This document shows positions 1 through 64,000 of a stretch of DNA of 64,000 bases, in pieces (positions within the stretch are counted from its first letter, which is position 1; each line of letters opens with the position of its first letter). The notes under the pieces are model-generated. The model did no database searches and was not told the DNA's origin. It was given only the letters and a program-made list of their open reading frames with translations. Position numbers and translations under genes: made by a program. Source of the DNA: Micromonospora sp. CCTCC AA 2012012 (GTDB lineage: Bacteria > Actinomycetota > Actinomycetes > Mycobacteriales > Micromonosporaceae). The stretch is from the NCBI RefSeq assembly GCF_040499845.1, contig NZ_CP159342.1:2480001-2544000 (forward strand). Direction: 5' to 3'.

Positions 1-346
1 CCTGCGTCTCCAGGGTGGACATGCCGCCGACCCCGCCGACGATCACCCCGATCCGGCCGGGGTCGACGTCCCGCCCCACCTCGATGCCCGCGTCGGCGAG
101 CGCCTCGGCGGCGGTGAGCAGGGCCAGCAGCACCACCCGGTCGAGCACCTTCGTCTCCGGGCCGGACGCGACCTGGCGCGGGTCGATCTCCGGCAGCACC
201 CCGGCCACCTCCAGCGCCTCCCGCGCGGGGTGCCCCTCCGGTGGCCGGGCCAGCCCGGACCGGCCACCGGTCAGCGCGGCGAAGGTCGCCTCCACCCCCC
301 GTCCCGCCGGGGTGAACAGGCCCATCCCGGTGATGACGGCGGTCAC
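1..346 (-). CDS. Beta-ketoacyl synthase, N-terminal part (cut by window edge)
   Basis: This is the N-terminal 115 residues of a ketosynthase whose remainder lies before position 1. It opens with the family signature VITGMGLFTPAGRGVE and continues with the DRVVLLALLTAAEALADAG helix and the strand-glycine motif GVIVGGVGG, as in FabF-like condensing enzymes. The catalytic Cys and both His lie outside the window, so whether it is catalytic or chain-length-factor-like cannot be judged. The GTG start at 346 overlaps the TGA of the upstream ligase gene by 4 bp, so it is the last visible gene of a coupled operon that also holds two ACPs, another KS and a KS-like protein. Confidence 0.85.
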   Translation of the reverse strand, partial: MTAVITGMGLFTPAGRGVEATFAALTGGRSGLARPPEGHPAREALEVAGVLPEIDPRQVASGPETKVLDRVVLLALLTAAEALADAGIEVGRDVDPGRIGVIVGGVGGMSTLETQ

Positions 347-1959
347 GACGACCGCTCGCTCAGGTGGCGCTCGCGCAGCGCCACCTTGCGGACCTTGCCG
401 GTCACGGTGACCGGGATGTCGTCCGCCCGGACCGGCACCACCCGGCGCAGGGTCGCCCCGACGTCCGGGCCGAGCGCGGCCCGGACCGGTTCGGTCCGGT
501 CGACGGCCGGGTCCGCCCCGGCGGCGAGTTCCAGCAGCACGTCGGTGACCACCCCGGCGGCTTCCTTGACGATCACCACGGTGCAGTCGGTGACCTCGGG
601 GCAGGCGGCCAGGATCCGCTCCTCGGACAGGGCGGTGAAGAAGCGTTTCCCGTCGCCCGCGTCGACGGAGTCCACCGCCCGGTCCAGGTGGTAGAAGCGG
701 CCGTCGTCGTCGGTGCGGACCAGGTCGCCGGTGAGGTACCAGCCGCGCAGCCGGGACCGCCAGGTGGTCACCGAGTCGTTCCAGTAGCCCCGGAACAGCG
801 ACGGGGAGTCGACGCCGAGCCAGCCGACCCGGCCGGGCGGCAGCTCGTCGCCGTGCTCGTCGAGCACCGCCACCTTCGCGAACCGGTAGGGGCGGCCGAC
901 GCAGCGGCCGTACCGGTCGGTGTCGACGGTGTGGGTGAGGTGGAACATCGAGTGCCCCATCTCGCTGGACCCCAGCCCGTCGATGAAGACCGAGCCGGGC
1001 ACCCGGGTCACCCCGTCGCGGGTCACCACGTCGCGGGAGCCGACCCGCACCAGGCGGCGGATGTGCGGCTCGTGCGAGGCGTCCCCGGTGTTGAACCACA
1101 GCCGCACCGACCCCAGGTCGTACGCGGACAGGTCGAACCGGGCCAGTTCCGCCCAGGTCACCGAGAAGCCGAACACCCCGTCGGGCCGCCAGCGCTGGAT
1201 CGCGTCGAGCACCCGCTCGCCGCCCTGGTCGGACAGGAGGAACATCTCGGCCCGGTTGCCCAGCGCCTGGTTGACCATCAGCACGGTGGCGGTGTGCGGG
1301 GCGGGCAGCGCGTTGAGGATCCGGTGGGTGCCCTGCGCCTGCGGCATGGTGAGCAGGTGCCGGGTGGCGGCGAAGAGGCTGGCGTGCGAGTGCAGCACCG
1401 CCTTCGGCACCCCGGTGGTGCCGGAGGTGTGGGTGATGACGATCGGGTCCTCGTCGTGGTGCCGGTGGTGGGCGGGGGCGGCGGCCGGGTCCCCGGTGCC
1501 CGCGTCGGCGGGCCGGCCCAGCAGCGGGGCGCCCAGGTCATGCCCGGCCAGCAGCTCGGTGTGCGCGGCGTCGGCGAGCACCCCGGCGGGGCGCAGCCGA
1601 CGGATGTACTCGGCGGCGATCTCCGGACGCAGCCTGCCGTTCATCAGCGCCGGGATCGCGCCCAGCCGGGCCAGCGCCAGGAAGGACAGCACCATGTCGG
1701 CGGCGGCGGTGGCCCAGACCGCCACCGGGTCGCGCGGCCGTACGCCCCGGTCGTGCAGCCAGGCGGCCCGGGCGGCGACCCGCTCGTCGAGCTGCCCCAG
1801 GGTCAGTGGCTGCTCGGCCGGGTGGCCGTCGACCGCCGTGTCGAAGGTGAGCCCCGGTCCGTCCGGGTCGGCGCCGTGCGCCAGCACCCGGGCCAGCACG
1901 TTGCCGGCGCCCAGTTCGGTGTCGGCGGCGAGCGCGCCGCGCAGTCCCTTCGTCCTCAT
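343..1959 (-). CDS. AMP-dependent acyl-CoA/acyl-ACP ligase (class I adenylate-forming)
   Basis: A 538-residue adenylate-forming enzyme expected to activate a carboxylic acid with ATP and pass it to CoA or to a neighbouring ACP. The P-loop motif HTSGTTGVPKAVLHSH, the hinge region WYLTGDLVRTDDDG and the C-terminal catalytic lysine motif VTGKVRKVAL are all present, so it looks active. The ATG at 1959 overlaps the stop of the preceding gene as ATGA. It sits in an operon with two ACPs and three condensing-enzyme-like proteins and differs from the second ligase at 4767-6164, so two different acids may be activated at this locus. The substrate cannot be read from sequence. Loading of a starter unit is inference from context. 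Confidence 0.85.
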   Translation of the reverse strand: MRTKGLRGALAADTELGAGNVLARVLAHGADPDGPGLTFDTAVDGHPAEQPLTLGQLDERVAARAAWLHDRGVRPRDPVAVWATAAADMVLSFLALARLGAIPALMNGRLRPEIAAEYIRRLRPAGVLADAAHTELLAGHDLGAPLLGRPADAGTGDPAAAPAHHRHHDEDPIVITHTSGTTGVPKAVLHSHASLFAATRHLLTMPQAQGTHRILNALPAPHTATVLMVNQALGNRAEMFLLSDQGGERVLDAIQRWRPDGVFGFSVTWAELARFDLSAYDLGSVRLWFNTGDASHEPHIRRLVRVGSRDVVTRDGVTRVPGSVFIDGLGSSEMGHSMFHLTHTVDTDRYGRCVGRPYRFAKVAVLDEHGDELPPGRVGWLGVDSPSLFRGYWNDSVTTWRSRLRGWYLTGDLVRTDDDGRFYHLDRAVDSVDAGDGKRFFTALSEERILAACPEVTDCTVVIVKEAAGVVTDVLLELAAGADPAVDRTEPVRAALGPDVGATLRRVVPVRADDIPVTVTGKVRKVALRERHLSERSS

Positions 1960-2471
1960 TGACGGGTTCCTCCCCCCAGCAGCACCGCGACCGCCCCGGT
2001 GGGCGTGCCGTCGGGTGCCTCCTCGACGTGCACCAGCAACACCTCGTCGGCGTCGCCGTCGTAGCGCAGCAGTTCCGCCTCGGCCACGCCGTCGGCCCAC
2101 GGGTCGCCCGTCGGGCTGAGGCAGACCACCGGACCGTCCAGTCCCCAGCGCGCCGCGACGTGCCCGGCCACGCTGTTCGGCACCGACTGGAAGAAGAACA
2201 GCGGCCCGACCCGCCCCCCGGCGGCCACCGTGGACCGGACGTGCGCCGCGCTGACCCGGTCCCCGCCGGCGCTGACCAGCACCACCGCCGTCCGGGCCGG
2301 TTCCCCGTGGCGCTGCCCCAGGCAGCGATCGGCGACCGCCACGACCAGGGGCGCGAACGCCGAGTGCACGAAGCCCGGCACCCCCGGCGGTACGCCGTCG
2401 CCCTCCTGCGGCCACCGCGCCTCGGCGAGCACCCGCAGCCCGACCGCCGTCCGGCCGGGGTCGGCGGTCAT
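1956..2471 (-). CDS. Short ketosynthase-like N-terminal domain protein
   Basis: A 171-residue protein resembling only the N-terminal half of a ketosynthase, of the kind found beside KS genes in aryl-polyene-type and some actinomycete clusters. The recognisable stretch is GPLFFFQSVPNSVAGHVAA followed by GPVVCLSPTGDPWADG, which matches the region before and around the nucleophile in short KS-like partners. No C-terminal His domain exists, so it is probably non-catalytic and may pair with the KS encoded just upstream (2468-3583), like a chain-length factor. It overlaps both neighbours by 4 bp (ATGA). The family assignment comes from pattern recognition only. Confidence 0.6.
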   Translation of the reverse strand: MTADPGRTAVGLRVLAEARWPQEGDGVPPGVPGFVHSAFAPLVVAVADRCLGQRHGEPARTAVVLVSAGGDRVSAAHVRSTVAAGGRVGPLFFFQSVPNSVAGHVAARWGLDGPVVCLSPTGDPWADGVAEAELLRYDGDADEVLLVHVEEAPDGTPTGAVAVLLGGGTRQ

Positions 2472-3583
2472 CGGGCACCGACCAGCAGCGCGGTGTTCGC
2501 GCCACCGAAGGCGGCGTTCAGGCTGAGGGCGTACGGGGTGGCGGCGGGGCGGGGCGCGTCGGTGATCACGTCGAGCCGGCAGGTCTCGTCGGGGCCCAGG
2601 AAGCCGGCGTTGACGGGCAGTTTCCCGTGCCGCAGCGCCTGCACGGTGACCACCAGTTCGAGCAGGCCGGAGGCCTCCAGCGCATGCCCGTGCAGCGCCT
2701 TGGTGGAGCTGACCGGGACGCGGTCGGCGAGGTCGCCGAGGGCCAGCCGCAGGGCTGCCGCCTCCGACGCGTCGCTGAACGGCGTACCGGTGGCGTTGGC
2801 GTTGACGTAGCCGACCGCCTCGCCCGGCAGGCCGGCCCGGCCCAGCGCGGCCCGCACCGCCCGGGCCAGCCCCCGCCCCTGCGGGTCGGGCTGACACGGG
2901 TGGTACGCGTCCCCGGCCCGCCCCCAGCCGTGCACCGCGGCCAGGGGCTCGGCACCCCGGCGACGGGCCGCGTCGGCGGACTCCAGCACCACCGCGGCCA
3001 CCCCGTCGCCGAGCAGCAGGCCCCGCCGTCCGACGCTGAACGGGCGGACCGCGCCGTCGGTGGCGAGCGCCCGCCCGGCGTCGAAGAGCGCGTACTGGTC
3101 CGGCTCGACCAGGTAGCCGGCGGCCACCACGACCCGGGTGAGGTCGCCGCGCCCGATCAGGGCGGCCGCGTCGGCCACCGCCGTGCTCGCCGAGACGCAG
3201 GCGGTGGTGTAGACCCGGGTCGGTCCGCCGATCCCGCAGCGGCGGGCCAGGTGACCGGCGAGCGCCGGCACCTCCGGCCCACCGTCGCAGGTGGGACCGC
3301 CGTGGGCGGCCAGCAGCAGCGCCGACTCCGCCCGCCGGGCCGGGTCCAGACCGGCCGCCCGGCAGACCCGGTCGACCGCGTCGGTCAGCTCGTCGGCGAG
3401 GGTGCCGACCGCCGGCAGGGTGGCCGCCACCGTCACCCGGCGGCCGGTGGTGTCGAAGCGCCGTACCGGCCCGAACGCCGGGGTGCCGGCGAGCACCCCG
3501 GCGAGCTGCGCGTCGGCGCCCCTGCCGAGGGCGCTGAGCGCGTGGATGCCGGTGACCGGTACGGGCTGCCCCCGCTCAACCAT
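2468..3583 (-). CDS. Beta-ketoacyl synthase with His-to-Asn change in the active site
   Basis: A 371-residue condensing enzyme. The nucleophile Cys129 is present in YTTACVSASTA, the Lys295 motif STKALHG is present, and the second His is present as His300 in GHALEASG. The first catalytic His, normally in NAHGT, is replaced: the protein reads NANATGTPFSD with Asn263 at that place, confirmed from the nucleotides (AAC GCC AAC). This gives a Cys-Asn-His arrangement. It may still condense, or may only transfer acyl groups. The protein is somewhat shorter than FabF. Its ATG at 3583 lies inside the end of the upstream ACP gene (8-bp overlap), so ACP and KS translation are probably coupled. Confidence 0.85.
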   Translation of the reverse strand: MVERGQPVPVTGIHALSALGRGADAQLAGVLAGTPAFGPVRRFDTTGRRVTVAATLPAVGTLADELTDAVDRVCRAAGLDPARRAESALLLAAHGGPTCDGGPEVPALAGHLARRCGIGGPTRVYTTACVSASTAVADAAALIGRGDLTRVVVAAGYLVEPDQYALFDAGRALATDGAVRPFSVGRRGLLLGDGVAAVVLESADAARRRGAEPLAAVHGWGRAGDAYHPCQPDPQGRGLARAVRAALGRAGLPGEAVGYVNANATGTPFSDASEAAALRLALGDLADRVPVSSTKALHGHALEASGLLELVVTVQALRHGKLPVNAGFLGPDETCRLDVITDAPRPAATPYALSLNAAFGGANTALLVGAR

Positions 3584-3821
3584 CTGCGGGGGCGGTCAGC
3601 GCCGCGTGGAACACCGCGAGCGCGTCGTCGACGGTGCGGATGCCGGCCAGCTGGTCGTCGGTGAGGTCCAGCTGCCGGTCGTGGCGTTGCTCGACCAGGT
3701 GCACCAGCCAGGCCAGCTCCATCGAGCCGATCCGGTCGGGCACCTGGTCGACGGGTTTCGCGGTCAGTTCGGCGAGCATGCTCACCAGGTCAGCTCGCCC
3801 CAGGCCGGGCCGACCGTCCAT
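3576..3821 (-). CDS. Acyl carrier protein
   Basis: An 81-residue protein of ACP length with the phosphopantetheine attachment serine at residue 33 in RIGSMELAWLVHLVEQ. The motif is GSMEL rather than the usual DSLxL, but Ser and the following hydrophobic helix II pattern are kept. The ATG overlaps the stop of a second ACP gene upstream and the gene overlaps the KS gene downstream, so ACP-ACP-KS form one translational unit. It probably carries the acyl chain made by the KS at 2468-3583. The carrier-protein call is firm; the substrate is unknown. Confidence 0.75.
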   Translation of the reverse strand: MDGRPGLGRADLVSMLAELTAKPVDQVPDRIGSMELAWLVHLVEQRHDRQLDLTDDQLAGIRTVDDALAVFHAALTAPADG

Positions 3822-4087
3822 CAGGGCTGGTCGCTCGTGGCCCCGGTGACCCGGTCGGCCACCATGGTGGTGAACTCGCCGACCGTCATCAGCGCCAGCT
3901 TCTCCGACTCGTCGTCGGCGAACTTCAGGCCGTACCGGTCCTCGACGCGGACCGAGAGGTCGGCGAGGGCGAGTGACTCCAGGTCGACGCCGGAGGGGCC
4001 GAGGGTGGTGTCGTCGTCGATGTCGTCGACGTCGTAGTTCATGTCGGCGAGTTGCGCTATGACGAAGGTGCGGACCTCGTCTCGCAT
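3821..4087 (-). CDS. Acyl carrier protein
   Basis: An 88-residue acidic ACP with the attachment serine at residue 38 in GVDLESLALADL, followed by a normal helix II (SVRVEDRYG). It is the first gene of the minus-strand operon that runs off the window at position 1. Its start lies only 17 bp from the start of the divergent phosphopantetheinyl transferase gene, whose product would convert this ACP and its neighbours to the holo form. Promoter elements for each gene must therefore lie within the other gene. It is distinct in sequence from the ACP at 3576-3821 and from the ACP domain fused to the aromatase at 9369-10160. Confidence 0.85.
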   Translation of the reverse strand: MRDEVRTFVIAQLADMNYDVDDIDDDTTLGPSGVDLESLALADLSVRVEDRYGLKFADDESEKLALMTVGEFTTMVADRVTGATSDQP

Positions 4088-4104
4088 GGCGTTAACCTCT
4101 TTCC

Positions 4105-4725
4105 GTGGTCCAGCTGGCGGTGCCCGGTCGGGACACCGTGTACGTGTGGGTGGGCCGTACCGCCGGTGACCAGCGGGTGCTGGTGGGGCGGCTGCTGCAG
4201 CGCGCGGGTGGCACCCTGCTCGGCCGGACGGAAACGCGGATCGACGTGAGCCGGGAGCCCGGCGGGCGCCCGGTGGTGCGGGCCGACGACGGCCGGGCAC
4301 TGCCGGTCAGCGTCAGCCATGTCGACGGGGTGGTCGTGGTGGCCGCCCGGACGGGCGGCCCGGTCGGGGTGGACGTCGAGCCGCGTCGGTCGCTGCCCGC
4401 GTTGGCGCTGGCCCGCCGCTGGTACCACCCGGACGAGGTGGCCTGGCTGGGCGACCGCCCGCCGCGCGGGCGGGACGAGGACTTCCTGCGGCTGTGGACC
4501 GCCAAGGAGGCGGTCGGGAAGGCGCTCGGGTCGGGGCTGCGCGGGCAGGGGCTGCGCCGCCCGATGCCCCGGCCGGAGGTCGGGCCGCTGCGCCCGGTGC
4601 CCGGCTGCCCCGGTGTGCGGGTCGGCCATCCACCGCTCGGCGGCGAGCTGGATCCCGGGCGCGGGCTGGTGCTGGCGGTGGCGGTCGTCGGGGCGGCCGG
4701 ACCGGTCCGGGTCGTCCTCGCCTAG
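4105..4725 (+). CDS. 4'-phosphopantetheinyl transferase (Sfp type)
   Basis: A 206-residue Sfp-type transferase that moves phosphopantetheine from CoA to carrier-protein serines. Motifs appear in order: PVSVSH around residue 70, the Mg-binding GVDVE at 88-92, and WTAKEAVGKALG at 131-142 with the catalytic Lys134-Glu135. It is on the plus strand, divergent from the ACP operon and convergent with the ligase gene at 4767. Its location between two PKS operons that together need three or more carrier proteins makes these its likely targets. The GTG at 4105 is used; an in-frame GTG slightly downstream cannot be excluded because no clear ribosome-binding site is visible. Confidence 0.85.
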   Translation: MVQLAVPGRDTVYVWVGRTAGDQRVLVGRLLQRAGGTLLGRTETRIDVSREPGGRPVVRADDGRALPVSVSHVDGVVVVAARTGGPVGVDVEPRRSLPALALARRWYHPDEVAWLGDRPPRGRDEDFLRLWTAKEAVGKALGSGLRGQGLRRPMPRPEVGPLRPVPGCPGVRVGHPPLGGELDPGRGLVLAVAVVGAAGPVRVVLA

Positions 4726-4766
4726 CGGGCCGGTCGCCGTCGGTACGGCGTGCCGCAGCGGGCCGG

Positions 4767-6164
4767 TCACGACGCCGCGTCCCGCAGCGCCGTGGCGGAG
4801 CGGACCAGCTTGCCGGTGGTGGTGCGCGGCAGCCGGTCGAGCAGGCGCAGCGTACGCGGCCGCTTGTAGCCGGCCAGCCGCTCGGCGAGCAGGGCGTCCA
4901 GCGCCTCCTCGGTGAGCGGCCCGTCGGGCTGCACGTACGCGGTGATGCCGTCGTCCCAGACCACCACCGCGGCGCCCACCCCGGGCAGCTCGGCGACGGT
5001 GGTCTCCACCTCGGTCAGGTCGACCTTCAGGCCGCCCACCGACACCTGCGAGTCGAGCCGGCCGGCGACGGTGACCAGGCCGGTCTCCGGGTCGACGGAG
5101 CCGGCGTCGCGGGTGTGCAGCCAGCCGTCGGCCCAGCGGGTCGGGTCGCTGAGCCCGACGTACGGCGACGCGGGACAGCTCACGAGCAGCTCGCCGCCGG
5201 ACGCCCGGACCTCGATGCCGGGGGCCGGGGCGATGGCCGGGCGGTGCCGCCCCGACAGGTCGGTGCCGATGACGCCGACCTCGGTCATCCCGTACATGTT
5301 GCCGAGCGGGACGCCGTAGCGGTCGGTGAAGGCGCGGGCCACCGCGGCCGGAACCAGCTCGCCGCCGGTCGTCATCCGGCGCAGCTGCGGCAGCGGGCCG
5401 GCGGGGCGGGTGGAGGTGAGCAGACCGATGTGGAACGGCACGCCGAGCACGGTGGCCGGGGTGTCCTGGGCGGCGATCGCGGCGAGGATCGCGTCGCCGC
5501 CGAGCCGCTGCGGCGGCACCAGCTCGACGCCGGCGTGCAGGCCGTAGAGCAGGCCGCCGACCAGGCCGAGCACGTGCACCATCGACGGCAGCAGGATGAT
5601 CCGCTCGCCGGGTCGGGCCACCCCGTCGATGCGGGTGTAGCGGTGCACCTCGGCGACCAGGTCCGCGGCGGTCCGACCGATCACCTTGGACGGGCCGGTG
5701 GAGCCGGAGCTGAGCTGGATCACCGCGTGTCCGCTGACGGCGGGCCGGTCGGCGTACGGGGTGACGCCGTCGGTGACGTCCACGAAGATCCGGAGCGCGC
5801 CACCGCCGGTGCGGACCGGGGCGACCACCACCTGCGGGGTCAGCCGACGCAGCGCCCGGTCCACCTCGTGGTCGGTGAGCCGGTGGTCGAGCAGGATCGC
5901 CTGCGCCCCGATCCGCCAGGTGGCGAGCAGGTTCACCACGTACGCCAGCGACGGCGGCAGCCGCAGCGCGGCGGCTCCCCCGGGCCGCAGCCCGGCCGCG
6001 GCGAGCCGGTCCTGCGCCGCGTCGACGAGCCGGCGCAGGGTGCCCCGGTCGACCGGTTCGGGCAGCCGCAGACACACGTCGGCCGGTCGGCCGGCCAGCA
6101 GGATGTCGTTCACCCAGCCCACGTCTGTCGCCGCAGGATCTTCCGTCGTTGGTTGACTGCTCAC
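4767..6164 (-). CDS. Second AMP-dependent acyl ligase
   Basis: A 465-residue adenylate-forming enzyme with the P-loop motif QLSSGSTGPSKVIGRT, the NMYGMTEVGVIG adenine-binding region and the C-terminal lysine motif RTTTGKLVRSA. It is shorter than, and clearly different from, the ligase at 343-1959. It is monocistronic on the minus strand between the PPTase gene (convergent) and the KS/CLF operon. GTG at 6164 is preferred because upstream residues are unlike the family; a TTG at 6206 is also possible. It probably activates a carboxylic acid destined for one of the ACPs. That role rests on context, not on a specificity motif. Confidence 0.75.
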   Translation of the reverse strand: MSSQPTTEDPAATDVGWVNDILLAGRPADVCLRLPEPVDRGTLRRLVDAAQDRLAAAGLRPGGAAALRLPPSLAYVVNLLATWRIGAQAILLDHRLTDHEVDRALRRLTPQVVVAPVRTGGGALRIFVDVTDGVTPYADRPAVSGHAVIQLSSGSTGPSKVIGRTAADLVAEVHRYTRIDGVARPGERIILLPSMVHVLGLVGGLLYGLHAGVELVPPQRLGGDAILAAIAAQDTPATVLGVPFHIGLLTSTRPAGPLPQLRRMTTGGELVPAAVARAFTDRYGVPLGNMYGMTEVGVIGTDLSGRHRPAIAPAPGIEVRASGGELLVSCPASPYVGLSDPTRWADGWLHTRDAGSVDPETGLVTVAGRLDSQVSVGGLKVDLTEVETTVAELPGVGAAVVVWDDGITAYVQPDGPLTEEALDALLAERLAGYKRPRTLRLLDRLPRTTTGKLVRSATALRDAAS

Positions 6165-6253
6165 CACGCCCACCGCCCAGGCTGAAAGTGGGCGAAATAC
6201 GCCCAACAGGTGCGCTCTCCGGGGTGCTGCGGGAACAGTACGACAGCCCTTCC

Positions 6254-6277
6254 AGCCATTGCTAGATGCAAATGGCT
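6254..6277. promoter_or_regulatory. Inverted repeat upstream of ligase gene
   Basis: AGCCATT at 6254-6260 is mirrored by AATGGCT at 6271-6277 with a 10-bp spacer, inside the only AT-richer stretch between the ligase start (6164) and the hairpin at 6379. The position fits an operator for the minus-strand ligase gene. No matching -35/-10 pair is convincing. The remaining sequence of this roughly 300-bp gap holds no recognisable gene. Confidence 0.3.
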
Positions 6278-6378
6278 AGATCAAAAAGAGCGCCCGGACG
6301 GATTGCCGACCCTCGATCGGCCAGGCAGTATCAGACCCGCGTACGCCCGCCGCCCGCCACCCCGCCCGTGCTGCGCAC

Positions 6379-6430
6379 TTTCACGGAAAGAGTGGCCATT
6401 CCGCGGGGAATGGCCACTCTTTCCGTGAAA
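6379..6430 (-). terminator. Perfect 24-bp hairpin after the KS/CLF operon
   Basis: The arms 6379-6402 and 6407-6430 are perfectly complementary over 24 bp around a GCGG loop. The right end is 35 bp beyond the stop codon of the chain-length factor gene, so on the minus strand it is placed as a transcription terminator for the operon running 14166 to 6465. No T-run follows, which is common in actinobacteria. The arm is unusually long and perfect for a plain terminator, and its core (AGTGGCC) is shared with the hairpin repeat at 17113-17191. Confidence 0.65.
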
Positions 6431-6464
6431 CAGGGCGCTTTTCTGGGGTCGGCGGCGGGCGGGG

Positions 6465-7706
6465 TCAGGGGGTGGGTGGGGGGGCGGCGCCGCGCAGGAC
6501 GAGGGCGCTGTTGAAGCCGTCGAAACCGCGGGCGCCGATGAGGACGACGCGGGTGCGGGGGCGGCGGGGTTCGCGCAGGAAGTCCAGTTCGCAGCCCTCG
6601 GCGGGCTGCTCCGGGCCGGCCGAGGCGGGCAGCAGGTCGTGCCGGAAGGCGAGCAGCGCCGTCGCCACGTCCACCGCCGAGCCGCCCTGGTGCGCACGCC
6701 CGGTCAGCGGCTTCTGCGTGGTCACCGGCGGCGGCCGGTGACCGAACACCGACCGCAGCGCCGCCGCTTCGGCGCGGTCGTGCGCCGGCACCCCCAGCGC
6801 GTCGGGGAAGACCACGTCCACGTCGTGCGGTCGCACGCCCGCCCGGTCCAGGGCCAGCCGCAGCGCCCGCGCGTAGTGCGTCGGGTCCGGCTCCACGTCC
6901 GGCTCGGTGGGTGCGGCGTCGTGGGTGGCCGCCCAACCGGTCACCTCGCCGTAGATGCGCGCCCCCCGGGCCAGCGCGTGCCCCAACTCCTCCACCACGA
7001 AGACCGCGCCGCCCTCCGCCGGGACGTACCCGGCGGCCGCGACATCGAACGGCCGGTAGGCCCGCTCCGGGTCGGCCACGTCACTGAGCAGCCCGGAGCG
7101 GAGCTGACAGGCCAACGCGTACGGGCTGAGCGGGCACTCGGTCGCGCCGGCGATCACCACCGGGGTGCCCCGGCGGATCGTCCGTACCGCGTGCGCCAGG
7201 CTGTCCAGCCCACCGGCCGACTCGGCGTCCAGCACCCCGCACGGCCCCTTGAACTGGTGGCGGATGGAGAGCTGCCCGACGCTGGCCGCATAGAACCAGG
7301 CGATCGACTGGTACGCCCCGACGGTCCGGGTCGCCCCGCCCCAGAGCCGTTGCAGCTCCCGCTGCCCGAACAGGTTCCCCCCCGACGAGCTGGCCAGGGT
7401 GACCGCCCAGTCGTACGGGTCGGGGGCCTGCTCGGGCAGGCCGGCGTCGGCCAGCGCCATCCGGGTGGCGGCGAAGCCGAGGTGCGTCCACCGGTCGGTC
7501 TGCACGAGCTGCCGGGAGTCGGCGTACCGGGTGGGGTCGAAGTCCGGGACCTCGCCGCCGATCCGGGTCGGGTAGCCGGCCGGGTCGAACAGGGTGATCG
7601 GCCCGGTGCGCCGGGTGCCGGCGAGGACCGTCGCCCAGTGCGCGTCGGCGCCGACGCCGCTCGGCGCCACCACCCCCACCCCGGTCACCACCGCCCGCGC
7701 GGTCAT
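6465..7706 (-). CDS. Type II PKS chain-length factor (KS-beta)
   Basis: A 413-residue KS-like protein that would pair with the KS-alpha encoded just upstream to set polyketide length. The nucleophile Cys is absent: the aligned segment reads [15 protein letters not shown], so Ser163 occupies the Cys position. Classical chain-length factors have Gln there (AEQAGG). The His positions are also lost ([11 protein letters not shown] and [10 protein letters not shown]). The GGA-rich fold motifs and length match the family. Its ATG at 7706 overlaps the KS-alpha stop as ATGA, typical of KS/CLF pairs. It is the last gene of the operon and is followed by a 24-bp hairpin. Confidence 0.93.
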
Positions 7707-8967
7707 GCGACAGCCGCCAGTCGACGGAAGATCATCGCGGACTGGAAACCGCCGAAGCCGCTGCCCACCGAGAGGGCCACGTCCACCGGCACCTCGCGCG
7801 CCTCGTTGGGCACGTAGTCCAGGTCGCACTCGGGGTCGCGGGTGCTCCAGTTGGCGGTCGGCGGGACCACGCCGTACTCGATGGCGAGCGCGCAGGCGGC
7901 CATCTCGATCGACCCGATGGCGCCCAGCGAGTGGCCGACCATCGACTTGATCGAGCTGATCGGCACCCGGTACGCGGCCGGCCCGAGCGCCCGCTTGAAC
8001 GCCGCCGTCTCGTGCCGGTCGTTCTGCCGGGTGCCGGAGCCGTGCGCGCTGATGTACGACACGTCGCCCGGCGCGATCCGCGCCTGCCGCATCGCGTCGG
8101 AGATGGCCAGCGCCATCTCCACCCCGTCGGGGCGCAGCCCGGTCATGTGGAACCCGTTGCTGCGGCTGGCGTAGCCGGCCAGCTCGCAGTAGACGTGGGC
8201 GCCGCGCCGGCGGGCGTGCTCGGCCTCCTCCAGCACCAGCACCGCCGCCCCCTCGGCGAGGACGAACCCGTGCCGGTCGGCGTCGAACGGCCGGGAGGCG
8301 TGCTCCGGGTCGTCGTTGTCCGGGCTGGTCGCCTGGATCGCGTCGAAGGAGGCGACGGTGACCGGCGAGATCGGCGAGTCGGCGGCCCCGGCGAGCAGCA
8401 CGTCCGCCTCGCCGTCGGCGATGAGCTGGTGGGCGTACCCGATGGCGTCGATGCCGGAGGTGCAGCCGGTGGAGACCACCTGGGCCGGGCCGTGCAGGCC
8501 GTGCCGGCGGGCCACCTCCGCGGCCAGGCTGCTCGGCACGAGCGCCTGGTACAGGAACGGCCCACCGCGGGTGTGGTCGACCAGCCAGCGGCTGCCCGCG
8601 TCGCTGACCCGCACGTACTCCTGCTCCAGGGCCATGGTGCCGCCGACGGCGGTGCCGAGCACCACCCCGGCGCGGTCCCGCGCGGCGTCGGTGAGGGTCA
8701 GTCCACTGTCGGCGAGCGCCTCGGTCGAGCAGGCGAGGGCGAACTGCACGTACCGGTCGGCGCGCTGCCGTTCCGCGAGGGTGATGCCGGCGGCGTCCGG
8801 GTCGAAGTCGCACTCGGCGGCGATCCGGGACCGGAACGGCGACGGGTCGAAGAAGCTGATCCGCCGGGTGGCCGTCCGCCCCTCGGTGATGGTCTTCCAG
8901 AACCGGTCCCGGGTGGCGCCGCCGGGCGCGACGACGCCGATGCCGGTGACCACGGTCCGTCGGCCGG

Positions 8968-8971
<4 letters not shown>
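7703..8971 (-). CDS. Type II PKS ketosynthase alpha
   Basis: A 422-residue decarboxylative ketosynthase. All catalytic residues are visible: Cys170 in [12 protein letters not shown], His310 in [11 protein letters not shown], Lys342 in SSIKSMVG and His347 in GHSLGAIGS. The order cupin, KS-alpha, chain-length factor with an aromatase nearby is that of whiE-type spore-pigment clusters, as is the pairing with TcmI-like cyclases. The GTG start at 8971 overlaps the cupin stop by 4 bp. It works with the chain-length factor and the ACP domain of the 9369-10160 fusion to make a poly-beta-ketone from malonyl units. The product class is inferred from gene order only. Confidence 0.95.
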
Positions 8972-11648
<2,677 letters not shown>

Positions 11649-12125
11649 TCACCGCCCGCCGTCGGTGGCCGGCGCCAGGGCCAGCAGCGGCTGGTCGTAC
11701 TCGACGGGCTTGCCGTCCTCGACCAGGATCTCCAGCACCCGGCCGGCCCGGTCGGCGATCACCTCGTTCATCAGCTTCATCGCCTCGACGATGCCGATCA
11801 CCTGACCGGCGCGGACCAGGTCACCGACGGCGACGAACGGCGTCGCGCCCGGCTCCGGGCAGCGGTAGAAGGTGCCGACCACCGGCGACCGCACCGCCAG
11901 CCGGTCCGCCTCGACGGTCGGCTCCTCGACCGCCACCGGCTCCGGGTCGGTCAGCGGCGCCGGGGCGGGAGCGGTCTGCTCCGGACCGTGCCACTCCACC
12001 TCCAGGACGGTCTCGCCACTGCGCAACCGGACCCGGCGGACCGGGCCGGCCAGCTCGTCGACCAGCTTGCGGGCCTGCCGGCGCAGCCCCTCCAGAACCG
12101 CTTCGGGCCCCTGCGCGGCGCTCAT
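11649..12125 (-). CDS. accB: Biotin carboxyl carrier protein of acetyl-CoA carboxylase
   Basis: A 158-residue BCCP. The C-terminal biotinyl domain contains EAMKLMNEV with the biotinylated Lys117, preceded by the thumb-like segment [15 protein letters not shown] characteristic of bacterial AccB. An Ala/Pro-rich linker around residues 50-70 separates it from the N-terminal region. It carries carboxybiotin between AccC and the AccDA carboxyltransferase, both encoded beside it. The ATG overlaps the accDA stop (ATGA). Confidence 0.95.
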
Positions 12126-13837
12126 CGGGAGACCACCTGAGCCGGTCGGGCCGCACCGTAGCGGCGGAACCGTTGCCGGCGACGGCGGACCAGGGTGGCC
12201 GGCGGCACGTCCAGCAGCGGAGCCAGGTTCGCGCTCAGCGCGGCGCGCAGCAGGTCGGCCGCGGTCGACGGGTCGTGGTGCGCGGCGGGCGCCGGTTCCG
12301 GCACCACCTCGTCGACCACCCCCAGCCGGCACAGGTCCGGCGCGGTGAGCCGCAACGCGCGGGCCGCCTGCGGCGCGGCCGAGCTGTCCGGCCAGAGGAT
12401 CGCCGCGCACCCCTCCGGGCTGATCACCGAATAGACGGCGTGCTCCAGCATCAGCACCCGGTCGGCGACGGCCATGGCCAGCGCGCCGCCGCTGCCGCCC
12501 TCGCCGGTGACCACCGCGACGACCGGCGTGGGCAGCACGCTCAGCGCGAGGATGTTCTCCGCGATGGCCGCCGCCTGCCCCTGCTCCTCGGCGTCCACCC
12601 CCGGGTCCGCCCCCGGCGTGTCCACCAGGGTCACCACCGGCAGGCCCAGCCGGGCGGCCAGCCGCATCAGCCGCAGCGCCTTGCGGTGCCCGGCCGGACT
12701 GGCCATGCCGAAGTTGCGGGCCACCAGCTCGGCGGTGGTGTGCCCCTTCTGGTGGCCGATCACCATGACCGGCCGGCCGTCGAGGCGGGCCACGCCGCCG
12801 ACCACCGCCGGGCAGTCCGCGCCCAGCCGGTCGCCGTGCAGCTCCACGAAGCCGTCGAAGGCGGTGTCCAGGTAGTCCAGGGTGGTCGGCCGGCCCGGGT
12901 GCCGGGCCGTGCGTACCGTCTGCCAGGCGTCCCGGTCGGGCGCGGCCTGCGCCGCGGGCGGCGTGGCGCGCGGCGGCTCCGGCCGCGGTGGCGGCTCCTG
13001 CCGGGGTACGGGTGCCCGCCGGGCCACCGGACGACCGGCCCCGGCGGCGGCCAGCAGCGCCGTCAACCGGCCGCGCAGGGCGTGCCGGGGCACCACCAGG
13101 TCGACCTGCCCGTGCCGCAGCAGGAACTCGGCGGTCTGGAAGCCCTCCGGCAACGTGGCGCCGGTGACCTGCCGGATCACCCGGGGGCCGGCGAAGCCCA
13201 GCCGGGCGCCGCTCTCGGCGAGCACCACGTCGGTGTTGGTGGCGAAGGACGCGGCCACCCCGCCGTACGTCGGGTCGGTGATCACGCTGACCGTGAGCAG
13301 GCCCGCCTCGCGCAGCCCGGCGACGGCCTGGCTCACCGTGGCCATCTGCATCAGCGACAGCGCCCCCTCCTGCATCCGGGCGCCGCCGGAGGCGGTGACC
13401 AGCACCAGCGGGATCTCCTCGGCGAGGGCCCGCTCCGCGGTACGGGTGATCAGCTCACCGACCACCGAGCCGAGGCTGCCGCCGAGGAAGCGGAAGTCCA
13501 TCACCGCCAGCGCGACCGGGTGCCCGCCGATCCGGGCGGTGCCGCAGAGCACCGCCTCCGCCAGACCGGTCGCCGCCCGCGCCGCGGTGAGCCGCCGCGG
13601 GTACGGCAGGGCGTCCACGAAGCCGATCGGGTCCACCTCGACCGGATGGTCCGGCAGGGCGGTGAACGAGTCCGGGTCGACCAGCTGCGCCACCCGTTCC
13701 GGCGCGTCGAGCCGGGCGTGCGAGCCGCACTCGGGGCAGACGTCCAGGTTGCGCCGCAGGCGCTTGCGGTACAGCAGCGACGCGCAGCCGGCGCACCGCG
13801 ACCAGAGTTGCTCCTCGCGGGGCGCGGTGGTGGTCAC
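12122..13837 (-). CDS. Acetyl-CoA carboxylase carboxyltransferase, fused beta-alpha subunits (AccDA)
   Basis: A 571-residue fusion of the two carboxyltransferase subunits, in the order beta then alpha. The N-terminal AccD half has the zinc finger Cys15-Cys18/Cys34-Cys37 (RCAGC and VCPECGSH) and the crotonase-like core [14 protein letters not shown]. After a Pro-rich linker near residues 290-315, the AccA half shows [23 protein letters not shown] and [12 protein letters not shown]. Such DA fusions are known in streptomycete pathway-specific carboxylases. The GTG at 13837 overlaps the stop of the TcmI-like gene. With AccB and AccC this is a complete malonyl-CoA synthase set inside the PKS operon. 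Confidence 0.92.
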
Positions 13838-14166
13838 GACCGCCGCCCGGGCGCGTCGAAGCGGTAGAAGCAGTGCGCCATCGCGTCCCGCGGGGAGCGC
13901 CACTCCGGCAGGTACGGCGTGATGTACGGCCGCAGCCGCGCGCTGACCCGCTCGAACTCGGGATGCCGGCGGACGTTCTCCACCGCGCCCTCCCCCGGCA
14001 GCTCCGTCTCCAACAGGTGGACGTACAGATCCCCGAGCCGGTAGAGCGAGCGGTGCCGGACGCCGGCGAGGCGCGGCAGTTCCGTCGCGTCGGACTCGGC
14101 GAAGATCTCGGCCACCTGGTCCTCGGCGGTCGGCACCACCTTCGCGACGATGAGCGAACGGTCCAT
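13834..14166 (-). CDS. TcmI-family polyketide cyclase
   Basis: A 110-residue TcmI/WhiE-ORFVII-like cyclase that would close later rings of the aromatic polyketide. Signature segments are [32 protein letters not shown] and [22 protein letters not shown], typical of this ferredoxin-like-fold family. The ATG at 14166 is preceded by a good GGGAGG ribosome-binding site, and it is the first gene of the PKS operon that ends at 6465. It is divergent from the SARP regulator. A paralogue sharing most of these segments lies on the other side of that regulator (15498-15845). Confidence 0.9.
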
Positions 14167-14308
14167 GAACGAGCCTCCCCTGTGACGGCGGTGTGCACCC
14201 GGTCCGGCCGGACGACTGGGCACACGGTGCTCGCGCGGGCGTCACCGGGGCGTCACCCGGGACCGCCGAACCCGACCGGAATCTGGTGACGGTGTGTTGA
14301 CGCAACCT

Positions 14309-14328
14309 GTGCCGCAGCTATGCGGCAC
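14309..14328. promoter_or_regulatory. Perfect inverted repeat between TcmI operon and SARP gene
   Basis: GTGCCGCA at 14309-14316 is perfectly mirrored by TGCGGCAC at 14321-14328 with the 4-bp spacer GCTA. It lies in the 416-bp divergent region between the PKS operon and the SARP gene. No other gene is visible there. A shared operator for divergent control is likely. A short terminator-like hairpin is less likely because no gene ends nearby. Confidence 0.45.
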
Positions 14329-14418
14329 CTGTCCGCGACCGTCGCTTGTCGACACTTTCTCGCAGTTCAGCGCGCTGATCGGTGAGCACTGCGGAAGGTC
14401 ACAATGTCGACGCGGCCG

Positions 14419-14446
14419 TTGACTGAGCGTAACCGGGATTGATAAT
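14419..14446 (+). promoter_or_regulatory. Sigma-70-like promoter for the SARP gene
   Basis: TTGACT at 14419-14424 and GATAAT at 14441-14446 are separated by 16 bp, close to the HrdB-type consensus. Transcription would begin near 14453, about 130 nt before the SARP GTG at 14583. The nearby sequence carries two GTCGAC palindromes. Confidence 0.6.
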
Positions 14447-14582
14447 CTCGGCCCACTGAGCCCGGTGGCCGGGCCGGACGACGGCACCGCGGCGGAACGA
14501 CCGGAGACACTGGCGTCACGGGCAGTCGCGCCGGGCAACGAGGGACAGTCGGGACGAGGGTTCCGGCGCAGGGGGTGCGCCC

Positions 14583-15404
14583 GTGACCGGTCATTCGAGG
14601 ACACCGACGGCGGGGCGGCCGTCCGCACCGCAGGTGTCGCTGCACCTGCTGGGCGGTTTCCGGCTGACGCACGACGAGACCCCGGTGGTGGTGCCCCGGG
14701 GACTGCAACGCGTCATCGCGCTGATCGGCCTGCGGCCGGGCGCCACCCGCAGCCACCTGGCCGGCCTGCTCTGGCCCGAGACCTCCGAGGACCGGGCGCT
14801 GTCGTCGCTGCGGACCGCGCTGTGGCGGCTGCGCCAGGACCCGTACTGCCCGCTGGTCACCGACGGCGACACCGTACGGCTGGGCCCCCGCGTCACGGTC
14901 GACGTCGACGAGCTGGTGCACACCGCCGCCCGGGTGCGCACCGGAGACGTCCCCGACACCGCCGGTGTCGCCCTCGCCGCCGGCCGCCACGACCTCCTCC
15001 CCGGCTGGTACGACGACTGGGTGCTGCTGGAACGCGAACGGCTGCGGCAGCTGCGGCTGCACATGCTGGAACAGCTCGCCGGCAACCACCTCGCCGCCGG
15101 CCGGCACGGGGAGGCCCTGGAGGCGGCGCTGGAGGCGATGGCCGCCGAACCGCTGCGCGAGACCCCGCACCGGCTGGTGGTGCGGATCCACCTCGCCGAG
15201 GGCAACGCCTTCGAGGCCGTGCACGCCTTCTACGTCTATCGGGACCTGCTGCTGCGGGAGCTACGCCTGGAGCCCTCCCCGGCGATGTGCGCGCTGCTCG
15301 ACGAGACCCTCGCCCCGATCCGGCACGCCACCCGACCGACCGCGGCCCCCCGACGGCCGGCGCAGACGCCTCCGGCGGCGTCACGGGCCCGACCGCAGGC
15401 GTGA
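14583..15404 (+). CDS. SARP-family transcriptional activator
   Basis: A 273-residue small SARP regulator. Residues 20-100 form the OmpR-like winged helix (LHLLGGFRLTHDETPVVVP, then LSSLRTALWRLRQDP). Residues about 105-255 are the bacterial transcriptional activation (BTAD) domain with WYDDWVLLERERLRQLRLHMLE and FYVYRDLLLRELRLEPSPAM. It lacks the ATPase extension of large SARPs. The GTG start follows an AGGGGG ribosome-binding site. Its place between two TcmI-like cyclase genes and divergent from the PKS operon makes it the probable pathway-specific activator, binding repeats in the 14167-14582 gap. Confidence 0.9.
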   Translation: MTGHSRTPTAGRPSAPQVSLHLLGGFRLTHDETPVVVPRGLQRVIALIGLRPGATRSHLAGLLWPETSEDRALSSLRTALWRLRQDPYCPLVTDGDTVRLGPRVTVDVDELVHTAARVRTGDVPDTAGVALAAGRHDLLPGWYDDWVLLERERLRQLRLHMLEQLAGNHLAAGRHGEALEAALEAMAAEPLRETPHRLVVRIHLAEGNAFEAVHAFYVYRDLLLRELRLEPSPAMCALLDETLAPIRHATRPTAAPRRPAQTPPAASRARPQA

Positions 15405-15497
15405 CGGGGAGATGACAGCGCCGCCCGCATCGTGGTCCCACACGGTGTCCGACACCCCTCGGTGGGTCCCGCGGCACCACCGGCGAGAGGGGTCCCG

Positions 15498-15845
15498 ATG
15501 AGTCGTCTGTTGATCGTCAGCCGGATCGTGCCAGGCGCGGAGGGGCGGGTGGCGCAGATCTTCGCCGAGTCCGACGCCACCGAGCTGCCCGGTCTGACCG
15601 GCATCCGGCACCGGTCGCTGTACTGCCTGCACGACCTGTGCGTCCACCTGATGGAGACCACGGACGTCGACCCCGACGCGGTGGCCGGGGCACGCAACCA
15701 CCCGCTGTACCGCCAGGTCAACGAACGCCTCTCGGCGCACACCTCGCCGTACCTGCCGACCTGGCACTCCCCCCGGGACGCCGTCGCCGGCTGCTTCTAC
15801 ACGTGGGACGCGGCGAACGTGTCCTCGCCCGGCGCGATCCGCTGA
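15498..15845 (+). CDS. TcmI-family polyketide cyclase (second copy)
   Basis: A 115-residue paralogue of the cyclase at 13834-14166. The segments [22 protein letters not shown] and PYLPTWHSPRDAVAGCFYTWDA are nearly the same, while the middle and the ends differ. The ATG at 15498 follows GAGAGG at good spacing. It is downstream of the SARP gene in the same direction with a 93-bp gap, so the two may be cotranscribed. Having one TcmI-like enzyme in the synthase operon and one with the regulator suggests that two different cyclisation steps, or one redundant step, are encoded. Which ring each acts on cannot be read. Confidence 0.9.
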   Translation: MSRLLIVSRIVPGAEGRVAQIFAESDATELPGLTGIRHRSLYCLHDLCVHLMETTDVDPDAVAGARNHPLYRQVNERLSAHTSPYLPTWHSPRDAVAGCFYTWDAANVSSPGAIR

Positions 15846-16100
15846 CGGCGGCGGCCGGCAACCCGACCGGCGTCCCGGGCCCCGGCGGCACCGGGCCCGG
15901 GACGCCCCCTTCGTCCGGTACGGACACCCGGCCGCCCGCCGTCGTCGCACGCTCGGTCATCCCACCACCACCCCCCGGCACCGGCCCGTCCCAGCAGCGG
16001 CGCGAGCTGCCGACCTCCCTGTCGTCCCCGGCGTACGTGTGGCAAGCTGCGGCGAGTTTTCTCGCGACTTCTGTTCACGTACATACAAGGGAGGTTTGCC

Positions 16101-17078
16101 GTGCCGTCGACTTTCGGACAATGGCTGATCGTGATCCTGGCCCTGCTGGTGGGTCTGCTGGGCGGGTGGCTGCTGGCCTCCCGCCGGCCGGCCGCCCGCC
16201 CCGAGCCCATCGTGGAGGGTGACCCCGTCGCCGGCGTCGAGGACCTGCCCACGCCGGCCACCGCCGTCGTCGACCAGGCGCACCCGGTCGCCGTCGTGGA
16301 CGAGACGCCCGCGCCGGCCGCCGTCACCGACGAGTCGACCCCCGTCGGGTACGACGCTCCCCCGGCCGCCGCCACCCTCGCCGCCAACGCCACCCCGCTC
16401 CCCACCGCCGACGAGCCGGCCGCCGCCGAGCCGGTCCACGCCGCCGAGCCCGTCGCCGCCGAGCCCGTCCACGCCGAGGAGCCCGTCGCCGCCGAGCCCG
16501 TCCACGTCGACCAGCCGGTCGCCGCCGAGCCCGTTCACGCCGCCGAGCCGGCCGCCGCCGAACCGGTCCACGTCGAGGAGCCGGCCGCGCCCGTCCACGT
16601 CGAGGAGCCCGTCGCCGCCGAGCCGGTCCACGCCGCCGAGCCGGCCGCCGCCGAGCCCCTCCACGTCGAGGAGCCGGTCGTGGCGGCCGCGTCGGAGGTC
16701 GAGGAGACCGGCACGCCGGCCGTCGTCCCGGCACCCCGGGCCGCCGTGGAGGACACCCTCACGCCGGTCGCGCCGGAGCCCACCGCTCCCGCCGCGCCCA
16801 ACGGCGCGGTCACCGTGAACGGCAGCGAGGCCGCCGACGACTTCCGGCGCATCCAGGGCATCGGGCCGAAGCTGGCCGCCGCGCTCCAGGCCGCCGGCAT
16901 CCGCACGTACCGCCAGCTCGGCGACCTGGACGAGGGGGCGCTGCGGGAGACCGTCCGCGCCGCCGGCCTGCGCGCCGCCGCCAGCCTCGCCACCTGGCCG
17001 CAGCAGGCCCGGGTGCTCGCCGGCGCCCGCGCCGAGGCCGACCAGATCCTCCCGGCCGGGGTCAGCGAGGACGCCTGA
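16101..17078 (+). CDS. Membrane-anchored AEPVH-repeat protein with C-terminal helix-hairpin-helix domain
   Basis: A 325-residue protein of unrecognised function. Residues 5-28 form one hydrophobic anchor (WLIVILALLVGLLGGWLLA). Residues about 110-200 are a tandem array of near-identical AEPVH/EEPVA units rich in Glu, Pro and His. The last 85 residues, starting DDFRRIQGIGPKLAAALQAAGI and continuing TYRQLGDLDEGALRE, form a helix-hairpin-helix fold as in DUF4332-like or RuvA-like DNA- or protein-binding domains. The GTG at 16101 follows GGGAGG at 6-nt spacing. The domain would be cytoplasmic on a long flexible spacer. A perfect 15-bp terminator follows the stop codon. Confidence 0.75.
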   Translation: MPSTFGQWLIVILALLVGLLGGWLLASRRPAARPEPIVEGDPVAGVEDLPTPATAVVDQAHPVAVVDETPAPAAVTDESTPVGYDAPPAAATLAANATPLPTADEPAAAEPVHAAEPVAAEPVHAEEPVAAEPVHVDQPVAAEPVHAAEPAAAEPVHVEEPAAPVHVEEPVAAEPVHAAEPAAAEPLHVEEPVVAAASEVEETGTPAVVPAPRAAVEDTLTPVAPEPTAPAAPNGAVTVNGSEAADDFRRIQGIGPKLAAALQAAGIRTYRQLGDLDEGALRETVRAAGLRAAASLATWPQQARVLAGARAEADQILPAGVSEDA

Positions 17079-17110
17079 GTCGGTGCCGCCACGACGTGGC
17101 GGCACCGACT
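17078..17110 (+). terminator. Terminator hairpin after the repeat protein gene
   Basis: Fifteen-base arms at 17078-17092 and 17096-17110 are perfectly complementary with a 3-nt loop (GAC). The left arm begins at the last base of the stop codon of the plus-strand gene, so this is a strong intrinsic-type terminator for it. Confidence 0.85.
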
Positions 17111-17112
17111 CG

Positions 17113-17191
17113 CACGATCATGCTCGATCAGTGACGTAGTGGCCTCCCGAATGCGGGGAGGCCACTACTTCCTGGATCGAGCGTGATCGTG
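17113..17191. repeat. Long two-tier hairpin repeat, copy 1
   Basis: An outer arm (CACGATCATGCTCGATC at 17113-17129) pairs with the right end (GATCGAGCGTGATCGTG) with one mismatch. An inner arm GTAGTGGCCTCCC pairs perfectly with GGGAGGCCACTAC. The two tiers are separated by short internal bulges. The right half matches the left half of the element at 18985-19063 as a reverse complement over about 30 nt. This identifies a dispersed intergenic hairpin family rather than a simple terminator. Confidence 0.8.
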
Positions 17192-17261
17192 CCCCCAGCG
17201 GGCGCACGCGGCGGACCGGCGGCGGGGATTTGGACTTATAGTCCGGAACCGGACACGAGGC

Positions 17262-17284
17262 CCGACGGTGATCGCTACCGTCGG
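17262..17284. promoter_or_regulatory. Short inverted repeat upstream of ltrA-like gene
   Basis: CCGACGGT at 17262-17269 and ACCGTCGG at 17277-17284 are perfectly complementary with a 7-nt spacer, about 50 bp before the LtrA start. It could be an operator or a leader hairpin. There is no further support. Confidence 0.3.
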
Positions 17285-17335
17285 TGAGGGGCCGCACGGG
17301 CCCGCCGCGTCGATCCGCCACCGCAGGAGCAGCTC

Positions 17336-18535
17336 GTGCCCTTCGCAACGCCGGAGCCGCCCGCCGGTCGGCCACCCGTGCGTGACCCGGAGTCACCCCG
17401 GCGGGTGACCCTGCTCGAGCTCTTCTTCGACCTGGTCTACGTGGTCGCGCTCGCCCTCATCTCCCGGGGGCTGGTCACCGAGGTGACCTGGGACCGGGCC
17501 TTCCAGTCGCTGCTCATGCTGATGGCGATCTGGTGGACCTGGGCGATCACCACCGTGGTCACCGACATGTACGACCCGCAGCGCCCCGAGATCAAGCTGC
17601 TGATCGCCCTGGTGATGTTCGGCGCGCTGCTGATGACCACCGCCATCCCGGAGGCGTTCGGCAACCGGGGGCTGGTCTTCGCCGGCACGTACGTGGCGAT
17701 CCACCTGGGGCGTGGCCTGTTCCTCATCCCGACGGTGCGCCACCACCCGCAGGCCCAGCGGCGCGCGGCGCGGGTCTTCGCCTGGTTCGCGGTCTCGGCG
17801 GTGCCCTGGCTGGTCGGCGGGGTCGTGCACGGTTCCGCCCGGGAGTGGCTCTGGGCGTCGGCGCTGGCCATCGACTACCTCGGCTTCCGGCTCGCCTATC
17901 CGGTGCCCGGCCTCGGCGTGGTGCCGGCGCAGCAGCGGGACGTGACCGCCGAGCACCTCTCCGAGCGCTACCAGCAGTTCTTCATCATCGCCCTGGGCGA
18001 CGCCATCCTGGTCACCGGCACCATGTTCAGCCTCAGCCACTCGGAGCTGGAGAACATCGTCGCCTTCGCCACCGCGTTCGTCAGCACCCTGCTGCTGTGG
18101 CGCATCTACGTGCACAAGTCCGGGGAGCTGCTGCCGCACGCCATCTCCCGGTCGCGGCAGCCGAGCCGGTTCCTGCTCACCGCCCCGTACACCCATCTGC
18201 TGATGGTGGCCGGGGTGGTCACCACCGCCGCCGGCTTCGACCTGGTGCTGCACGAGCCGGCCGGGCGGACCCCGCCGGCCTGGGCGGCGGTCATCCTGGG
18301 TGGGCCGGCACTCTTCCTGGTCGGCCGGTGCTGCTTCGAGTACGAGGTGTTCAGCCGGGTCTCGGTGTCCCGCCCCGGCGGCCTGCTGGCCCTGCTCACC
18401 ATCGCTCCCGGCGCACTCTTCCTGCCGCCGCTGTTCGCGGCGCTCGGGACGATGCTGGTGCTGGCGGGCGTGGCGGTCGCGGATCATCTGCGCAGCCGGG
18501 GCCGGCCGCCGGAGGACCCGTCCCCGCCGCACTGA
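17336..18535 (+). CDS. Low temperature requirement protein A (LtrA) family membrane protein
   Basis: A 399-residue polytopic membrane protein of the LtrA family. It opens with the signature VTLLELFFDLVYVVALALIS, followed by about ten hydrophobic segments and the conserved EHLSERYQQFFIIALGDAILVTG. LtrA was named for Listeria growth at low temperature; its molecular activity is unknown. The GTG start at 17336 follows AGGAG at good spacing. The gene is monocistronic, with a hairpin repeat upstream. Members are common in actinobacteria and nothing here looks truncated. Confidence 0.85.
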   Translation: MPFATPEPPAGRPPVRDPESPRRVTLLELFFDLVYVVALALISRGLVTEVTWDRAFQSLLMLMAIWWTWAITTVVTDMYDPQRPEIKLLIALVMFGALLMTTAIPEAFGNRGLVFAGTYVAIHLGRGLFLIPTVRHHPQAQRRAARVFAWFAVSAVPWLVGGVVHGSAREWLWASALAIDYLGFRLAYPVPGLGVVPAQQRDVTAEHLSERYQQFFIIALGDAILVTGTMFSLSHSELENIVAFATAFVSTLLLWRIYVHKSGELLPHAISRSRQPSRFLLTAPYTHLLMVAGVVTTAAGFDLVLHEPAGRTPPAWAAVILGGPALFLVGRCCFEYEVFSRVSVSRPGGLLALLTIAPGALFLPPLFAALGTMLVLAGVAVADHLRSRGRPPEDPSPPH

Positions 18536-18647
18536 GCCAGTCGTGCCGGGAAGGGTCCGACTGACCGGTACCGATCATCGTTAGCCGTTCATCGCGATTG
18601 GGTACATGGCCTCCACCTCGATCCACCACGACCCCCGGAGGCACATC

Positions 18648-18854
18648 ATGCGCGGCACCTCGATTCTCGGCGTCATCGTCGTCATCTGGCTGATCATCGG
18701 CGCCATCGCCGCCGGCCAGCGGGGCTACTACGGCAACGACCAGACCAACTGCGCCGAGGCCGGCACGATTCTGGTCACGATCGTCGCCGGACCGCTGAAC
18801 TACATCGGCGCCAACCCGAAGATCGACTGCAAGCTCCCGGAGCCCTCGAAGTAG
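18648..18854 (+). CDS. Small membrane protein, function unknown
   Basis: A 68-residue protein with one N-terminal transmembrane helix (ILGVIVVIWLIIGAIAAGQRGYY, written in parts here: residues 5-24) and a short outer part with two Cys (NCAEAG and DCKLPE) that could form a disulfide. The ATG at 18648 is chosen over an upstream in-frame ATG because GGAGG lies 6 nt before it. A GC-rich terminator follows. I do not recognise the family, but the codon pattern and ribosome-binding site support a real gene. Confidence 0.65.
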   Translation: MRGTSILGVIVVIWLIIGAIAAGQRGYYGNDQTNCAEAGTILVTIVAGPLNYIGANPKIDCKLPEPSK

Positions 18855-18874
18855 GACCGGTTCTGCTCCGCCCG

Positions 18875-18904
18875 GCCCGCGCCCCGCTCCCCCGCGGCGC
18901 GGGC
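18875..18904 (+). terminator. Terminator hairpin after the small membrane protein gene
   Basis: GCCCGCGCC at 18875-18883 pairs perfectly with GGCGCGGGC at 18896-18904 around a 12-nt loop, 21 bp after the stop codon, and is followed by CTTCT. This fits an intrinsic-type terminator. Confidence 0.7.
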
Positions 18905-18984
18905 CTTCTGCTGTCCTCGCGACCCCCCTCACCACCTGCAGGCCGTCCTAGGAGGCTGGGTTACAGGGAACGGCCCACGGGCCG

Positions 18985-19063
18985 CACGATCGTGCTCGAT
19001 CCAGGAAGTAGTGGGGTCGGAGGGCGTCCGAGGCCACTCGATCCGGGATCGAGCACGATCATG
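18985..19063. repeat. Long hairpin repeat, copy 2
   Basis: CACGATCGTGCTCGATCC at the left end pairs with GGATCGAGCACGATCATG at the right end with one mismatch. The left part, including CCAGGAAGTAGTGG, is the reverse complement of the right half of the element at 17113-17191. Both copies lie in intergenic space between genes of opposite or tandem direction and are about 79 bp long. No open reading frame of interest lies inside. Confidence 0.8.
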
Positions 19064-19090
19064 GCGGTCGGCGGACAGCGAGGGGGACCG

Positions 19091-21196
19091 TCAGCCGCCG
19101 ACGTGGATGCCGGGGCGGCGGGAGGGGTCGGGCTCGGACTTGCGGATGATCTCGCGGACCACCGGCGGGGTGTCGCCCCGGCCGAGGATCAGATAGCGCA
19201 GCAGGTGGGCGATCGGGTTGCCCTCGGACCACTCGAAGTGGGCGTGCGGGCGTACCCCGGTGGCGTCGCGGAGGGCGAGCAGGATCGCGGCGATGGCGTT
19301 CGGGGCGGCCGGGCTGCTGGCCCGCAGGATGCGGTAGCCGCCCACCTCCACGCCGTGCACCCGCAGCACCTGGCTGAACTGCGACGGGTCCGTCACGTCG
19401 ATCTCCAGGAAGAGCACGTCGGCGGCGCCCGGCACCGGGTTCATCCCCCGCTGCGCCCGCTCCTTGACCCGGTACTCCTTGACCGAGCCGCTCTGCCGCT
19501 TGTTGGCGATCAGGTGCAGCCGGCCGTCGTGGGCCAGCGAGTCGGCGATGAAGCGCCGGGCCGCCTCGTCGAACTCGATCCGCTCGGCCCGCAGCTCGGT
19601 GGTCCGGGTGACCCGGGAGATCAGCGAGACGGCGATGATGCCGGCGATGAAGAGCGCGGAGATGGCGATGCCGTCCGGCTTCTCGATCACGTTCTCGGCG
19701 AGGGCGTAGAGCAGCACGGCGGTCAGCACCGTGAAGCCGATCCCGGCGAACACGTGCTGGGCCCGGTACGCCGCGATGGTCACCGCGATCGCCCCGGAGA
19801 CCATCATCGCCAGGATCCCGGTGGCGTACGCGCCGGCCTGGGCGTTGACGTCGGCGCGGAAGGCCACGGTGATGGCGATGCTGATCACCGTGTAGACGAG
19901 GACCACCGGGCGGACCGCCCGGCCCCACTCCGGCGCCATGCCGTACGACGGCAGGTAGCGGGGCACGATGTTGATCAGGCCGGCCATCGCCGAGGCACCG
20001 GCGAACCAGAGGATCAGCACGCTGCTGATGTCGTAGACGGTGCCGAACGCCTCGCCCAGGTGCTCGTGCGCCAGCCAGGCCAACGCCCGCCCGCTGGCCG
20101 CGCCGCCCGGCGCGAACTCCTTCGGCGGGATCAGCACGGTGGTGACGAAGGTCGTGGCGATCAGGTACACCGACATGATCAGCGCGGCGGCGGTCAGCAG
20201 CCGGCGGGTGTTGCGGATCCGGGCGTCCAGCCGGGCCTGCGGGTCGGCGCCCTCCCCCTTGACCAGCGGCATCATGCTCACCCCGGTCTCGAAGCCGGAG
20301 AGCCCCAGGACCAGCAGCGGGAACGCCAGCACGGCCGGACCGGCCAGGTCGGTGAAGCCCGTCCCCGACGCGGTCAGCCGGGACGTCCAGTCCGCCAGCA
20401 CGCCCGGGTCGGCGGCGATCTCGGCCAGCCCGACGACCACGATGACCGCGTTGAGCAGGAGGAAGACCACCACCAGCGGGATGGCGACCTGGACCGCCTC
20501 GCTGAACCCCAGCAGGAAGACGCCACCGAGGATGAGCAGCAGCACCACCGTCACGACCACCGCCGCCGTGGTGCCGTGCGGGAACGAGGACGGCAGGTAG
20601 GGGTTCTCCAGCAGGTGGACGGTGGCGTCGGCGGCGGAGAGGGTGATCGTGATGATCCACGAGGTGGCCACGAAGCCGAGCAGGACCAGCACGAAGAGCT
20701 TGCCGCGCCAGAACGGCAGCAGCCGCTCCAGCATCGCCACCGAGCCCTGCCCGTGCGGGCTCTCCCGGGCCACCCGCCGGTACATGGGCAGCATGCCGAA
20801 GAGCGTCAGCGCCACGATGAGCAGGGTGGCCAGCGGCGAGAGTGCCCCGGCCGCGACCGCCGCGATGGCCGGCAGGTAGGACAGCGTGGAGAAGTAGTCC
20901 ACCCCGGTCAGGCACATCACCTGCCACCAGGGGTGGGACCTGGCCTCGGTCTCGCGGGTCTCCGGGCCGACCGGCTGCACCCGGTGCTGGAACAGCCACC
21001 GGGTCAGCCCGCTGGCGGGCTCGGGCGGCCGGACCGGGCTCTCCACGCACTCGGGGACGCCGGCCGGGCCGCCCCGGGAGCGCCCGGCCCGTTCCGGGTC
21101 CCGCGCCGCCCGCAGTGCCCGACCGGGACCGGACGGGGCGTGGTTGCGCCGCCCCTGGGTCCGTCGCGGTGGTGTCCCGTCCTGCCCGTCCGCCAT
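19091..21196 (-). CDS. APC-superfamily amino acid/cation permease with C-terminal soluble domain
   Basis: A 701-residue transporter. Residues about 95-540 contain 12 or so hydrophobic segments, with family features such as [36 protein letters not shown] and the [11 protein letters not shown] region. The last 150 residues are hydrophilic and not membrane-embedded. The first 90 residues are Arg/Pro-rich. The ATG at 21196 follows GGAAGG at 7 nt. It belongs to the large APC permeases that resemble KUP-like or YdgF-like proteins; substrate is unknown. It is the last gene of a minus-strand tandem series with 21320-21748 and 21888-22658. Confidence 0.8.
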
Positions 21197-21319
21197 CTGC
21201 ATCCTTCCGGTTCTGCCCCGACCGTAGGCGGTACCCACGGCGTCGCCCGTCGGAACCGGTCAAGCCGGAAAGATCATCGGAGCGCGTGGGGAGCGTAACT
21301 CCGCGGGCCGCGACCGGGG

Positions 21320-21748
21320 TCAGCCGGCCGGCGGGAGGCGCAGCGCCCGGAGCAGACCGTCCGGGTCGGCGACGGTCACCGTGGCCGCGGGGTGGCGCAG
21401 CCACCGCCCGGGGGCCAGGGCGGGCACCGGGTCGGCGAAGCGCAGGCAGACGCCGGCCGTGGTGCCGGTGCCGAAGGTGACCCCGCCGTCGGCCAGGGAG
21501 AGGTGCGGACCGACCGCACGCCACCAGCGGTACGGTCCACCGGCCTGCGCCCCGATGAGGTTGTCGCGTGCGGTGCGCAGCCGCCACGGGCCGAACCGGA
21601 TGGTCAGCGTGTCGGCGTCCAACTCGACCCCGGTCGTCTCCGGTCGGACCCCGAGCAGCGCCAGCGGCAGCCGGAACGGCGGGTCGAAGCGGAAGCCGAA
21701 CCGGCCCGACGGGTGGGCCGGCACCCGGCCCGCAGCGCTGCTCGCCAT
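21320..21748 (-). CDS. Conserved hypothetical protein, beta-rich
   Basis: A 142-residue protein I cannot name. It contains FGFRFDPPFRLPLALLGVRP, then a run of predicted short strands (ELDADTLTIRFGPWRLRT, PYRWWRAVGPHLSLADGG, GVCLRFADPVPALAP) and ends VTVADPDGLLRALRLPPAG. There is no signal peptide or membrane segment. The ATG at 21748 fits best by composition; the open frame extends farther upstream through low-complexity Arg/Pro sequence. The pattern of alternating strands resembles PH-like actinobacterial hypotheticals, but that is only an impression. Confidence 0.6.
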   Translation of the reverse strand: MASSAAGRVPAHPSGRFGFRFDPPFRLPLALLGVRPETTGVELDADTLTIRFGPWRLRTARDNLIGAQAGGPYRWWRAVGPHLSLADGGVTFGTGTTAGVCLRFADPVPALAPGRWLRHPAATVTVADPDGLLRALRLPPAG

Positions 21749-21887
21749 GCCGGGGCGTACCCGGTGGGGGCCGGCCGACACACCGCTGAGGCGCTCCGAC
21801 CGGTCGGGCCGGTCGGGCCGGAGGTGCCGGACGACGACGTCCCCGCGTCCCGCCGGGTCGGCGGAACGCGGGGACCCCCCGTCCCGG

Positions 21888-22658
21888 CTACTGCAGGAAG
21901 GCCCCGAGGGGCGAGAGCAGCAGCCGACCGAGCCGCGCGGCGTTCTCGTCCAGCCGCGTCCGCTCACACTCGCGGGCCTCCGGGTCGTGCCGGCAGCGCC
22001 AGATCTTCTGCGCGTTGCGCCAGGCCACGTTCCGGGTGTACTCGACCAGTTCGCCCTGGTACCAGTCGTCGATGTCGCCGTTCACCATGTCGATCATGAG
22101 CTGCCAGTGATCCAGGTAGCCCCGGCGCAGCTCGGGGATCCGCTCGGCGAAGATCTTGTTGATCTCCAGGTAGTCGCGGTGCTGGTCGCTGTCGTCGACC
22201 GGCTCGGACTCCAGGCTGTCGAACGTGGTGACCAGCGCGAACGGCAGGTCGAAGTTGATGTGCGCGTTGACCCCGGCGGCGGCCGAGGGCAGCGGCCGGG
22301 CGTCCGGGCCACGCAGCCGGTGGAAGAGGCAGGACCACGCCTTCGGGGTGCTCGGGCTCGACTCGGTCCAGAACCGCATCGCGTCGAAGTAGCGGGCGGC
22401 GAACTCCACGTCGAGCCGGGCCAGGAAGACCGGGTCGGCGAACCGGTCGTCGTACAGGCCGTCCAGGACGGTGCTGGTGATGACCAGATAGAGCTTGTTG
22501 AAGTCCGCGAGGGGACAGCTCGCCTCCAGCGGAGGGATCCGGACCAGCAGGTCCTGGAGCTTGGTGAGGTGGTCCACCACCGCCGGCACGTCCGCCGGGT
22601 GGTCGGCGAGCAGCCCGACGATGTCCTGGTGCACGGGACCCCAGACAGGTTCGGTCAT
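21888..22658 (-). CDS. DUF5995 family protein
   Basis: A 256-residue protein matching the DUF5995 pattern: a helical protein with FNKLYLVITSTVLDGLYDDR, WSCLFHRLRG, GVNAHINFDLPFALVTTFD and QHRDYLEINKIFAERIPELR. The conserved His and Asp residues within these stretches hint at a metal site, but no activity is established for the family. The ATG at 22658 follows GGAGGAGCG. It lies 118 bp downstream of the large LuxR-family gene in the same direction and could be cotranscribed. Confidence 0.7.
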   Translation of the reverse strand: MTEPVWGPVHQDIVGLLADHPADVPAVVDHLTKLQDLLVRIPPLEASCPLADFNKLYLVITSTVLDGLYDDRFADPVFLARLDVEFAARYFDAMRFWTESSPSTPKAWSCLFHRLRGPDARPLPSAAAGVNAHINFDLPFALVTTFDSLESEPVDDSDQHRDYLEINKIFAERIPELRRGYLDHWQLMIDMVNGDIDDWYQGELVEYTRNVAWRNAQKIWRCRHDPEARECERTRLDENAARLGRLLLSPLGAFLQ

Positions 22659-22776
22659 CGCTCCTCCACTGTGTCCGGGGTGGACGGCACACCACCGGTG
22701 ACGCAGGAGAGCCTGCCATCCAGCCACCGGCCGCCGGATCAGTAGAACGACGTATTCGGAACCGTCCGACGTACGT

Positions 22777-25719
22777 CTAGTCCGGCCGGTTGCGCAGGAA
22801 GATCGCGCTGGCCTGCACCCGGGTGCGGACCTGGAGCTTGTCGAAGATGTGCGACACGTGCACGCCGATGGTCCGTTCGCTGATGAACAGCCGCTGACCG
22901 ATCTCCTTGTTGGTCAGCCCCTCGGCCACCGCGGCGAGCACCTCCCGTTCCCGGGCGGTGAGCACGGCCAGCTCGTCGACGGTCGGCTCCACCACCGCCG
23001 CCGCGGCCCGCGTCCGCACCGGCGCCGGGTCGCCCGGCCGCTCCTGCAACGCCACCCGGGCCCGGCCCGCCAGGGTACGGATCTCGCTGCTCAGGGGCGC
23101 CGCGCCCAGCCCCTGCGCCATCTCGTGCGCCTGCCGCAGCAGCTTTCCCGCCGTCGCCACCCGGCTGCGCCGGGCCAGCAGCGCCTCGGCCTGCCGCAGC
23201 CGCGAGTACGCCGCCGGGTACGGGTGCTGACGCCGGTCCCACTCCGCCGCCGAACGGGCCCACAGCTCCGGGTCACCCCGACCGTCGAGCCGGCTCACCT
23301 CGGCCTCGCAGAGCACCAGGAAGCCGTCCACGATGTACCGCACCGGCCGGGCCGCGTGCTCACTCTTGCGGCGCACCCGGTCGACCACCTCGCGCAGTCG
23401 GCGTACCGCCTGCTCGTCCACGGCGACGGTGCGGCTGGCGTGCGCCTCCGCCTCGGCGCGCAGCCCGTGCCAGGCCAGGGTGGCCAGCACGATGACGTCG
23501 TCGGAGCGGCTCTCGGTAAGCCCCCGCTGGACGGCCTGCCGGGCCACGTCGTGCCGCCCCTCCCACATGGCCAGGCCGGCCCGCAGGATCAGCATCGGCA
23601 GCACGTGCCGGGCACCCCCGCCGGCCAGCATCGTGGCCACCGCCTCCAGGTCCCGGTCGGAGGCCTCGATGTCGCCGTACCCGACGGAGAGCCGGCAGCG
23701 GGCCAGCAGCAGCTCCACCGCGTCCGCCCCGGACGGGCGGTGCCGCAGCGCCGCCGCGACCACCTTCTCCGCCTCGGCCCACTGCCCCACCCGGAACAGC
23801 CCGTTGGTGGCGATCGCCAGCAGCCGGGTCTCCCAGGTGCGGCCCAGCCCCAGCTCGGCGACCCGCTCCGCGCCCCGGCGGGCGACCACCACCCCCTCCT
23901 CCAGGATGTTCAGCGGCCCGGTCAGCAGCTCCGCCAGGTGCAGGTACGCGCACGCCACGTCCTCCGGCCGGCCGGAGCGCTCGGCGGTCTCCAGGGCCTG
24001 CCGCATCACCGCCAGCCCGGCCTCCGGATCCTCCAGGTACGCCTCGCTGAACCCGAGCGCGGCGCTGGCCAGCACCACCTCCGAGGTGGAGCCCTCGACC
24101 TCGGCGGCCAGCTCCAGCGCCTCCCGGGCACGCCGGCCGGCGTCGGCGTACCGGCCGAGGTGCAGCAGCAGTTCGGCCAGGTGCGCGGCGGCGGTGGCCC
24201 GCTCCCGGGGCGTGCAGTCGGCGGCCTCCAGCGCGCGCCGGTACTCCGCCTCGGCGGGGGCTGACCGGCCGGCGGCGGCGAGATAGCGGGCCCGCCGGAT
24301 GTGCAGGGCGCAGGGCGGCGGACCGGCCGCGTCCCCGGCCAGCTCCTCCAGCAGGGCCAGCGCCCGGGCGTGCTCACCGCAGTGGTGTGCCGCCTCGGCG
24401 GCGTGCTCCAGCAACTCGGCACGGTCCACCGCACGGTCGGGCCGGTCGGCGTCCGGCGGGCCGCCCGTCGGCGCGGCGACCAGCTGCAACGCGGCCGACC
24501 AGTGCCGGTGCGCCTCGGCGTACCCGTGCAGTCGCTCGGCCTCGCGCGCGGCGGCCATGGCGGCCGGCAGCGCCCGGGCCGGCTCCCCCGCCAACCGCCA
24601 GTGGTGGGCCAGCCGGGCCTGGTGCAGCTCCGCCGGGGCCGTGGTCAGCGCCTCGGCGTAGCGCCGGTGCAGGGCCGCGCGCTCGGCCGGCAGCAGCTCG
24701 TACGGGAGCACCTCGGCGACCAGCCGGTGCCGCAGCCGGTAACCGTCGTCGGCGCCGACCAGCAGGCGGTGCGCCACCGCCGCCCGGACCGCCTCGATCA
24801 GCTCGTCCTCGGGCAGCCGGACCACCTGCCCGAGCAGCCAGTGCCCGACCGGCTCGACGCCGGCCGCGACGGCGTGCACCACGGCGTGCGCGTGCTCCGG
24901 CAGCGCGTCCACCCGGGCCAGGAAGATCTCCCGCAGCGTGTCGGAGAGGCCGTCGCGCCCGTCGCGCAGGTCCCGGGCCAGCTCCTCCACCACGAACGGG
25001 TTGCCGCCGCTGCGCTGCCACACCTGGTCCGCCGCCTCCGCCGACAGCGGCGCGCCGACGATCGCGGCGGCGAGCCGGTCGGTGCCGGCGCGGTCCAGCG
25101 GCGTCAGGTCGAGCACCTGGACCGACCGCAGCCGGCGCAGCTCGGTGAGCACCCGGCGCAGCGGGTGGGCGCCCTGCAACGACTCGGCGCGGATCGCCGC
25201 CAGCACGGAGACGTGCAGGTCGCCCAGGCCCGCCAGGAGATAGAGCAGCAGTTGGCGGGTGCTCCGGTCGACCCACTGCAGGTCGTCCAGGACGAGCACC
25301 AGGGGCCGCCCGCCGGCGATCACGTGCAGCCCGCGGGAGACCCGTTCCAGCAGCGCGCCCGCGCCGTCCGGGCCGGGGGTCCCCTCGGTGAACACCTGCA
25401 ACAGACCGCGGACCGCCGAGGAGGTGCGGGCCTGCGCGGCGGTCAGCTCGGCGTCGAAGCGGCGCAGCGCCTGCAGCAGCGGGTGCAGCGGGGAGGCGTC
25501 GCCGATGTCGAGGCAGGAACCGGTGAGCACCAGGGCGCCCGCGCCGCGCAGCTCGACGGCGACCTCCCGCAGCAGCCGGGTCTTGCCCACGCCGCTCTCG
25601 CCGGTGAGGAAGACCGCCGCGGTGTGCCCGGGCCCGAGGTCGTCCAGCAGCGCCGAACGGAGCTTCGTGAGCTGGTCGGCGCGGCCGACGAGCGGCGTGC
25701 TGTCCACATCGCTGGCCAT
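22777..25719 (-). CDS. LAL-type LuxR-family transcriptional regulator with N-terminal ATPase
   Basis: A 980-residue large ATP-binding LuxR regulator. Walker A is GESGVGKTR at 40-48 and Walker B is LVLVLDDLQW near 140-149, followed by a helical TPR-like middle. The C-terminal LuxR helix-turn-helix is LTAREREVLAAVAEGLTNKEIGQRL then ISERTIGVHVSHIFDKLQV, near residues 915-970. Such proteins sense a small ligand and bind DNA as oligomers. The ATG at 25719 is in frame with an upstream ATG at 25737. It is divergent from the cyclase/ATPase gene at 25907, with 187 bp between them, and may control it. Confidence 0.9.
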   Translation of the reverse strand: MASDVDSTPLVGRADQLTKLRSALLDDLGPGHTAAVFLTGESGVGKTRLLREVAVELRGAGALVLTGSCLDIGDASPLHPLLQALRRFDAELTAAQARTSSAVRGLLQVFTEGTPGPDGAGALLERVSRGLHVIAGGRPLVLVLDDLQWVDRSTRQLLLYLLAGLGDLHVSVLAAIRAESLQGAHPLRRVLTELRRLRSVQVLDLTPLDRAGTDRLAAAIVGAPLSAEAADQVWQRSGGNPFVVEELARDLRDGRDGLSDTLREIFLARVDALPEHAHAVVHAVAAGVEPVGHWLLGQVVRLPEDELIEAVRAAVAHRLLVGADDGYRLRHRLVAEVLPYELLPAERAALHRRYAEALTTAPAELHQARLAHHWRLAGEPARALPAAMAAAREAERLHGYAEAHRHWSAALQLVAAPTGGPPDADRPDRAVDRAELLEHAAEAAHHCGEHARALALLEELAGDAAGPPPCALHIRRARYLAAAGRSAPAEAEYRRALEAADCTPRERATAAAHLAELLLHLGRYADAGRRAREALELAAEVEGSTSEVVLASAALGFSEAYLEDPEAGLAVMRQALETAERSGRPEDVACAYLHLAELLTGPLNILEEGVVVARRGAERVAELGLGRTWETRLLAIATNGLFRVGQWAEAEKVVAAALRHRPSGADAVELLLARCRLSVGYGDIEASDRDLEAVATMLAGGGARHVLPMLILRAGLAMWEGRHDVARQAVQRGLTESRSDDVIVLATLAWHGLRAEAEAHASRTVAVDEQAVRRLREVVDRVRRKSEHAARPVRYIVDGFLVLCEAEVSRLDGRGDPELWARSAAEWDRRQHPYPAAYSRLRQAEALLARRSRVATAGKLLRQAHEMAQGLGAAPLSSEIRTLAGRARVALQERPGDPAPVRTRAAAAVVEPTVDELAVLTAREREVLAAVAEGLTNKEIGQRLFISERTIGVHVSHIFDKLQVRTRVQASAIFLRNRPD

Positions 25720-25906
25720 GGCACGCAGCCTAATCACAGGTTCCCCGGGTGTTCTACGGGCTCAGGGCCCCTGTGGTACTCCTCGCGTCGACTTTGCGAC
25801 TAAAGGTTGCGGCTGCTCGACATACGTCGTCCTACCGATCCCCCGACGACCCGGTGGTGAAAGTCTCCGGAGGTCGTCAGGCGTACGGGGGAAAGGGGCG
25901 GGGCCA

Positions 25907-28207
25907 ATGTCCACGATCGTCACCGGGGCGGAACTCGTCACCTCGGCCCACTGGCCGGTACCGGAGGAGCGGCGCACCGTCACCGTGCTCTTCGCCGACA
26001 TCGTCGGCTCCACCGGACTGGTGGAGCGGCTCGACCCCGAGGACGTCCGGGCGTTGCAGCGGGCGTACTTCGGCGCGGTGGCGGGGGTGCTGCGCCGGTG
26101 GAACGGGGTGGTGGAGAAGTACATCGGCGACGCGGTGGTGGCCCTGTTCGGGGCGGGCGGCTCGGACGGCTTCGACGCGTACCGGGCGGTGCGGGCGGGG
26201 CTGGAGATCCAGCGGGCCGTCGACCGGCGGATGCCCACCGGCACCCGGCTGCGGGTGCGGGTCGGCGTCGCCACCGGAGAGGCGCTGGTGGACGTCGCCG
26301 GCATCCGCGACGGTGGGCACGGCGCGGCCAGCGGCGCGGTGCTCACCACCGCCGCCCGCCTCCAGGAGTACGCCCCGCCCGGCGCCGTGGTGGTCTGCCC
26401 GGCCACCCGCCGGGCCACCGCCGGCCTGGTGGAACAGCGCCCCCTCGCCTCGATGACGCTGACCGGCAAGGCCCAGCCGCTGGACGTCTGGCGGGTCACC
26501 GGCGCGGCCCGGCCACGCCCCGCCCGGCACCACGGCCCGCTGGTCGGCCGCCGCCGCGAGCTCTCCACCGCCGGCGACGAGATCCTCCGGGCCGTGCGCG
26601 AGCGGCTGCCCCGCTGGGTGTCGCTGGTCGGGCCGGCCGGCAGCGGCCGCAGCCGCCTGCTGCACGAACTGGTCCGGGCGGTGCCGACGGTGGACGGCAG
26701 TCCGGTCCGCTGGTGCGTCACGCACTGCCCGCCGTACCCGGAGGGGCAGCTGGCGCCGCTGGCGGAGATGGTCCGCGGTTTCGCCGGCCTGCGCGCCACC
26801 GACCCGGCCGCGACCGTCCGCGGGCGGCTCGCCGCGGCGCTGGACGGGCTGGTCCCGGCGCAGCGGGCGGCGGCGGTGTCGGCGCTGGCCAACCTGCTCG
26901 CCGCCCCGGACGACGACACCGCCGCCCGGCTCGGCGCGCAGGTGTGGCGCCGGGTCCTGCTGGAGCTGGCCGCCACGCAGCCGGTGGTGGTCGCGGTGGA
27001 CGACCTGGACCGGGCGACGCCCGCGCTGAACCGCTTCCTGCACGGTCTCTTCGCGGCGGCCGGCGAGCGACGGTTGCCGCTGGCGGTCGTCGCCACCCAC
27101 GGACCGGGTCGGGCGGACGTGCTGCCCGGCGCCGCCGGCCGGTCCCGGCGGGTGCCGCTGCCGCCGCTGCGGGCCGTCGACACCGGACGGCTGCTGCGCC
27201 ACCTGCTGGAGCGGGCCGGTCGCCCCGCCGCGCTGGCCGCGACGCTGCTGCCGCTGGTCGGCGGGAACCCCGGCGTGGCGGCGGCGTACGTCGCCGCCCG
27301 GGACGGGCACCGCCCGACCGACGCGGTGCCCGAGCCGGTACGCCGGGCCGTCGACGCCCGGTTGGACCGGCTCGACGGGGTGTCGCGGGCGGTGCTGATG
27401 GCTGCCGCCAGCCTCGACGGGGACGTCACCGCCGCGACGGTCGAGCGGCTGCTCGGGTGGGCTCCCGGCCGGGCCGGCGCGGTCCTGCGCGGGCTGGTCG
27501 CCGAGGGGCTGCTGCGGCCCACCCCGGCCGGTGGTCACCGGATCGCCGAGCCGACGGTGGCCCGGGTGGCCCGCGACCGGCTCCCCCGCGCGGTGCGCGA
27601 CGAGTACGCCCGCCGATCCGCGTCGACCGACACCCGTCCGGGCGTCGCGGGCGGGGAGATCGGGCCCGGCCCGGCGACGGGACCGATGCCGCGCGGCGTC
27701 GACACCACCGGCTCGGCTGTTCCGGGCGGGCCGGTGTCCGGACCCGTCGGTCGGGGTGCGGCGCGACCGGCGACGGTCACCACACCGACCGGCCGGACGA
27801 CCCACCACCGCCGGCCGGCGCGGCACGTCGCCGTACCCGGCGGCGGCATCCGGGCGCGTTCACTGACCGGCCCGGTCGGTGCGGGACGAACAGGTACCGC
27901 CACCGGCCACGACGACAGCCGCCGACCGGACGGCTCCGACGACACGCTCCGCGTCGTCGGCCCCGGCGACCTCCCGCGCACCCCGCCCGCACCCGGATTC
28001 GTCCTGTCACCCGTGCCGACCGACCCGGGCGGCAGCCTCCGACCGCTCCCGGCGACCCGCTCCGCCGGCCCGCGGGGACGGCCGCCGGCACCACCCGGGC
28101 CACCCGGTCGGGACCGGTCACGGCCACCGGCAGGTTCCCGGCGGCGTCCGGGTCCGGGTCAGGTGACGGCACTCCACACCGGACGGCGGACGCCCTCCGG
28201 CCGGTGA
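25907..28207 (+). CDS. Class III nucleotidyl cyclase domain protein with degenerate ATPase domain
   Basis: A 766-residue protein. Residues 20-190 form a class III cyclase homology domain with both metal aspartates (Asp31 in LFADIVGSTG, Asp75 in YIGDAVVALFG). The transition-state Asn, normally in VNxAAR, is replaced by Thr (VLTTAARLQ), so activity is doubtful. From residue 210 an AAA-type domain follows: the P-loop GPAGSGRSR has Arg instead of Lys, and VVVAVDDLDRA looks like Walker B. The last 190 residues are low-complexity Pro/Gly/Arg/Thr. The ATG at 25907 is preceded by a weak GGGG site. It probably acts as a sensor or regulator beside the divergent LuxR protein. Confidence 0.75.
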   Translation: MSTIVTGAELVTSAHWPVPEERRTVTVLFADIVGSTGLVERLDPEDVRALQRAYFGAVAGVLRRWNGVVEKYIGDAVVALFGAGGSDGFDAYRAVRAGLEIQRAVDRRMPTGTRLRVRVGVATGEALVDVAGIRDGGHGAASGAVLTTAARLQEYAPPGAVVVCPATRRATAGLVEQRPLASMTLTGKAQPLDVWRVTGAARPRPARHHGPLVGRRRELSTAGDEILRAVRERLPRWVSLVGPAGSGRSRLLHELVRAVPTVDGSPVRWCVTHCPPYPEGQLAPLAEMVRGFAGLRATDPAATVRGRLAAALDGLVPAQRAAAVSALANLLAAPDDDTAARLGAQVWRRVLLELAATQPVVVAVDDLDRATPALNRFLHGLFAAAGERRLPLAVVATHGPGRADVLPGAAGRSRRVPLPPLRAVDTGRLLRHLLERAGRPAALAATLLPLVGGNPGVAAAYVAARDGHRPTDAVPEPVRRAVDARLDRLDGVSRAVLMAAASLDGDVTAATVERLLGWAPGRAGAVLRGLVAEGLLRPTPAGGHRIAEPTVARVARDRLPRAVRDEYARRSASTDTRPGVAGGEIGPGPATGPMPRGVDTTGSAVPGGPVSGPVGRGAARPATVTTPTGRTTHHRRPARHVAVPGGGIRARSLTGPVGAGRTGTATGHDDSRRPDGSDDTLRVVGPGDLPRTPPAPGFVLSPVPTDPGGSLRPLPATRSAGPRGRPPAPPGPPGRDRSRPPAGSRRRPGPGQVTALHTGRRTPSGR

Positions 28208-28399
28208 CCACCGGGACGGGGTCCACCCACCGGTCGACCTCGCGAACAGCCGGCGGCCCCACCGACCGGTGGGGAGGCGGGCACACCGCCGCCGACGACC
28301 GCCGGTCCGGCCTGCTGCGCGCCGCCGCCTGAACCCGGGAGCCGGGCGGGCCCGAGGTCGGCGACGACCCGCCGGGTGCGCCGGACGGCCGGCCGGACC

Positions 28400-28966
28400 T
28401 CAGCGGCCGGCGAGGAAGGCCCGCACCCGTTCCCAGGCCAGCTCGGCGGACGCCCGGTCGTGGTCGGGCAGATCGGGATCGGTGAAGAGGTGACCGGGCC
28501 CCGGATAGCGGAACACCGACAGCTCGGCGCCGGCCCCGGACATCGCCCGCTGCCACTCGTCGACCTCGTGCGGCGGCTCGTACTCGTCGGGGTCGGCGAG
28601 GTGCAGCTGCACCGGCAGCCCCGGCCGCACCGCCTCCGGCGCGCCACCGGTGCCGTGCAGGAGCAGCAGCGCCGCCGCCTCGGGCCGCTCGGCGAGCAGC
28701 GCCCCGGCCACCCCGGCGCCGAGCGAGAACCCGGCCAGGACGGTGTCGGCCGGCAGGTCCCGCACCGCGGTCCGGGCCCGGTCGAGGACGGCGTCCCGGC
28801 CCACCTCGGCGAGCAGGGAGAAACCCTCCTCGACGGTGTCGACCGGCGGCAGCCCGTACAGGTCGGGGGTGACCACCTGGTGGCCGGCGGCCCGCAGCCG
28901 GTCGGCGGCGGCCCACACGGCGGGACGCAGCCCGTAGACCGAGTGGAAGAGCACGATCTGTCCCAT
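28400..28966 (-). CDS. Dienelactone hydrolase-like alpha/beta hydrolase
   Basis: A 188-residue small hydrolase. The nucleophile elbow is GFSLGAG with Ser81, whereas classical dienelactone hydrolases use Cys. The acid is likely the Asp in LHLADPDEYEPP and the His that in PGPGHLF near residue 162. It begins IVLFHSVYGLRPAVW as in the DLH family. It lies 54 bp downstream of the PaaI-like thioesterase gene in the same direction, in a group with PaaK, so a role in aromatic or CoA-ester metabolism is possible. The substrate is unknown. Confidence 0.8.
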   Translation of the reverse strand: MGQIVLFHSVYGLRPAVWAAADRLRAAGHQVVTPDLYGLPPVDTVEEGFSLLAEVGRDAVLDRARTAVRDLPADTVLAGFSLGAGVAGALLAERPEAAALLLLHGTGGAPEAVRPGLPVQLHLADPDEYEPPHEVDEWQRAMSGAGAELSVFRYPGPGHLFTDPDLPDHDRASAELAWERVRAFLAGR

Positions 28967-29020
28967 CGGGACATCGTGCCGCAGACCGGCCGCGGACCGG
29001 GGCCGCCGGGCCGCAGCGGT

Positions 29021-29434
29021 TCAGTCGGCGCGGGACGCCAGGGTCCGGCTGCGGCCCCGGAACTCGGCGACCACCTCGTCGTCCCGCCACACCGTGACGT
29101 CGTAGATGCCGCTGCGGCCGTAGCGGGTGCGTTCGGTGGCGCGGGCCTCCAGCAGGTCACCCTCGCGTACCGGGCGGAGGAAGCTGATCTCGCCGCCGGC
29201 GGCCACCGTCGCCGGGCCGTGGCTGTTGCAGGCCAGCGCGAAGGCGGTGTCGGCCAGCAGGAAGACGAACCCGCCGTGCCCGATGGCGTGGCCGTTGAGC
29301 ATCGCCGGGGTGACCCGCATCCGGGCCACCGCCGCCCCGTCGCCGGCCGAGACCAGCTCGATGCCGAGGCCCTTCGACGCCACGTCGGCGTCGAACATGT
29401 CGTACGCCGCGTTGCGGCCGCCCTGCTGCGTCAT
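29021..29434 (-). CDS. PaaI-family hotdog thioesterase
   Basis: A 137-residue hotdog-fold acyl-CoA thioesterase. The helix and signature segment NGHAIGHGGFVFLLADTAFALACN contains the Asp and neighbouring Gly used by PaaI-type enzymes, and GEISFLRPVREGDLLEARA is the usual strand pair. Its ATG at 29434 lies 1 nt after the stop codon of the phenylacetate-CoA ligase gene, so the two are one transcript. PaaI enzymes remove stalled CoA esters in phenylacetate degradation. The full paa ring-oxidation genes are not in the window. Confidence 0.88.
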   Translation of the reverse strand: MTQQGGRNAAYDMFDADVASKGLGIELVSAGDGAAVARMRVTPAMLNGHAIGHGGFVFLLADTAFALACNSHGPATVAAGGEISFLRPVREGDLLEARATERTRYGRSGIYDVTVWRDDEVVAEFRGRSRTLASRAD

Positions 29435-29435
29435 G

Positions 29436-30743
29436 TCAGCGGCCCCGCCGCTGGTCGACGATCCGGCGCATCTTGCCCATCGACCGCTCCACCCCGTCCG
29501 GCTCGATCACCCGCACCGCGACACTGACGCCGATGGTGTTCTTCACCTGCTCCACCAGCGTCGCGCCGGCCCGCTCGGCCTCGTCGGCGGCCACCCCGGC
29601 GCGGCGCTCCACGTTGACCGTGAGGGTGTCCAGCCGGCCCTGCCGGTCCAGTACGCACTGGAAGTGCGGCGACAGCGCGGGCAGCCGCAGGATCAGCTCC
29701 TCGATCTGGGTCGGGAAGACGTTCACCCCCCGTACGATCATCATGTCGTCGGTCCGGCCGGTGATCTTCTCGATCCGGCGCATCGGGCGGGCGGTGCCCG
29801 GCAGCAGCCGGGTCAGGTCCCGGGTGCGGTAGCGGACCACCGGCATCGCCTCCCGGGTCAGCGAGGTCAGCACCAGCTCGCCCCGCTCGCCGTCCGGCAG
29901 CACCGCGCCGGTGACCGGGTCGATGATCTCCGGGAAGAAGTGGTCCTCCCACAGGTGCGGACCGTCCTTGGTCTCGACGCACTCGACGGCCACCCCGGGA
30001 CCCATCAGCTCCGACAGGCCGTAGATGTCCACCGCGTGGATGTCGAGGCGCTGCTCGATCTCGCGGCGCATGTCCTCGGTCCACGGCTCGGCGCCGAAGA
30101 TGCCCACCTTCAGGCTGGTGCGCCGCGGGTCGACGCCCTGGCGTTCCAGCTCGTCCACGATGGCCAGCAGATAGCTCGGGGTCACCATGACGACGTCCGG
30201 CTCGAAGTCGCGGATCAGCAGCGCCTGCCGTTCGGTCATGCCACCGGAGACCGGGATGACCGTGCAGCCCAGCTCCTCGGCGCCGTAGTGCGCGCCGAGC
30301 CCGCCGGTGAAGAGACCGTAGCCGTACGCCACGTGCACCCGGTCGCCCGGACGACCACCGGCGGCACGGATCGACCGGGCCATCAGCCGCGCCCAGGTGT
30401 CCAGGTCGTTCCGGGTGTAGCCGACCACGGTGGGCCGGCCGGTGGTGCCGGACGAGGCGTGCAGCCGGGCGACCCGCTCCCGCGGCACGGCGAGCATGCC
30501 GAACGGGTAGTTCTCGCGCAGGTCGGCCTTGCCGGTGAACGGGAAGCGGGCCAGGTCGGCCAGCTCCCGACAGTCGTCCGGGTGCACCCCGGCGGCGGCG
30601 AAGGCCTGCCGGTAGTGCGGCACGTTGTCGTACGCGTGCCGCAGCGACCGGCGCAGCCGGTCCAGTTGCAGCGCCCGCAGCTCGTCGACGCCGGCCCGTT
30701 CGACGGGTTCCAGCTCCTCCGGACGAGGGGTGCGGTCCTGCAC
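29436..30743 (-). CDS. paaK: Phenylacetate-CoA ligase
   Basis: A 435-residue PaaK-type adenylating ligase that converts phenylacetate, ATP and CoA to phenylacetyl-CoA. Motifs are LHASSGTTGRPTVVGYT (P-loop), DIYGLSELMGPGVA, RYRTRDLTRLLPG and the PaaK-specific C-terminal GRTDDMMIVRGVNVFPTQIE. Length is normal for the family. The GTG start at 30743 follows AGGAGG. With the thioesterase and hydrolase genes downstream it forms a three-gene minus-strand group. A related aryl acid is an alternative substrate. Confidence 0.92.
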   Translation of the reverse strand: MQDRTPRPEELEPVERAGVDELRALQLDRLRRSLRHAYDNVPHYRQAFAAAGVHPDDCRELADLARFPFTGKADLRENYPFGMLAVPRERVARLHASSGTTGRPTVVGYTRNDLDTWARLMARSIRAAGGRPGDRVHVAYGYGLFTGGLGAHYGAEELGCTVIPVSGGMTERQALLIRDFEPDVVMVTPSYLLAIVDELERQGVDPRRTSLKVGIFGAEPWTEDMRREIEQRLDIHAVDIYGLSELMGPGVAVECVETKDGPHLWEDHFFPEIIDPVTGAVLPDGERGELVLTSLTREAMPVVRYRTRDLTRLLPGTARPMRRIEKITGRTDDMMIVRGVNVFPTQIEELILRLPALSPHFQCVLDRQGRLDTLTVNVERRAGVAADEAERAGATLVEQVKNTIGVSVAVRVIEPDGVERSMGKMRRIVDQRRGR

Positions 30744-30923
30744 GGTGACCTCCTGCGTGACGCGTCCGGCGACGCGGCCACGGCGCCGGGAGATGCTGCG
30801 TACCGTACGCGCTGCACCGGTCGTCCGGCCAGGTCACGGGCCTGGGCAGAGGCCGCCGTCGATGCTCACGCAGCGGCACGGCAGAATGCCGGAGAGTTGC
30901 CGAGGCACGGGAGGCTGCGGAGC

Positions 30924-31985
30924 ATGACGCGTACCGGGACCACGCGGACGGTGCCGGCCGACGGGCGGGCGGAACGGGCGGCGGTGCCCCCGGCGAGCCG
31001 GCGGGACGACCTGATCGCCGTGCTGCTGGGAGCCTGCCTGATCGGTGGCGCCCTCTCCGACGGCTGGGCGCACACCAACATCCTGGACACCATCGAGGGC
31101 TTCTTCACCCCGTGGCACGGGCTGCTCTACGCCGGCTTCACCGCCACCGCGGCCTGGACATTCTGGCTGGCGTACCAGCGCCGGGACAGGGCACCGCACT
31201 GGTGGCGGGACGGCTGGCCGGCCGGCTACCGGGTGGGTGCGCTCGGCGTCGTGGTCTTCTTCGCCGGCGGGCTGGCGGACCTGGTCTGGCACGAGACGCT
31301 CGGCGTCGAGGTGGGGCTGAACGCCGGATTCAGCCCCAGCCACCTGCTGATCGACACCGGCGCGGTGCTCCTGCTGACCAGCCCGCTGCGCTCCTGGTGG
31401 GCCAGCGGCGAGGGCGGGCTCCGGTCGGTGACCGGGGTGGCGTCGATGACGCTCGGGGCGATGGCGACGACGATCCTGCTCAGCCACTCGACGGCGTTCC
31501 TGACCGCCGCGCCGACCCACCCGATCGGCGCCGCCGGCGCCCAGCAGCCGGCGATCCTCGGCGTCGACGCGTACCTCGTCACCACGGTGGCCCTCGGCGC
31601 GCCGTTCCTGCTGCTGCACCGGCGGCGGGCGACCCTCGGCGCCGCCGCCGCGATCGTCGCCGGGCCCGCGCTGTTCATCATGGTGATGTACGAGTTCCCC
31701 GGCGCGCAGCCGGTCGCCGCGCTGACCGCCGTCCTCGGCGCGTTCGTCGCGGACCTGGTGCTGACCCGGCTCGACGCGGTACGCGGCGCCGACGCCCCAC
31801 TGCGGCTGCCGCTGGCCGGCGCGGTCTTCGCCGCCTGCGTCTGGGGCGGTCACCTGCTCGGCCTGGCGCTGACCGACGGGATCCGGTGGACGCCGGAGGT
31901 GTGGACCGGGATCATCACGCTCACCGCGTTCGAGGGCGCGCTGCTCGGCGGCCTGGCCGCCCGCCCGACCCCGACCGCCGGCTAG
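30924..31985 (+). CDS. Polytopic membrane protein with conserved intramembrane His, function unknown
   Basis: A 353-residue integral membrane protein with about eight hydrophobic segments. Notable are polar residues set in membrane-facing motifs: DGWAHTNILDTIEGFFTPWH, LADLVWHETLGVEVG and NAGFSPSHLLIDTG, which suggest a metal or heme site. I do not recognise the family beyond its being seen in actinobacteria. The ATG at 30924 has GGGAGG 12 nt before it and a closer GCGGAG. It is divergent from paaK and convergent with the MarR gene, 27 bp from the latter. Confidence 0.65.
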   Translation: MTRTGTTRTVPADGRAERAAVPPASRRDDLIAVLLGACLIGGALSDGWAHTNILDTIEGFFTPWHGLLYAGFTATAAWTFWLAYQRRDRAPHWWRDGWPAGYRVGALGVVVFFAGGLADLVWHETLGVEVGLNAGFSPSHLLIDTGAVLLLTSPLRSWWASGEGGLRSVTGVASMTLGAMATTILLSHSTAFLTAAPTHPIGAAGAQQPAILGVDAYLVTTVALGAPFLLLHRRRATLGAAAAIVAGPALFIMVMYEFPGAQPVAALTAVLGAFVADLVLTRLDAVRGADAPLRLPLAGAVFAACVWGGHLLGLALTDGIRWTPEVWTGIITLTAFEGALLGGLAARPTPTAG

Positions 31986-32012
31986 GCCCCCGCCGGTGCC
32001 CGCCGACCGAGG

Positions 32013-32462
32013 TCAACGGCCGGCGGGCAGGCGGTGCAGGGCGTCCACCAGCGGTGCCAGCTCGGGGGTGCGTTCGGCCTCGGCGAGCGCGTCGGCGAGC
32101 ACCCTGTCGTGGGTCGGCCGGGCCCGGGCCAACAGCTCGGAGCCGGCTGGGGTGAGCTCGGTGTAGATGCCGCGCCGGTCGTCCGCGCAGAGGATCCGGG
32201 TGAGCAGTCCGCGTTCCTCCAGCCGGGTGACGAGCCGGGTGGTGGCGCTGCCGGAGAGCGCGGCGGCGCGGGCCAGCTGGCGCATCCGCATGTGCCAGCC
32301 GTCCTGCCGGGACAGGGCGTCGAGCACCGTGTATTCCACGACGGAGAGCTGGTGCTCGGCCTGAAGGGCACGCTCCAGGGACGTCTCGATCAGCCCGTGC
32401 ATCGCGGCGAGCGTGCGCCAACCCTGGGCGCGGATCTCCACCGCGTCGTCCCCGATGCCCAT
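32013..32462 (-). CDS. MarR-family transcriptional regulator
   Basis: A 149-residue winged-helix repressor of the MarR family: SVVEYTVLDALSRQDGWHMRMRQLARAAALSGSATTRL (helix-turn-helix, shown in part, residues 40-75) followed by the wing RILCADDRRGIYTELTPAG. It is divergent from the MFS transporter gene at 32611, and palindromic sequence lies between them, the standard arrangement for repression of an efflux pump released by its substrate. The ATG is at 32462. Confidence 0.9.
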   Translation of the reverse strand: MGIGDDAVEIRAQGWRTLAAMHGLIETSLERALQAEHQLSVVEYTVLDALSRQDGWHMRMRQLARAAALSGSATTRLVTRLEERGLLTRILCADDRRGIYTELTPAGSELLARARPTHDRVLADALAEAERTPELAPLVDALHRLPAGR

Positions 32463-32527
32463 CTCCGCCCGCCTTCCGCTGTGACCTGCGTCCCCCAGGC
32501 TAGCACGCTTGCGCCGATAGAAAGCGC

Positions 32528-32564
32528 GTGCAACTATTTTGGTTGTCTACGCGGGTAGTTGCAC
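32528..32564. promoter_or_regulatory. MarR operator candidate
   Basis: GTGCAACTA at 32528-32536 is perfectly mirrored by TAGTTGCAC at 32556-32564. A smaller imperfect palindrome, CAACTATTTTGGTTG, lies at its left side and has the length of a typical MarR site. The block is the most AT-rich part of the MarR/MFS divergent gap. Confidence 0.65.
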
Positions 32565-32610
32565 ACGCCTCTCATCGCCGCACCTCTCCCGACCCCACGA
32601 AGGAAACGTC

Positions 32611-33837
32611 ATGTCCCAGCGCACCAGCGCCCTGCCCGGCGGCCTGCTCGCCCTCGCGATCGGGGCGTTCGGCATCGGCCTCACCGAATTCGTGATCATG
32701 GGACTGCTCCCCCAGGTCGCGGCGGACTTCGCGGTCAGCGAGCCGGTCGCCGGGTGGCTCATCTCCGGCTATGCGCTCAGCGTCGCCGTCGGCGGGGTCG
32801 CACTCACCGCCGCGGTGACCCGGCTGCGCCGCAAACACGTCCTGCTGGCCCTGATGGTGCTCTTCGTCATCGGCAACCTCCTCTCCGCCGTCGCCGGGAC
32901 GTACGCGGTGATGCTGGCCGGACGGATCGTCGCCGCCCTCTGCCACGGGGCCTTCTTCGGCATCGGCGCGGTGGTGGCCGCCGGTCTGGTCGCTCCCGCC
33001 CGACGGGCCGGCGCGATCGCGATGATGTTCGCCGGCCTGACCACCGCCAACGTGCTCGGCGTGCCCTTCGGCACCTTCCTCGGCCAGCACTTCGGCTGGC
33101 GCTCCACCTTCTGGGCGATCACCGGCATCGGCGTGCTCGCCCTGGCCGGCCTGGCCCTGCTGGTGCCCGGCCGTGGACCGGCCACCGACGTCCCGCCGGC
33201 CGGCGGACTCCGCCGGGAGCTGCGCGCCTTCACCCACCCGCAGGTCTGGTTCTCCCTGCTCGTGACGGTCCTCGGCTTCGGCGGCATGTTCGGCGCGTTC
33301 ACCTACATCGCGTACACCCTCACCGAGGTGAGCGGCTTCGCGACCGCGACCGTGCCGTGGCTGCTGGTCCTCTTCGGGGTGGGGCTCTTCGTCGGCAACC
33401 TGGCCGGCGGACGGGCCGCCGACGCCGCGCTGTCGCGCACGCTGGTCACCGTGCTCGCGGTGCTCACCATGGTCCTGGTCGGCTTCGCGCTGACCGCCGG
33501 GAATCCGGCCCTGACCGTCGGGTCGCTGCTGCTGATGGGGGCCTTCGGCTTCGCCACCGTGCCGCCGCTGCAGATGCGGATCATGAAGTACGCCCACGAG
33601 GCGCCCACCCTGGCCTCCGGCGCCAACATCGCCGCCTTCAACCTGGGCAACGCCCTGGGCGCCTGGATCGGTGGGCTCACCATCAGCGCGGGTCTCGGCT
33701 TCACCGCACCCATCTGGGCCGGGGCCGCCCTCACCCTGGCCGGCCTCGGTGTGCTCCTGGTGGCCGAGCGGCGGGCGAGGCGGGCCGTTCCCCGCCGCCC
33801 GCTGGCCACCGCCGACCTGGTCGACGCCGCGGCCTGA
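32611..33837 (+). CDS. MFS transporter, DHA1 drug efflux type
   Basis: A 408-residue 12-helix major facilitator. It opens ALAIGAFGIGLTEFVIMGLLPQVA, has the motif-A-like loop VTRLRRKHVLLALM and the antiporter region motif GLTTANVLGVPFGTFLGQHFGWR, as in AraJ/CmlR-type proton-drug antiporters. The ATG at 32611 follows AGGAAA. Control by the divergent MarR gene is likely. Substrates cannot be inferred beyond small hydrophobic or drug-like compounds. Confidence 0.88.
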   Translation: MSQRTSALPGGLLALAIGAFGIGLTEFVIMGLLPQVAADFAVSEPVAGWLISGYALSVAVGGVALTAAVTRLRRKHVLLALMVLFVIGNLLSAVAGTYAVMLAGRIVAALCHGAFFGIGAVVAAGLVAPARRAGAIAMMFAGLTTANVLGVPFGTFLGQHFGWRSTFWAITGIGVLALAGLALLVPGRGPATDVPPAGGLRRELRAFTHPQVWFSLLVTVLGFGGMFGAFTYIAYTLTEVSGFATATVPWLLVLFGVGLFVGNLAGGRAADAALSRTLVTVLAVLTMVLVGFALTAGNPALTVGSLLLMGAFGFATVPPLQMRIMKYAHEAPTLASGANIAAFNLGNALGAWIGGLTISAGLGFTAPIWAGAALTLAGLGVLLVAERRARRAVPRRPLATADLVDAAA

Positions 33838-34011
33838 GGCCCCGGCCGGTCAGCCGGCCCGGGCGTCACCGCGTTCCGGCGTCGTCCGGCCCCGGAGATA
33901 TGATCGTCCGGAAACCGGCGGTGGGGCCCGCCGTCCCGGCCCACGCCGGGAGAACCGCGACAGCGTCGCCAACGGTCCCTGCCAGTGATGCCCGTCCTGG
34001 TGGGAGGCACC

Positions 34012-34488
34012 GTGTCCCCAGAGCCCCGGATCGACCCCGACGTCGACCTGCGGGTACCCGCCGACCGGGGTGAGCTGACCGCCCACCCCGCGGCGGTGCT
34101 CGGCGCGATCGCCGCCGGCGGGGTGCTCGGCGCGCTGGCCCGGGCCGGCGCGCAGACCGCGTACCCGCACCCGCCGGGCGGCTTCGCCTGGGCCACCTTC
34201 GGGGTCAACCTCACCGGCTGTCTGCTGATCGGCGTGCTGATGGCGGTGATCAGCGCCCGGCCCACCGGCCCGCTGGTCCGGCCCTTCCTCGGCGTCGGGG
34301 TGCTGGGCGGCTTCACCACCTTCTCCACGTACGTGGTGGACGTGCAGAAGGCGGTGGCGGCCGGGGCGGCGGGCACCGCGCTGGCCTACCTGGCGGCCAC
34401 CCTGGTCGGCGCGCTGGTCGCGGTCTGGGTCGGCGACGCCGCGACGACCCGGCTGCTGGCCCGGCGCAGCGGTGGGCAGGCCCGGTGA
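34012..34488 (+). CDS. crcB: Fluoride channel CrcB/FluC, first subunit
   Basis: A 158-residue four-helix membrane protein of the Fluc family, which exports fluoride. The diagnostic segments are FGVNLTGCLLIGVLM and FLGVGVLGGFTTFSTYVVD. It has an N-terminal hydrophilic extension of about 30 residues. The GTG at 34012 is favoured because GGGAGG precedes it; an ATG at 33988 is possible. Its last bases overlap the start of a second crcB gene (GTGA), so the two probably form a heterodimeric channel, as is common for paired actinobacterial crcB genes. Confidence 0.88.
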   Translation: MSPEPRIDPDVDLRVPADRGELTAHPAAVLGAIAAGGVLGALARAGAQTAYPHPPGGFAWATFGVNLTGCLLIGVLMAVISARPTGPLVRPFLGVGVLGGFTTFSTYVVDVQKAVAAGAAGTALAYLAATLVGALVAVWVGDAATTRLLARRSGGQAR

Positions 34489-34847
34489 CCGTCCTGCTGG
34501 TCGCGCTCGGGGCGGCGCTCGGCGCGCCGCTGCGCTACCTCACCGACCGGGCCGTCCAGGCCCGGCACGACTCGCCCTTCCCGTGGGGCACGCTCACCGT
34601 CAACGTGGTCGGGTCGATGCTGCTCGGCGCGGTCGTCGCGCTTCCGGCCGCCCCCGCGGTGACCGCGCTGGTCGGCACCGGCTTCTGCGGGGCGCTGACC
34701 ACCTGGTCCACGCTCAGCTACGAGACGCTGCGGCTGACCCGGCAGGGCGCCCGCTTCCACGCCCTGGCCAACGCGCTGGCCAGCGTGGTGGCCGGGCTGG
34801 GCGCGGCCTCGCTCGGTTTCGCCGTCGCCCACGCCCTGACCGGCTGA
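34485..34847 (+). CDS. crcB: Fluoride channel CrcB/FluC, second subunit
   Basis: A 120-residue Fluc protein with LGAPLRYLTDRAVQAR, GTLTVNVVGSMLLG and GTGFCGALTTWSTLSYET, all diagnostic. It is shorter than the first subunit and lacks its extension. The coupled start suggests equimolar expression with the partner. Its stop lies 1 bp from the stop of the convergent cbiX-cobA gene, with no terminator between them. Confidence 0.9.
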   Translation: MTVLLVALGAALGAPLRYLTDRAVQARHDSPFPWGTLTVNVVGSMLLGAVVALPAAPAVTALVGTGFCGALTTWSTLSYETLRLTRQGARFHALANALASVVAGLGAASLGFAVAHALTG

Positions 34848-34848
34848 T

Positions 34849-36492
34849 TCACCCGGCGGGGGCGCGCAGCGCCACCACCGGCCCGAGCACGAAGACGGCC
34901 GGTGGGCGTACCCGCTCCCGGGCGGTCAGCGCGCCGACCTCGTCGAGCCGACCGGTCAGGGTCCGCTGACCGGCGTGGCCGGCGTCCTGCACCACCAGCA
35001 CCGGGGACCCCGGGTCACGGCCGTGCGCGACCAGCACCGCCGCGATCTGGTCGATGGTGTCGACCGCCATCAGCAGCACCACGGTCCCCCGGGCGCGGGC
35101 CAGCGCCGGCCAGTCCACCAGCGAGTCGGGGTGGTCCGGCGGCAGGTGACCGGAGACCACCGTGACGTCGTGGGCGACGCCCCGGTGGGTGACCGGCACG
35201 CCGGCCATCCCCGGCGCGGCGACCGCGCTGCTCACCCCGGGCACCAGCACCGTCGGCACCCCGGCCGCCGCGCAGGCCTGCACCTCCTCGTGGCCACGAC
35301 CGAAGACGTACGGGTCGCCGCCCTTGAGCCGGACCACCCGGCGGCCGGCGCGGGCGTGGGTCACCAGGGCGTCGTTGATGGTGTCCTGCCCGACCGACGG
35401 GCCGCGCGGCACCTTCGCCGCGTCCACCACCAGCACGTCGGGGCGCAGCCCGGCGAGCAGGCCGGCCGGGGCGAGCCGGTCGGCCACCACCACGTCCGCG
35501 GCGTCCAGCAGCGCCTTCCCGCGTACGGTGATCAGGTCGTCGGGGCCGGGCCCGCCGCCGACGATGGCGACCTGACCGGGACGCAGCGCCGGCTCGTGGT
35601 GATGGTCGTGATGGTGATGGCCGTGGCCGTGCGCGGGGTCGTCGGGGTGGTGGTGCGGGGTCTGCGGCCGCCCCACCTTGTCGGCGAACCCGGGCAGCGC
35701 CACCCGGTAGGCGCAGGTGTCGCAGTTCATCCGGATGTCCCCGCGCAGCGCCTCGGCGTGCCGCTGGAGCACCAGGTCGGCGAGGGCGTCGCAGTCGCCG
35801 ATCAGGTCGGCCACCCGCACGTCCAGCTCCGGGTGCTCCCCCGCGTACGTCGTGGTCTGCGCGACGATCCGGTCCGGCAGCACCCCGGCGAAGAGGAAGT
35901 ACGGGGCGACGACGATCCGGCGGGCGCCGAGCCGGCGCAGCCGCTCCAGCACGGCCGGCACGGACGGCTCGGCGAGGGAGATGAACCCGGGCTCGACGCC
36001 CGCGTAGCCGCGTCCCTCCCACAGCAGCCGGGCCACCTTCGCCACCTCGGCGTTGGCGTCCGGGTCGGTGGAGCCCCGACCGATCAGCGCGACCCAGGTG
36101 CCGGCCCGGTCGTCACCGTCGAGGACCGTGTCGATCCGTGCGGCGAGGACGTCGTGCAGCAGCGGGTGCGGACCGAGCGGCCGGCCGTAGGCGTAGCGCA
36201 GGCCCGGGTGGCGCTGCTTCTCCCGGGCGAGGGCGGCCGGGATGTCGCCCTTGCCGTGCCCGGCCGCGGCGAGCACCAGCGGCAGCGCGACCAGGTTCCG
36301 GCTGCCCCGCCCGACCAACGCGCCGACCGCGTCGGTCAGCGGCGGGCGGGACAACTCGATGAAGCCACCCTCGACGTCGTCGACGACGTTCCGGCGGCGG
36401 ATCCGGTCGACCAGGGCGGCGAACTGGGCCACGCCGGGTGCGCTGCGGGTGCCGTGCCCGACGATCAGCAGCGGGGTGCGGTCCGGGGTCAT
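34849..36492 (-). CDS. cobA: Sirohydrochlorin cobaltochelatase CbiX fused to uroporphyrinogen-III C-methyltransferase
   Basis: A 547-residue fusion serving the first steps of corrin synthesis. Residues 1-250 are two CbiX-type chelatase repeats with His13 (IVGHGTRS) and His79 (LAAAGHGKGD). Then come the MxCxxC motif MNCDTC at 255-260, known from the Fe-S-containing CbiX of Bacillus megaterium, and a His-rich stretch at 280-299. Residues 307-547 are the methyltransferase (VGGGPGPDDLITVRG, RLKGGDPYVFGRGHEE) that makes precorrin-2. Methylation and cobalt insertion are thus coupled on one chain. The His run may store or deliver cobalt. It is the last gene of the B12 series. Confidence 0.9.
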   Translation of the reverse strand: MTPDRTPLLIVGHGTRSAPGVAQFAALVDRIRRRNVVDDVEGGFIELSRPPLTDAVGALVGRGSRNLVALPLVLAAAGHGKGDIPAALAREKQRHPGLRYAYGRPLGPHPLLHDVLAARIDTVLDGDDRAGTWVALIGRGSTDPDANAEVAKVARLLWEGRGYAGVEPGFISLAEPSVPAVLERLRRLGARRIVVAPYFLFAGVLPDRIVAQTTTYAGEHPELDVRVADLIGDCDALADLVLQRHAEALRGDIRMNCDTCAYRVALPGFADKVGRPQTPHHHPDDPAHGHGHHHHDHHHEPALRPGQVAIVGGGPGPDDLITVRGKALLDAADVVVADRLAPAGLLAGLRPDVLVVDAAKVPRGPSVGQDTINDALVTHARAGRRVVRLKGGDPYVFGRGHEEVQACAAAGVPTVLVPGVSSAVAAPGMAGVPVTHRGVAHDVTVVSGHLPPDHPDSLVDWPALARARGTVVLLMAVDTIDQIAAVLVAHGRDPGSPVLVVQDAGHAGQRTLTGRLDEVGALTARERVRPPAVFVLGPVVALRAPAG

Positions 36493-37079
36493 GGCGTCTC
36501 CTCCAGATAGAGCAGGGCGTTGAGGGCGGCGGCGGCGACCGCGGAGCCGCCCTTCTCGCCCACGTTGGACACCGCGGGCAGGCCGGCGGCCCGCAGCGCG
36601 GCCTTGGACTCGGCAGCGCCGACGAAGCCGACCGGCAGTCCGACGACCAGCGCGGGCGCGACGTCGAGGGTGATCAGTTCGACCAGCGCGGTCGGCGCGC
36701 AGCCGACCACCCAGACCGCGCCGGGGCCGACCCGCTCGTACGCGATCCGTACCGCCGCCGCCGAGCGGGTCAGCCCGGCCGCCCGGGCCAGCTCGGCGGC
36801 GGCCGGCTCGGCGACCGGGCAGACGGCCTCCCGGCCGGTGATGCCGGCGGCCACCATCCAGACGTCGGTGACGACCGGGGCGCCGGCGCGCAGCGCAGCC
36901 AGCCCACCGGCCAGGGCGGTCTCGTCGCAGACCAGGTCGGCGACGTAGTCGAGGTCGGCGCTGGCGTGCACCACCCGCTCGGTGACCGCCCGGGTCAGCG
37001 GCGGCAGGTGCGACAGGTCGACCCGGGAGCGCAGGATCCGGTAGGACTCGACCTCGATCGGATGCACCGCCCGGCTCAT
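36489..37079 (-). CDS. cobH: Precorrin-8X methylmutase
   Basis: A 196-residue CobH/CbiC enzyme that moves the C-11 methyl to C-12 to give hydrogenobyrinic or cobyrinic acid. The family opening HPIEVESYRILRSRVDLSHLPP is present with a conserved His, then RVVHASADLDYVADL and GLPVGFVGAAESKAAL. Length is normal. It overlaps both the transporter gene upstream and the cbiX-cobA gene downstream by 4 bp (ATGA). Confidence 0.94.
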   Translation of the reverse strand: MSRAVHPIEVESYRILRSRVDLSHLPPLTRAVTERVVHASADLDYVADLVCDETALAGGLAALRAGAPVVTDVWMVAAGITGREAVCPVAEPAAAELARAAGLTRSAAAVRIAYERVGPGAVWVVGCAPTALVELITLDVAPALVVGLPVGFVGAAESKAALRAAGLPAVSNVGEKGGSAVAAAALNALLYLEETP

Positions 37080-38158
37080 CCGTCCACCCGCCCGTGGCGG
37101 CGGTCGAGGCCGGCCAGCCGCCAGGTCAGCACCGCACCGGCCCAGGCCAGCACGAAGAGCGCCACCACGGCGTAGCCGAGCTGCTCGAAGTGGTCGGCGA
37201 TCGAGGCGTACCCGGCCAGGGCGGTGACGCCGAACCGGTCGGTGAGCAGCCCGGCCAGGTAGACGCTGGCCACCAGGCCACCCACCAGCACGGTCATCCC
37301 GGTGGTGGCCAGGTTGTACCAGAGCCGCCGGGCCGGCTGCCGGTACGCCCACGAGTAGGCGCGGCTCATCAGCAGGCTGTCGGCGGTGTCCATGGCGGAC
37401 ATCCCGGCGGCGAAGAGCAGCGGCAGGGTGAGCAGGGCCAGCACGGGCAGGCCGCCGGCCGCGGCGGTGCTGGCCGACAGGGCCAGCAGGGTCACCTCGC
37501 TGGCCGTCTCCAGGCCGAGGCCGAAGAGGAACCCGACCGGGGCCATGTGCCACGAGGAGCGGACCAGCGTACGGGCGCGGGCGCCCAGCACCCGGTGCAG
37601 CAGGCCCCGGTTGAGCAGCAGCAGGTCCAGCTCGGACTCGTCGAGCACGCCGGCCCGCAGCCGCCGCCACAGCCGGGCCAGCCCGGTCAGCACCACCGCG
37701 TTGAGGACGGCGACCAGCGCCAGAAAGAGCGTCGCGGTGACCGCGGCGACGGTGGCGCCGACCTCGCGGACCCGGGCCATGCCGGTGCCGCTGAAGTGGG
37801 CGGAGGCCAGACCGATCACCAGGGCCAGCAGCAGCACCACCGCGCTGTGCCCGAGGGCGAAGAAGAAGCCGACGCCGACCGGTCGCCGGCCGCGCAGCAG
37901 CATCAGCCGGGTGGTGTCGTCGATGGCGGCGATGTGGTCGGCGTCGAAGGCGTGCCGCACCCCCAGCAGGTACGCGAGGGTGCCCGCCCCGGCGAGGCCG
38001 CCGGCCGCCACCGGCTGGTCGTTCCAGTACAGGTAGAGGCTGACACCGGCGACGTGCAGGGCGGCGACGGCGCAGATGATGCCGCCGAGGCGTACCCGCT
38101 CGGCGCGGCTCCACCGGCCGGTGGGTGGGCCGGCGGTGGTGGGGGTGGTGGCGGTCAT
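37076..38158 (-). CDS. NiCoT-family nickel/cobalt transporter
   Basis: A 360-residue integral membrane transporter with the NiCoT signature RHAFDADHIAAIDD (His69 and Asp74-His75), the helix II metal-selectivity motif of HoxN/NixA/NhlF proteins. Other family segments are GFFFALGHSAVV and LGLETASEVTLLAL. Embedding between cobH and ferredoxin genes points to cobalt uptake for B12. The ATG at 38158 overlaps the ferredoxin stop. The upstream open frame is out of the real start. Confidence 0.92.
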   Translation of the reverse strand: MTATTPTTAGPPTGRWSRAERVRLGGIICAVAALHVAGVSLYLYWNDQPVAAGGLAGAGTLAYLLGVRHAFDADHIAAIDDTTRLMLLRGRRPVGVGFFFALGHSAVVLLLALVIGLASAHFSGTGMARVREVGATVAAVTATLFLALVAVLNAVVLTGLARLWRRLRAGVLDESELDLLLLNRGLLHRVLGARARTLVRSSWHMAPVGFLFGLGLETASEVTLLALSASTAAAGGLPVLALLTLPLLFAAGMSAMDTADSLLMSRAYSWAYRQPARRLWYNLATTGMTVLVGGLVASVYLAGLLTDRFGVTALAGYASIADHFEQLGYAVVALFVLAWAGAVLTWRLAGLDRRHGRVDG

Positions 38159-38334
38159 CGCTCTCCTCGGGCTTCTCCGGTGGCGCGGATGGCGTCCACG
38201 GGGCAGATCTCCAGGCATTCCAGGCAGCCGGTGCACCGGTCGATGACCCGTAGGCCGCCGGGGGTGGGGCGGATCGCGTGCACCGGGCAGGTGAGCAGGC
38301 AGGCGCCGCAGCCCTGGCAGGCGTCGATGGTCAC
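38155..38334 (-). CDS. Small 2[4Fe-4S] ferredoxin
   Basis: A 59-residue bacterial-type ferredoxin with two cluster motifs: CQGCGACLLTCP and CTGCLECLEICP. It would carry two [4Fe-4S] clusters. The GTG at 38334 overlaps the cbiG-cobJ stop as GTGA. A ferredoxin so tightly coupled to the ring-contracting methyltransferase is notable because CbiH60 of Bacillus megaterium carries its own Fe-S cluster; here the redox function may be a separate protein. That link is inference. Confidence 0.9.
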   Translation of the reverse strand: MTIDACQGCGACLLTCPVHAIRPTPGGLRVIDRCTGCLECLEICPVDAIRATGEARGER

Positions 38335-40175
38335 CGCCGCCACGTGTAGCCCCGGGGCGTCACCATCCGGCCGGCGACCACGCGGGTCTGCGAGCTGCCG
38401 ACGACGACCACGCTGTACATGTCGACCAGCGCCGGGTCGAGGGTGGCGAGGGTGGCCAGGTGCACCCGCTCGCCGGGGCGGCTGGCGTTGCGGACCACGC
38501 CGACCGGGGTCTCCGGCGGCCGGTGCGCGGCGAAGCTGGCCAGCGCCGCGCCGAGCTGCCAGTCCCGGGCCCGGCTGCGCGGGTTGTACAGCAGCGCCAC
38601 GAAGTCGCCCTCGGCGGCGGCGGCCACCCGCCGGGCGATCACCTCCCACGGGGTGTGCAGGTCCGACAGGCTCAGGTAGGCGTGGTCGTGCCCGAGCGGC
38701 GCGCCGAGCAGCGCGGACGCGGCGAGGGCGGCGGTCACCCCGGGCACGCCGACCACGTCGATCCGGTCGTCGGCGTGGTCGAGGGCGGGGCTGGCCATCG
38801 CGTACACCCCGGCGTCGCCGGAGCCGACCAGCGCCACGGCGTGCCCGGCGGTGGCCTCGGCGACGGCGGCGCGGGCCCGTTCCTCCTCGGCGCCGAGCCC
38901 GCTGGCGAGGATCCGGGTGCCGGGCCGCAGCAGGTCGCGCACCTGGTCGACGTACTGGTCGAGGCCGACGACCACGGCGGCCCGGCGCAGCTCGGCGACC
39001 GCGCGCGGGGTGCGCAGGTCGGCCGCGCCGGGGCCGAGCCCGACGATCGCCAGCCGGCCGCGCGGGGCGTGCCGGGCGACCGCGACGGTCGCCATCGCCG
39101 AGGCGGTCTTCGGCACCAGCAGGGTGCCGCCGCCGCGCAGCGCGGCGGCCTCGGCGACGCTGGGCGTGCCGACTGCCGCCCGGACCACCTCGCTGGGGTG
39201 CGGCACGTCGACCCCCGCCAGCTCCGCGACGGTCGCCGTCTCCAGGGGTACGCCGAGCGCGTCGGCGGTCGCCACGATGCCCGCCTCGTCGGCCTTGAGG
39301 TCGACGCTGGCCAGGCAGCGCAGGCTGGCCGCGCTCAGGCCGGCCTCGGCGAGCGCCCGGTGCAGCAGGCCGGTCACCTCGGCGGCGGTCACGCCACGGC
39401 TGGAGCCGACGCCGGCGACCAGGGACGGCGGCCGCAGCACGACGGTCCAGTCGTCGACCGGTACGACCCGGTCGGTGACCAGGATCCGGTGGCCGTGCTC
39501 GCGGCCCGTTCCGCTGCCGGTCGGCGGCGGACCGTCGGGGGCGGGCGCGGGCCGCACGTTCGGCGGCAGCGCGGGCAGCGGCCAGGTCGCGTCGGCGATC
39601 AGCGCGACCGGCTCGCCGTCGAGGATCGCCCGGGTCACGGCGGCCACCGCGCCCTCGACCGGCCAGCCGAGGGTGTCCAGCCCGGGCAGCCCGGCGGCGT
39701 CGGTGGCGGTGCTGACCACGGGTCGGGCGTCCAGCAGCGCGCCGACCTCGACGGCGAGCGCGTTGGCCCCACCGGCGTGACCGCCGAGCAGCGCGATCGC
39801 GTGCCGGGCCACCTCGTCGACCACCACCACGGCCGGGTCGGTGCGCTTGTCGGCGAGCAGCGGCCCGAGGATGCGGACCACCGCCCCGGTGGCCAGGAAG
39901 GCGACCACCGCGTCGCAGTCGGCCCAGGCGGCGCGCAGCGCGTCGGCCACGCTCTCCCCGTCGACGAGTCGGGCGTGCGGCCAGGCGGCGGCGAGGACCC
40001 GCGCGTGCCGCCGGCCGGCGGCGGTGGCGGCGACGAGTCCGATGGTGGGACCACCGCTCGGGGCGATCCCGGTCGGTGGCGGGGTGGCGGGCAGGACGGC
40101 GGGCGGCGGGGCGGCGGGCGGCGCGCTCACGGCGCTGCCCCGGTCGGCATCGGGTCGGGGGGTCGGGGCGGTCAC
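38331..40175 (-). CDS. cobJ: CbiG-CobJ fusion: cobalt-precorrin-5A hydrolase and precorrin-3B C17-methyltransferase
   Basis: A 614-residue fusion. After a Pro-rich leader, residues about 44-370 are CbiG, with FLATGAVVRILGPLLADKR, GGHAGGANALA and LVAGVGSSRGVTAAEV; CbiG opens the delta-lactone and releases the C-20 fragment as acetaldehyde. Residues about 373-614 are CobJ/CbiH, with AIVGLGPGAADLRTPRA, LVGSGDAGVYAMASPAL and LYNPRSRARDWQ; it methylates C-17 and contracts the ring. Two consecutive ring-contraction steps are therefore on one chain. The GTG at 40175 overlaps the cobL stop. Confidence 0.92.
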   Translation of the reverse strand: MTAPTPRPDADRGSAVSAPPAAPPPAVLPATPPPTGIAPSGGPTIGLVAATAAGRRHARVLAAAWPHARLVDGESVADALRAAWADCDAVVAFLATGAVVRILGPLLADKRTDPAVVVVDEVARHAIALLGGHAGGANALAVEVGALLDARPVVSTATDAAGLPGLDTLGWPVEGAVAAVTRAILDGEPVALIADATWPLPALPPNVRPAPAPDGPPPTGSGTGREHGHRILVTDRVVPVDDWTVVLRPPSLVAGVGSSRGVTAAEVTGLLHRALAEAGLSAASLRCLASVDLKADEAGIVATADALGVPLETATVAELAGVDVPHPSEVVRAAVGTPSVAEAAALRGGGTLLVPKTASAMATVAVARHAPRGRLAIVGLGPGAADLRTPRAVAELRRAAVVVGLDQYVDQVRDLLRPGTRILASGLGAEEERARAAVAEATAGHAVALVGSGDAGVYAMASPALDHADDRIDVVGVPGVTAALAASALLGAPLGHDHAYLSLSDLHTPWEVIARRVAAAAEGDFVALLYNPRSRARDWQLGAALASFAAHRPPETPVGVVRNASRPGERVHLATLATLDPALVDMYSVVVVGSSQTRVVAGRMVTPRGYTWRR

Positions 40176-41587
40176 GGGCGCTCTCCGGTGAGGACGACGA
40201 CGGGGTTGGTGGCGGCGAGCCGGAGCGACCCGCCGGGCAGGTCGGCCAGGCGCGCGGCGGCCAGTTGGCTCCCCTCGACCGGATAGCCGGCCGAGCGGAG
40301 CAGGTGCACGGCCGGCGCGACCCGGTCCAGCGCGGCGAGGGCCACCACCACCCGCTGCGGGCGGCGGGCCACCACGGCGGCGAGCACGTCGACGCCGCCT
40401 CCGCCGACGAAGACGGCGTCCGGGTCGGGCAGTCCGGCCAGCGCCGCCGGGGCGCTGCCGACCACCAGCCGGACGTCGACGCCGTGCCGGGCCGCGTTGG
40501 CCCGGACCGGTGCGGTGGGGTCCCGCTCGACGGCGATCACCGCCGCGCCGAGCAGGGCGCACTCGATGCCGACCGACCCGCTGCCGGCCCCGACGTCCCA
40601 GACGAGACGGCCGAGGCGGGGCCGGAGCCGGGCGACGACGAGGGCGCGCACCTCGGCCTTGGTGATCATGGAGTCGCGGTGCGCGTACGCGGACTCGGGC
40701 AGCGCCCAGCCACCGGGCGGGGCCGCGGCGGGTTGGTTGTCCGCCCGCATCGGGCCGACCCCGGGCCGGTCGCACCCCGGTCCGGGGTCGGGCCCGGTGC
40801 CCTCCGGCACAGCGACGCGGGCCGGGTCGGCCGGAGCCGGGTCGGCGGGGGACGCGGTCGGTGCGAGGCTGAGCAGCACGTGCGGGTCGTCCCACTGCCG
40901 GCCGGCGGCCTCCTCGGGCGTCGTCCAGGTGACCCGTTCGGCGTCGGTGCCGAGGTGTTCGGCGACCAGCAGGCGGCGGGGCCAACCCACCAGGCCCGCC
41001 CCCAGTTCGGCGGCGCCGGCACCGGGCGCGGTGAGGACGGCGACGGCGGGCAGCGCCCGGCAGGCGTTGAGCGCCGGACGCGGGTCGCGGCCGTGCGCGG
41101 TGACCACGGCGGCGCCGTCCCAGGGCAGGCCGGCGCGGGCGAAGGCGGCGGCGACGCTGGACACCGCCGGCAGCACCCGCACCGGCAGGCCGGCCGCCCG
41201 CAGCCGCCGGACGATGCCGAAGCACCCGGGGTCCCCGCTGGCCAGCACGACGGCCGGGACACCGGCGGCGACGGCAGCGCGGAGGCGGTCCAGCGCCGGG
41301 GCGAGCGGGCCGAGGGTGACGGTGGCGCAGCCGATCGGCATCGGTGAGGCGGCGAGGTGCCGAGCCGCACCCACCACCAGGCCGGCGTCGGCGAGCGCGG
41401 GGCCCAGCCCGGGGTGCGCCGGCCGCCCGGCGGCGTCCACGCCGACCACCGTGACCAGCGCGCCTGCCACCGGCCCCGCAGCAGCCGACGGGACAGCAGC
41501 GGCCGAGCGGGTGGCGGACGAGCGGGTAGCGGACGCGGCAGGGGCTGGAGCGTCGGGCGCGGGGCGGGCAGTCGCACCAGAAGGCAT
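40172..41587 (-). CDS. cobL: Precorrin-6Y C5,15-methyltransferase (decarboxylating), CbiET type
   Basis: A 471-residue bifunctional CobL. After a 40-residue Ala/Pro leader, the CbiE half (TVVGVDAAGRP, VVLASGDPGCFGIVRRL) methylates C-5, and the CbiT half from about residue 270 (MITKAEVRALVVARL, VWDVGAGSGSVGIECALLG) methylates C-15 and decarboxylates. A poorly conserved Pro-rich linker joins them. The ATG at 41587 has no clear ribosome-binding site and lies just after nested inverted repeats, so the start is uncertain; a GTG about 45 codons in is an alternative. A 230-bp gap separates it from cbiD. Confidence 0.9.
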   Translation of the reverse strand: MPSGATARPAPDAPAPAASATRSSATRSAAAVPSAAAGPVAGALVTVVGVDAAGRPAHPGLGPALADAGLVVGAARHLAASPMPIGCATVTLGPLAPALDRLRAAVAAGVPAVVLASGDPGCFGIVRRLRAAGLPVRVLPAVSSVAAAFARAGLPWDGAAVVTAHGRDPRPALNACRALPAVAVLTAPGAGAAELGAGLVGWPRRLLVAEHLGTDAERVTWTTPEEAAGRQWDDPHVLLSLAPTASPADPAPADPARVAVPEGTGPDPGPGCDRPGVGPMRADNQPAAAPPGGWALPESAYAHRDSMITKAEVRALVVARLRPRLGRLVWDVGAGSGSVGIECALLGAAVIAVERDPTAPVRANAARHGVDVRLVVGSAPAALAGLPDPDAVFVGGGGVDVLAAVVARRPQRVVVALAALDRVAPAVHLLRSAGYPVEGSQLAAARLADLPGGSLRLAATNPVVVLTGERP

Positions 41588-41600
41588 GTGCCCGGGTAGC

Positions 41601-41640
41601 GATATGCCTGTGTGGCATGAATATGCCGGAGAGTCATATC
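41601..41640. promoter_or_regulatory. Nested inverted repeats upstream of cobL
   Basis: GATATG at 41601-41606 mirrors CATATC at 41635-41640, enclosing the hairpin GGCAT-GAAT-ATGCC at 41614-41627. The block is distinctly AT-richer than its surroundings and lies 14 bp before the cobL start. It could be an operator or translation-control hairpin inside the 41588-41817 gap, which holds no gene. Confidence 0.45.
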
Positions 41641-41817
41641 GGTCGCGGCGGATCCGCGGGGAGCCGCCGTCACGCACAGTGAAAGAAGTGTCGGGAACAG
41701 CGCAGCCCGGAACCGGATCCGCCAGGGAGACCGGTCCGCTGGCCGGGACGCCTGAAGGGACCGGACCGGCGGACGAGACGGGAGCGGCGGGGGCGCCGAC
41801 GTCGGGCGGCGGGGCGG

Positions 41818-42969
41818 TCACGCGGCCCACCGGCCGGAGGAGGCGACAACCCGGTCGCCGGCGAAGTCCACCATGGCCACGTCGACCGTGACGGCGTGCG
41901 CGGCGAAGCGGAGCAGCACCTGGCGTACCCGGCGGCAGAGCAGGTCCCCGGCGGGGCCGAGCAGACCGGCGGCGGCCCACAGCTCGTACGCGTGCCGTCC
42001 GGTGTTGGCGGCGGTGACGGCCGCGACCAGCTCGGGGTCGCCGCCGGCCTCGGCGGTCACCGCGCCGAGCAGCGACAGGTCCACCTTCGACCGGGTGTAG
42101 TGGGTCATCAGGATGCCGGCGGCGAGCTTCGCCAGCTTGCCGGCCATGCCGACGAAGACCACCCCGGTCATGCCGTCGTCGACGGCGGCGGTGACCGCCG
42201 CGCCGGTGAAGTCGCCGACCTCGACGAAGCAGACCTCGGGCAGCTCCGGCAGGAGCGCCCGGGCGGCCCGCTCGGTACGCCCCCCGGTGCACAGCACGAC
42301 GGTCCGCTCCCCCTGGGCGGCCATCACGTGCACCGCCTGCACCACGCTGGCCCGCCAGGAGGCGGTCGAGAAGGGCCGGACGATCCCGGTGGTGCCGAGG
42401 ATGGAGATGCCGCCGAGGATGCCGAGCCGCCGGTTGGTGGTCTTGCGCGCCATCCGCTCCCCGTCCGGCACGCTGACCACCACCCGGACGCCCACCTCGG
42501 TCAGGTCGACCACCTCGGCCACCGCCTGCCCGATCATGCGGCGCGGCGTCTCGTTGATGGCCGGTCCGCCGACGGGCAGGCCGAGGCCGGGCTTCGTCAC
42601 CGTGCCGACCCCGGGACCACCGTCGAGGTCCAGCCCGGTCGTCGTACGCCAGCCGACGGTGGCGGTGAGGCGGGCGCCGTGGGTGACGTCCGGGTCGTCC
42701 CCGGCGTCCTTCACCACGACCGCCTCGGCGTGGGGGTCGGGCGGGGCGGTGACGTCGCACCGGTCGACCGGGAAGCGCACCCGCCGGCCGTCGGGCAGGC
42801 CGATCTCCACCTCCCGCTGCGGCACCCCGGTGACCAGGGCGGTGACGGCCGCCTTGGCCGCGGCGGTGGCGCAGGCGCCGGTGGTCCAGCCGGTACGCAG
42901 TGCGGTGGGCCGGACCTTCGCCGTACGCGGCAGGTCCGGTTCGCGCAGCGGCGGCTCGGCGTACGTCAT
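41818..42969 (-). CDS. cbiD: Cobalt-precorrin-5B C1-methyltransferase
   Basis: A 383-residue CbiD, the anaerobic-type enzyme that methylates C-1 of the corrin. It has the family opening LRTGWTTGACATAAAKAA, the central GGISILGTTGIVRPFSTAS and the C-terminal FVGMAGKLAKLAAGILMTHYTRS. The ATG at 42969 overlaps the cobM stop. CbiD replaces CobF of the aerobic route, so its presence with CobN is one sign that this locus mixes routes. Confidence 0.95.
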   Translation of the reverse strand: MTYAEPPLREPDLPRTAKVRPTALRTGWTTGACATAAAKAAVTALVTGVPQREVEIGLPDGRRVRFPVDRCDVTAPPDPHAEAVVVKDAGDDPDVTHGARLTATVGWRTTTGLDLDGGPGVGTVTKPGLGLPVGGPAINETPRRMIGQAVAEVVDLTEVGVRVVVSVPDGERMARKTTNRRLGILGGISILGTTGIVRPFSTASWRASVVQAVHVMAAQGERTVVLCTGGRTERAARALLPELPEVCFVEVGDFTGAAVTAAVDDGMTGVVFVGMAGKLAKLAAGILMTHYTRSKVDLSLLGAVTAEAGGDPELVAAVTAANTGRHAYELWAAAGLLGPAGDLLCRRVRQVLLRFAAHAVTVDVAMVDFAGDRVVASSGRWAA

Positions 42970-43811
42970 CGGGGTGGCCCGTCCCCGGCGGCGTCGGCGG
43001 CCCGGGTGGCGCGGGTCCGGCGCAGCTCGGCGCGGGCAGTGGGCTCGGCCCGGCGGAAGGTGTGGAAGTGCCCGGGGTGATAGAGGTGCGAGCGGGTGCC
43101 GCTGGCGGCGAGCGCCGGGCCGACCAGGAAGAGGGTGTGCTTCCAGAGCCGGTGTTCCTTGACGGTGGCCGCCAGCTCGCCGAGCGTGCAGCGGACCACC
43201 AGTTCGTCGGGCCAGGTCGCCTGGTACGCCACCACGACCGGGGTGTCGGGCGGGTAGCCACCGGCGAGCAGCTCGGCCTGCGCCTGCCCGGAGCGGGCGG
43301 CGGAGAGGAAGAGCGCCATGGTGGTGCCGTGCCGGGCGAACTCACGGACCCGCTCCCCCGGCGGCATCGGCGTCTTCCCGCCCTCCAGGCGGGTGAGGAT
43401 CACCGACTGAGCCACCTCGGGAATGGTCAGTTCCCGGCCGACGATGGCGGCGACGGCGGTGAACGACGACACCCCGGGCACGATCTCCACCGCCAGGCCG
43501 AGGGCCCGGCACAGGTCGAGCTGCTCCTGCACCGCACCCCAGAGCGCCGGGTCGCCGGAGTGGATCCGGGCCACGGTCAGCCCCTGCGCGGCGGCCCGCC
43601 GGTAGAGCGGCAGCACCCCCTCGACGGGCAGTTGGGAGGAGTCGACGATCTCGGCGTCCGGGCGGGCGTGGGCGAGCACGTCGGCGTGGACCAGGCTGGC
43701 CGCCCAGATCACCACGTCGGCGTCCGCGATCACCCGGGCGGCGCGCAGGGTGAGCAGGTCGGCGGCGCCGGGTCCCGCCCCGACGAACCAGACCTTTCCG
43801 GTGGTGGTCAC
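42966..43811 (-). CDS. cobM: Precorrin-4 C11-methyltransferase
   Basis: A 281-residue S-adenosylmethionine methyltransferase of the CobM/CbiF type. Signatures are VWFVGAGPGAADLLTLRAA, RIHSGDPALWGAVQEQ and LTRLEGGKTPMPPGE; the last is specific to CobM. A charged C-terminal tail of about 25 residues is extra. It overlaps the cobI and cbiD genes by 4 bp each. Confidence 0.94.
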   Translation of the reverse strand: MTTTGKVWFVGAGPGAADLLTLRAARVIADADVVIWAASLVHADVLAHARPDAEIVDSSQLPVEGVLPLYRRAAAQGLTVARIHSGDPALWGAVQEQLDLCRALGLAVEIVPGVSSFTAVAAIVGRELTIPEVAQSVILTRLEGGKTPMPPGERVREFARHGTTMALFLSAARSGQAQAELLAGGYPPDTPVVVAYQATWPDELVVRCTLGELAATVKEHRLWKHTLFLVGPALAASGTRSHLYHPGHFHTFRRAEPTARAELRRTRATRAADAAGDGPPR

Positions 43812-44596
43812 AGTTTTCCTCCCCGGCGGTCCCGGTGGGCCGGGACCAGCAGCGTCGACAGGTACGGCAGGTCGTCGGCGGCGGCGTCGACCGGCCCGAT
43901 CCGCTCGTCGGGCAGGCCGAGGGCCCGGCCGAGCACGGCGTCGTCGAGCCGGCCGCGTCGGCGCAGCTCGTCGACCAGCGCCGGGTGGCGGCGCCAGCCC
44001 TTGTAGATCACGACCGTGCCGGGTCCGGCGAGGGCGTCGGCGACCGGCGCGAGTCCGGCCGTCGCCGGCAGCAGGGTCAGCGGCTCGCGTCCCTCACAGA
44101 GCGGGACGCCGCTGCGGGCGGCCAGTTCCTGCATGGCGGTCACCCCGGGGACGGTGCGCACCTCGACCGCCGGGCGGCGGGCGCGCACGCCGTGCGCCAG
44201 GTAGCCGAAGGTGGAGTAGACGTTGGGGTCGCCGATGGTGGCGAAGGCGACCGCGCGGGCGCCCGCGTCGAGCGCGTCGACCACCGCGTCGGCGGCGGCG
44301 TCCCAGGCCCGTCGGCGGCGGGCGGTCACCCCGCCGGTGTCGTCGAGGGCGAACGGCAGCCGGCGGAGCCGGTCCGCGGCGACGTACGCGGACACGGTGG
44401 CCTCGGCGCGGCCGGGGGGCGCGGCACCGTCGGCGGTCGGCCGCTCCATCACCGGTACGAAGACCACCTCCGCCTCGCCCAGCACCCGGACCGCCTTGAG
44501 GGTCAGCAGTTCCGGGTCGCCGGGGCCGACCCCGACCCCGGTCAGGGTGGCCGGGTGGGAGCCGCCACAGGGCCGGCCCGGGTCCGGCGCGGTCAC
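43808..44596 (-). CDS. cobI: Precorrin-2 C20-methyltransferase
   Basis: A 262-residue CobI/CbiL methyltransferase acting on precorrin-2 or cobalt-sirohydrochlorin. It shows LTGVGVGPGDPELLTLKAVR, FATIGDPNVYSTFGYLAHG and VRTVPGVTAMQELAARSG, all typical. The GTG at 44596 overlaps the cobB stop (GTGA). Which of the two substrates it uses matters here because both cobalt-insertion routes are encoded; sequence alone does not decide. Confidence 0.93.
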   Translation of the reverse strand: MTAPDPGRPCGGSHPATLTGVGVGPGDPELLTLKAVRVLGEAEVVFVPVMERPTADGAAPPGRAEATVSAYVAADRLRRLPFALDDTGGVTARRRRAWDAAADAVVDALDAGARAVAFATIGDPNVYSTFGYLAHGVRARRPAVEVRTVPGVTAMQELAARSGVPLCEGREPLTLLPATAGLAPVADALAGPGTVVIYKGWRRHPALVDELRRRGRLDDAVLGRALGLPDERIGPVDAAADDLPYLSTLLVPAHRDRRGGKL

Positions 44597-45978
44597 CGGC
44601 TCGCCGCCTCGACCAGCCGACGGGCCGCGAGGGGCTGGCCCGCCCAGTGGGTGTGCAGGTAGGAGGCGTGCACGTCGCCGGCGACGAAGCCGTGCGCGTC
44701 GCCGTCCCAGCGCCAGGCGGGTCGCTCGCCGTGGCCCGGGTCGGTGACGGTGCGGTGGAACTCGTGGCCGCGTACCGGGTCGCCGGCGGGGTGGACCGGG
44801 GAGGCGGTGGCGGCGACGGCGTCCCGGTAGCCGAGGGTGAGCCGACCGGTCATCCGGGCGGCGTGGTCGAGCCGCCCGCACATCGGCACCCCGTCCAGGG
44901 ACCGGCCGAGATAGAGCAGGCCGGCGCACTCGGCGACGACCGGGCCGGCGAACCCGGCCAGGTCGGCGCGGAGCCCGGCGTTGGCGGCGAGCGCCTCGGC
45001 GTGCACCTCGGGGAAGCCGCCCCCGACGACCACGGCCCGGGTGCCGTCCGGCAGCGCCGGGTCGCGCAGCGGGTCGACCACGACGACCTCCGCGCCGGCC
45101 GCGGTGAGCAGTTCGGTGGTCTCCGCGTACGAGAAGGTGAAGGCCGGACCACCGGCGACCGCGACGACCGGGCGGGTCGTGCCGACGGGCCCACCGACGG
45201 CCGCGACCGGGTCCCAGGGCGCGACGGTCAACGGCGGCGCGGTCCGGGCCAGCTCCAGCACCCCGTCGAGGTCCACGGTGGACTCGACCAGCTCACCGAG
45301 GGCGGCGACGACGGCGAGCGACTCGGGGGCCCGCTCGGCGACCGGCACCAGCCCGAGGTGCCGGGCCGGCGCGGCGACCTCGGCGGCCCGGGTGACCGCC
45401 CCCAGCACCGGTACGCCCACCTCGGCGAGCGCGTCGCGCAGCAGGGTCTCGTGCCGAGGCGAGCCGACCCGGTTGAGGATCACCCCGCCGATCCGTACGC
45501 CCGGGTCGAAGACCTGCATGCCGAGCGCGAGGGCGGCGGCGGAGCGCCCCTGGGCGGTGGTGTCGAGCACCAGCAGCACGGGCGCGTCGATGAGCCGGGC
45601 GACGTGCGCGGTGGAGGCGTACCCGCGTCGGCCGACCGCGCCGTCGTGCAGCCCCATCACCCCTTCGACCACCGCGACGTCGGCGGGGGTGGGCACGCTC
45701 GCGCCGTGCCGCAGCAGCGGTGCGATCCGCTCCTCGCCGACCAGCCACGGGTCGAGGTTGCGGCCGGGCCGGCCCGCGGCGAGCGCGTGGTAGCCGGGGT
45801 CGATGTAGTCGGGGCCGACCTTGTGCGGGCTGACGGTGAGGCCACGGCGGCGCAGCGCGGCGAGCAGCCCGGTGGCGACGGTGGTCTTGCCGTGCCCGCT
45901 GGCCGGCGCCGCCACGACCACCCGGGGCAGCGCCCACGCACCGGCCGGTGCCGTCGTCGCCGGTCGGGTCCGGCTCAC
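44593..45978 (-). CDS. cobB: Cobyrinate/hydrogenobyrinate a,c-diamide synthase
   Basis: A 461-residue CobB/CbiA amidotransferase. The N-terminal half has the P-loop-like VVVAAPASGHGKTTVATGL and KVGPDYIDPGYH. The C-terminal glutaminase half has the nucleophile Cys in VAECAGLLYLG and the GYRDA and HEFHRT motifs. It amidates the a and c side chains using Gln and ATP. The GTG at 45978 overlaps the cobO stop. Length is typical. Confidence 0.95.
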   Translation of the reverse strand: MSRTRPATTAPAGAWALPRVVVAAPASGHGKTTVATGLLAALRRRGLTVSPHKVGPDYIDPGYHALAAGRPGRNLDPWLVGEERIAPLLRHGASVPTPADVAVVEGVMGLHDGAVGRRGYASTAHVARLIDAPVLLVLDTTAQGRSAAALALGMQVFDPGVRIGGVILNRVGSPRHETLLRDALAEVGVPVLGAVTRAAEVAAPARHLGLVPVAERAPESLAVVAALGELVESTVDLDGVLELARTAPPLTVAPWDPVAAVGGPVGTTRPVVAVAGGPAFTFSYAETTELLTAAGAEVVVVDPLRDPALPDGTRAVVVGGGFPEVHAEALAANAGLRADLAGFAGPVVAECAGLLYLGRSLDGVPMCGRLDHAARMTGRLTLGYRDAVAATASPVHPAGDPVRGHEFHRTVTDPGHGERPAWRWDGDAHGFVAGDVHASYLHTHWAGQPLAARRLVEAASR

Positions 45979-46586
45979 CACTCGATCCCCTTCTGGCCCT
46001 TCTGGCCGGCGTCCATCGGGTGCTTGATCTTGGTCAGCTCGGCGACCAGGTCGGCGGCGGCGACCAGGCGCGGGTCGGCGTCCCGGCCGGTGATGACGAC
46101 GTGCTGGAAACCGGGGCGGCCGGCGAGGGTGTCGACCACCTCGTCCACGTCCACCCAGCCCCACTTCATCGGGTAGGTGAACTCGTCGAGCACGTAGAGG
46201 CCGTGGCGCTGTGCGGCCAGGTCGCGCTGGATCTGCCGCCAGCCCTCCAGGGCGTCGGCGGCGTGGTCGGCCTCGCCGCCGCGCTGGATCCAGGACCAGC
46301 CCTCGCCCATCTTGTGCCAGGCGACCGGGGCGCCCTCGCCGGTGCGCTCGTGCACCTCGCCGAGGGCCCGGAAGGCGTTCTCCTCCCCCACCCGCCACTT
46401 GGCGCTCTTGACGAACTGGAAGACGCCGATCGACAGCCCGGCCGTCCAGGCTCGCAGCGCCAACCCGAACGCGGCGGTCGACTTCCCCTTCATCTGACCG
46501 GTGTGGACGATGGTCAGCGGCCGGTTCCGCCGCTGCCGGGTGGTCAACCCGTCGACGGGCACGTGGCTGGGCTTCCCCTGCGGCAT
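45975..46586 (-). CDS. cobO: Corrinoid adenosyltransferase
   Basis: A 203-residue CobO-type (CobA/BtuR family) ATP:cob(I)yrinic acid adenosyltransferase. The P-loop is IVHTGQMKGKSTAAFG, and FQFVKSAKWRVGEENAF, VLDEFTYPMKWGWVD and VITGRDADPRLVAAADLV complete the fold. It attaches the upper adenosyl ligand. Its ATG shares one base with the stop of the chelatase gene upstream, and its end overlaps cobB. Confidence 0.95.
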   Translation of the reverse strand: MPQGKPSHVPVDGLTTRQRRNRPLTIVHTGQMKGKSTAAFGLALRAWTAGLSIGVFQFVKSAKWRVGEENAFRALGEVHERTGEGAPVAWHKMGEGWSWIQRGGEADHAADALEGWRQIQRDLAAQRHGLYVLDEFTYPMKWGWVDVDEVVDTLAGRPGFQHVVITGRDADPRLVAAADLVAELTKIKHPMDAGQKGQKGIEW

Positions 46587-48814
46587 CAGACGGCACTCCT
46601 GTTCGGGACGGCGGCCGGGATCGGGGCGGACAGCGGCCCCGCGGGGGTCCGTGTCCTGCCGCTGCCTCCGGCGGTGGTGAGGGTGGTGAGCGGGCGGAGC
46701 GGGGCGGACAGTTGGGTGGCCAGGCGGTGGGCGAGGTGCAGGCGGACGGGGCCGGACTCGCAGTCGACGACCACGCAGGGCGCCCCGGTGGCGGCGAGCA
46801 CCGCCGCCGCGCGGGCGGCCCGGTCGAGTGGGCGCGGGCCGGCGGTGGCCCGGCCGTCGGTGACGACCAGCACCAGCGGGCGGCGCTTCGGGTCGCGCAG
46901 CCGCTCCACCCGCAGCAGCTCGGCCGCCGCGAGGAGCCCTTCGGCGAGCGGGGTGCGGCCCCCGGTCGGCAGGTCGGCCAGCCGGGTGGCGGCGGCCAGG
47001 ACCGAGGAGGTGGCCGGCAGCAGGGTCTGCGCGCCGCCGCCCCGGAAGGCCACCACCGCGACCTTGTCCCGGCGCTGGTAGGCGTCGGTGAGCAGGGCGA
47101 GCACGGCCCCCTTGACGGTGGCCATCCGGGACCGCGCGCCCATCGACCCGCTGGCGTCGACCACGAAGAGCACCAGGTTCCCCTCGCGTCCCTCCCGGAC
47201 CGCCGCGCGCAGGTCGTGCGGGCGCAGCCGCAACGGTCCGGTGGTCCGGCCGCGCGCGGTCTGGTGCGGGGCGGCGGCGCGCAGGGTGGCCGGCAGGTGC
47301 AGCGCGCCGGGCCGGCCGGCCGGGACCCGCGCCCCGGTGGTCCGGCCCCGCCCGGTCCGCGCCCGGGACCGCCGCCCGGGCACGCCCTCGCCGACCCCGG
47401 GCGCGGTGAGCAGCCGTGCCGTCAACCCCGATTCGGGTACGGCCACCGCCCGCCCCCGCTCGTCCCCGGTCCCCCGGTGCGCCCCACCGCGACCGTCGCC
47501 GTCGGACGGTCGCGCGTCGATCGGGGTGTCGCCGTCGGACGGCCGCGCGTCGTCCGGGGTGTCGCCGCCGGTGGGCCGCGCGTCGTCCGGGGTGTCGCCG
47601 CCGGTGGGCCGCGCGTCGTCCGGGGTGTCGCCGCCGGTGGGCCGCGCGTCGTCCGGGGTGTCGCCGCCGGTGGGCTGCGGACCGGAGGCGCCGCCGGTGG
47701 GACCGCTGCCGGCCCGGCCGCCACCGGTCGGACCGCCGTCGGTCGGGTCGTCCGGTGTGCCACCGGCACCACCGGAGCCCGGTCCGTCGTCGTCCGGGTC
47801 GTCGTCGGCGGCCCGGTGCAGCGCCTCGTCGAGGCGCTGCTCGTCCAGTCCCGGGGTGTCGAACGGGTCGCGGCGGCGGCGGTGCGGCAGCGCCAGCCGG
47901 GCGGCGACCCGGACGTCCTCGGCGGTCACCTCGGTGCGCTCCTGCCAGGCGGCGTGCGCGAGCGCGGCCCGGGCGGTGACGATGTCGGCGCGCATCCCGT
48001 CCACGTCGAAGGCGGCGCAGACCTCGGCGATCTGCCGCAGCGCGCGGTCCGGCAGGGACACCCGGGGCAGTCGGGCCCGGGCGGCGGCCACCCGCCGGGC
48101 CACCCGGGCGTCGTCGTCGGCCCAGCGGGCGGCGAAACCGGCCGGGTCGGCGTCGGCGGCGAGCCGGCGCCGGACCACCTCGACCCGGACGGCGGGGTCG
48201 CGGCTGGCGGCGACCTCCACGGTGAGCCCGAACCGGTCGAGCAGCTGCGGGCGCAGCTCCCCCTCCTCCGGGTTCATGGTGCCGACCAGCAGGAACCGGG
48301 CGGCGTGCCGGACGGAGACGCCCTCCCGTTCGACGTGGCAGCGGCCCATCGCGGCGGCGTCCAGCAGCAGGTCGACCAGGTGGTCGTGGAGCAGGTTCAC
48401 CTCGTCGACATAGAGCACGCCGCGGTGGGCGGCGGCGAGCAGGCCGGGTTCGAAGGCGCGTACCCCCTCGGTGAGGGCCTGTTCCAGGTCGAGCGCGCCG
48501 ACCACCCGGTCCTCGGCGGCGCCCACCGGGAGTTCGACCAGCCGGGCCGGGCGGCGCTCGGCCACGGCGGCGGCCGGGTGGGGGCCGTCCGGGCAGTCCG
48601 GGTCGGGGGCGGCGGGGTCGCAGGCGAACCGGCAGCCGGCGATCCGGTCGACTGGCGGCAGCAGGGCGGCGAGGGCGCGGACGGCGGTGGACTTCGCGGT
48701 GCCCTTCTCACCTCGGACGAGGACCCCGCCGATCGCCGGGTTGACGGCGTTGAGCAGCAGCGCCAGCCGCATGTCGTCCATGCCGAGCACCGCCGAGAAC
48801 GGGTACGTGGTCAC
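46586..48814 (-). CDS. Fused ChlI/ChlD-type chelatase ATPase for cobalt insertion
   Basis: A 742-residue fusion. Residues 1-310 are the AAA+ ChlI-like motor with Walker [10 protein letters not shown] (35-43) and Walker [13 protein letters not shown] (from residue 133). A Pro/Gly/Asp-rich linker with tandem 11-residue [11 protein letters not shown] units follows. The C-terminal third is a von Willebrand A domain with the MIDAS motif [13 protein letters not shown]. Such proteins serve as the motor partners of CobN in actinobacteria lacking CobS/CobT. It lies 55 bp after cobN and overlaps cobO by 1 bp. Confidence 0.88.
47512..47676. repeat. Tandem 33-bp repeat inside the chelatase gene
   Basis: Five consecutive 33-bp units start at 47512, 47545, 47578, 47611 and 47644; the middle ones are identical and the outer ones slightly diverged. 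The unit keeps the frame and encodes 11 residues ([11 protein letters not shown]). The array forms the linker between the ATPase and von Willebrand domains and probably varies in copy number between strains. Confidence 0.9.
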
Positions 48815-48869
48815 TGGGCCTCCTTCGGTGGCGACTGCGGGGCTCGCAGACCCGGCTCACTCCTCGCGC

Positions 48870-51800
48870 TCACTGCCGGTCCTCCAGGTCGCCTTCGCTG
48901 GCCAGGTACGTCTCGCGGAGCCCGTCGAGGGTCGCCGGCTCGGGTGCGGCCCACAGGCCCCGGTCGGCGGCCTCCAGCAGCCGTTCGGTGATGCCGCGCA
49001 GCGCCCACGGGTTGGACCGCTCCAGGAACTCCCGGGTCTCGGCGTCGAAGACGTACGCGGCGGCCAGGTGCTCGTACATCCAGTCGTCGACGACGCCGGC
49101 GGTGGCGTCGTAGCCGAAGAGGTAGTCCACGGTGGCGGCCAGCTCGAAGGCGCCCTTGTAGCCGTGCCGGCGCATCGCGGCGATCCACTTCGGGTTGACC
49201 ACCCGGGCCCGGAACACCCGTCGGGTCTCCTCGCCGAGGGTGCGGGTGCGCACGTCGTGCGGCATCGCCGAGTCCCCCACGTACGCGGCCGGGGAGGTGC
49301 CGGTGAGGTGGCGGACCATCGCCACCATCCCGCCGTGGTACTGGAAGTAGTCGTCGGAGTCGACGATGTCGTGCTCGCGGGTGTCCTGGTTCTTGACGGC
49401 GATCGCGATCCGGGCGAAGGAGCGTTCCATGTCGGCGCGGGCGGCCCGCCCGTCGAGGTCGCGGCCGTACGCGTAGCCGCCCCAGACGGCGTACACCTCG
49501 GCCAGGTCGGCGTCGGTACGCCAGTTCCGGGCGTCGATCAGGGGCAGCAGCCCCGCCCCGTACGCCCCGGGTTTCGAGCCGAAGATCCGGGCGGTGGCCC
49601 GGCGTTCGTCGCCGTGCTCGGCGAGGTCGGCGGTGACGTGCGCGCGGACGTGGTTGTCGGCGGGCGGCTCGTCGAGGGCGGCGACCAGCCGGACCGCGTC
49701 GTCGAGGAGCGCCACCACGTGCGGGAAGGCGTCCCGGAAGAAGCCGGAGATGCGCACGGTGACGTCGATCCGGGGCCGGCCGAGTTCGGCCGCGGGGATC
49801 ACCTCGATGCCGGTGACCCGGCGGGACCGGTCGTCCCAGGTGGGCCGGACCCCGAGCAGCGCCAGGACCTCGGCGATGTCGTCGCCCTGGGTGCGCATGG
49901 CGCTGGTGCCCCAGACGGTCAGCCCCACCGACGCCGGGTACGCCCCGGTGTCGGCGAGGTGCCGGGCCAGCAGCGAGTCGGCGAGCGCCACGCCGACGTC
50001 CCAGGCGTTGCGCGACGGGATGGCCTTCGGGTCGACGGAGTAGAAGTTCCGGCCGGTGGGCAGCACGTTGACCAGGCCCCGGGTGGGCGAGCCGGACGGG
50101 CCGGGCGGGACGAACCGGCCGTCGAGCGCGCCGAGCACCCGGTCGATCTCTTCGGTGGTGCGGTCCAGTCGGGGCACCACCTCGCGGGCGGCGAAGCGGA
50201 GCACCTCGGCGGCGTCGGGGACGGGCCGGCCGACGACCTCGGCGACGACGGCGTCCACCTTGGTGTCGTCCCAGCCGAGGGTCTCCATGCCGACGACGAG
50301 CCGGCGCGCGAGGGCCTCGATCAGGTCGACGGCGTCGGCGGCGGTCGCGGCGGGACCGTCCACCGCCTCGGTCAGCTCCGCCGGCACGGCGAGCCGTGCG
50401 CCGGGCGTGGCGAGCAGCGCCTGCTCGTCCAGGCCGTACCCGGCGGCGAGGGCCTGGCGCAGGCCGGGCAGGGCGCGGACGCCGCCCCAGACCTGCGGGG
50501 CGCGCAGCACGGCGAGGACCAGGTTGACCCGCGCCTCCCCGGTCGGCGCGGCGGCGAGGACGTGCAGCCCGTCGCGGATCTGCACGTCCTTGACCTCGCA
50601 GAGGTAGCCGTCGAGGTGCAGCACGAAGTCGTCGAAGTCGTCGGTACCGGGCATCTGCTCGGTGTGCAGGTCGTGGTGCAGCTCGGCGGCGCGGACGAGG
50701 TCCCAGATCTGCGCCCGGACGGTGGGCGCCTTGGCCGGGTCGAGGGCCTGCACGGTGGCGTACTCGTCGAGGAGCTGTTCGAGTTTCGCCAGGTCGCCGT
50801 ACGTCTCGGCGCGGGCCATCGGCGGCACCAGGTGGTCCACGACGACGGCGTGCGCGCGACGCTTGGCCTGGGTGCCCTCGCCCGGGTCGTTGACGATGAA
50901 CGGGTAGACCAGCGGCAGGTCGCCGAGGACGGCGTCGGGGGCGCAGTCGGCGGCCAGCCCGAGACCCTTGCCGGGCAGCCATTCCAGGGTGCCGTGCTTG
51001 CCGAGGTGGACGACCGCGTCGGCGCCGAAGCCGCCGTCGGCGACGGGCGCGGCCAGCCACCGGTACGCCGCCAGGTAGTGGTGGCTGGGCGGCAGGTCGG
51101 GGTCGTGGTAGATGGCGATCGGGTTCTCCCCGAAGCCGCGCGGCGGCTGGATGATCAGCACCACGTTGCCGAGGCGCAGCCCGGCGAGGACGACGTCACC
51201 GCCGTCGGTGTAGAGCCGGCCGGGCGGCTCGCCCCAGTGATCGCGGATCCGTTCCCGCAGGCCGACGGGCACGGCGTCGTACCAGCGGCGGTAGGTGTGC
51301 GCCGGCACGCGGGCCTCGGCGGCGGCGAGCTGTTCCGGGGTGAGCCACTCGACGTCGTGCCCACCGGCGGCGATGAGCGCGTGGATCAGCGCGTCGCCGT
51401 CGTCGGGGACCGGTCCGTCGCCGAGGTGCCAACCGGCGTCGGCGAGGGCGGCGAGCAGCCGGACCGCCGACGCCGGGGTGTCCAGGCCGACCGCGTTGCC
51501 GACCCGGGAGTGCTTGGTCGGATAGGAGCTGAGCACGATCGCGAGTCGCTTCTCGGCGTTCGGCACGTGCCGCAGTCGGGCCTGGCGGACCGCGATGCCG
51601 GCGATCCTGGCCGCCCGCTCCGGGTCGGGGGCATAGACCGAGAGCCCGTCGGCGTCGATCCGCTTGAACGAGAACGGGACGGTGACGATCCGCCCGTCGA
51701 ACTCGGGGATGGCGACCTGCATCGCCGCGTCCAGCGGGGAGAGCCCGGCGTCGCTGCCGGCCCACTGCTCGCGGGTGCTGGTGAGGCAGAGCGCCTGGAC

Positions 51801-52544
51801 GATCGGCACGTCCAGGGCGGCGAGCGCGCCGACGTCCCAGGCGTCCTCGTCGCCCCCGCCGGCCGCGTCGGCGGCGACGGTCCCGCCGGCGGCGAGCACC
51901 GTCACGACGAGGGTGTCGCAGCGGGCGAAGAGGTCGAGCGGTCCGGCGCCGGGGGTGAGTCCGCGCAGCGAGCCGCAGAAGATCGGCAGCGGGTGCCCGC
52001 CGGCCGTCCGTACCGCGTCGGCCAGGGCCTCGACGAAGGCGGTGTTCCCGGCCAGGGCGTGCGCCCGGTAGAAGACGATCCCGACGGTGGGCCGCCCGTC
52101 GGCGCCGGTCGCGGGCGGGTCGCCGAGGATGCCGTACGGCGGGGTGGGGGCGGGCGGGGCGAAGCCCTCACCGGTGAGCAGGACCGTGTCGGAGAGGAAC
52201 CGGGCCAGCTGGGCAAGGTTGTCGGGGCCCCCCTCGACCAGGTACGCCAGCGCCTGGGTGGCCACCCCGGCGGGCACCGTGGAGGCGGCCATCAGCTCCG
52301 CGTCGGGCAGCGCCTCGCCGCCGAGCACCACCGTCGGCATCCCGGCGGCGAGCACCGCGGCGAGGCCGTCCGGCCACGCCTGTCGGCCGCCGAGCAGGCG
52401 TACGACGGCCAGGTCGACGCCGTCGAGCAGCGCGGGTACGGCGTCGGCGGCGACCCGGGCGGGGTTGGCGAGCCGGTAGTCGGCGCCGCTGGCGCGGGCG
52501 GCGAGCAGGTCGGTGTCGGCGGTGGAGAGCAGCAGTACGCGCAC
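48870..52544 (-). CDS. cobN: Cobaltochelatase subunit CobN
   Basis: A 1224-residue CobN, the large substrate-binding subunit that inserts cobalt into hydrogenobyrinic acid a,c-diamide. Family segments include GIVFYRAHALAGNTAFVEAL, DVGALAALDVPIVQALCLT, HLGKHGTLEWLPGKGLGL, PFIVNDPGEGTQAKRRAHAVVVDHL (in part) and HYHGGM-like FQYHGGMVAMVRHLTG. Length is full. It is downstream of a small ORF that follows the cobalamin riboswitch. With the ChlI/ChlD fusion it forms the late, ATP-dependent insertion route. Confidence 0.95.
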   Translation of the reverse strand: MRVLLLSTADTDLLAARASGADYRLANPARVAADAVPALLDGVDLAVVRLLGGRQAWPDGLAAVLAAGMPTVVLGGEALPDAELMAASTVPAGVATQALAYLVEGGPDNLAQLARFLSDTVLLTGEGFAPPAPTPPYGILGDPPATGADGRPTVGIVFYRAHALAGNTAFVEALADAVRTAGGHPLPIFCGSLRGLTPGAGPLDLFARCDTLVVTVLAAGGTVAADAAGGGDEDAWDVGALAALDVPIVQALCLTSTREQWAGSDAGLSPLDAAMQVAIPEFDGRIVTVPFSFKRIDADGLSVYAPDPERAARIAGIAVRQARLRHVPNAEKRLAIVLSSYPTKHSRVGNAVGLDTPASAVRLLAALADAGWHLGDGPVPDDGDALIHALIAAGGHDVEWLTPEQLAAAEARVPAHTYRRWYDAVPVGLRERIRDHWGEPPGRLYTDGGDVVLAGLRLGNVVLIIQPPRGFGENPIAIYHDPDLPPSHHYLAAYRWLAAPVADGGFGADAVVHLGKHGTLEWLPGKGLGLAADCAPDAVLGDLPLVYPFIVNDPGEGTQAKRRAHAVVVDHLVPPMARAETYGDLAKLEQLLDEYATVQALDPAKAPTVRAQIWDLVRAAELHHDLHTEQMPGTDDFDDFVLHLDGYLCEVKDVQIRDGLHVLAAAPTGEARVNLVLAVLRAPQVWGGVRALPGLRQALAAGYGLDEQALLATPGARLAVPAELTEAVDGPAATAADAVDLIEALARRLVVGMETLGWDDTKVDAVVAEVVGRPVPDAAEVLRFAAREVVPRLDRTTEEIDRVLGALDGRFVPPGPSGSPTRGLVNVLPTGRNFYSVDPKAIPSRNAWDVGVALADSLLARHLADTGAYPASVGLTVWGTSAMRTQGDDIAEVLALLGVRPTWDDRSRRVTGIEVIPAAELGRPRIDVTVRISGFFRDAFPHVVALLDDAVRLVAALDEPPADNHVRAHVTADLAEHGDERRATARIFGSKPGAYGAGLLPLIDARNWRTDADLAEVYAVWGGYAYGRDLDGRAARADMERSFARIAIAVKNQDTREHDIVDSDDYFQYHGGMVAMVRHLTGTSPAAYVGDSAMPHDVRTRTLGEETRRVFRARVVNPKWIAAMRRHGYKGAFELAATVDYLFGYDATAGVVDDWMYEHLAAAYVFDAETREFLERSNPWALRGITERLLEAADRGLWAAPEPATLDGLRETYLASEGDLEDRQ

Positions 52545-52677
52545 GGACAGCTCCGGAGAGTGACGCCCGGACCGTCGTGGAGGCCGGTCGGGCGGGGCGA
52601 GGGTGGGCGCGGTTCAGCCGGTACGGCGAATCGCCGGCCGGGACACCGGCGGCGGGCCGGTGGGTGCGGCGGCGGAA

Positions 52678-52851
52678 CTAGCGGTGAACGGCGACGCCGC
52701 CCGAGGCGGCGGCGGAGGCGTCGAGCGCGGGCGACGCGGGGCGGCCGGGTCGCGGGGCGACCGGGGCGGCGGTACGGCTGAGCACGGGCACACTGCCGTG
52801 CGCGGTGCGGCGACGACGGATCTCGTCGACGGTGGAGACGCTGCGCGTCAT
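52678..52851 (-). CDS. Small ORF between cobalamin riboswitch and cobN
   Basis: A 57-residue ORF with an ideal start: GAGGAGG lies 6 nt before the ATG at 52851, about 50 nt after the riboswitch B12 box. The product begins MTRSVSTVDEIRRRRTAHGS and continues with Ala/Pro-rich sequence, ending GGVAVHR. It has no membrane segment and is not CbtB-like (no HxxPxxHH end). I do not recognise it. It may be a short cobalt-related protein or a translated leader whose initiation is what the riboswitch controls. The 133-bp gap to cobN shows no other feature. Confidence 0.55.
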   Translation of the reverse strand: MTRSVSTVDEIRRRRTAHGSVPVLSRTAAPVAPRPGRPASPALDASAAASGGVAVHR

Positions 52852-52889
52852 CGGGTCCTCCTCGGGTGTCCACGCCCTGGGATCACTGC

Positions 52890-53100
52890 CCGACGGCCGA
52901 AGTATCCTGGCTCCCGGATCGACGCTCACCCCCGGCCTTCCAACCGCGCACGCACGGCCGTGACTCACGAGGGGGGATCGCTCCCCGGTGACAGTGGCGG
53001 GACCGCGCCGGAATCGCACCGGCTTCCTTCACTGCCGTCAGGCCGCGAATGCTGCCACACCCGCCCGCCGCCGGTCAACGGCCCCCAACCGCACCCACAC
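52890..53100 (-). ncRNA. Cobalamin riboswitch
   Basis: Read on the minus strand, the conserved core GCCGGTGCGATTCCGGC then GCGGTCCCGCCACTGT lies at about 53023-52991, the most diagnostic part of cobalamin riboswitches. It is followed by GTTGGAAGGCC and by the B12 box AGCCAGGATAC at 52912-52902. All three are in the expected order and spacing. It precedes the small ORF and cobN and should repress the operon when adenosylcobalamin binds, probably by hiding the ribosome-binding site near 52860. End coordinates are approximate. Confidence 0.93.
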
Positions 53101-53429
53101 CCGCCGCCGACATGATCGACGCGACTCGATGCGAAATCGCTGCCGACAACGGCGCTGGTGAATGAGATCAGCAGTTCCGGAAAGGTTCCTCCGACGGCAT
53201 TCTCCGGGCCGGGAAACCCTCGCCGAGGCGGCCTGTCGGGGCTGCTCCGGCAGCCCGTCGTCGCGAACCGGAAACGCCGGTGCCGAGGATGCGGGGAATG
53301 CTCCCGCACGGGCGAGGCGGAGCGGCGACACGGGCCCGGGAATGGCGGCGCGTCGACGCGTCCGGAGTCGTCACCGGGGCTCGATCGGGCGGCGGGACGC
53401 GCCGGGGCGGGTGTGACGCAGGACCCAGC
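53101..53429. other. Intergenic stretch with no gene recognised
   Basis: About 330 bp between the riboswitch and the end of the hypothetical gene at 53430. Codon-position GC bias is weak in all frames and open frames here show low-complexity Arg-rich translations. It should contain the promoter for the B12 transcript near its left end; no convincing -35/-10 pair was found. The short AT-richer piece around 53110-53200 is the best promoter region. Confidence 0.4.
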
Positions 53430-53762
53430 TCAGCGGGCGCGGCGCTCCGGATGGGCCCGGTTCCAGGCACGCATCCGCTCCGGATAGCCGGTGCGGGCCG
53501 CCTCGTAGAGCGGGATCGCGTGCTTCTGCGCGATCTTCGCGGCAGCCCGTGGCGTGCCGGTACGCCGCCGGATCCACTCGCCGTCGTGCGCGATCGCGAC
53601 CACCGTGGTGTCGGTGGCCGTGGTCTCCGGCTCCAGATAGAACTCCACGCCCCGCCGACTGGTGGCGAACGCGGTCAGCGCGGCGAGGTCGTCGGCGGTC
53701 GCCTCCCGGTCCAGCTTCGTCGGCGTGGTCGGGTCGGCAGCCCGGCGGGTGAACCACCCCAT
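53430..53762 (-). CDS. Conserved hypothetical protein
   Basis: A 110-residue soluble protein starting MGWFTRRAADPTTPTKLDRE. The ATG at 53762 follows GAGGAGG at 5 nt. The middle (LAALTAFATSRRGVEFYLEPETTATDTTVVAIAHDG, in part) predicts an alpha/beta fold with two strands, and the end (KIAQKHAIPLYEAARTGYPERM) is a helix. Similar short proteins occur in many actinomycetes with no known function. No metal or catalytic motif is evident. Confidence 0.7.
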   Translation of the reverse strand: MGWFTRRAADPTTPTKLDREATADDLAALTAFATSRRGVEFYLEPETTATDTTVVAIAHDGEWIRRRTGTPRAAAKIAQKHAIPLYEAARTGYPERMRAWNRAHPERRAR

Positions 53763-53856
53763 GTCCGCCTCCTCGTCTCGGCTGCCCTCCAGTTCACCAC
53801 CGGCACCTGACAACCGGCTGCGAGCGAGGTGGGAGAAGCCTGACCCGCCCGCCCGG

Positions 53857-55086
53857 TCACGCCCGGTGGGCGGGTGGGCGCAGGGCCGGCACCAGGGCCA
53901 GGGTGGGCAGCAGCAGGAGCGGGACGACGAGCAGGGCGTGGAGCGTACCGACGTGGTCGCCGAGCAGCCCGAGCAGCGGTGGGCCGCCCAGGAAGGCGGT
54001 GTAGCCGATCACGGCGACCACGCTGACCCGGGCCGGGGCCCGCTCCTCGTCGTCGGCGGCGGCGCTCATCCCGACCGGGAAGCCGAGCGACGCGCCGAGC
54101 CCCCAGAGCGCCACCCCGGCGATCGCGACGGGACCGGAGCCGGCCAGCACGGCGAGGGTGGCGCCGGTGGCCGCCAGGCCGAGGGTGCCGAAGAGCACCG
54201 GCACCCGCCCCCACCGGTCGATGGCGACGGTGCCGGCGGTGCGGCCGAGGGTCATGCCGACCACGAAGACCCCGAAGACGGCGGCGCCGGCGGCCTCGCT
54301 GACGCCGTACCCGTCGACGAAGGCGACCGCCAGCCAGTCGTTGGCGCTGCCCTCGGTGAACGCCATCGCCAGCACCAGGAGGCCGATCAGCAGGGTGCGC
54401 GGCTCCCGCCAGGCGGCCAGCAGCGCCCGCCGCCGGTCGCCCGCCGCGCTCGGGCCGGCGTCCCGGGCGGGTGCCGGCAGGAAGGACCGGGCCCCGAGCA
54501 GGGTGCCGCCGAGCACCACCGCCGCGACCACCCCCAGGTGTACGCCGATCGGCACCCCGACCCGGGCGGCACCCGCGCCGAGGCCCGCCCCGGCCACCGA
54601 GCCCAGGCTCCAGGCCGCGTGGAACCGGGGCAGGACGGTACGACCGAGCCGCTTCTCCACGGCCGCGCCCTCGATGTTCATCGCCACGTCGCAGGTGCCC
54701 GAGCCGAAGCCGACGCCGAAGAGGCCGACGGCCACCCCGACCGTCGACCCGGCGAGGCCGGCGCTGAGCCCGGCGACGGTGATGCCGAGCGCCAGCACCA
54801 GGGTCGACGCCAGCACCGTCCGGGCCGGGCCGAGCCGCTGGGCGACCAACCCGGCGGTCGGCATGGCCAGCAGCGCGCCGACGGACAGGGCGAGCAGCAG
54901 CAGCCCGAGCCGCCCGGCGCTGAGGTCGAGCGCCTCCCGGACCGCCGGCACCCGGGAGAACCAGGTCGCCACGGCGAGGCCGTTGAGGGTGAAGACGACG
55001 GCGACGCCGGTGCGGGCCGCCAGCACGGTGCGGGACGGGGACGGCTCGGCGACGGGGTCGGCGACCGGCGCGCCGGTGGGGTTCAC
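53857..55086 (-). CDS. MFS transporter, YbjJ-like
   Basis: A 409-residue major facilitator with about 12 membrane segments. It resembles the inner-membrane YbjJ group: GLAVATWFSRVPAVREALDLS, GFGSGTCDVAMNIEGAAVEKRLGR and FTEGSANDWLAVAFVDGYGVS. The GTG start is at 55086. It is divergent from the esterase gene with a 169-bp gap. Substrate is unknown; a sugar or drug exporter is possible. Confidence 0.83.
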   Translation of the reverse strand: MNPTGAPVADPVAEPSPSRTVLAARTGVAVVFTLNGLAVATWFSRVPAVREALDLSAGRLGLLLLALSVGALLAMPTAGLVAQRLGPARTVLASTLVLALGITVAGLSAGLAGSTVGVAVGLFGVGFGSGTCDVAMNIEGAAVEKRLGRTVLPRFHAAWSLGSVAGAGLGAGAARVGVPIGVHLGVVAAVVLGGTLLGARSFLPAPARDAGPSAAGDRRRALLAAWREPRTLLIGLLVLAMAFTEGSANDWLAVAFVDGYGVSEAAGAAVFGVFVVGMTLGRTAGTVAIDRWGRVPVLFGTLGLAATGATLAVLAGSGPVAIAGVALWGLGASLGFPVGMSAAADDEERAPARVSVVAVIGYTAFLGGPPLLGLLGDHVGTLHALLVVPLLLLPTLALVPALRPPAHRA

Positions 55087-55255
55087 GATGGGTCCTCTCG
55101 TCCTGCGGGTGTCCTGCGACGATCACACACCCGCGCCGGTACCGCCACAAGCCGGTTCCACCCCTTACCGGCGAGGTCTCCGCCACAGCGGGGTTGACCG
55201 ACGCACCCCCGGGTAAGCGCCCGGACGTCCGCCGACGCAGAGGGGGCGACACCCG

Positions 55256-55966
55256 GTGACCGAGCCCGCGCCGCCGCACCGACGGCCCGAGGAGAACGCC
55301 CGGCACGGCCGGCTCGCGGCCCGGCCGGCCACCCCGACCGCCCCGGGCCCGACCGGCCTGGTGCCGGTGCCCGGCCCGGACCGGGAGCCACCGGCCCTGG
55401 TGTACGCCCCGGCGGGCGGGGACGGGCCGTACCGGCTGGTGGTGCTGCTGCACGGGGCCGGCGGGTCGGCCCGACAGGGGCTGGACCTGCTGCTGCCGCT
55501 CGCCGACGCGCACCGACTGCTGCTGCTCGCCCCGCAGGCCACCGCGAGCAGCTGGGACCTGATCGTCGAGGGGTTCGGCCGGGACGTGCGGCGGATCGAC
55601 GGGCTCCTCGACACGCTCTTCGCGGCGTACCCGGTCGAGGGCGTGGCGCTGGGCGGTTTCTCCGACGGCGCGTCGTACGCCCTCTCCCTGGGCCTGACCA
55701 ACGGCGACCTGGTGGACGCGGTGCTGGCCTTCTCCCCCGGCTTCGCCGCGCCGCTGGTCACCCACGGCCGGCCGCGGATCTTCGTGTCGCACGGCACCGA
55801 CGACCGGGTGCTGCCGGTGGACCCGTGCAGCCGACGGCTGGTGCCCCGGCTGCGCTCCCTCGGCCACCCGGTGGAGTACGCCGAGTTCACCGGCGGCCAC
55901 GAGGTGCCGACACCGGTCCGGCAGCGGGCGGTGGAGTGGCTGACCGGCCCGGTCAGGGGCCGCTGA
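55256..55966 (+). CDS. Phospholipase/carboxylesterase-type alpha/beta hydrolase
   Basis: A 236-residue hydrolase. After 45 Pro/Arg-rich residues the core begins YRLVVLLHGAGGSARQ (oxyanion region HGAGG). The nucleophile elbow is GGFSDGASYA, the Asp lies in SHGTDDRVLP, and the catalytic His lies in EFTGGHEVP. This is the arrangement of the carboxylesterase/depolymerase group. No signal peptide is evident, so it is probably cytoplasmic. The GTG at 55256 has a weak ribosome-binding site. Its 3' end overlaps the convergent membrane gene by 14 bp. Confidence 0.82.
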   Translation: MTEPAPPHRRPEENARHGRLAARPATPTAPGPTGLVPVPGPDREPPALVYAPAGGDGPYRLVVLLHGAGGSARQGLDLLLPLADAHRLLLLAPQATASSWDLIVEGFGRDVRRIDGLLDTLFAAYPVEGVALGGFSDGASYALSLGLTNGDLVDAVLAFSPGFAAPLVTHGRPRIFVSHGTDDRVLPVDPCSRRLVPRLRSLGHPVEYAEFTGGHEVPTPVRQRAVEWLTGPVRGR

Positions 55967-57071
55967 CCGCCGCGTCGACCCGGCCGAGCACCGTGGCGTC
56001 GTCGTCCACGCCGACCCCGCGCAGCAGGTCGATGGCGGTGGCCCGGACCTGCCCGATGATCATCGCGAGGGGCAGGGTCTGGCCGGGGGTGAAGAGCCGT
56101 CCCGCCGCGCGCACGGCCGCCAGCGCGGCGACGTCGGTCCGCTCGGCGTGCCGGTCGGCGACCTGCTCCTGGCCGGTCAGGTCGGCGGCGAGCGCGTCCC
56201 CGGCGGAGCGGACCGCGTCGGCCAGGGTGCGGATCGCCGCGCCCAGGTCGGCGGGGACCGGCGCGTCGCCCCGGGTGAGGGTGACCGCGGCCCGGGCGAG
56301 GACGCGGACGTTGCGTACCGCGTAGTCGATCTGCCGGATGGAGCCCGCCACCGACCGGAGTCGGCCGATGTGCCGGCGGCGGCGGACGTTGAGCCGTAGC
56401 GCCTCGCCGGCCGCGAGCACCGCGTCGCGCAGCCGCTCCACGGTGGTGTCGGCGTGCCGGGCCCGGTCCAGCGCGGCGAGCGCCGCCTCGTCGTCGCCCC
56501 GGTCCAGGGCGGTGGCGATCTCGTCGAGCAGCCCGGCCAGTTCCTCGAAGGTGTGCCGGAACTCGGCGACCAGCGGGGCGAGCGGCCGGCGCGCGTCGAT
56601 CAGCTGGCTGGCGGCGAGCGCCACCCCGCCGCCGATCAGCGCGTCGACGAACCGGAACGGCACCAGCGACTCGGTGGGCGGCGAGACCACCACCAGATAG
56701 AGCGCGGAGACGGCGGCCTGCACCACCGACACGGTGCTGGCGCCGATCGCCACCGCCAGGGCGGTGGTGAGCAGGATGACGGTGAAGACGGTGCTGGTGG
56801 TGCGCGGTCCGAGGGCCTGGACGACCAGGTCGGCGACGAGCACCCCGGCGGCGACGCCGAGCACCACCTCGACGGCCCGGCGCATCCGCTGGCCGCGGGC
56901 CTGGCCGAGGACGATCAGCGCGGCGGCCGGGGCGAAGAACGGCTGCGGGTGCCCGACCAGCCGGGTGGCCAGCACCCAGGAGACGGTCGCCGCCAGGGTC
57001 GCCTCGACCACCGGCAGCCAGCCCCGCCACAGCCGCCCCGCGGCGTCCCGGAACCAGCTCCACCGCGCCAT
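55953..57071 (-). CDS. FUSC-family aromatic acid exporter-like membrane protein
   Basis: A 372-residue membrane protein with an N-terminal block of about six hydrophobic helices (WLPVVEATLAATVSWVLATRL through SLVPFRFVDALIGGGVALA), then a long charged coiled-coil-like half (AEFRHTFEELAGLLDEIATAL, ADTTVERLRDAVLAAG). This is the shape of FUSC/AaeB-like exporters and related actinobacterial proteins. The ATG at 57071 follows GAGGAGG. It overlaps the convergent esterase gene at its end. The transport role is inferred from family only. Confidence 0.78.
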   Translation of the reverse strand: MARWSWFRDAAGRLWRGWLPVVEATLAATVSWVLATRLVGHPQPFFAPAAALIVLGQARGQRMRRAVEVVLGVAAGVLVADLVVQALGPRTTSTVFTVILLTTALAVAIGASTVSVVQAAVSALYLVVVSPPTESLVPFRFVDALIGGGVALAASQLIDARRPLAPLVAEFRHTFEELAGLLDEIATALDRGDDEAALAALDRARHADTTVERLRDAVLAAGEALRLNVRRRRHIGRLRSVAGSIRQIDYAVRNVRVLARAAVTLTRGDAPVPADLGAAIRTLADAVRSAGDALAADLTGQEQVADRHAERTDVAALAAVRAAGRLFTPGQTLPLAMIIGQVRATAIDLLRGVGVDDDATVLGRVDAAVSGP

Positions 57072-57181
57072 CGCCGCCTCCTCCACGCCCCGGACCGCCC
57101 CATCGTGCGCCGCCGCCCGGCGCGGCGCACCCGAGGGTGGTGGCGCTCACCCGCACGACGCGTTCTCCGGCGCCGGGCGCG

Positions 57182-57322
57182 TCAGCAGGCGCCGCCGGTC
57201 TCCCAGTTCAGCTCGCCGCCGCCGAACGGCACGACGCCCGGTCTGAGGGTCTGCGGGATGCCGGCGTTGCCGGCCACCACGTACCAGGAGTCGCCGCCGG
57301 AGCCGGGGAGGCCGAGCGTCAT
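57182..57322 (-). CDS. Possible small protein of unknown function
   Basis: A 46-residue ORF beginning MTLGLPGSGGDSWYVVAGNA and ending GGGELNWETGGAC. Nearly every third codon base is G or C, and the composition (Gly, Trp, Tyr) is protein-like. AGGTGG precedes the ATG by 3 nt. A competing plus-strand frame across 57322-57452 also has high GC3, so strand choice is uncertain. It lies between the FUSC gene and the Nudix gene and ends in Cys, but no modification enzyme is nearby. It could also be the remnant of a longer gene. Confidence 0.3.
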   Translation of the reverse strand: MTLGLPGSGGDSWYVVAGNAGIPQTLRPGVVPFGGGELNWETGGAC

Positions 57323-57457
57323 GGTCCACCTGGGCCGCGCGCGGTCCAACCAGCGGACCGGGGAGCGGTGGAGGGTGGCGCCGACCGGTGCGGGCGACCG
57401 GCGGATCGTCCCGCTGGGCGACCCGTCCCGGGCCCGTCGGCCGGGTCGCTGACCGGC

Positions 57458-57880
57458 TCAGGCGGCAGCCGTCAGACGGGCGTACTCCGGGGAGGCCAGG
57501 AAGCGGGCCAGGATCTCGGCGGTGCCCGGGGTGTAGGGGCGTCCGTCGAACAGCTCGTCGGCGGGGACGAAGACGATCGCCGCTCCCTCACCGAGCACCA
57601 CGTCCTCCTGGCGGGCCCGGGTGACGCCCCAGAAGTGGTGCATCACCCGGTCGATCTCGGGGATCTCCCGGGTGGCGAAGTGCCGCAGCGCGTTGTCGGG
57701 GCGCAGCCCGGTCTCCTCCCACAGCTCACGCAGCGCGGTCTCCTCGATCGTCTCGCCCGGCTCCCAGTGCCCACCGGGCAGCCCCCAGACGTCCGGGTGG
57801 TACGGCGCGTGCGGGTCGCGGAGCTGGAGCAGCAGCCGTCCGGCGGGGTCGACCAGCAGGACGCAGGCGATGGGGTGCAT
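57458..57880 (-). CDS. Nudix hydrolase
   Basis: A 140-residue Nudix enzyme with a complete box: GGHWEPGETIEETALRELWEETGL matches GX5EX7REUXEEXGU, so it should bind metal and cleave a nucleoside-diphosphate-linked substrate. It starts MHPIACVLLVDPAGRLLLQL. Substrate is not predictable; MutT-like or NADH-type activities both occur in this size class. The ATG is at 57880. It is separate from both neighbours. Confidence 0.9.
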   Translation of the reverse strand: MHPIACVLLVDPAGRLLLQLRDPHAPYHPDVWGLPGGHWEPGETIEETALRELWEETGLRPDNALRHFATREIPEIDRVMHHFWGVTRARQEDVVLGEGAAIVFVPADELFDGRPYTPGTAEILARFLASPEYARLTAAA

Positions 57881-58033
57881 CCGGCGAACCTAGCCCGTAC
57901 CACCGACGGTCGGGGGTCGACGCTGCGGCACGGCGGGCGGGAGGTGGACCGGCGGGCGCCGCTGGCGGACTTCGCCCGGATCGCCGCCGACCTCCCGGTC
58001 TTCCGGATCACGGCCGAACCGCCGGCGGGCTGA
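57881..58033 (+). pseudogene. Possible 3' remnant of a plus-strand gene
   Basis: On the plus strand the frame ending at 58033 (TGA) reads REVDRRAPLADFARIAADLP then VFRITAEPPAG, with almost pure GC3. It has no ATG or GTG start of useful length, and upstream it runs into the antisense of the Nudix gene. This looks like the end of a gene whose 5' part was lost, or a short GTG-started ORF from about 57943. No family was recognised. Confidence 0.3.
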
Positions 58034-58042
58034 CCGGGGCGG

Positions 58043-59035
58043 TCAGGCGGAGACGGCCGGCGCCCGGCCGTACGCCCGGTCGCCGAGCGCGGCCAGCCGG
58101 GTCCGGGTGGCGTCGTCGCAGAGCGCCCCGGCCAGTCCGGCCGCCCAGGCGGCGGCGGGGTCGACGCCGAGCCGGCCCGCGAGGGCGTACTCGTCGGCGA
58201 GGGTGACGTCGAAGATCGCCGGGTCGTCGGTGGAGACCGAGCAGCGCACGCCGGCCTCGGCGAGCCGGGTCACCGGGTGCGGCCGGTCCGGCCGGGCCAC
58301 CCCGAGCCGCAGGTTCGACGTCGGCGTCACGTCCAGCACCACGCCCCGGCCGACCAGCTCGGTGACCAGGTCCGGGTCGTCGACCGCGCGGACGCCGTGC
58401 CGGATCCGGGCCGCGCCCATGGCGAGGACCTCGCGGACCGCGTCGGGGCCGGCCGCCTCTCCGGCGTGCGGCACGAAGGGCAGGCCACCGCCGCGGGCGA
58501 TGCCGACCGCCCGGGCGTACGGCTCGGTCGGGTGGCGCCCCTCGGCACCGGAGAGGCCGAAGCCGACCACGCCCCGACCGGCGAACCGGACCGCCACCCG
58601 GGCGGCCTCCTCGGCCACGTCGACGTCCTGTCCCCGGAACACCTGCGGGGTCAGTCCGATCTCGACGGCGTACCGCTCGCGGGCCTCGGCGGCGGCGTCG
58701 CAGCAGGCGGCGAGGACGTCCGCCCAGCCGTCCGGGCCGCCGAACCGCTCCTCCGCGTCGAGGATCGGCTCCAGATAGACCGCGCCGTGCCCGGCCGCCT
58801 CGGCGGCGTACGCGAGCAGCGCCCGCCGGTAGTCGGCCGGGGTGCGCAGGTAGCCGCTGACGGTGTTCCACCGGTCGATGAAGTCGTGGAGGTCGGTGAA
58901 GGAGTCCGGGGGCCGCCCGGCGGGCGGGGTCAGCCCGTGGTCGCGGGCGATCGCGGCGAGCAGCCCGGGGCGGACCGTCCCCTCCAGATGGACGTGCAGT
59001 TCGATCTTGGGCTGCTGGAGTTGGGCGGGGGTCAC
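58043..59035 (-). CDS. add: Adenosine deaminase
   Basis: A 330-residue adenosine/AMP deaminase-family enzyme. Zinc ligands appear in ELHVHLEGT (HxH), in FVPHAGEA and in STDDPAIF; the last two also hold the catalytic His/Glu and Asp. It deaminates adenosine to inosine in purine salvage, although close relatives act on other aminopurines. The GTG at 59035 follows GAGGAGG. It is divergent from the LppM-like gene. Confidence 0.9.
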   Translation of the reverse strand: MTPAQLQQPKIELHVHLEGTVRPGLLAAIARDHGLTPPAGRPPDSFTDLHDFIDRWNTVSGYLRTPADYRRALLAYAAEAAGHGAVYLEPILDAEERFGGPDGWADVLAACCDAAAEARERYAVEIGLTPQVFRGQDVDVAEEAARVAVRFAGRGVVGFGLSGAEGRHPTEPYARAVGIARGGGLPFVPHAGEAAGPDAVREVLAMGAARIRHGVRAVDDPDLVTELVGRGVVLDVTPTSNLRLGVARPDRPHPVTRLAEAGVRCSVSTDDPAIFDVTLADEYALAGRLGVDPAAAWAAGLAGALCDDATRTRLAALGDRAYGRAPAVSA

Positions 59036-59260
59036 GGGGTCCTCCTCTTCGCCCGCGGCGGCGCGGCGGCGTGGACCGTTCCAGGGTGCCCGGCACGGGA
59101 CCGGTCGCACCTCCCCCAGACGAGGGATGATCTCCGCCGGAAAATCCGGACTGGACAATCTTTCAGAATATCGATTTCCCGCGTTTTCCGGCCTCCGCCG
59201 AATGGGAGCAGGCGCCGGTAAGATCGGCGACAGGCATGTGACTGATCGCTGACTGCTGAA

Positions 59261-59276
59261 CGTGATGGCGATCACA
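59261..59276. promoter_or_regulatory. Crp-like binding site
   Basis: CGTGA-N6-TCACA at 59261-59276 matches the Crp consensus TGTGA-N6-TCACA with one mismatch. It lies 13 bp before the LppM-like start, a place where a bound regulator would repress. The surrounding 253-bp gap to the adenosine deaminase gene also holds an AT-richer block near 59155-59175 that may be the promoter region. Confidence 0.45.
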
Positions 59277-59288
59277 CACACTGTGCCC

Positions 59289-60083
59289 ATGAATACGAGA
59301 CCCTGGCGTGGTCGGGCCCTCCGTCTCACGGCGTGTCTCGCCCTGGTGGCGGCACTCGCCGGGTGCATGCAACTCAACCTCGGCCTCACCGTCGCCGCCG
59401 ACGACACGGTCAGCGGGCAACTCCTGCTCACCGCCGAGAAGTCCCTGCTCAGGTCGCGCAACGGCGACGTCTCGGCGGCGTTCACCGAACTGCGGCAGAA
59501 CATTCCCACGCTGCCCGCCGGCACCGAGACCCGCTACGAGGACTCCCGTTACTACGGCATTCTGATCGCCTACCGGCAGAAACCGTTGCGCGAATTCACC
59601 AGCGAGAGCGTGAACCTGGTCCGCGACGGTGATCTCTACCGCTTCACCCTCCCGCTCGACCCGAAGAAATACGGCGGGAAGGTGGCCGAACAGGATCCGC
59701 GCAACCAGCAGGCGTTCATGACGTTGATGTCGTTCGAGATCTCGGTGACCTTTCCCGGCCGGGTCCTCGACACCAACGGCACGGTCACCGGCCGCTCGGT
59801 GAGCTGGAAGGTGGTCGCCAACCAGCCGAAGCCCGCGGAGCTGCGGGCGGTGGCCGAGGCGCCGCCGCAGCCGTCCACCTCCGGCCCGGGGGCCGCCGCC
59901 CCCACCGGCGACGACGGCGGTTCGTTCCCCTGGCTGCTGGTGGGCGCCGGCGTGGTCATCGCGCTGCTGGTCGCCGTGGTCGTCGTACTCCTGCTCCGTC
60001 GCCCGCGCGGCCCGGGACCCGCCGCCCCGGCCGCGCCCACGCCCGGCGTCACGCCCCCGGCGAACCAGCCGGGGCCGGTCTGA
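59289..60083 (+). CDS. LppM-like (DUF3153) lipoprotein
   Basis: A 264-residue exported protein. The lipobox LVAALAGC gives a lipidated Cys after a 25-residue signal. The body begins MQLNLGLTVAADDTVSGQLL and contains the paired strands typical of LppM (RYYGILIAYRQKPLREF, SFEISVTFPGRVLDTNG). Near the C-terminus is a transmembrane helix (WLLVGAGVVIALLVAVVVVL) and a Pro-rich tail inside the cell. Mycobacterial LppM has this shape and affects surface lipids. The ATG at 59289 is preferred over one at 59262 because it starts the normal signal peptide. Confidence 0.82.
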   Translation: MNTRPWRGRALRLTACLALVAALAGCMQLNLGLTVAADDTVSGQLLLTAEKSLLRSRNGDVSAAFTELRQNIPTLPAGTETRYEDSRYYGILIAYRQKPLREFTSESVNLVRDGDLYRFTLPLDPKKYGGKVAEQDPRNQQAFMTLMSFEISVTFPGRVLDTNGTVTGRSVSWKVVANQPKPAELRAVAEAPPQPSTSGPGAAAPTGDDGGSFPWLLVGAGVVIALLVAVVVVLLLRRPRGPGPAAPAAPTPGVTPPANQPGPV

Positions 60084-60168
60084 CCGGCACCTCACCCCGG
60101 GCGGCCCCGGGCCGCCGCACCACCCACCCTCCCTCGCACCACCCGGCACCATCCGAAGGGAGATCGCC

Positions 60169-60513
60169 GTGAACGATCTCTTCACCTGGGCCGCCCTCGG
60201 CAGCCTGACCGGCGCGAGCGCCGCCACCCTGCTGGCCGCCAACGTCATCGGCGGACTGCTCGGCCCGAGCGGCGACAAGGCCCGCAAGTGGATCGCGCTG
60301 GGCATCGCCCTCGCGCTGTCCTACCTCACCGCGGCATTCGCCGCCGACGCCGGCACCCAGAAGTGGATCATCGCCTTCTTCAACGGGCTGGTCATCTTCT
60401 CCGCCGCGCTCGGCGTCAACCAGCTGCCGCCGGGCAACCGGCAGGCGACAAGTGCGTCGCCGACCCAGCTCGCGCAGGGTCGCGAGCCCCGCTACATCCG
60501 CTCCTGGGTCTGA
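60169..60513 (+). CDS. Small integral membrane protein upstream of the injection-system genes
   Basis: A 114-residue protein with three hydrophobic segments (AALGSLTGASAATLLAANVI, WIALGIALALSYLTAAFAAD and WIIAFFNGLVIFSAALGV) and a short hydrophilic end. The GTG at 60169 follows GAAGGGAG. It is 11 bp upstream of the HEDVH membrane protein gene and heads the probable operon that runs into the sheath and tube genes. Its size and helices recall holins or small accessory membrane proteins, but I do not recognise a family. Confidence 0.65.
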   Translation: MNDLFTWAALGSLTGASAATLLAANVIGGLLGPSGDKARKWIALGIALALSYLTAAFAADAGTQKWIIAFFNGLVIFSAALGVNQLPPGNRQATSASPTQLAQGREPRYIRSWV

Positions 60514-60524
60514 GAGGTGACCCC

Positions 60525-61133
60525 ATGGTCCTCGGAATCATCAGCGCCGTCGTCCACCTGGTCCTCGGCGCGCTGCTCGGCCAGGCCGCCGGCGGCACCC
60601 TCGGACTGCTGATCGGCGCCGTCGTCGGCGTGCTCGTCGGCGCGGCCTTCGGCTGGGCGGTCGCCTCCGCCGGCACGTACGCCGCCGACGCGAAGGGGAT
60701 CTTCCTCTTCGTCGTCGACCACACCTGGAGCCTGCTCAACACCGTGGCCGGAGCCATCTACCTGATCGGTCACCTGATCGTCGGCCACCAGCTCGACCGG
60801 GCCGCCTCGGCGGGCAGCGGGCGGGTCAACGTGGTCGAGGGTGTCTCACCCCGGTACGCCACCACCATCGGCACGGTCTGCGCCGGCTCCAGCCCCGGCA
60901 TCCAGCGGCACGAGGACGTGCACGTCTTCCAGGCCCGGCTGCTCGGGCCGCTCTACCTGCCCCTGGTGGCGCTGAACTACGCGCTGTTCACCATCGCCCC
61001 GGTCTGGCTGCTCTGGCACGACCACACCAACGCGCCGATCAACCGCTTCACCCGCTACTTCGAGATCGGCGTCTACCCGCACGTCTGGAACGAGGCCATC
61101 GCGTACCGGATCCAGGGGACGCCGCCGCGATGA
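60525..61133 (+). CDS. Membrane protein with HEDVH (gluzincin-like) motif, operon with injection-system genes
   Basis: A 202-residue protein. Residues 3-48 are a Gly-zipper-like hydrophobic region (LGALLGQAAGGTLGLLIGAV), residues 57-86 another hydrophobic segment. Then comes IQRHEDVHVFQARLLGPLYLP with His129-Glu130-x-x-His133, the HExxH zinc-protease motif, followed by a membrane segment. Glu190 in HVWNEAIAY could be a third ligand. The motif setting (RHExxHxxQ...GPLYLP) is that of a membrane-bound metallopeptidase-like family. The stop overlaps the DUF4255 gene by 4 bp, so it is expressed with the injection system. Confidence 0.65.
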   Translation: MVLGIISAVVHLVLGALLGQAAGGTLGLLIGAVVGVLVGAAFGWAVASAGTYAADAKGIFLFVVDHTWSLLNTVAGAIYLIGHLIVGHQLDRAASAGSGRVNVVEGVSPRYATTIGTVCAGSSPGIQRHEDVHVFQARLLGPLYLPLVALNYALFTIAPVWLLWHDHTNAPINRFTRYFEIGVYPHVWNEAIAYRIQGTPPR

Positions 61134-61816
61134 CCGGAGCGATCGAGGCGGCCACCGCCGACCTGGCGGCGTGGCTGACCGGGGCGGCGGGCGAACCCGT
61201 CCCGGTCGGCCCGCCCCGGGACGACCCGGACGGCGGGCTCACCGTCTGGCCGTTGGAGCTGCGGCCGGCCCGGCAGACCCGGGGCAGCGGCGGGGCGCGC
61301 GAGCCGTACCGGTTCGTGCTCCGGCTGCTGGTCTGCGGCACCGGGCCGGCCGCGCTGCCCCGGCTGGACCGGGTCCTGGCCGCCGCCGCGACGGCCGGCG
61401 AACCGGAGCTGGTCCTCGACGCCGGTGACCCGGCGCTGTGGCGGGCCTTCGGCGTGCCGCCCCGGCCGGCGCTGCTGGTCGACGTGCCCGCCCAGATCGC
61501 CCGGCCGGTCCCGCCCGCCCCGCCGGTGCTGCGGCCGCTGCGGCTGCGCCAGCTGGAGCTGCGCACCCTGGACGGCTGGGTGGTCGGCCCGCAGCAGCAG
61601 CCCCTCGCCGCGATGCGGGTCGAGCTGGTCGGCACCGGCACCGCCACGCACACCGACAGCGCCGGCCGCTTCCGGCTGGTCGGGGTGCCGCACGACCCCG
61701 ACGCGCCGGGCCGGCCGCTGCACCTGCGGCTGGTCGGCCGGGGCCGTACGCACCTCGCCGAACTCGACCCGGCCGATCCCGACCCCGTGATCGTCTGCGC
61801 GCCGCCGGCCGACTGA
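61130..61816 (+). CDS. DUF4255/Pvc16-type protein of the contractile injection system
   Basis: A 228-residue protein. Residues 1-130 match the Pvc16/DUF4255 N-terminal domain found in extracellular contractile injection systems (AIEAATADLAAWLTGAAGE, EPYRFVLRLLVCGTG), thought to act at the tail end or sheath terminus. The C-terminal 90 residues form a carboxypeptidase-regulatory-like Ig domain (AMRVELVGTGTATHTDSAGRF). The ATG at 61130 overlaps the stop of the HEDVH gene. This two-domain build occurs in actinobacterial systems. Confidence 0.8.
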   Translation: MTGAIEAATADLAAWLTGAAGEPVPVGPPRDDPDGGLTVWPLELRPARQTRGSGGAREPYRFVLRLLVCGTGPAALPRLDRVLAAAATAGEPELVLDAGDPALWRAFGVPPRPALLVDVPAQIARPVPPAPPVLRPLRLRQLELRTLDGWVVGPQQQPLAAMRVELVGTGTATHTDSAGRFRLVGVPHDPDAPGRPLHLRLVGRGRTHLAELDPADPDPVIVCAPPAD

Positions 61817-61850
61817 GCCGGTCACCGACCGCACCCGCACAGGAGGACCG

Positions 61851-63086
61851 ATGCCCACCTACTTCTCCCCCGGCATCTATGTCGAGGAGGTGCCCAGCGG
61901 CGCCCGCCCGATCGGACCGGTCGGCACCAGCACGGCCGCCTTCGTCGGCGTCGCCCCGGACCGCGGCGCGCTCGTCGACCGGGCCGTCGCGGTGAACAGC
62001 TGGTCGGAGTTCCTCCGGCTCTATGCCAGCGGGGAGCACCCGGAGAGCACCCCCCTCGCGCGGGCGGTCTTCGGCTTCCTCGACAACGGCGGCACCCGCT
62101 GCTGGGTGGTCAACGTCGGCGAGGGCGGCCAGCTCACCGGCACCGGCGGACGCCGGGGCGGGCTGCAACTGCTGGAGGCGGTCGACGAGATCTCCATCCT
62201 GGCCGCGCCCGGCTTCCACGACCCGGTCGCGCACGAGGCGCTGCTCAGCATGGCCGAGCGGCTGCGCACCATGGTGGCGATCTGCGACCCCGCGCCGGAC
62301 ATCGAGGACATCTCCGGCCTCACCCGGGTCGCCACGCCGCCGAGACCGAAGGCCGCCGCCGACGGCAAACCCGCAGAGGGTACGCCCAGACCCCCCGCCG
62401 ACGACGGCGACGGACAGCCCGCGTACCGGCCCCGGCAGTCGGACTTCGGCACCTGCTACTTCCCGTGGATCCGGGTCCGGGACCCGCTCAGCGGCGAGTT
62501 GGTGCTCACCCCGCCCAGCGGGCACATCGCCGGCATCTGGGCCCGCACCGACGCGCTGCGCGGCGTGCACAAGGCCCCCGCCAACGAGCCGGTACGCGGC
62601 GCGGTCGACCTCGGCTACCTGGTCACCCGCCCCGAACACGACGTGCTCAACCCCAAGGGCGTCAACGTGATCCGCTACTTCGCCGGGGAGGGCATCCGGC
62701 TCTGGGGCGCCCGTACGCTCGCCGCCGAGGCCAGCGAGTGGCGCTACCTCAACGTCCGCCGGCTCTCCATCGCCATCGAGCAGGCCATCGCCGGCGGCAC
62801 CCGGTGGATGGTGTTCGAGCCGAACGACTTCTCCCTGTGGCGGTCGATCCGCCGCGACATCGGCGCGTTCCTCACCCGGGTGTGGCGCGACGGCGCACTG
62901 CTCGGGCGCACGCCGGAGGAGGCGTTCTTCGTCAAGTGCGACGAGGAGACCAACCCGGCCGACGTGCGCGACGCCGGCATGGTGGTCGCCCACATCGGCA
63001 TCGCGGTGGTGAAGCCCGCGGAGTTCGTGGTGTTCAAGCTGAGCCAGTGGGCCGGCGGCACCGAGACCGAGACGATCGGAGGCTGA
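61851..63086 (+). CDS. Contractile tail sheath protein
   Basis: A 411-residue sheath protein of the phage-tail-like family. It starts with the diagnostic YFSPGIYVEEVPSGARPIGP then VGTSTAAFVGVAP, and ends in the conserved core EETNPADVRDAGMVVAHIG and KPAEFVVFKLSQW. An Ala/Pro-rich loop near residues 165-190 is an insertion. The ATG at 61851 follows AGGAGG. In contractile systems this protein forms the contracting outer cylinder around the tube encoded 1 bp after it. Confidence 0.93.
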   Translation: MPTYFSPGIYVEEVPSGARPIGPVGTSTAAFVGVAPDRGALVDRAVAVNSWSEFLRLYASGEHPESTPLARAVFGFLDNGGTRCWVVNVGEGGQLTGTGGRRGGLQLLEAVDEISILAAPGFHDPVAHEALLSMAERLRTMVAICDPAPDIEDISGLTRVATPPRPKAAADGKPAEGTPRPPADDGDGQPAYRPRQSDFGTCYFPWIRVRDPLSGELVLTPPSGHIAGIWARTDALRGVHKAPANEPVRGAVDLGYLVTRPEHDVLNPKGVNVIRYFAGEGIRLWGARTLAAEASEWRYLNVRRLSIAIEQAIAGGTRWMVFEPNDFSLWRSIRRDIGAFLTRVWRDGALLGRTPEEAFFVKCDEETNPADVRDAGMVVAHIGIAVVKPAEFVVFKLSQWAGGTETETIGG

Positions 63087-63087
63087 C

Positions 63088-63570
63088 ATGGCGACCACGG
63101 CCACCCCGCAACCCGGCGCCCCCGTCGACCCGTACCGGGCGTACAACTTCAAGCTGCTCATCAACGGCATCACCAACGGGCACTTCACCGAGGTCAGCGG
63201 GCTGGAGGTGAACATCGCGCCGCTGGCGTACCGGGAGGCCGGCAACGACCGGGTGCGCTCGGTGCCGGGCCAGGTCGAGTACGCCCCGGTCACCCTCCAC
63301 TTCGGCCTCACCTCCTCCCGCGAGCTGTGGGACTGGGTGAACGCGGCGGCCCGGGGCACGGTGAGCCGGCGCAACGTCTCCGTGGTGCTGCTCGACCCGG
63401 CCGGCACCAGCGAGGTGCTGCGCTGGAACATGATCAACGCATGGCCCACCCGGTGGCGGGGCGCCCACCTGAACACCCTGGCCCAGGAGATCGCCATCGA
63501 GGCGCTGACCCTGGCGTACGAGGGACTGGACCTGGAGGCCGGCGGTGCGACCGCCCCGACGCCCGCGTGA
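63088..63570 (+). CDS. Contractile tail tube protein (gp19-like)
   Basis: A 160-residue inner tube protein of the T4 gp19 family: DPYRAYNFKLLINGITNGHF, then FTEVSGLEVNIAPLAYREAG, RSVPGQVEYAPVTLHFGLTS and TLAQEIAIEALTLAYEGLDLE (in part). Hexamers stack inside the sheath. The ATG is 2 nt after the sheath stop. The gene overlaps a following plus-strand GTG ORF by 26 bp. Confidence 0.92.
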   Translation: MATTATPQPGAPVDPYRAYNFKLLINGITNGHFTEVSGLEVNIAPLAYREAGNDRVRSVPGQVEYAPVTLHFGLTSSRELWDWVNAAARGTVSRRNVSVVLLDPAGTSEVLRWNMINAWPTRWRGAHLNTLAQEIAIEALTLAYEGLDLEAGGATAPTPA

Positions 63571-64000
63571 CTGGCTGGCCCGGCGGCTGCGGGCCACCGC
63601 CGACGCCGCCGACCGCCTGGCCCACGCCCTCACCCCGACCACCGCGCTCCCCGACCCACCCACCACCCCCCACCCCACCCCCGCCCTCACCACGGACCCC
63701 ACTCCCGCCGATCCCCCCGCACCCCGCCTCCCCGGCCAACCCCCCGACCACTGGCTCCGCCTGGTGGCCGCCCACGCCCCCACCCTCCTCACCGACCCCT
63801 CCCCCTTCCCCCCACCACCCACCCCGACCCCACCCACCACGCCCACCGCGCCCATCGCGCCCACCGCGCCCACCGCGCCGGTTGATCATGAAGTTCTGGT
63901 CGGATCGAGGGCTGATCCTGACGCAAACCTCATGATCAACGCGGCGGACCGCGAGGGTCGGTGGAGTGGTGGTTGGCGGGGAGGCGTGGGGGGTTGGGGT
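63545..64000 (+). CDS. Proline-rich ORF after the tube gene, cut by window edge
   Basis: An open frame of 152 codons from a GTG at 63545 that overlaps the tube gene end and runs off the window. It begins RDWLARRLRATADAADRLAH, then becomes very Pro/Thr/Ala-rich with a WLRLVAAHAP segment, and after 63880 crosses an inverted repeat that is probably not coding. The N-terminal amphipathic helix and the coupled start support a real gene, and short proteins do follow the tube gene in actinobacterial injection systems. The true 3' end is uncertain. Confidence 0.5.
   Translation, partial: MRPPRRPRDWLARRLRATADAADRLAHALTPTTALPDPPTTPHPTPALTTDPTPADPPAPRLPGQPPDHWLRLVAAHAPTLLTDPSPFPPPPTPTPPTTPTAPIAPTAPTAPVDHEVLVGSRADPDANLMINAADREGRWSGGWRGGVGGWG
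63881..63940. repeat. Inverted repeat with perfect 11-bp arms
   Basis: GTTGATCATGA at 63881-63891 and TCATGATCAAC at 63930-63940 are perfectly complementary, with a 38-nt interior that includes GATCGAG. The GATCATG and GATCGAG words recur in the hairpin repeats at 17113 and 18985. The local AT-rise and the low-complexity sequence on both sides suggest an inserted intergenic element or terminator rather than coding sequence. Confidence 0.6.

Follow-up and report, generated by a model that had tools for sequence, protein, structure and literature searches.

CisA is the one factor that we found described for how cytoplasmic contractile injection systems (CIS) reach the membrane and fire. Among solved chains, the best match for the sheath protein of the locus analysed here is 8bky_A (same sequence also in 9gtp) and that for its baseplate J protein is 9gtp_1K, both of which we take to come from the CIS of Streptomyces coelicolor (type IId, with CisA). 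Passages of two publications state that an AAA+ ATPase is found 'invariably' (PMC10020575) or 'always' (PMC4122934) in such clusters. The locus described here is likely a new CIS variant, namely a compact set, whose membrane parts share a single operon, in a soil bacterium that its homologues place in Micromonospora rather than Streptomyces; we found no published description of this variant in literature that lay mostly outside subscription journals.

The operon comprises 15 genes, from 60169 to approximately 73504, and the end of the window (the 64,000-nucleotide stretch of DNA that was analysed) falls inside it; coordinates past 64000 were extrapolated from locus L009, by adding 56000 to its positions. 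On the plus strand of the window, g1 (60169..60513) encodes a small membrane protein of 114 residues with two strong hydrophobic helices, which the preliminary description had correctly placed at the head of the operon, and is followed by g2 (60525..61133; here called HEDVH), a polytopic membrane protein of 202 residues. Next come g3 (61130..61816), a tail-terminator-like protein with a C-terminal carboxypeptidase-regulatory-like domain, g4 (61851..63086), a single short contractile sheath protein of 411 residues, g5 (63088..63570), an inner tube protein of 160 residues from the gp19 family, and the first part of g6 (63545..64000, extrapolated to 65041), a Pro/Gly-rich low-complexity ORF of 498 residues. 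The g1-g2, g2-g3, g3-g4 and g4-g5 junctions measure +11, -4, +34 and +1 bp, respectively. Outside the window, 3' of g6, g7 (CIS_tube), g8 (spike), g9, g10 (gp25), g11 (baseplate J), g12 (Tail_P2_I), g13, g14 and g15 were read from L009. An LppM-domain lipoprotein-like gene (59262..60083, plus strand) lies directly upstream of g1, across a gap of 85 bp. A search of 59000 to 62000 for sigma-70-type promoter and terminator patterns was negative, which is uninformative for this organism.

Sheath, inner tube, spike hub, gp25 and baseplate J thus share one cluster, as expected of a CIS in the broad sense. Pfam matches bore out the sheath and tube genes that had been claimed earlier (g4: Phage_sheath_1, 1.3e-14, and Phage_sheath_1C, 2.1e-14; g5: Phage_T4_gp19, 6.2e-35), and the listing of genes past 64000, proposed as a check, yielded the spike, gp25 and baseplate J. 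The assignment of a DUF4255 gene had to be given up, since g3 had no Pfam match to Pvc16_N (PF14065) at E<=1 and no stretch of the genome matched it. A weak, collinear profile match makes g3 a plausible divergent tail terminator; its carboxypeptidase-regulatory-like domain (Pfam, 3.3e-5) lies below the family cut-off. Pfam recognised no AAA domain among the locus proteins and no tail fibre or tape-measure gene. The winged-helix AAA marker PF22977 is absent from all eight genomes that carry only this CIS type and present in the other five of the 13 (weakly in G065), and Pvc16_N follows the same division. DUF4157, the eCIS core domain, was matched neither in HEDVH nor in the present genome (G000), in a search that was positive in 12 of 20 genomes (G103 weakly, 4.8e-5). 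The marks of a classical eCIS or PLTS, an AAA+ ATPase in the cluster, a Pvc16_N terminator and a DUF4157 protein, were therefore not found here. Judged by its sequence, the locus departs from classical eCIS, as it has neither an AAA+ marker nor a recognisable Pvc16_N, and contradicts the printed statements on the ATPase; a general AAA+ protein could act in trans.

The genes for sheath, tube and baseplate are similar to phage tail families, and the ten locus proteins compared with PHROGs matched tail families or nothing known, which could point to the remains of a prophage or tailocin instead of an injection system. We regard this as very improbable, because CIS genes adjoin HEDVH in 56 loci from many species (among the best 80 of 103) and no capsid, terminase or integrase was matched among the scanned locus and flank proteins. 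The flanks (FUSC, NUDIX, adenosine deaminase, LppM, VTT/DedA and a sensor kinase) do not resemble those of a prophage, the six genes being chromosomal in kind.

The HEDVH reading frame and its numbering (His129/Glu130) proved correct, and RHEDVHVFQARLLGPLYLP is present. The HExxHxxQ motif spans residues 129-136 and Glu190 lies within N-E-x-x-A-Y; the N-terminus is glycine-zipper-like, and the AlphaFold2 model has a mean pLDDT of 96.8. All 72 aligned sequences (the window and 71 relatives) share the motif without change. It also occurs in all of 83 close rows, pulled from loci by profile and in many cases from close Micromonospora, 82 of which carry a third-ligand-like downstream Glu of the N-E-x-x-A-Y type. 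This conservation exceeds chance, and the protein has a zincin-type HExxH together with a distal residue that would serve as the third ligand. Gluzincin membrane peptidases belong to clan MA, with M48 and M56 as examples. As in these enzymes, the HExxH of HEDVH lies in a long helix and the distal Glu in a later one, with hydrophobic helices around; unlike them, HEDVH gave neither a sequence nor a structure match to the group. Likewise, it shares with DUF4157 (PF13699) an HExxHVxQ motif and an association with injection systems, but is a membrane protein that has no Pfam match to that domain. No Pfam family was matched at all; HEDVH marks a phylum-wide membrane HExxH family that lacks a Pfam name. 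Two observations count against the role proposed for it: no structural match to any peptidase was found, and its profile match to the eCIS core domain is confined to 17 motif columns.

HEDVH lies immediately 5' of g3 in 56 of 59 Micromonospora, Verrucosispora and Hamadaea loci, a count that, like the other locus counts, rests on the best 80 of 103 confirmed loci. Its linkage was also assessed in 26 Micromonosporaceae genomes with this CIS type, defined by unbroken full-length sheath matches of at least 65% identity: it is adjacent in 12, unlinked in eight and absent from six. This definition leaves out G135, whose sheath of this kind is in three pieces (58-76%) and which has no HEDVH; its inclusion gives 27 genomes, seven without HEDVH, and four of eight genera. 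In G065, a second such sheath is split into two pieces. Conversely, seven of 27 HEDVH genomes are without this CIS, and the CIS-linked HEDVH rows do not form one clade; with the unlinked and absent cases, these figures count against a role in the machine.

HEDVH might therefore be a chromosomal membrane protein independent of the CIS, which landed or was lost alongside it, the operon-like spacing reflecting dense packing. Three Micromonospora lack the CIS, LppM and g1 but retain HEDVH at this chromosomal site, flanked by FUSC (and, in two of them, NUDIX or ADA) on one side and by the MDFPP gene, joined in two of them by DedA, on the other; a sheath match is missing from two of these three genomes. 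Six of 23 tested genomes with HEDVH loci lack a Phage_sheath_1 match, copies in Catellatospora, Saccharothrix, Actinopolymorpha and Haloechinothrix have different neighbours, and the broader HExxH superfamily reaches nine further genomes (E<=1e-10) without a g15 match. Against this stand co-occurrence at the genus level, the recurrence of the HEDVH-before-g3 order in the distant actinobacterium G460, which belongs to another class and whose sheath is only 54% identical, and locus L071, in which HEDVH adjoins a g15-like gene. Since HEDVH is found beside CIS genes again in G460 and L071, our initial reading of a mere neighbour was revised, and we now consider independence from the CIS unlikely, if a serious contender. 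Taken together, the sequences indicate that HEDVH is a recurrent but dispensable partner, and many such machines do without it. The metallopeptidase-like membrane partner of the preliminary description thus stands as regards its intact, conserved HExxH and its place beside the CIS; general co-occurrence, on which that claim was staked, holds only by half, as HEDVH is unlinked in eight and absent from six of the 26 genomes and seven of 27 HEDVH genomes lack this CIS.

Two further readings concern the role of HEDVH. As cargo, it would be a membrane-inserting effector whose glycine-zipper hairpin brings a peptidase domain into the target membrane; its glycine-zipper-like helices, relatives fused behind PE domains (PF00934) in two genomes, which are likely secreted proteins, and the translocation of the Streptomyces CIS cargo Sle1 to lipid membranes, described in part of one report (PMC13277306), agree with this. 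It is nevertheless improbable, given the missing DUF4157 domain, the retention of HEDVH in genomes with no sheath match and its location away from the 3' end, a common site of cargo genes according to a passage of PMC8213781. Still less probable is that g1 and HEDVH form a holin-and-protease pair opening the producer's envelope for particle release. The two genes are tightly coupled, and g1 has a holin-like Pfam match (E 0.036; 14.8 bits, with the cut-off at 29.2), but neither protein matched PHROG at E<=0.01, g1 was unmatched in Hamadaea tsunoensis and in the searched loci of other genera, and part of one survey stresses the absence of lysis genes in such clusters (PMC4122934). For want of support, the idea of g1 as a holin was dropped. 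Among the best 80 of 103 loci, g1 was matched in 54 of 56 CIS-linked loci, the misses being L054, whose contig ends on that side, and L068 (Hamadaea), and in none of the three CIS-less Micromonospora. The LppM gene, matched in 44 of these 80 loci (several contigs end short of it) and in none of the same three, is of uncertain membership.

Three membrane proteins are encoded at the far end of the operon. By sequence and prediction, g13 has an Ig-like domain, one helix and a sugar- or wall-binding ectodomain, which is MiXBM-like, PASTA, or PASTA with LamG; g14 has one predicted helix and g15 about eight. g13 shows the layout of a CisA-type adaptor, single-pass and encoded behind baseplate wedge genes, with a C-terminal domain that presumably faces outward. 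As an anchor of the particle, a role earlier suggested for HEDVH, g13 with its CisA-like position and g15 with its helices would be better candidates.

Our preferred, though tentative, explanation is a compact membrane-coupled actinobacterial CIS with a membrane module in its operon and HEDVH as an optional zinc-peptidase-like accessory. Particles would be built in the cytoplasm and then attach to the membrane from within via g13 and g15, with g13 holding on to the wall outside; on firing, they would breach the envelope of the producer itself, as has been proposed for Streptomyces. HEDVH, embedded in the membrane, might trim or unlock the membrane module, so that the particle is released or armed. 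It is optional: other lineages lack it, carry it elsewhere or have a TPR-CHAT protease-like gene beside the CIS. Such a gene adjoins this CIS in six loci of other genera; no TPR-CHAT homologue was found in G460. A broader proposal, which we find doubtful, is that of an ATPase-free, membrane-docked class of actinobacterial CIS with a protease checkpoint in the locus. The putative checkpoint proteases would be the membrane HExxH protein in Micromonospora and G460, the caspase-like TPR-CHAT protein in other genera and, in G307, CHAT, a caspase C14 and a distant HEDVH relative. Such a machine would be a regulated device for self-puncture, in which a stress-sensing protease would set the particle free to act on the envelope of its own cell. 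Should firing be gated by HEDVH or the CHAT gene, the trigger would be open to genetic tests.

Compared with CisA (SCO4242) and Sco4256, as described in parts of PMC12237407 and PMC10020575, g13 occupies the same place among the genes as the former and is predicted to have its topology (N-terminus inside, helix, outer domain), and it shares with the latter an Ig/pilus-chaperone-like domain, a helix and a variable C-terminus; the N-terminus of CisA is described there as largely unstructured, whereas g13 carries an Ig-like domain. The S. coelicolor CIS as a whole resembles the present one not only in its sheath and baseplate J, but also in a single-pass membrane protein whose gene directly follows those of the baseplate wedge and whose C-terminal domain is carbohydrate-related, and in the tape-measure, absent there and not recognised here. 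Unlike that system, the present genome has no match to the winged-helix AAA marker, Pvc16_N or the eCIS core, and the locus combines one short sheath gene and one gp19-type tube gene with the extra membrane genes g14, g15, g1 and HEDVH, as well as the TPR-CHAT gene in relatives.

The source genome, G000, is a single contig of 6.73 Mb; the homologues of the window's proteins bear Micromonospora names, so that this genus is the most likely one, rather than Streptomyces. The gene order past position 64000 was read from two extracted loci, L009 and L010, with L009 position plus 56000 giving the window coordinate. The genes are g1 (60169-60513), g2 (60525-61133), which encodes the membrane protein here called HEDVH after its motif, g3 (61130-61816), the sheath gene g4 (61851-63086), the tube gene g5 (63088-63570), the low-complexity reading frame g6 (63545-65041), the CIS_tube gene g7 (65041-65784), the spike gene g8 (GPD and base_V; 65787-67364), g9 (67364-67702), the gp25 gene g10 (67699-68130), the baseplate J gene g11 (68127-70733), the Tail_P2_I gene g12 (70714-71343), g13 (71340-72263), g14 (72260-72727) and g15 (72749-73504). 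Since 9 of the 14 junctions overlap and the largest gap is 34 bp, g1 to g15 appear to form a single operon. We have next to no doubt that the locus encodes a contractile injection system (CIS). Phage_sheath_1 has a single match in the whole genome, and g9 (112 residues) sits where a PAAR gene would stand, without matching a PAAR domain. The preliminary description had assigned g3 to DUF4255, a name for which Pfam gives no support. The middle of g6 is of low complexity and its ends are partly conserved; its Pro/Gly-rich stretch (63770-63990) has matches of ~70-84% at dozens of genome sites on both strands. An LppM-domain gene (59262-60083) precedes g1, and a Hamadaea relative carries a tandem g13 pair with near-identical starts (L110:15900-17964).

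HEDVH has 202 residues, with a glycine-zipper-like N-terminal hairpin, the HExxHxxQ motif at residues 129-136 and Glu190 within NEAIAY. A search of 5.8 billion proteins returned 143 relatives; most of the 120 listed come from metagenomes or are Micromonospora proteins named 'glycine zipper family protein'. H129, E130, H133, Q136, D65 and Y144 are invariant across 72 aligned sequences, and E190 is conserved in at least 90% of them; among close relatives from the loci, the motif is present in 83/83 and the later Glu in 82/83. No Pfam family was assigned to the 51 members scanned, which gave weak matches only (best E 0.0011, glycine zippers). The AlphaFold2 model, built from the 72 sequences (mean pLDDT 96.8), places three short strands before helix 127-157, which bears the motif, and Glu190 in helix 188-196, the order of elements expected of a gluzincin-like membrane peptidase. 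Structural comparison of HEDVH gave no solved match. A proteolytic role is put forward tentatively, and we would hesitate to favor it.

The coupling of HEDVH to CIS genes that had been described initially is real: g3, sheath and tube adjoin it in 56 of the best 80 of 103 confirmed loci. All 56 fall within the 59 of these 80 loci that come from Micromonospora, Verrucosispora, one Micromonosporaceae member and Hamadaea. In the other three (M. mirobrigensis, M. thermarum and M. sp. PLK6-60), HEDVH is retained at the same chromosomal site, whereas the CIS, the LppM gene and g1 are all lacking; PLK6-60, for instance, has adenosine deaminase, HEDVH and DedA in succession. No sheath match was found anywhere in M. 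mirobrigensis or PLK6-60, and the one in M. thermarum belongs to a different cluster on a separate contig. In the remaining 21 loci (Catellatospora, Saccharothrix, Actinopolymorpha, Haloechinothrix and others), no CIS gene lies beside HEDVH at E ≤ 1e-3, with the partial exception of L071, a 5-kb Geodermatophilaceae contig where HEDVH is convergent with a g15-like gene and which holds no other CIS genes.

Among 150 Micromonosporaceae genomes, HEDVH is present in 27 and a sheath of the window's type in 26 (unbroken full-length matches of at least 65% identity; G135, whose sheath is fragmented and which lacks HEDVH, was not counted). The expected co-occurrence held in part: of the 26, 12 have HEDVH next to the CIS (11 Micromonospora, 1 Hamadaea), 8 have it elsewhere in the genome (on another contig in 7 genomes of genus g16, ~183 kb away in G032) and 6 lack it; 7 of the 27 HEDVH genomes lack a window-type sheath. 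By genus, HEDVH occurs in 4/7 with the CIS against 1/37 others (one-sided Fisher p 0.0012, not tree-corrected).

Of 396 genomes drawn from across the phylum, three had a match to g15: G000 itself and, from beyond the class of the source genome, G460 and G307. In a draw of equal size, HEDVH matched in 31/396 at E ≤ 1e-3, exceeding 250 bits only in G000 and G460, with nine others between 1e-21 and 1e-10. The CIS of G460 includes g3 to g12 and g15 at 36-56% identity, directly preceded by HEDVH (42%; the internal stop in this match is the reading frame's own end). Placement of HEDVH immediately before g3 is common to the window and G460. The preliminary description over-read HEDVH as part of the head of a standard system. 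G460 also has two g13-like genes before HEDVH and one behind the baseplate genes. In the tree, CIS-linked HEDVH sequences do not form one clade, G460 pairing with L071 outside the Micromonospora group; the link would thus be either ancient with frequent breaks, or of more than one origin. Both are judged likelier than chance adjacency, and under either of them HEDVH is not a core part of the CIS. Separately, in two genomes of the source order, PE-family proteins (L162:1042-2184 and L163:1117-2187; PF00934, E 7e-30 and 2e-28) end in a HEDVH-like membrane HExxH domain; type VII secretion being the export route of PE proteins, these fusions suggest that the domain can also travel that way. In three further genomes (L157, L158 and L161; family f29), a distant HEDVH-like gene adjoins an apparent Bax-inhibitor-1-like gene (in L158, BaxI_1 at E 6e-73; in L157 and L161, judged by eye).

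Gene set, order, conservation and predicted folds are shown here; the most probable mode of action is inferred. Particles would assemble intracellularly and attach to the membrane via g13 and g15, with g13 gripping the wall on the outside; contraction would then puncture the producer's own envelope, as has been argued for Streptomyces. Anchored in the same membrane, HEDVH may act as a putative peptidase on the g13/g15 module. Whether HEDVH is functionally tied to the CIS appears to us evenly balanced.

The CIS variant and its membrane module, largely located beyond the window, are the more novel part. Outside the genera Micromonospora and Hamadaea, a TPR-CHAT homologue stands beside the window-type CIS in 6/6 loci, at the operon head in five and on the opposite side in L111; the CHAT domain was confirmed by Pfam in all three proteins scanned (E 1e-33 to 4e-39). 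It had no match in the other 67 sequences of the same search, many of them short stretches, nor in G460. In G307 (L151:4273-9340), a distant relative of HEDVH (37.6 bits, HERLHVFQ) is encoded ~5-6 kb beyond g15 of a CIS. A gene for a membrane-like protein belongs to the same group, and the interval from g15 to the HEDVH-like gene holds genes for CHAT and for caspase C14.

The CIS is probably of a divergent type. According to PMC10020575, eCIS regions invariably carry AAA+ ATPase and Pvc16_N terminator genes, and PMC4122934 has the ATPase always present in such clusters. No eCIS core domain was matched in G000. Thirteen genomes were tested. In the eight whose single sheath match is of the window type (G000, G068, G146, G167, G103, G062, G138 and G042), where unrelated AAA proteins may still be present, neither Pvc16_N nor the winged-helix AAA marker was matched anywhere; both were found in the other five.
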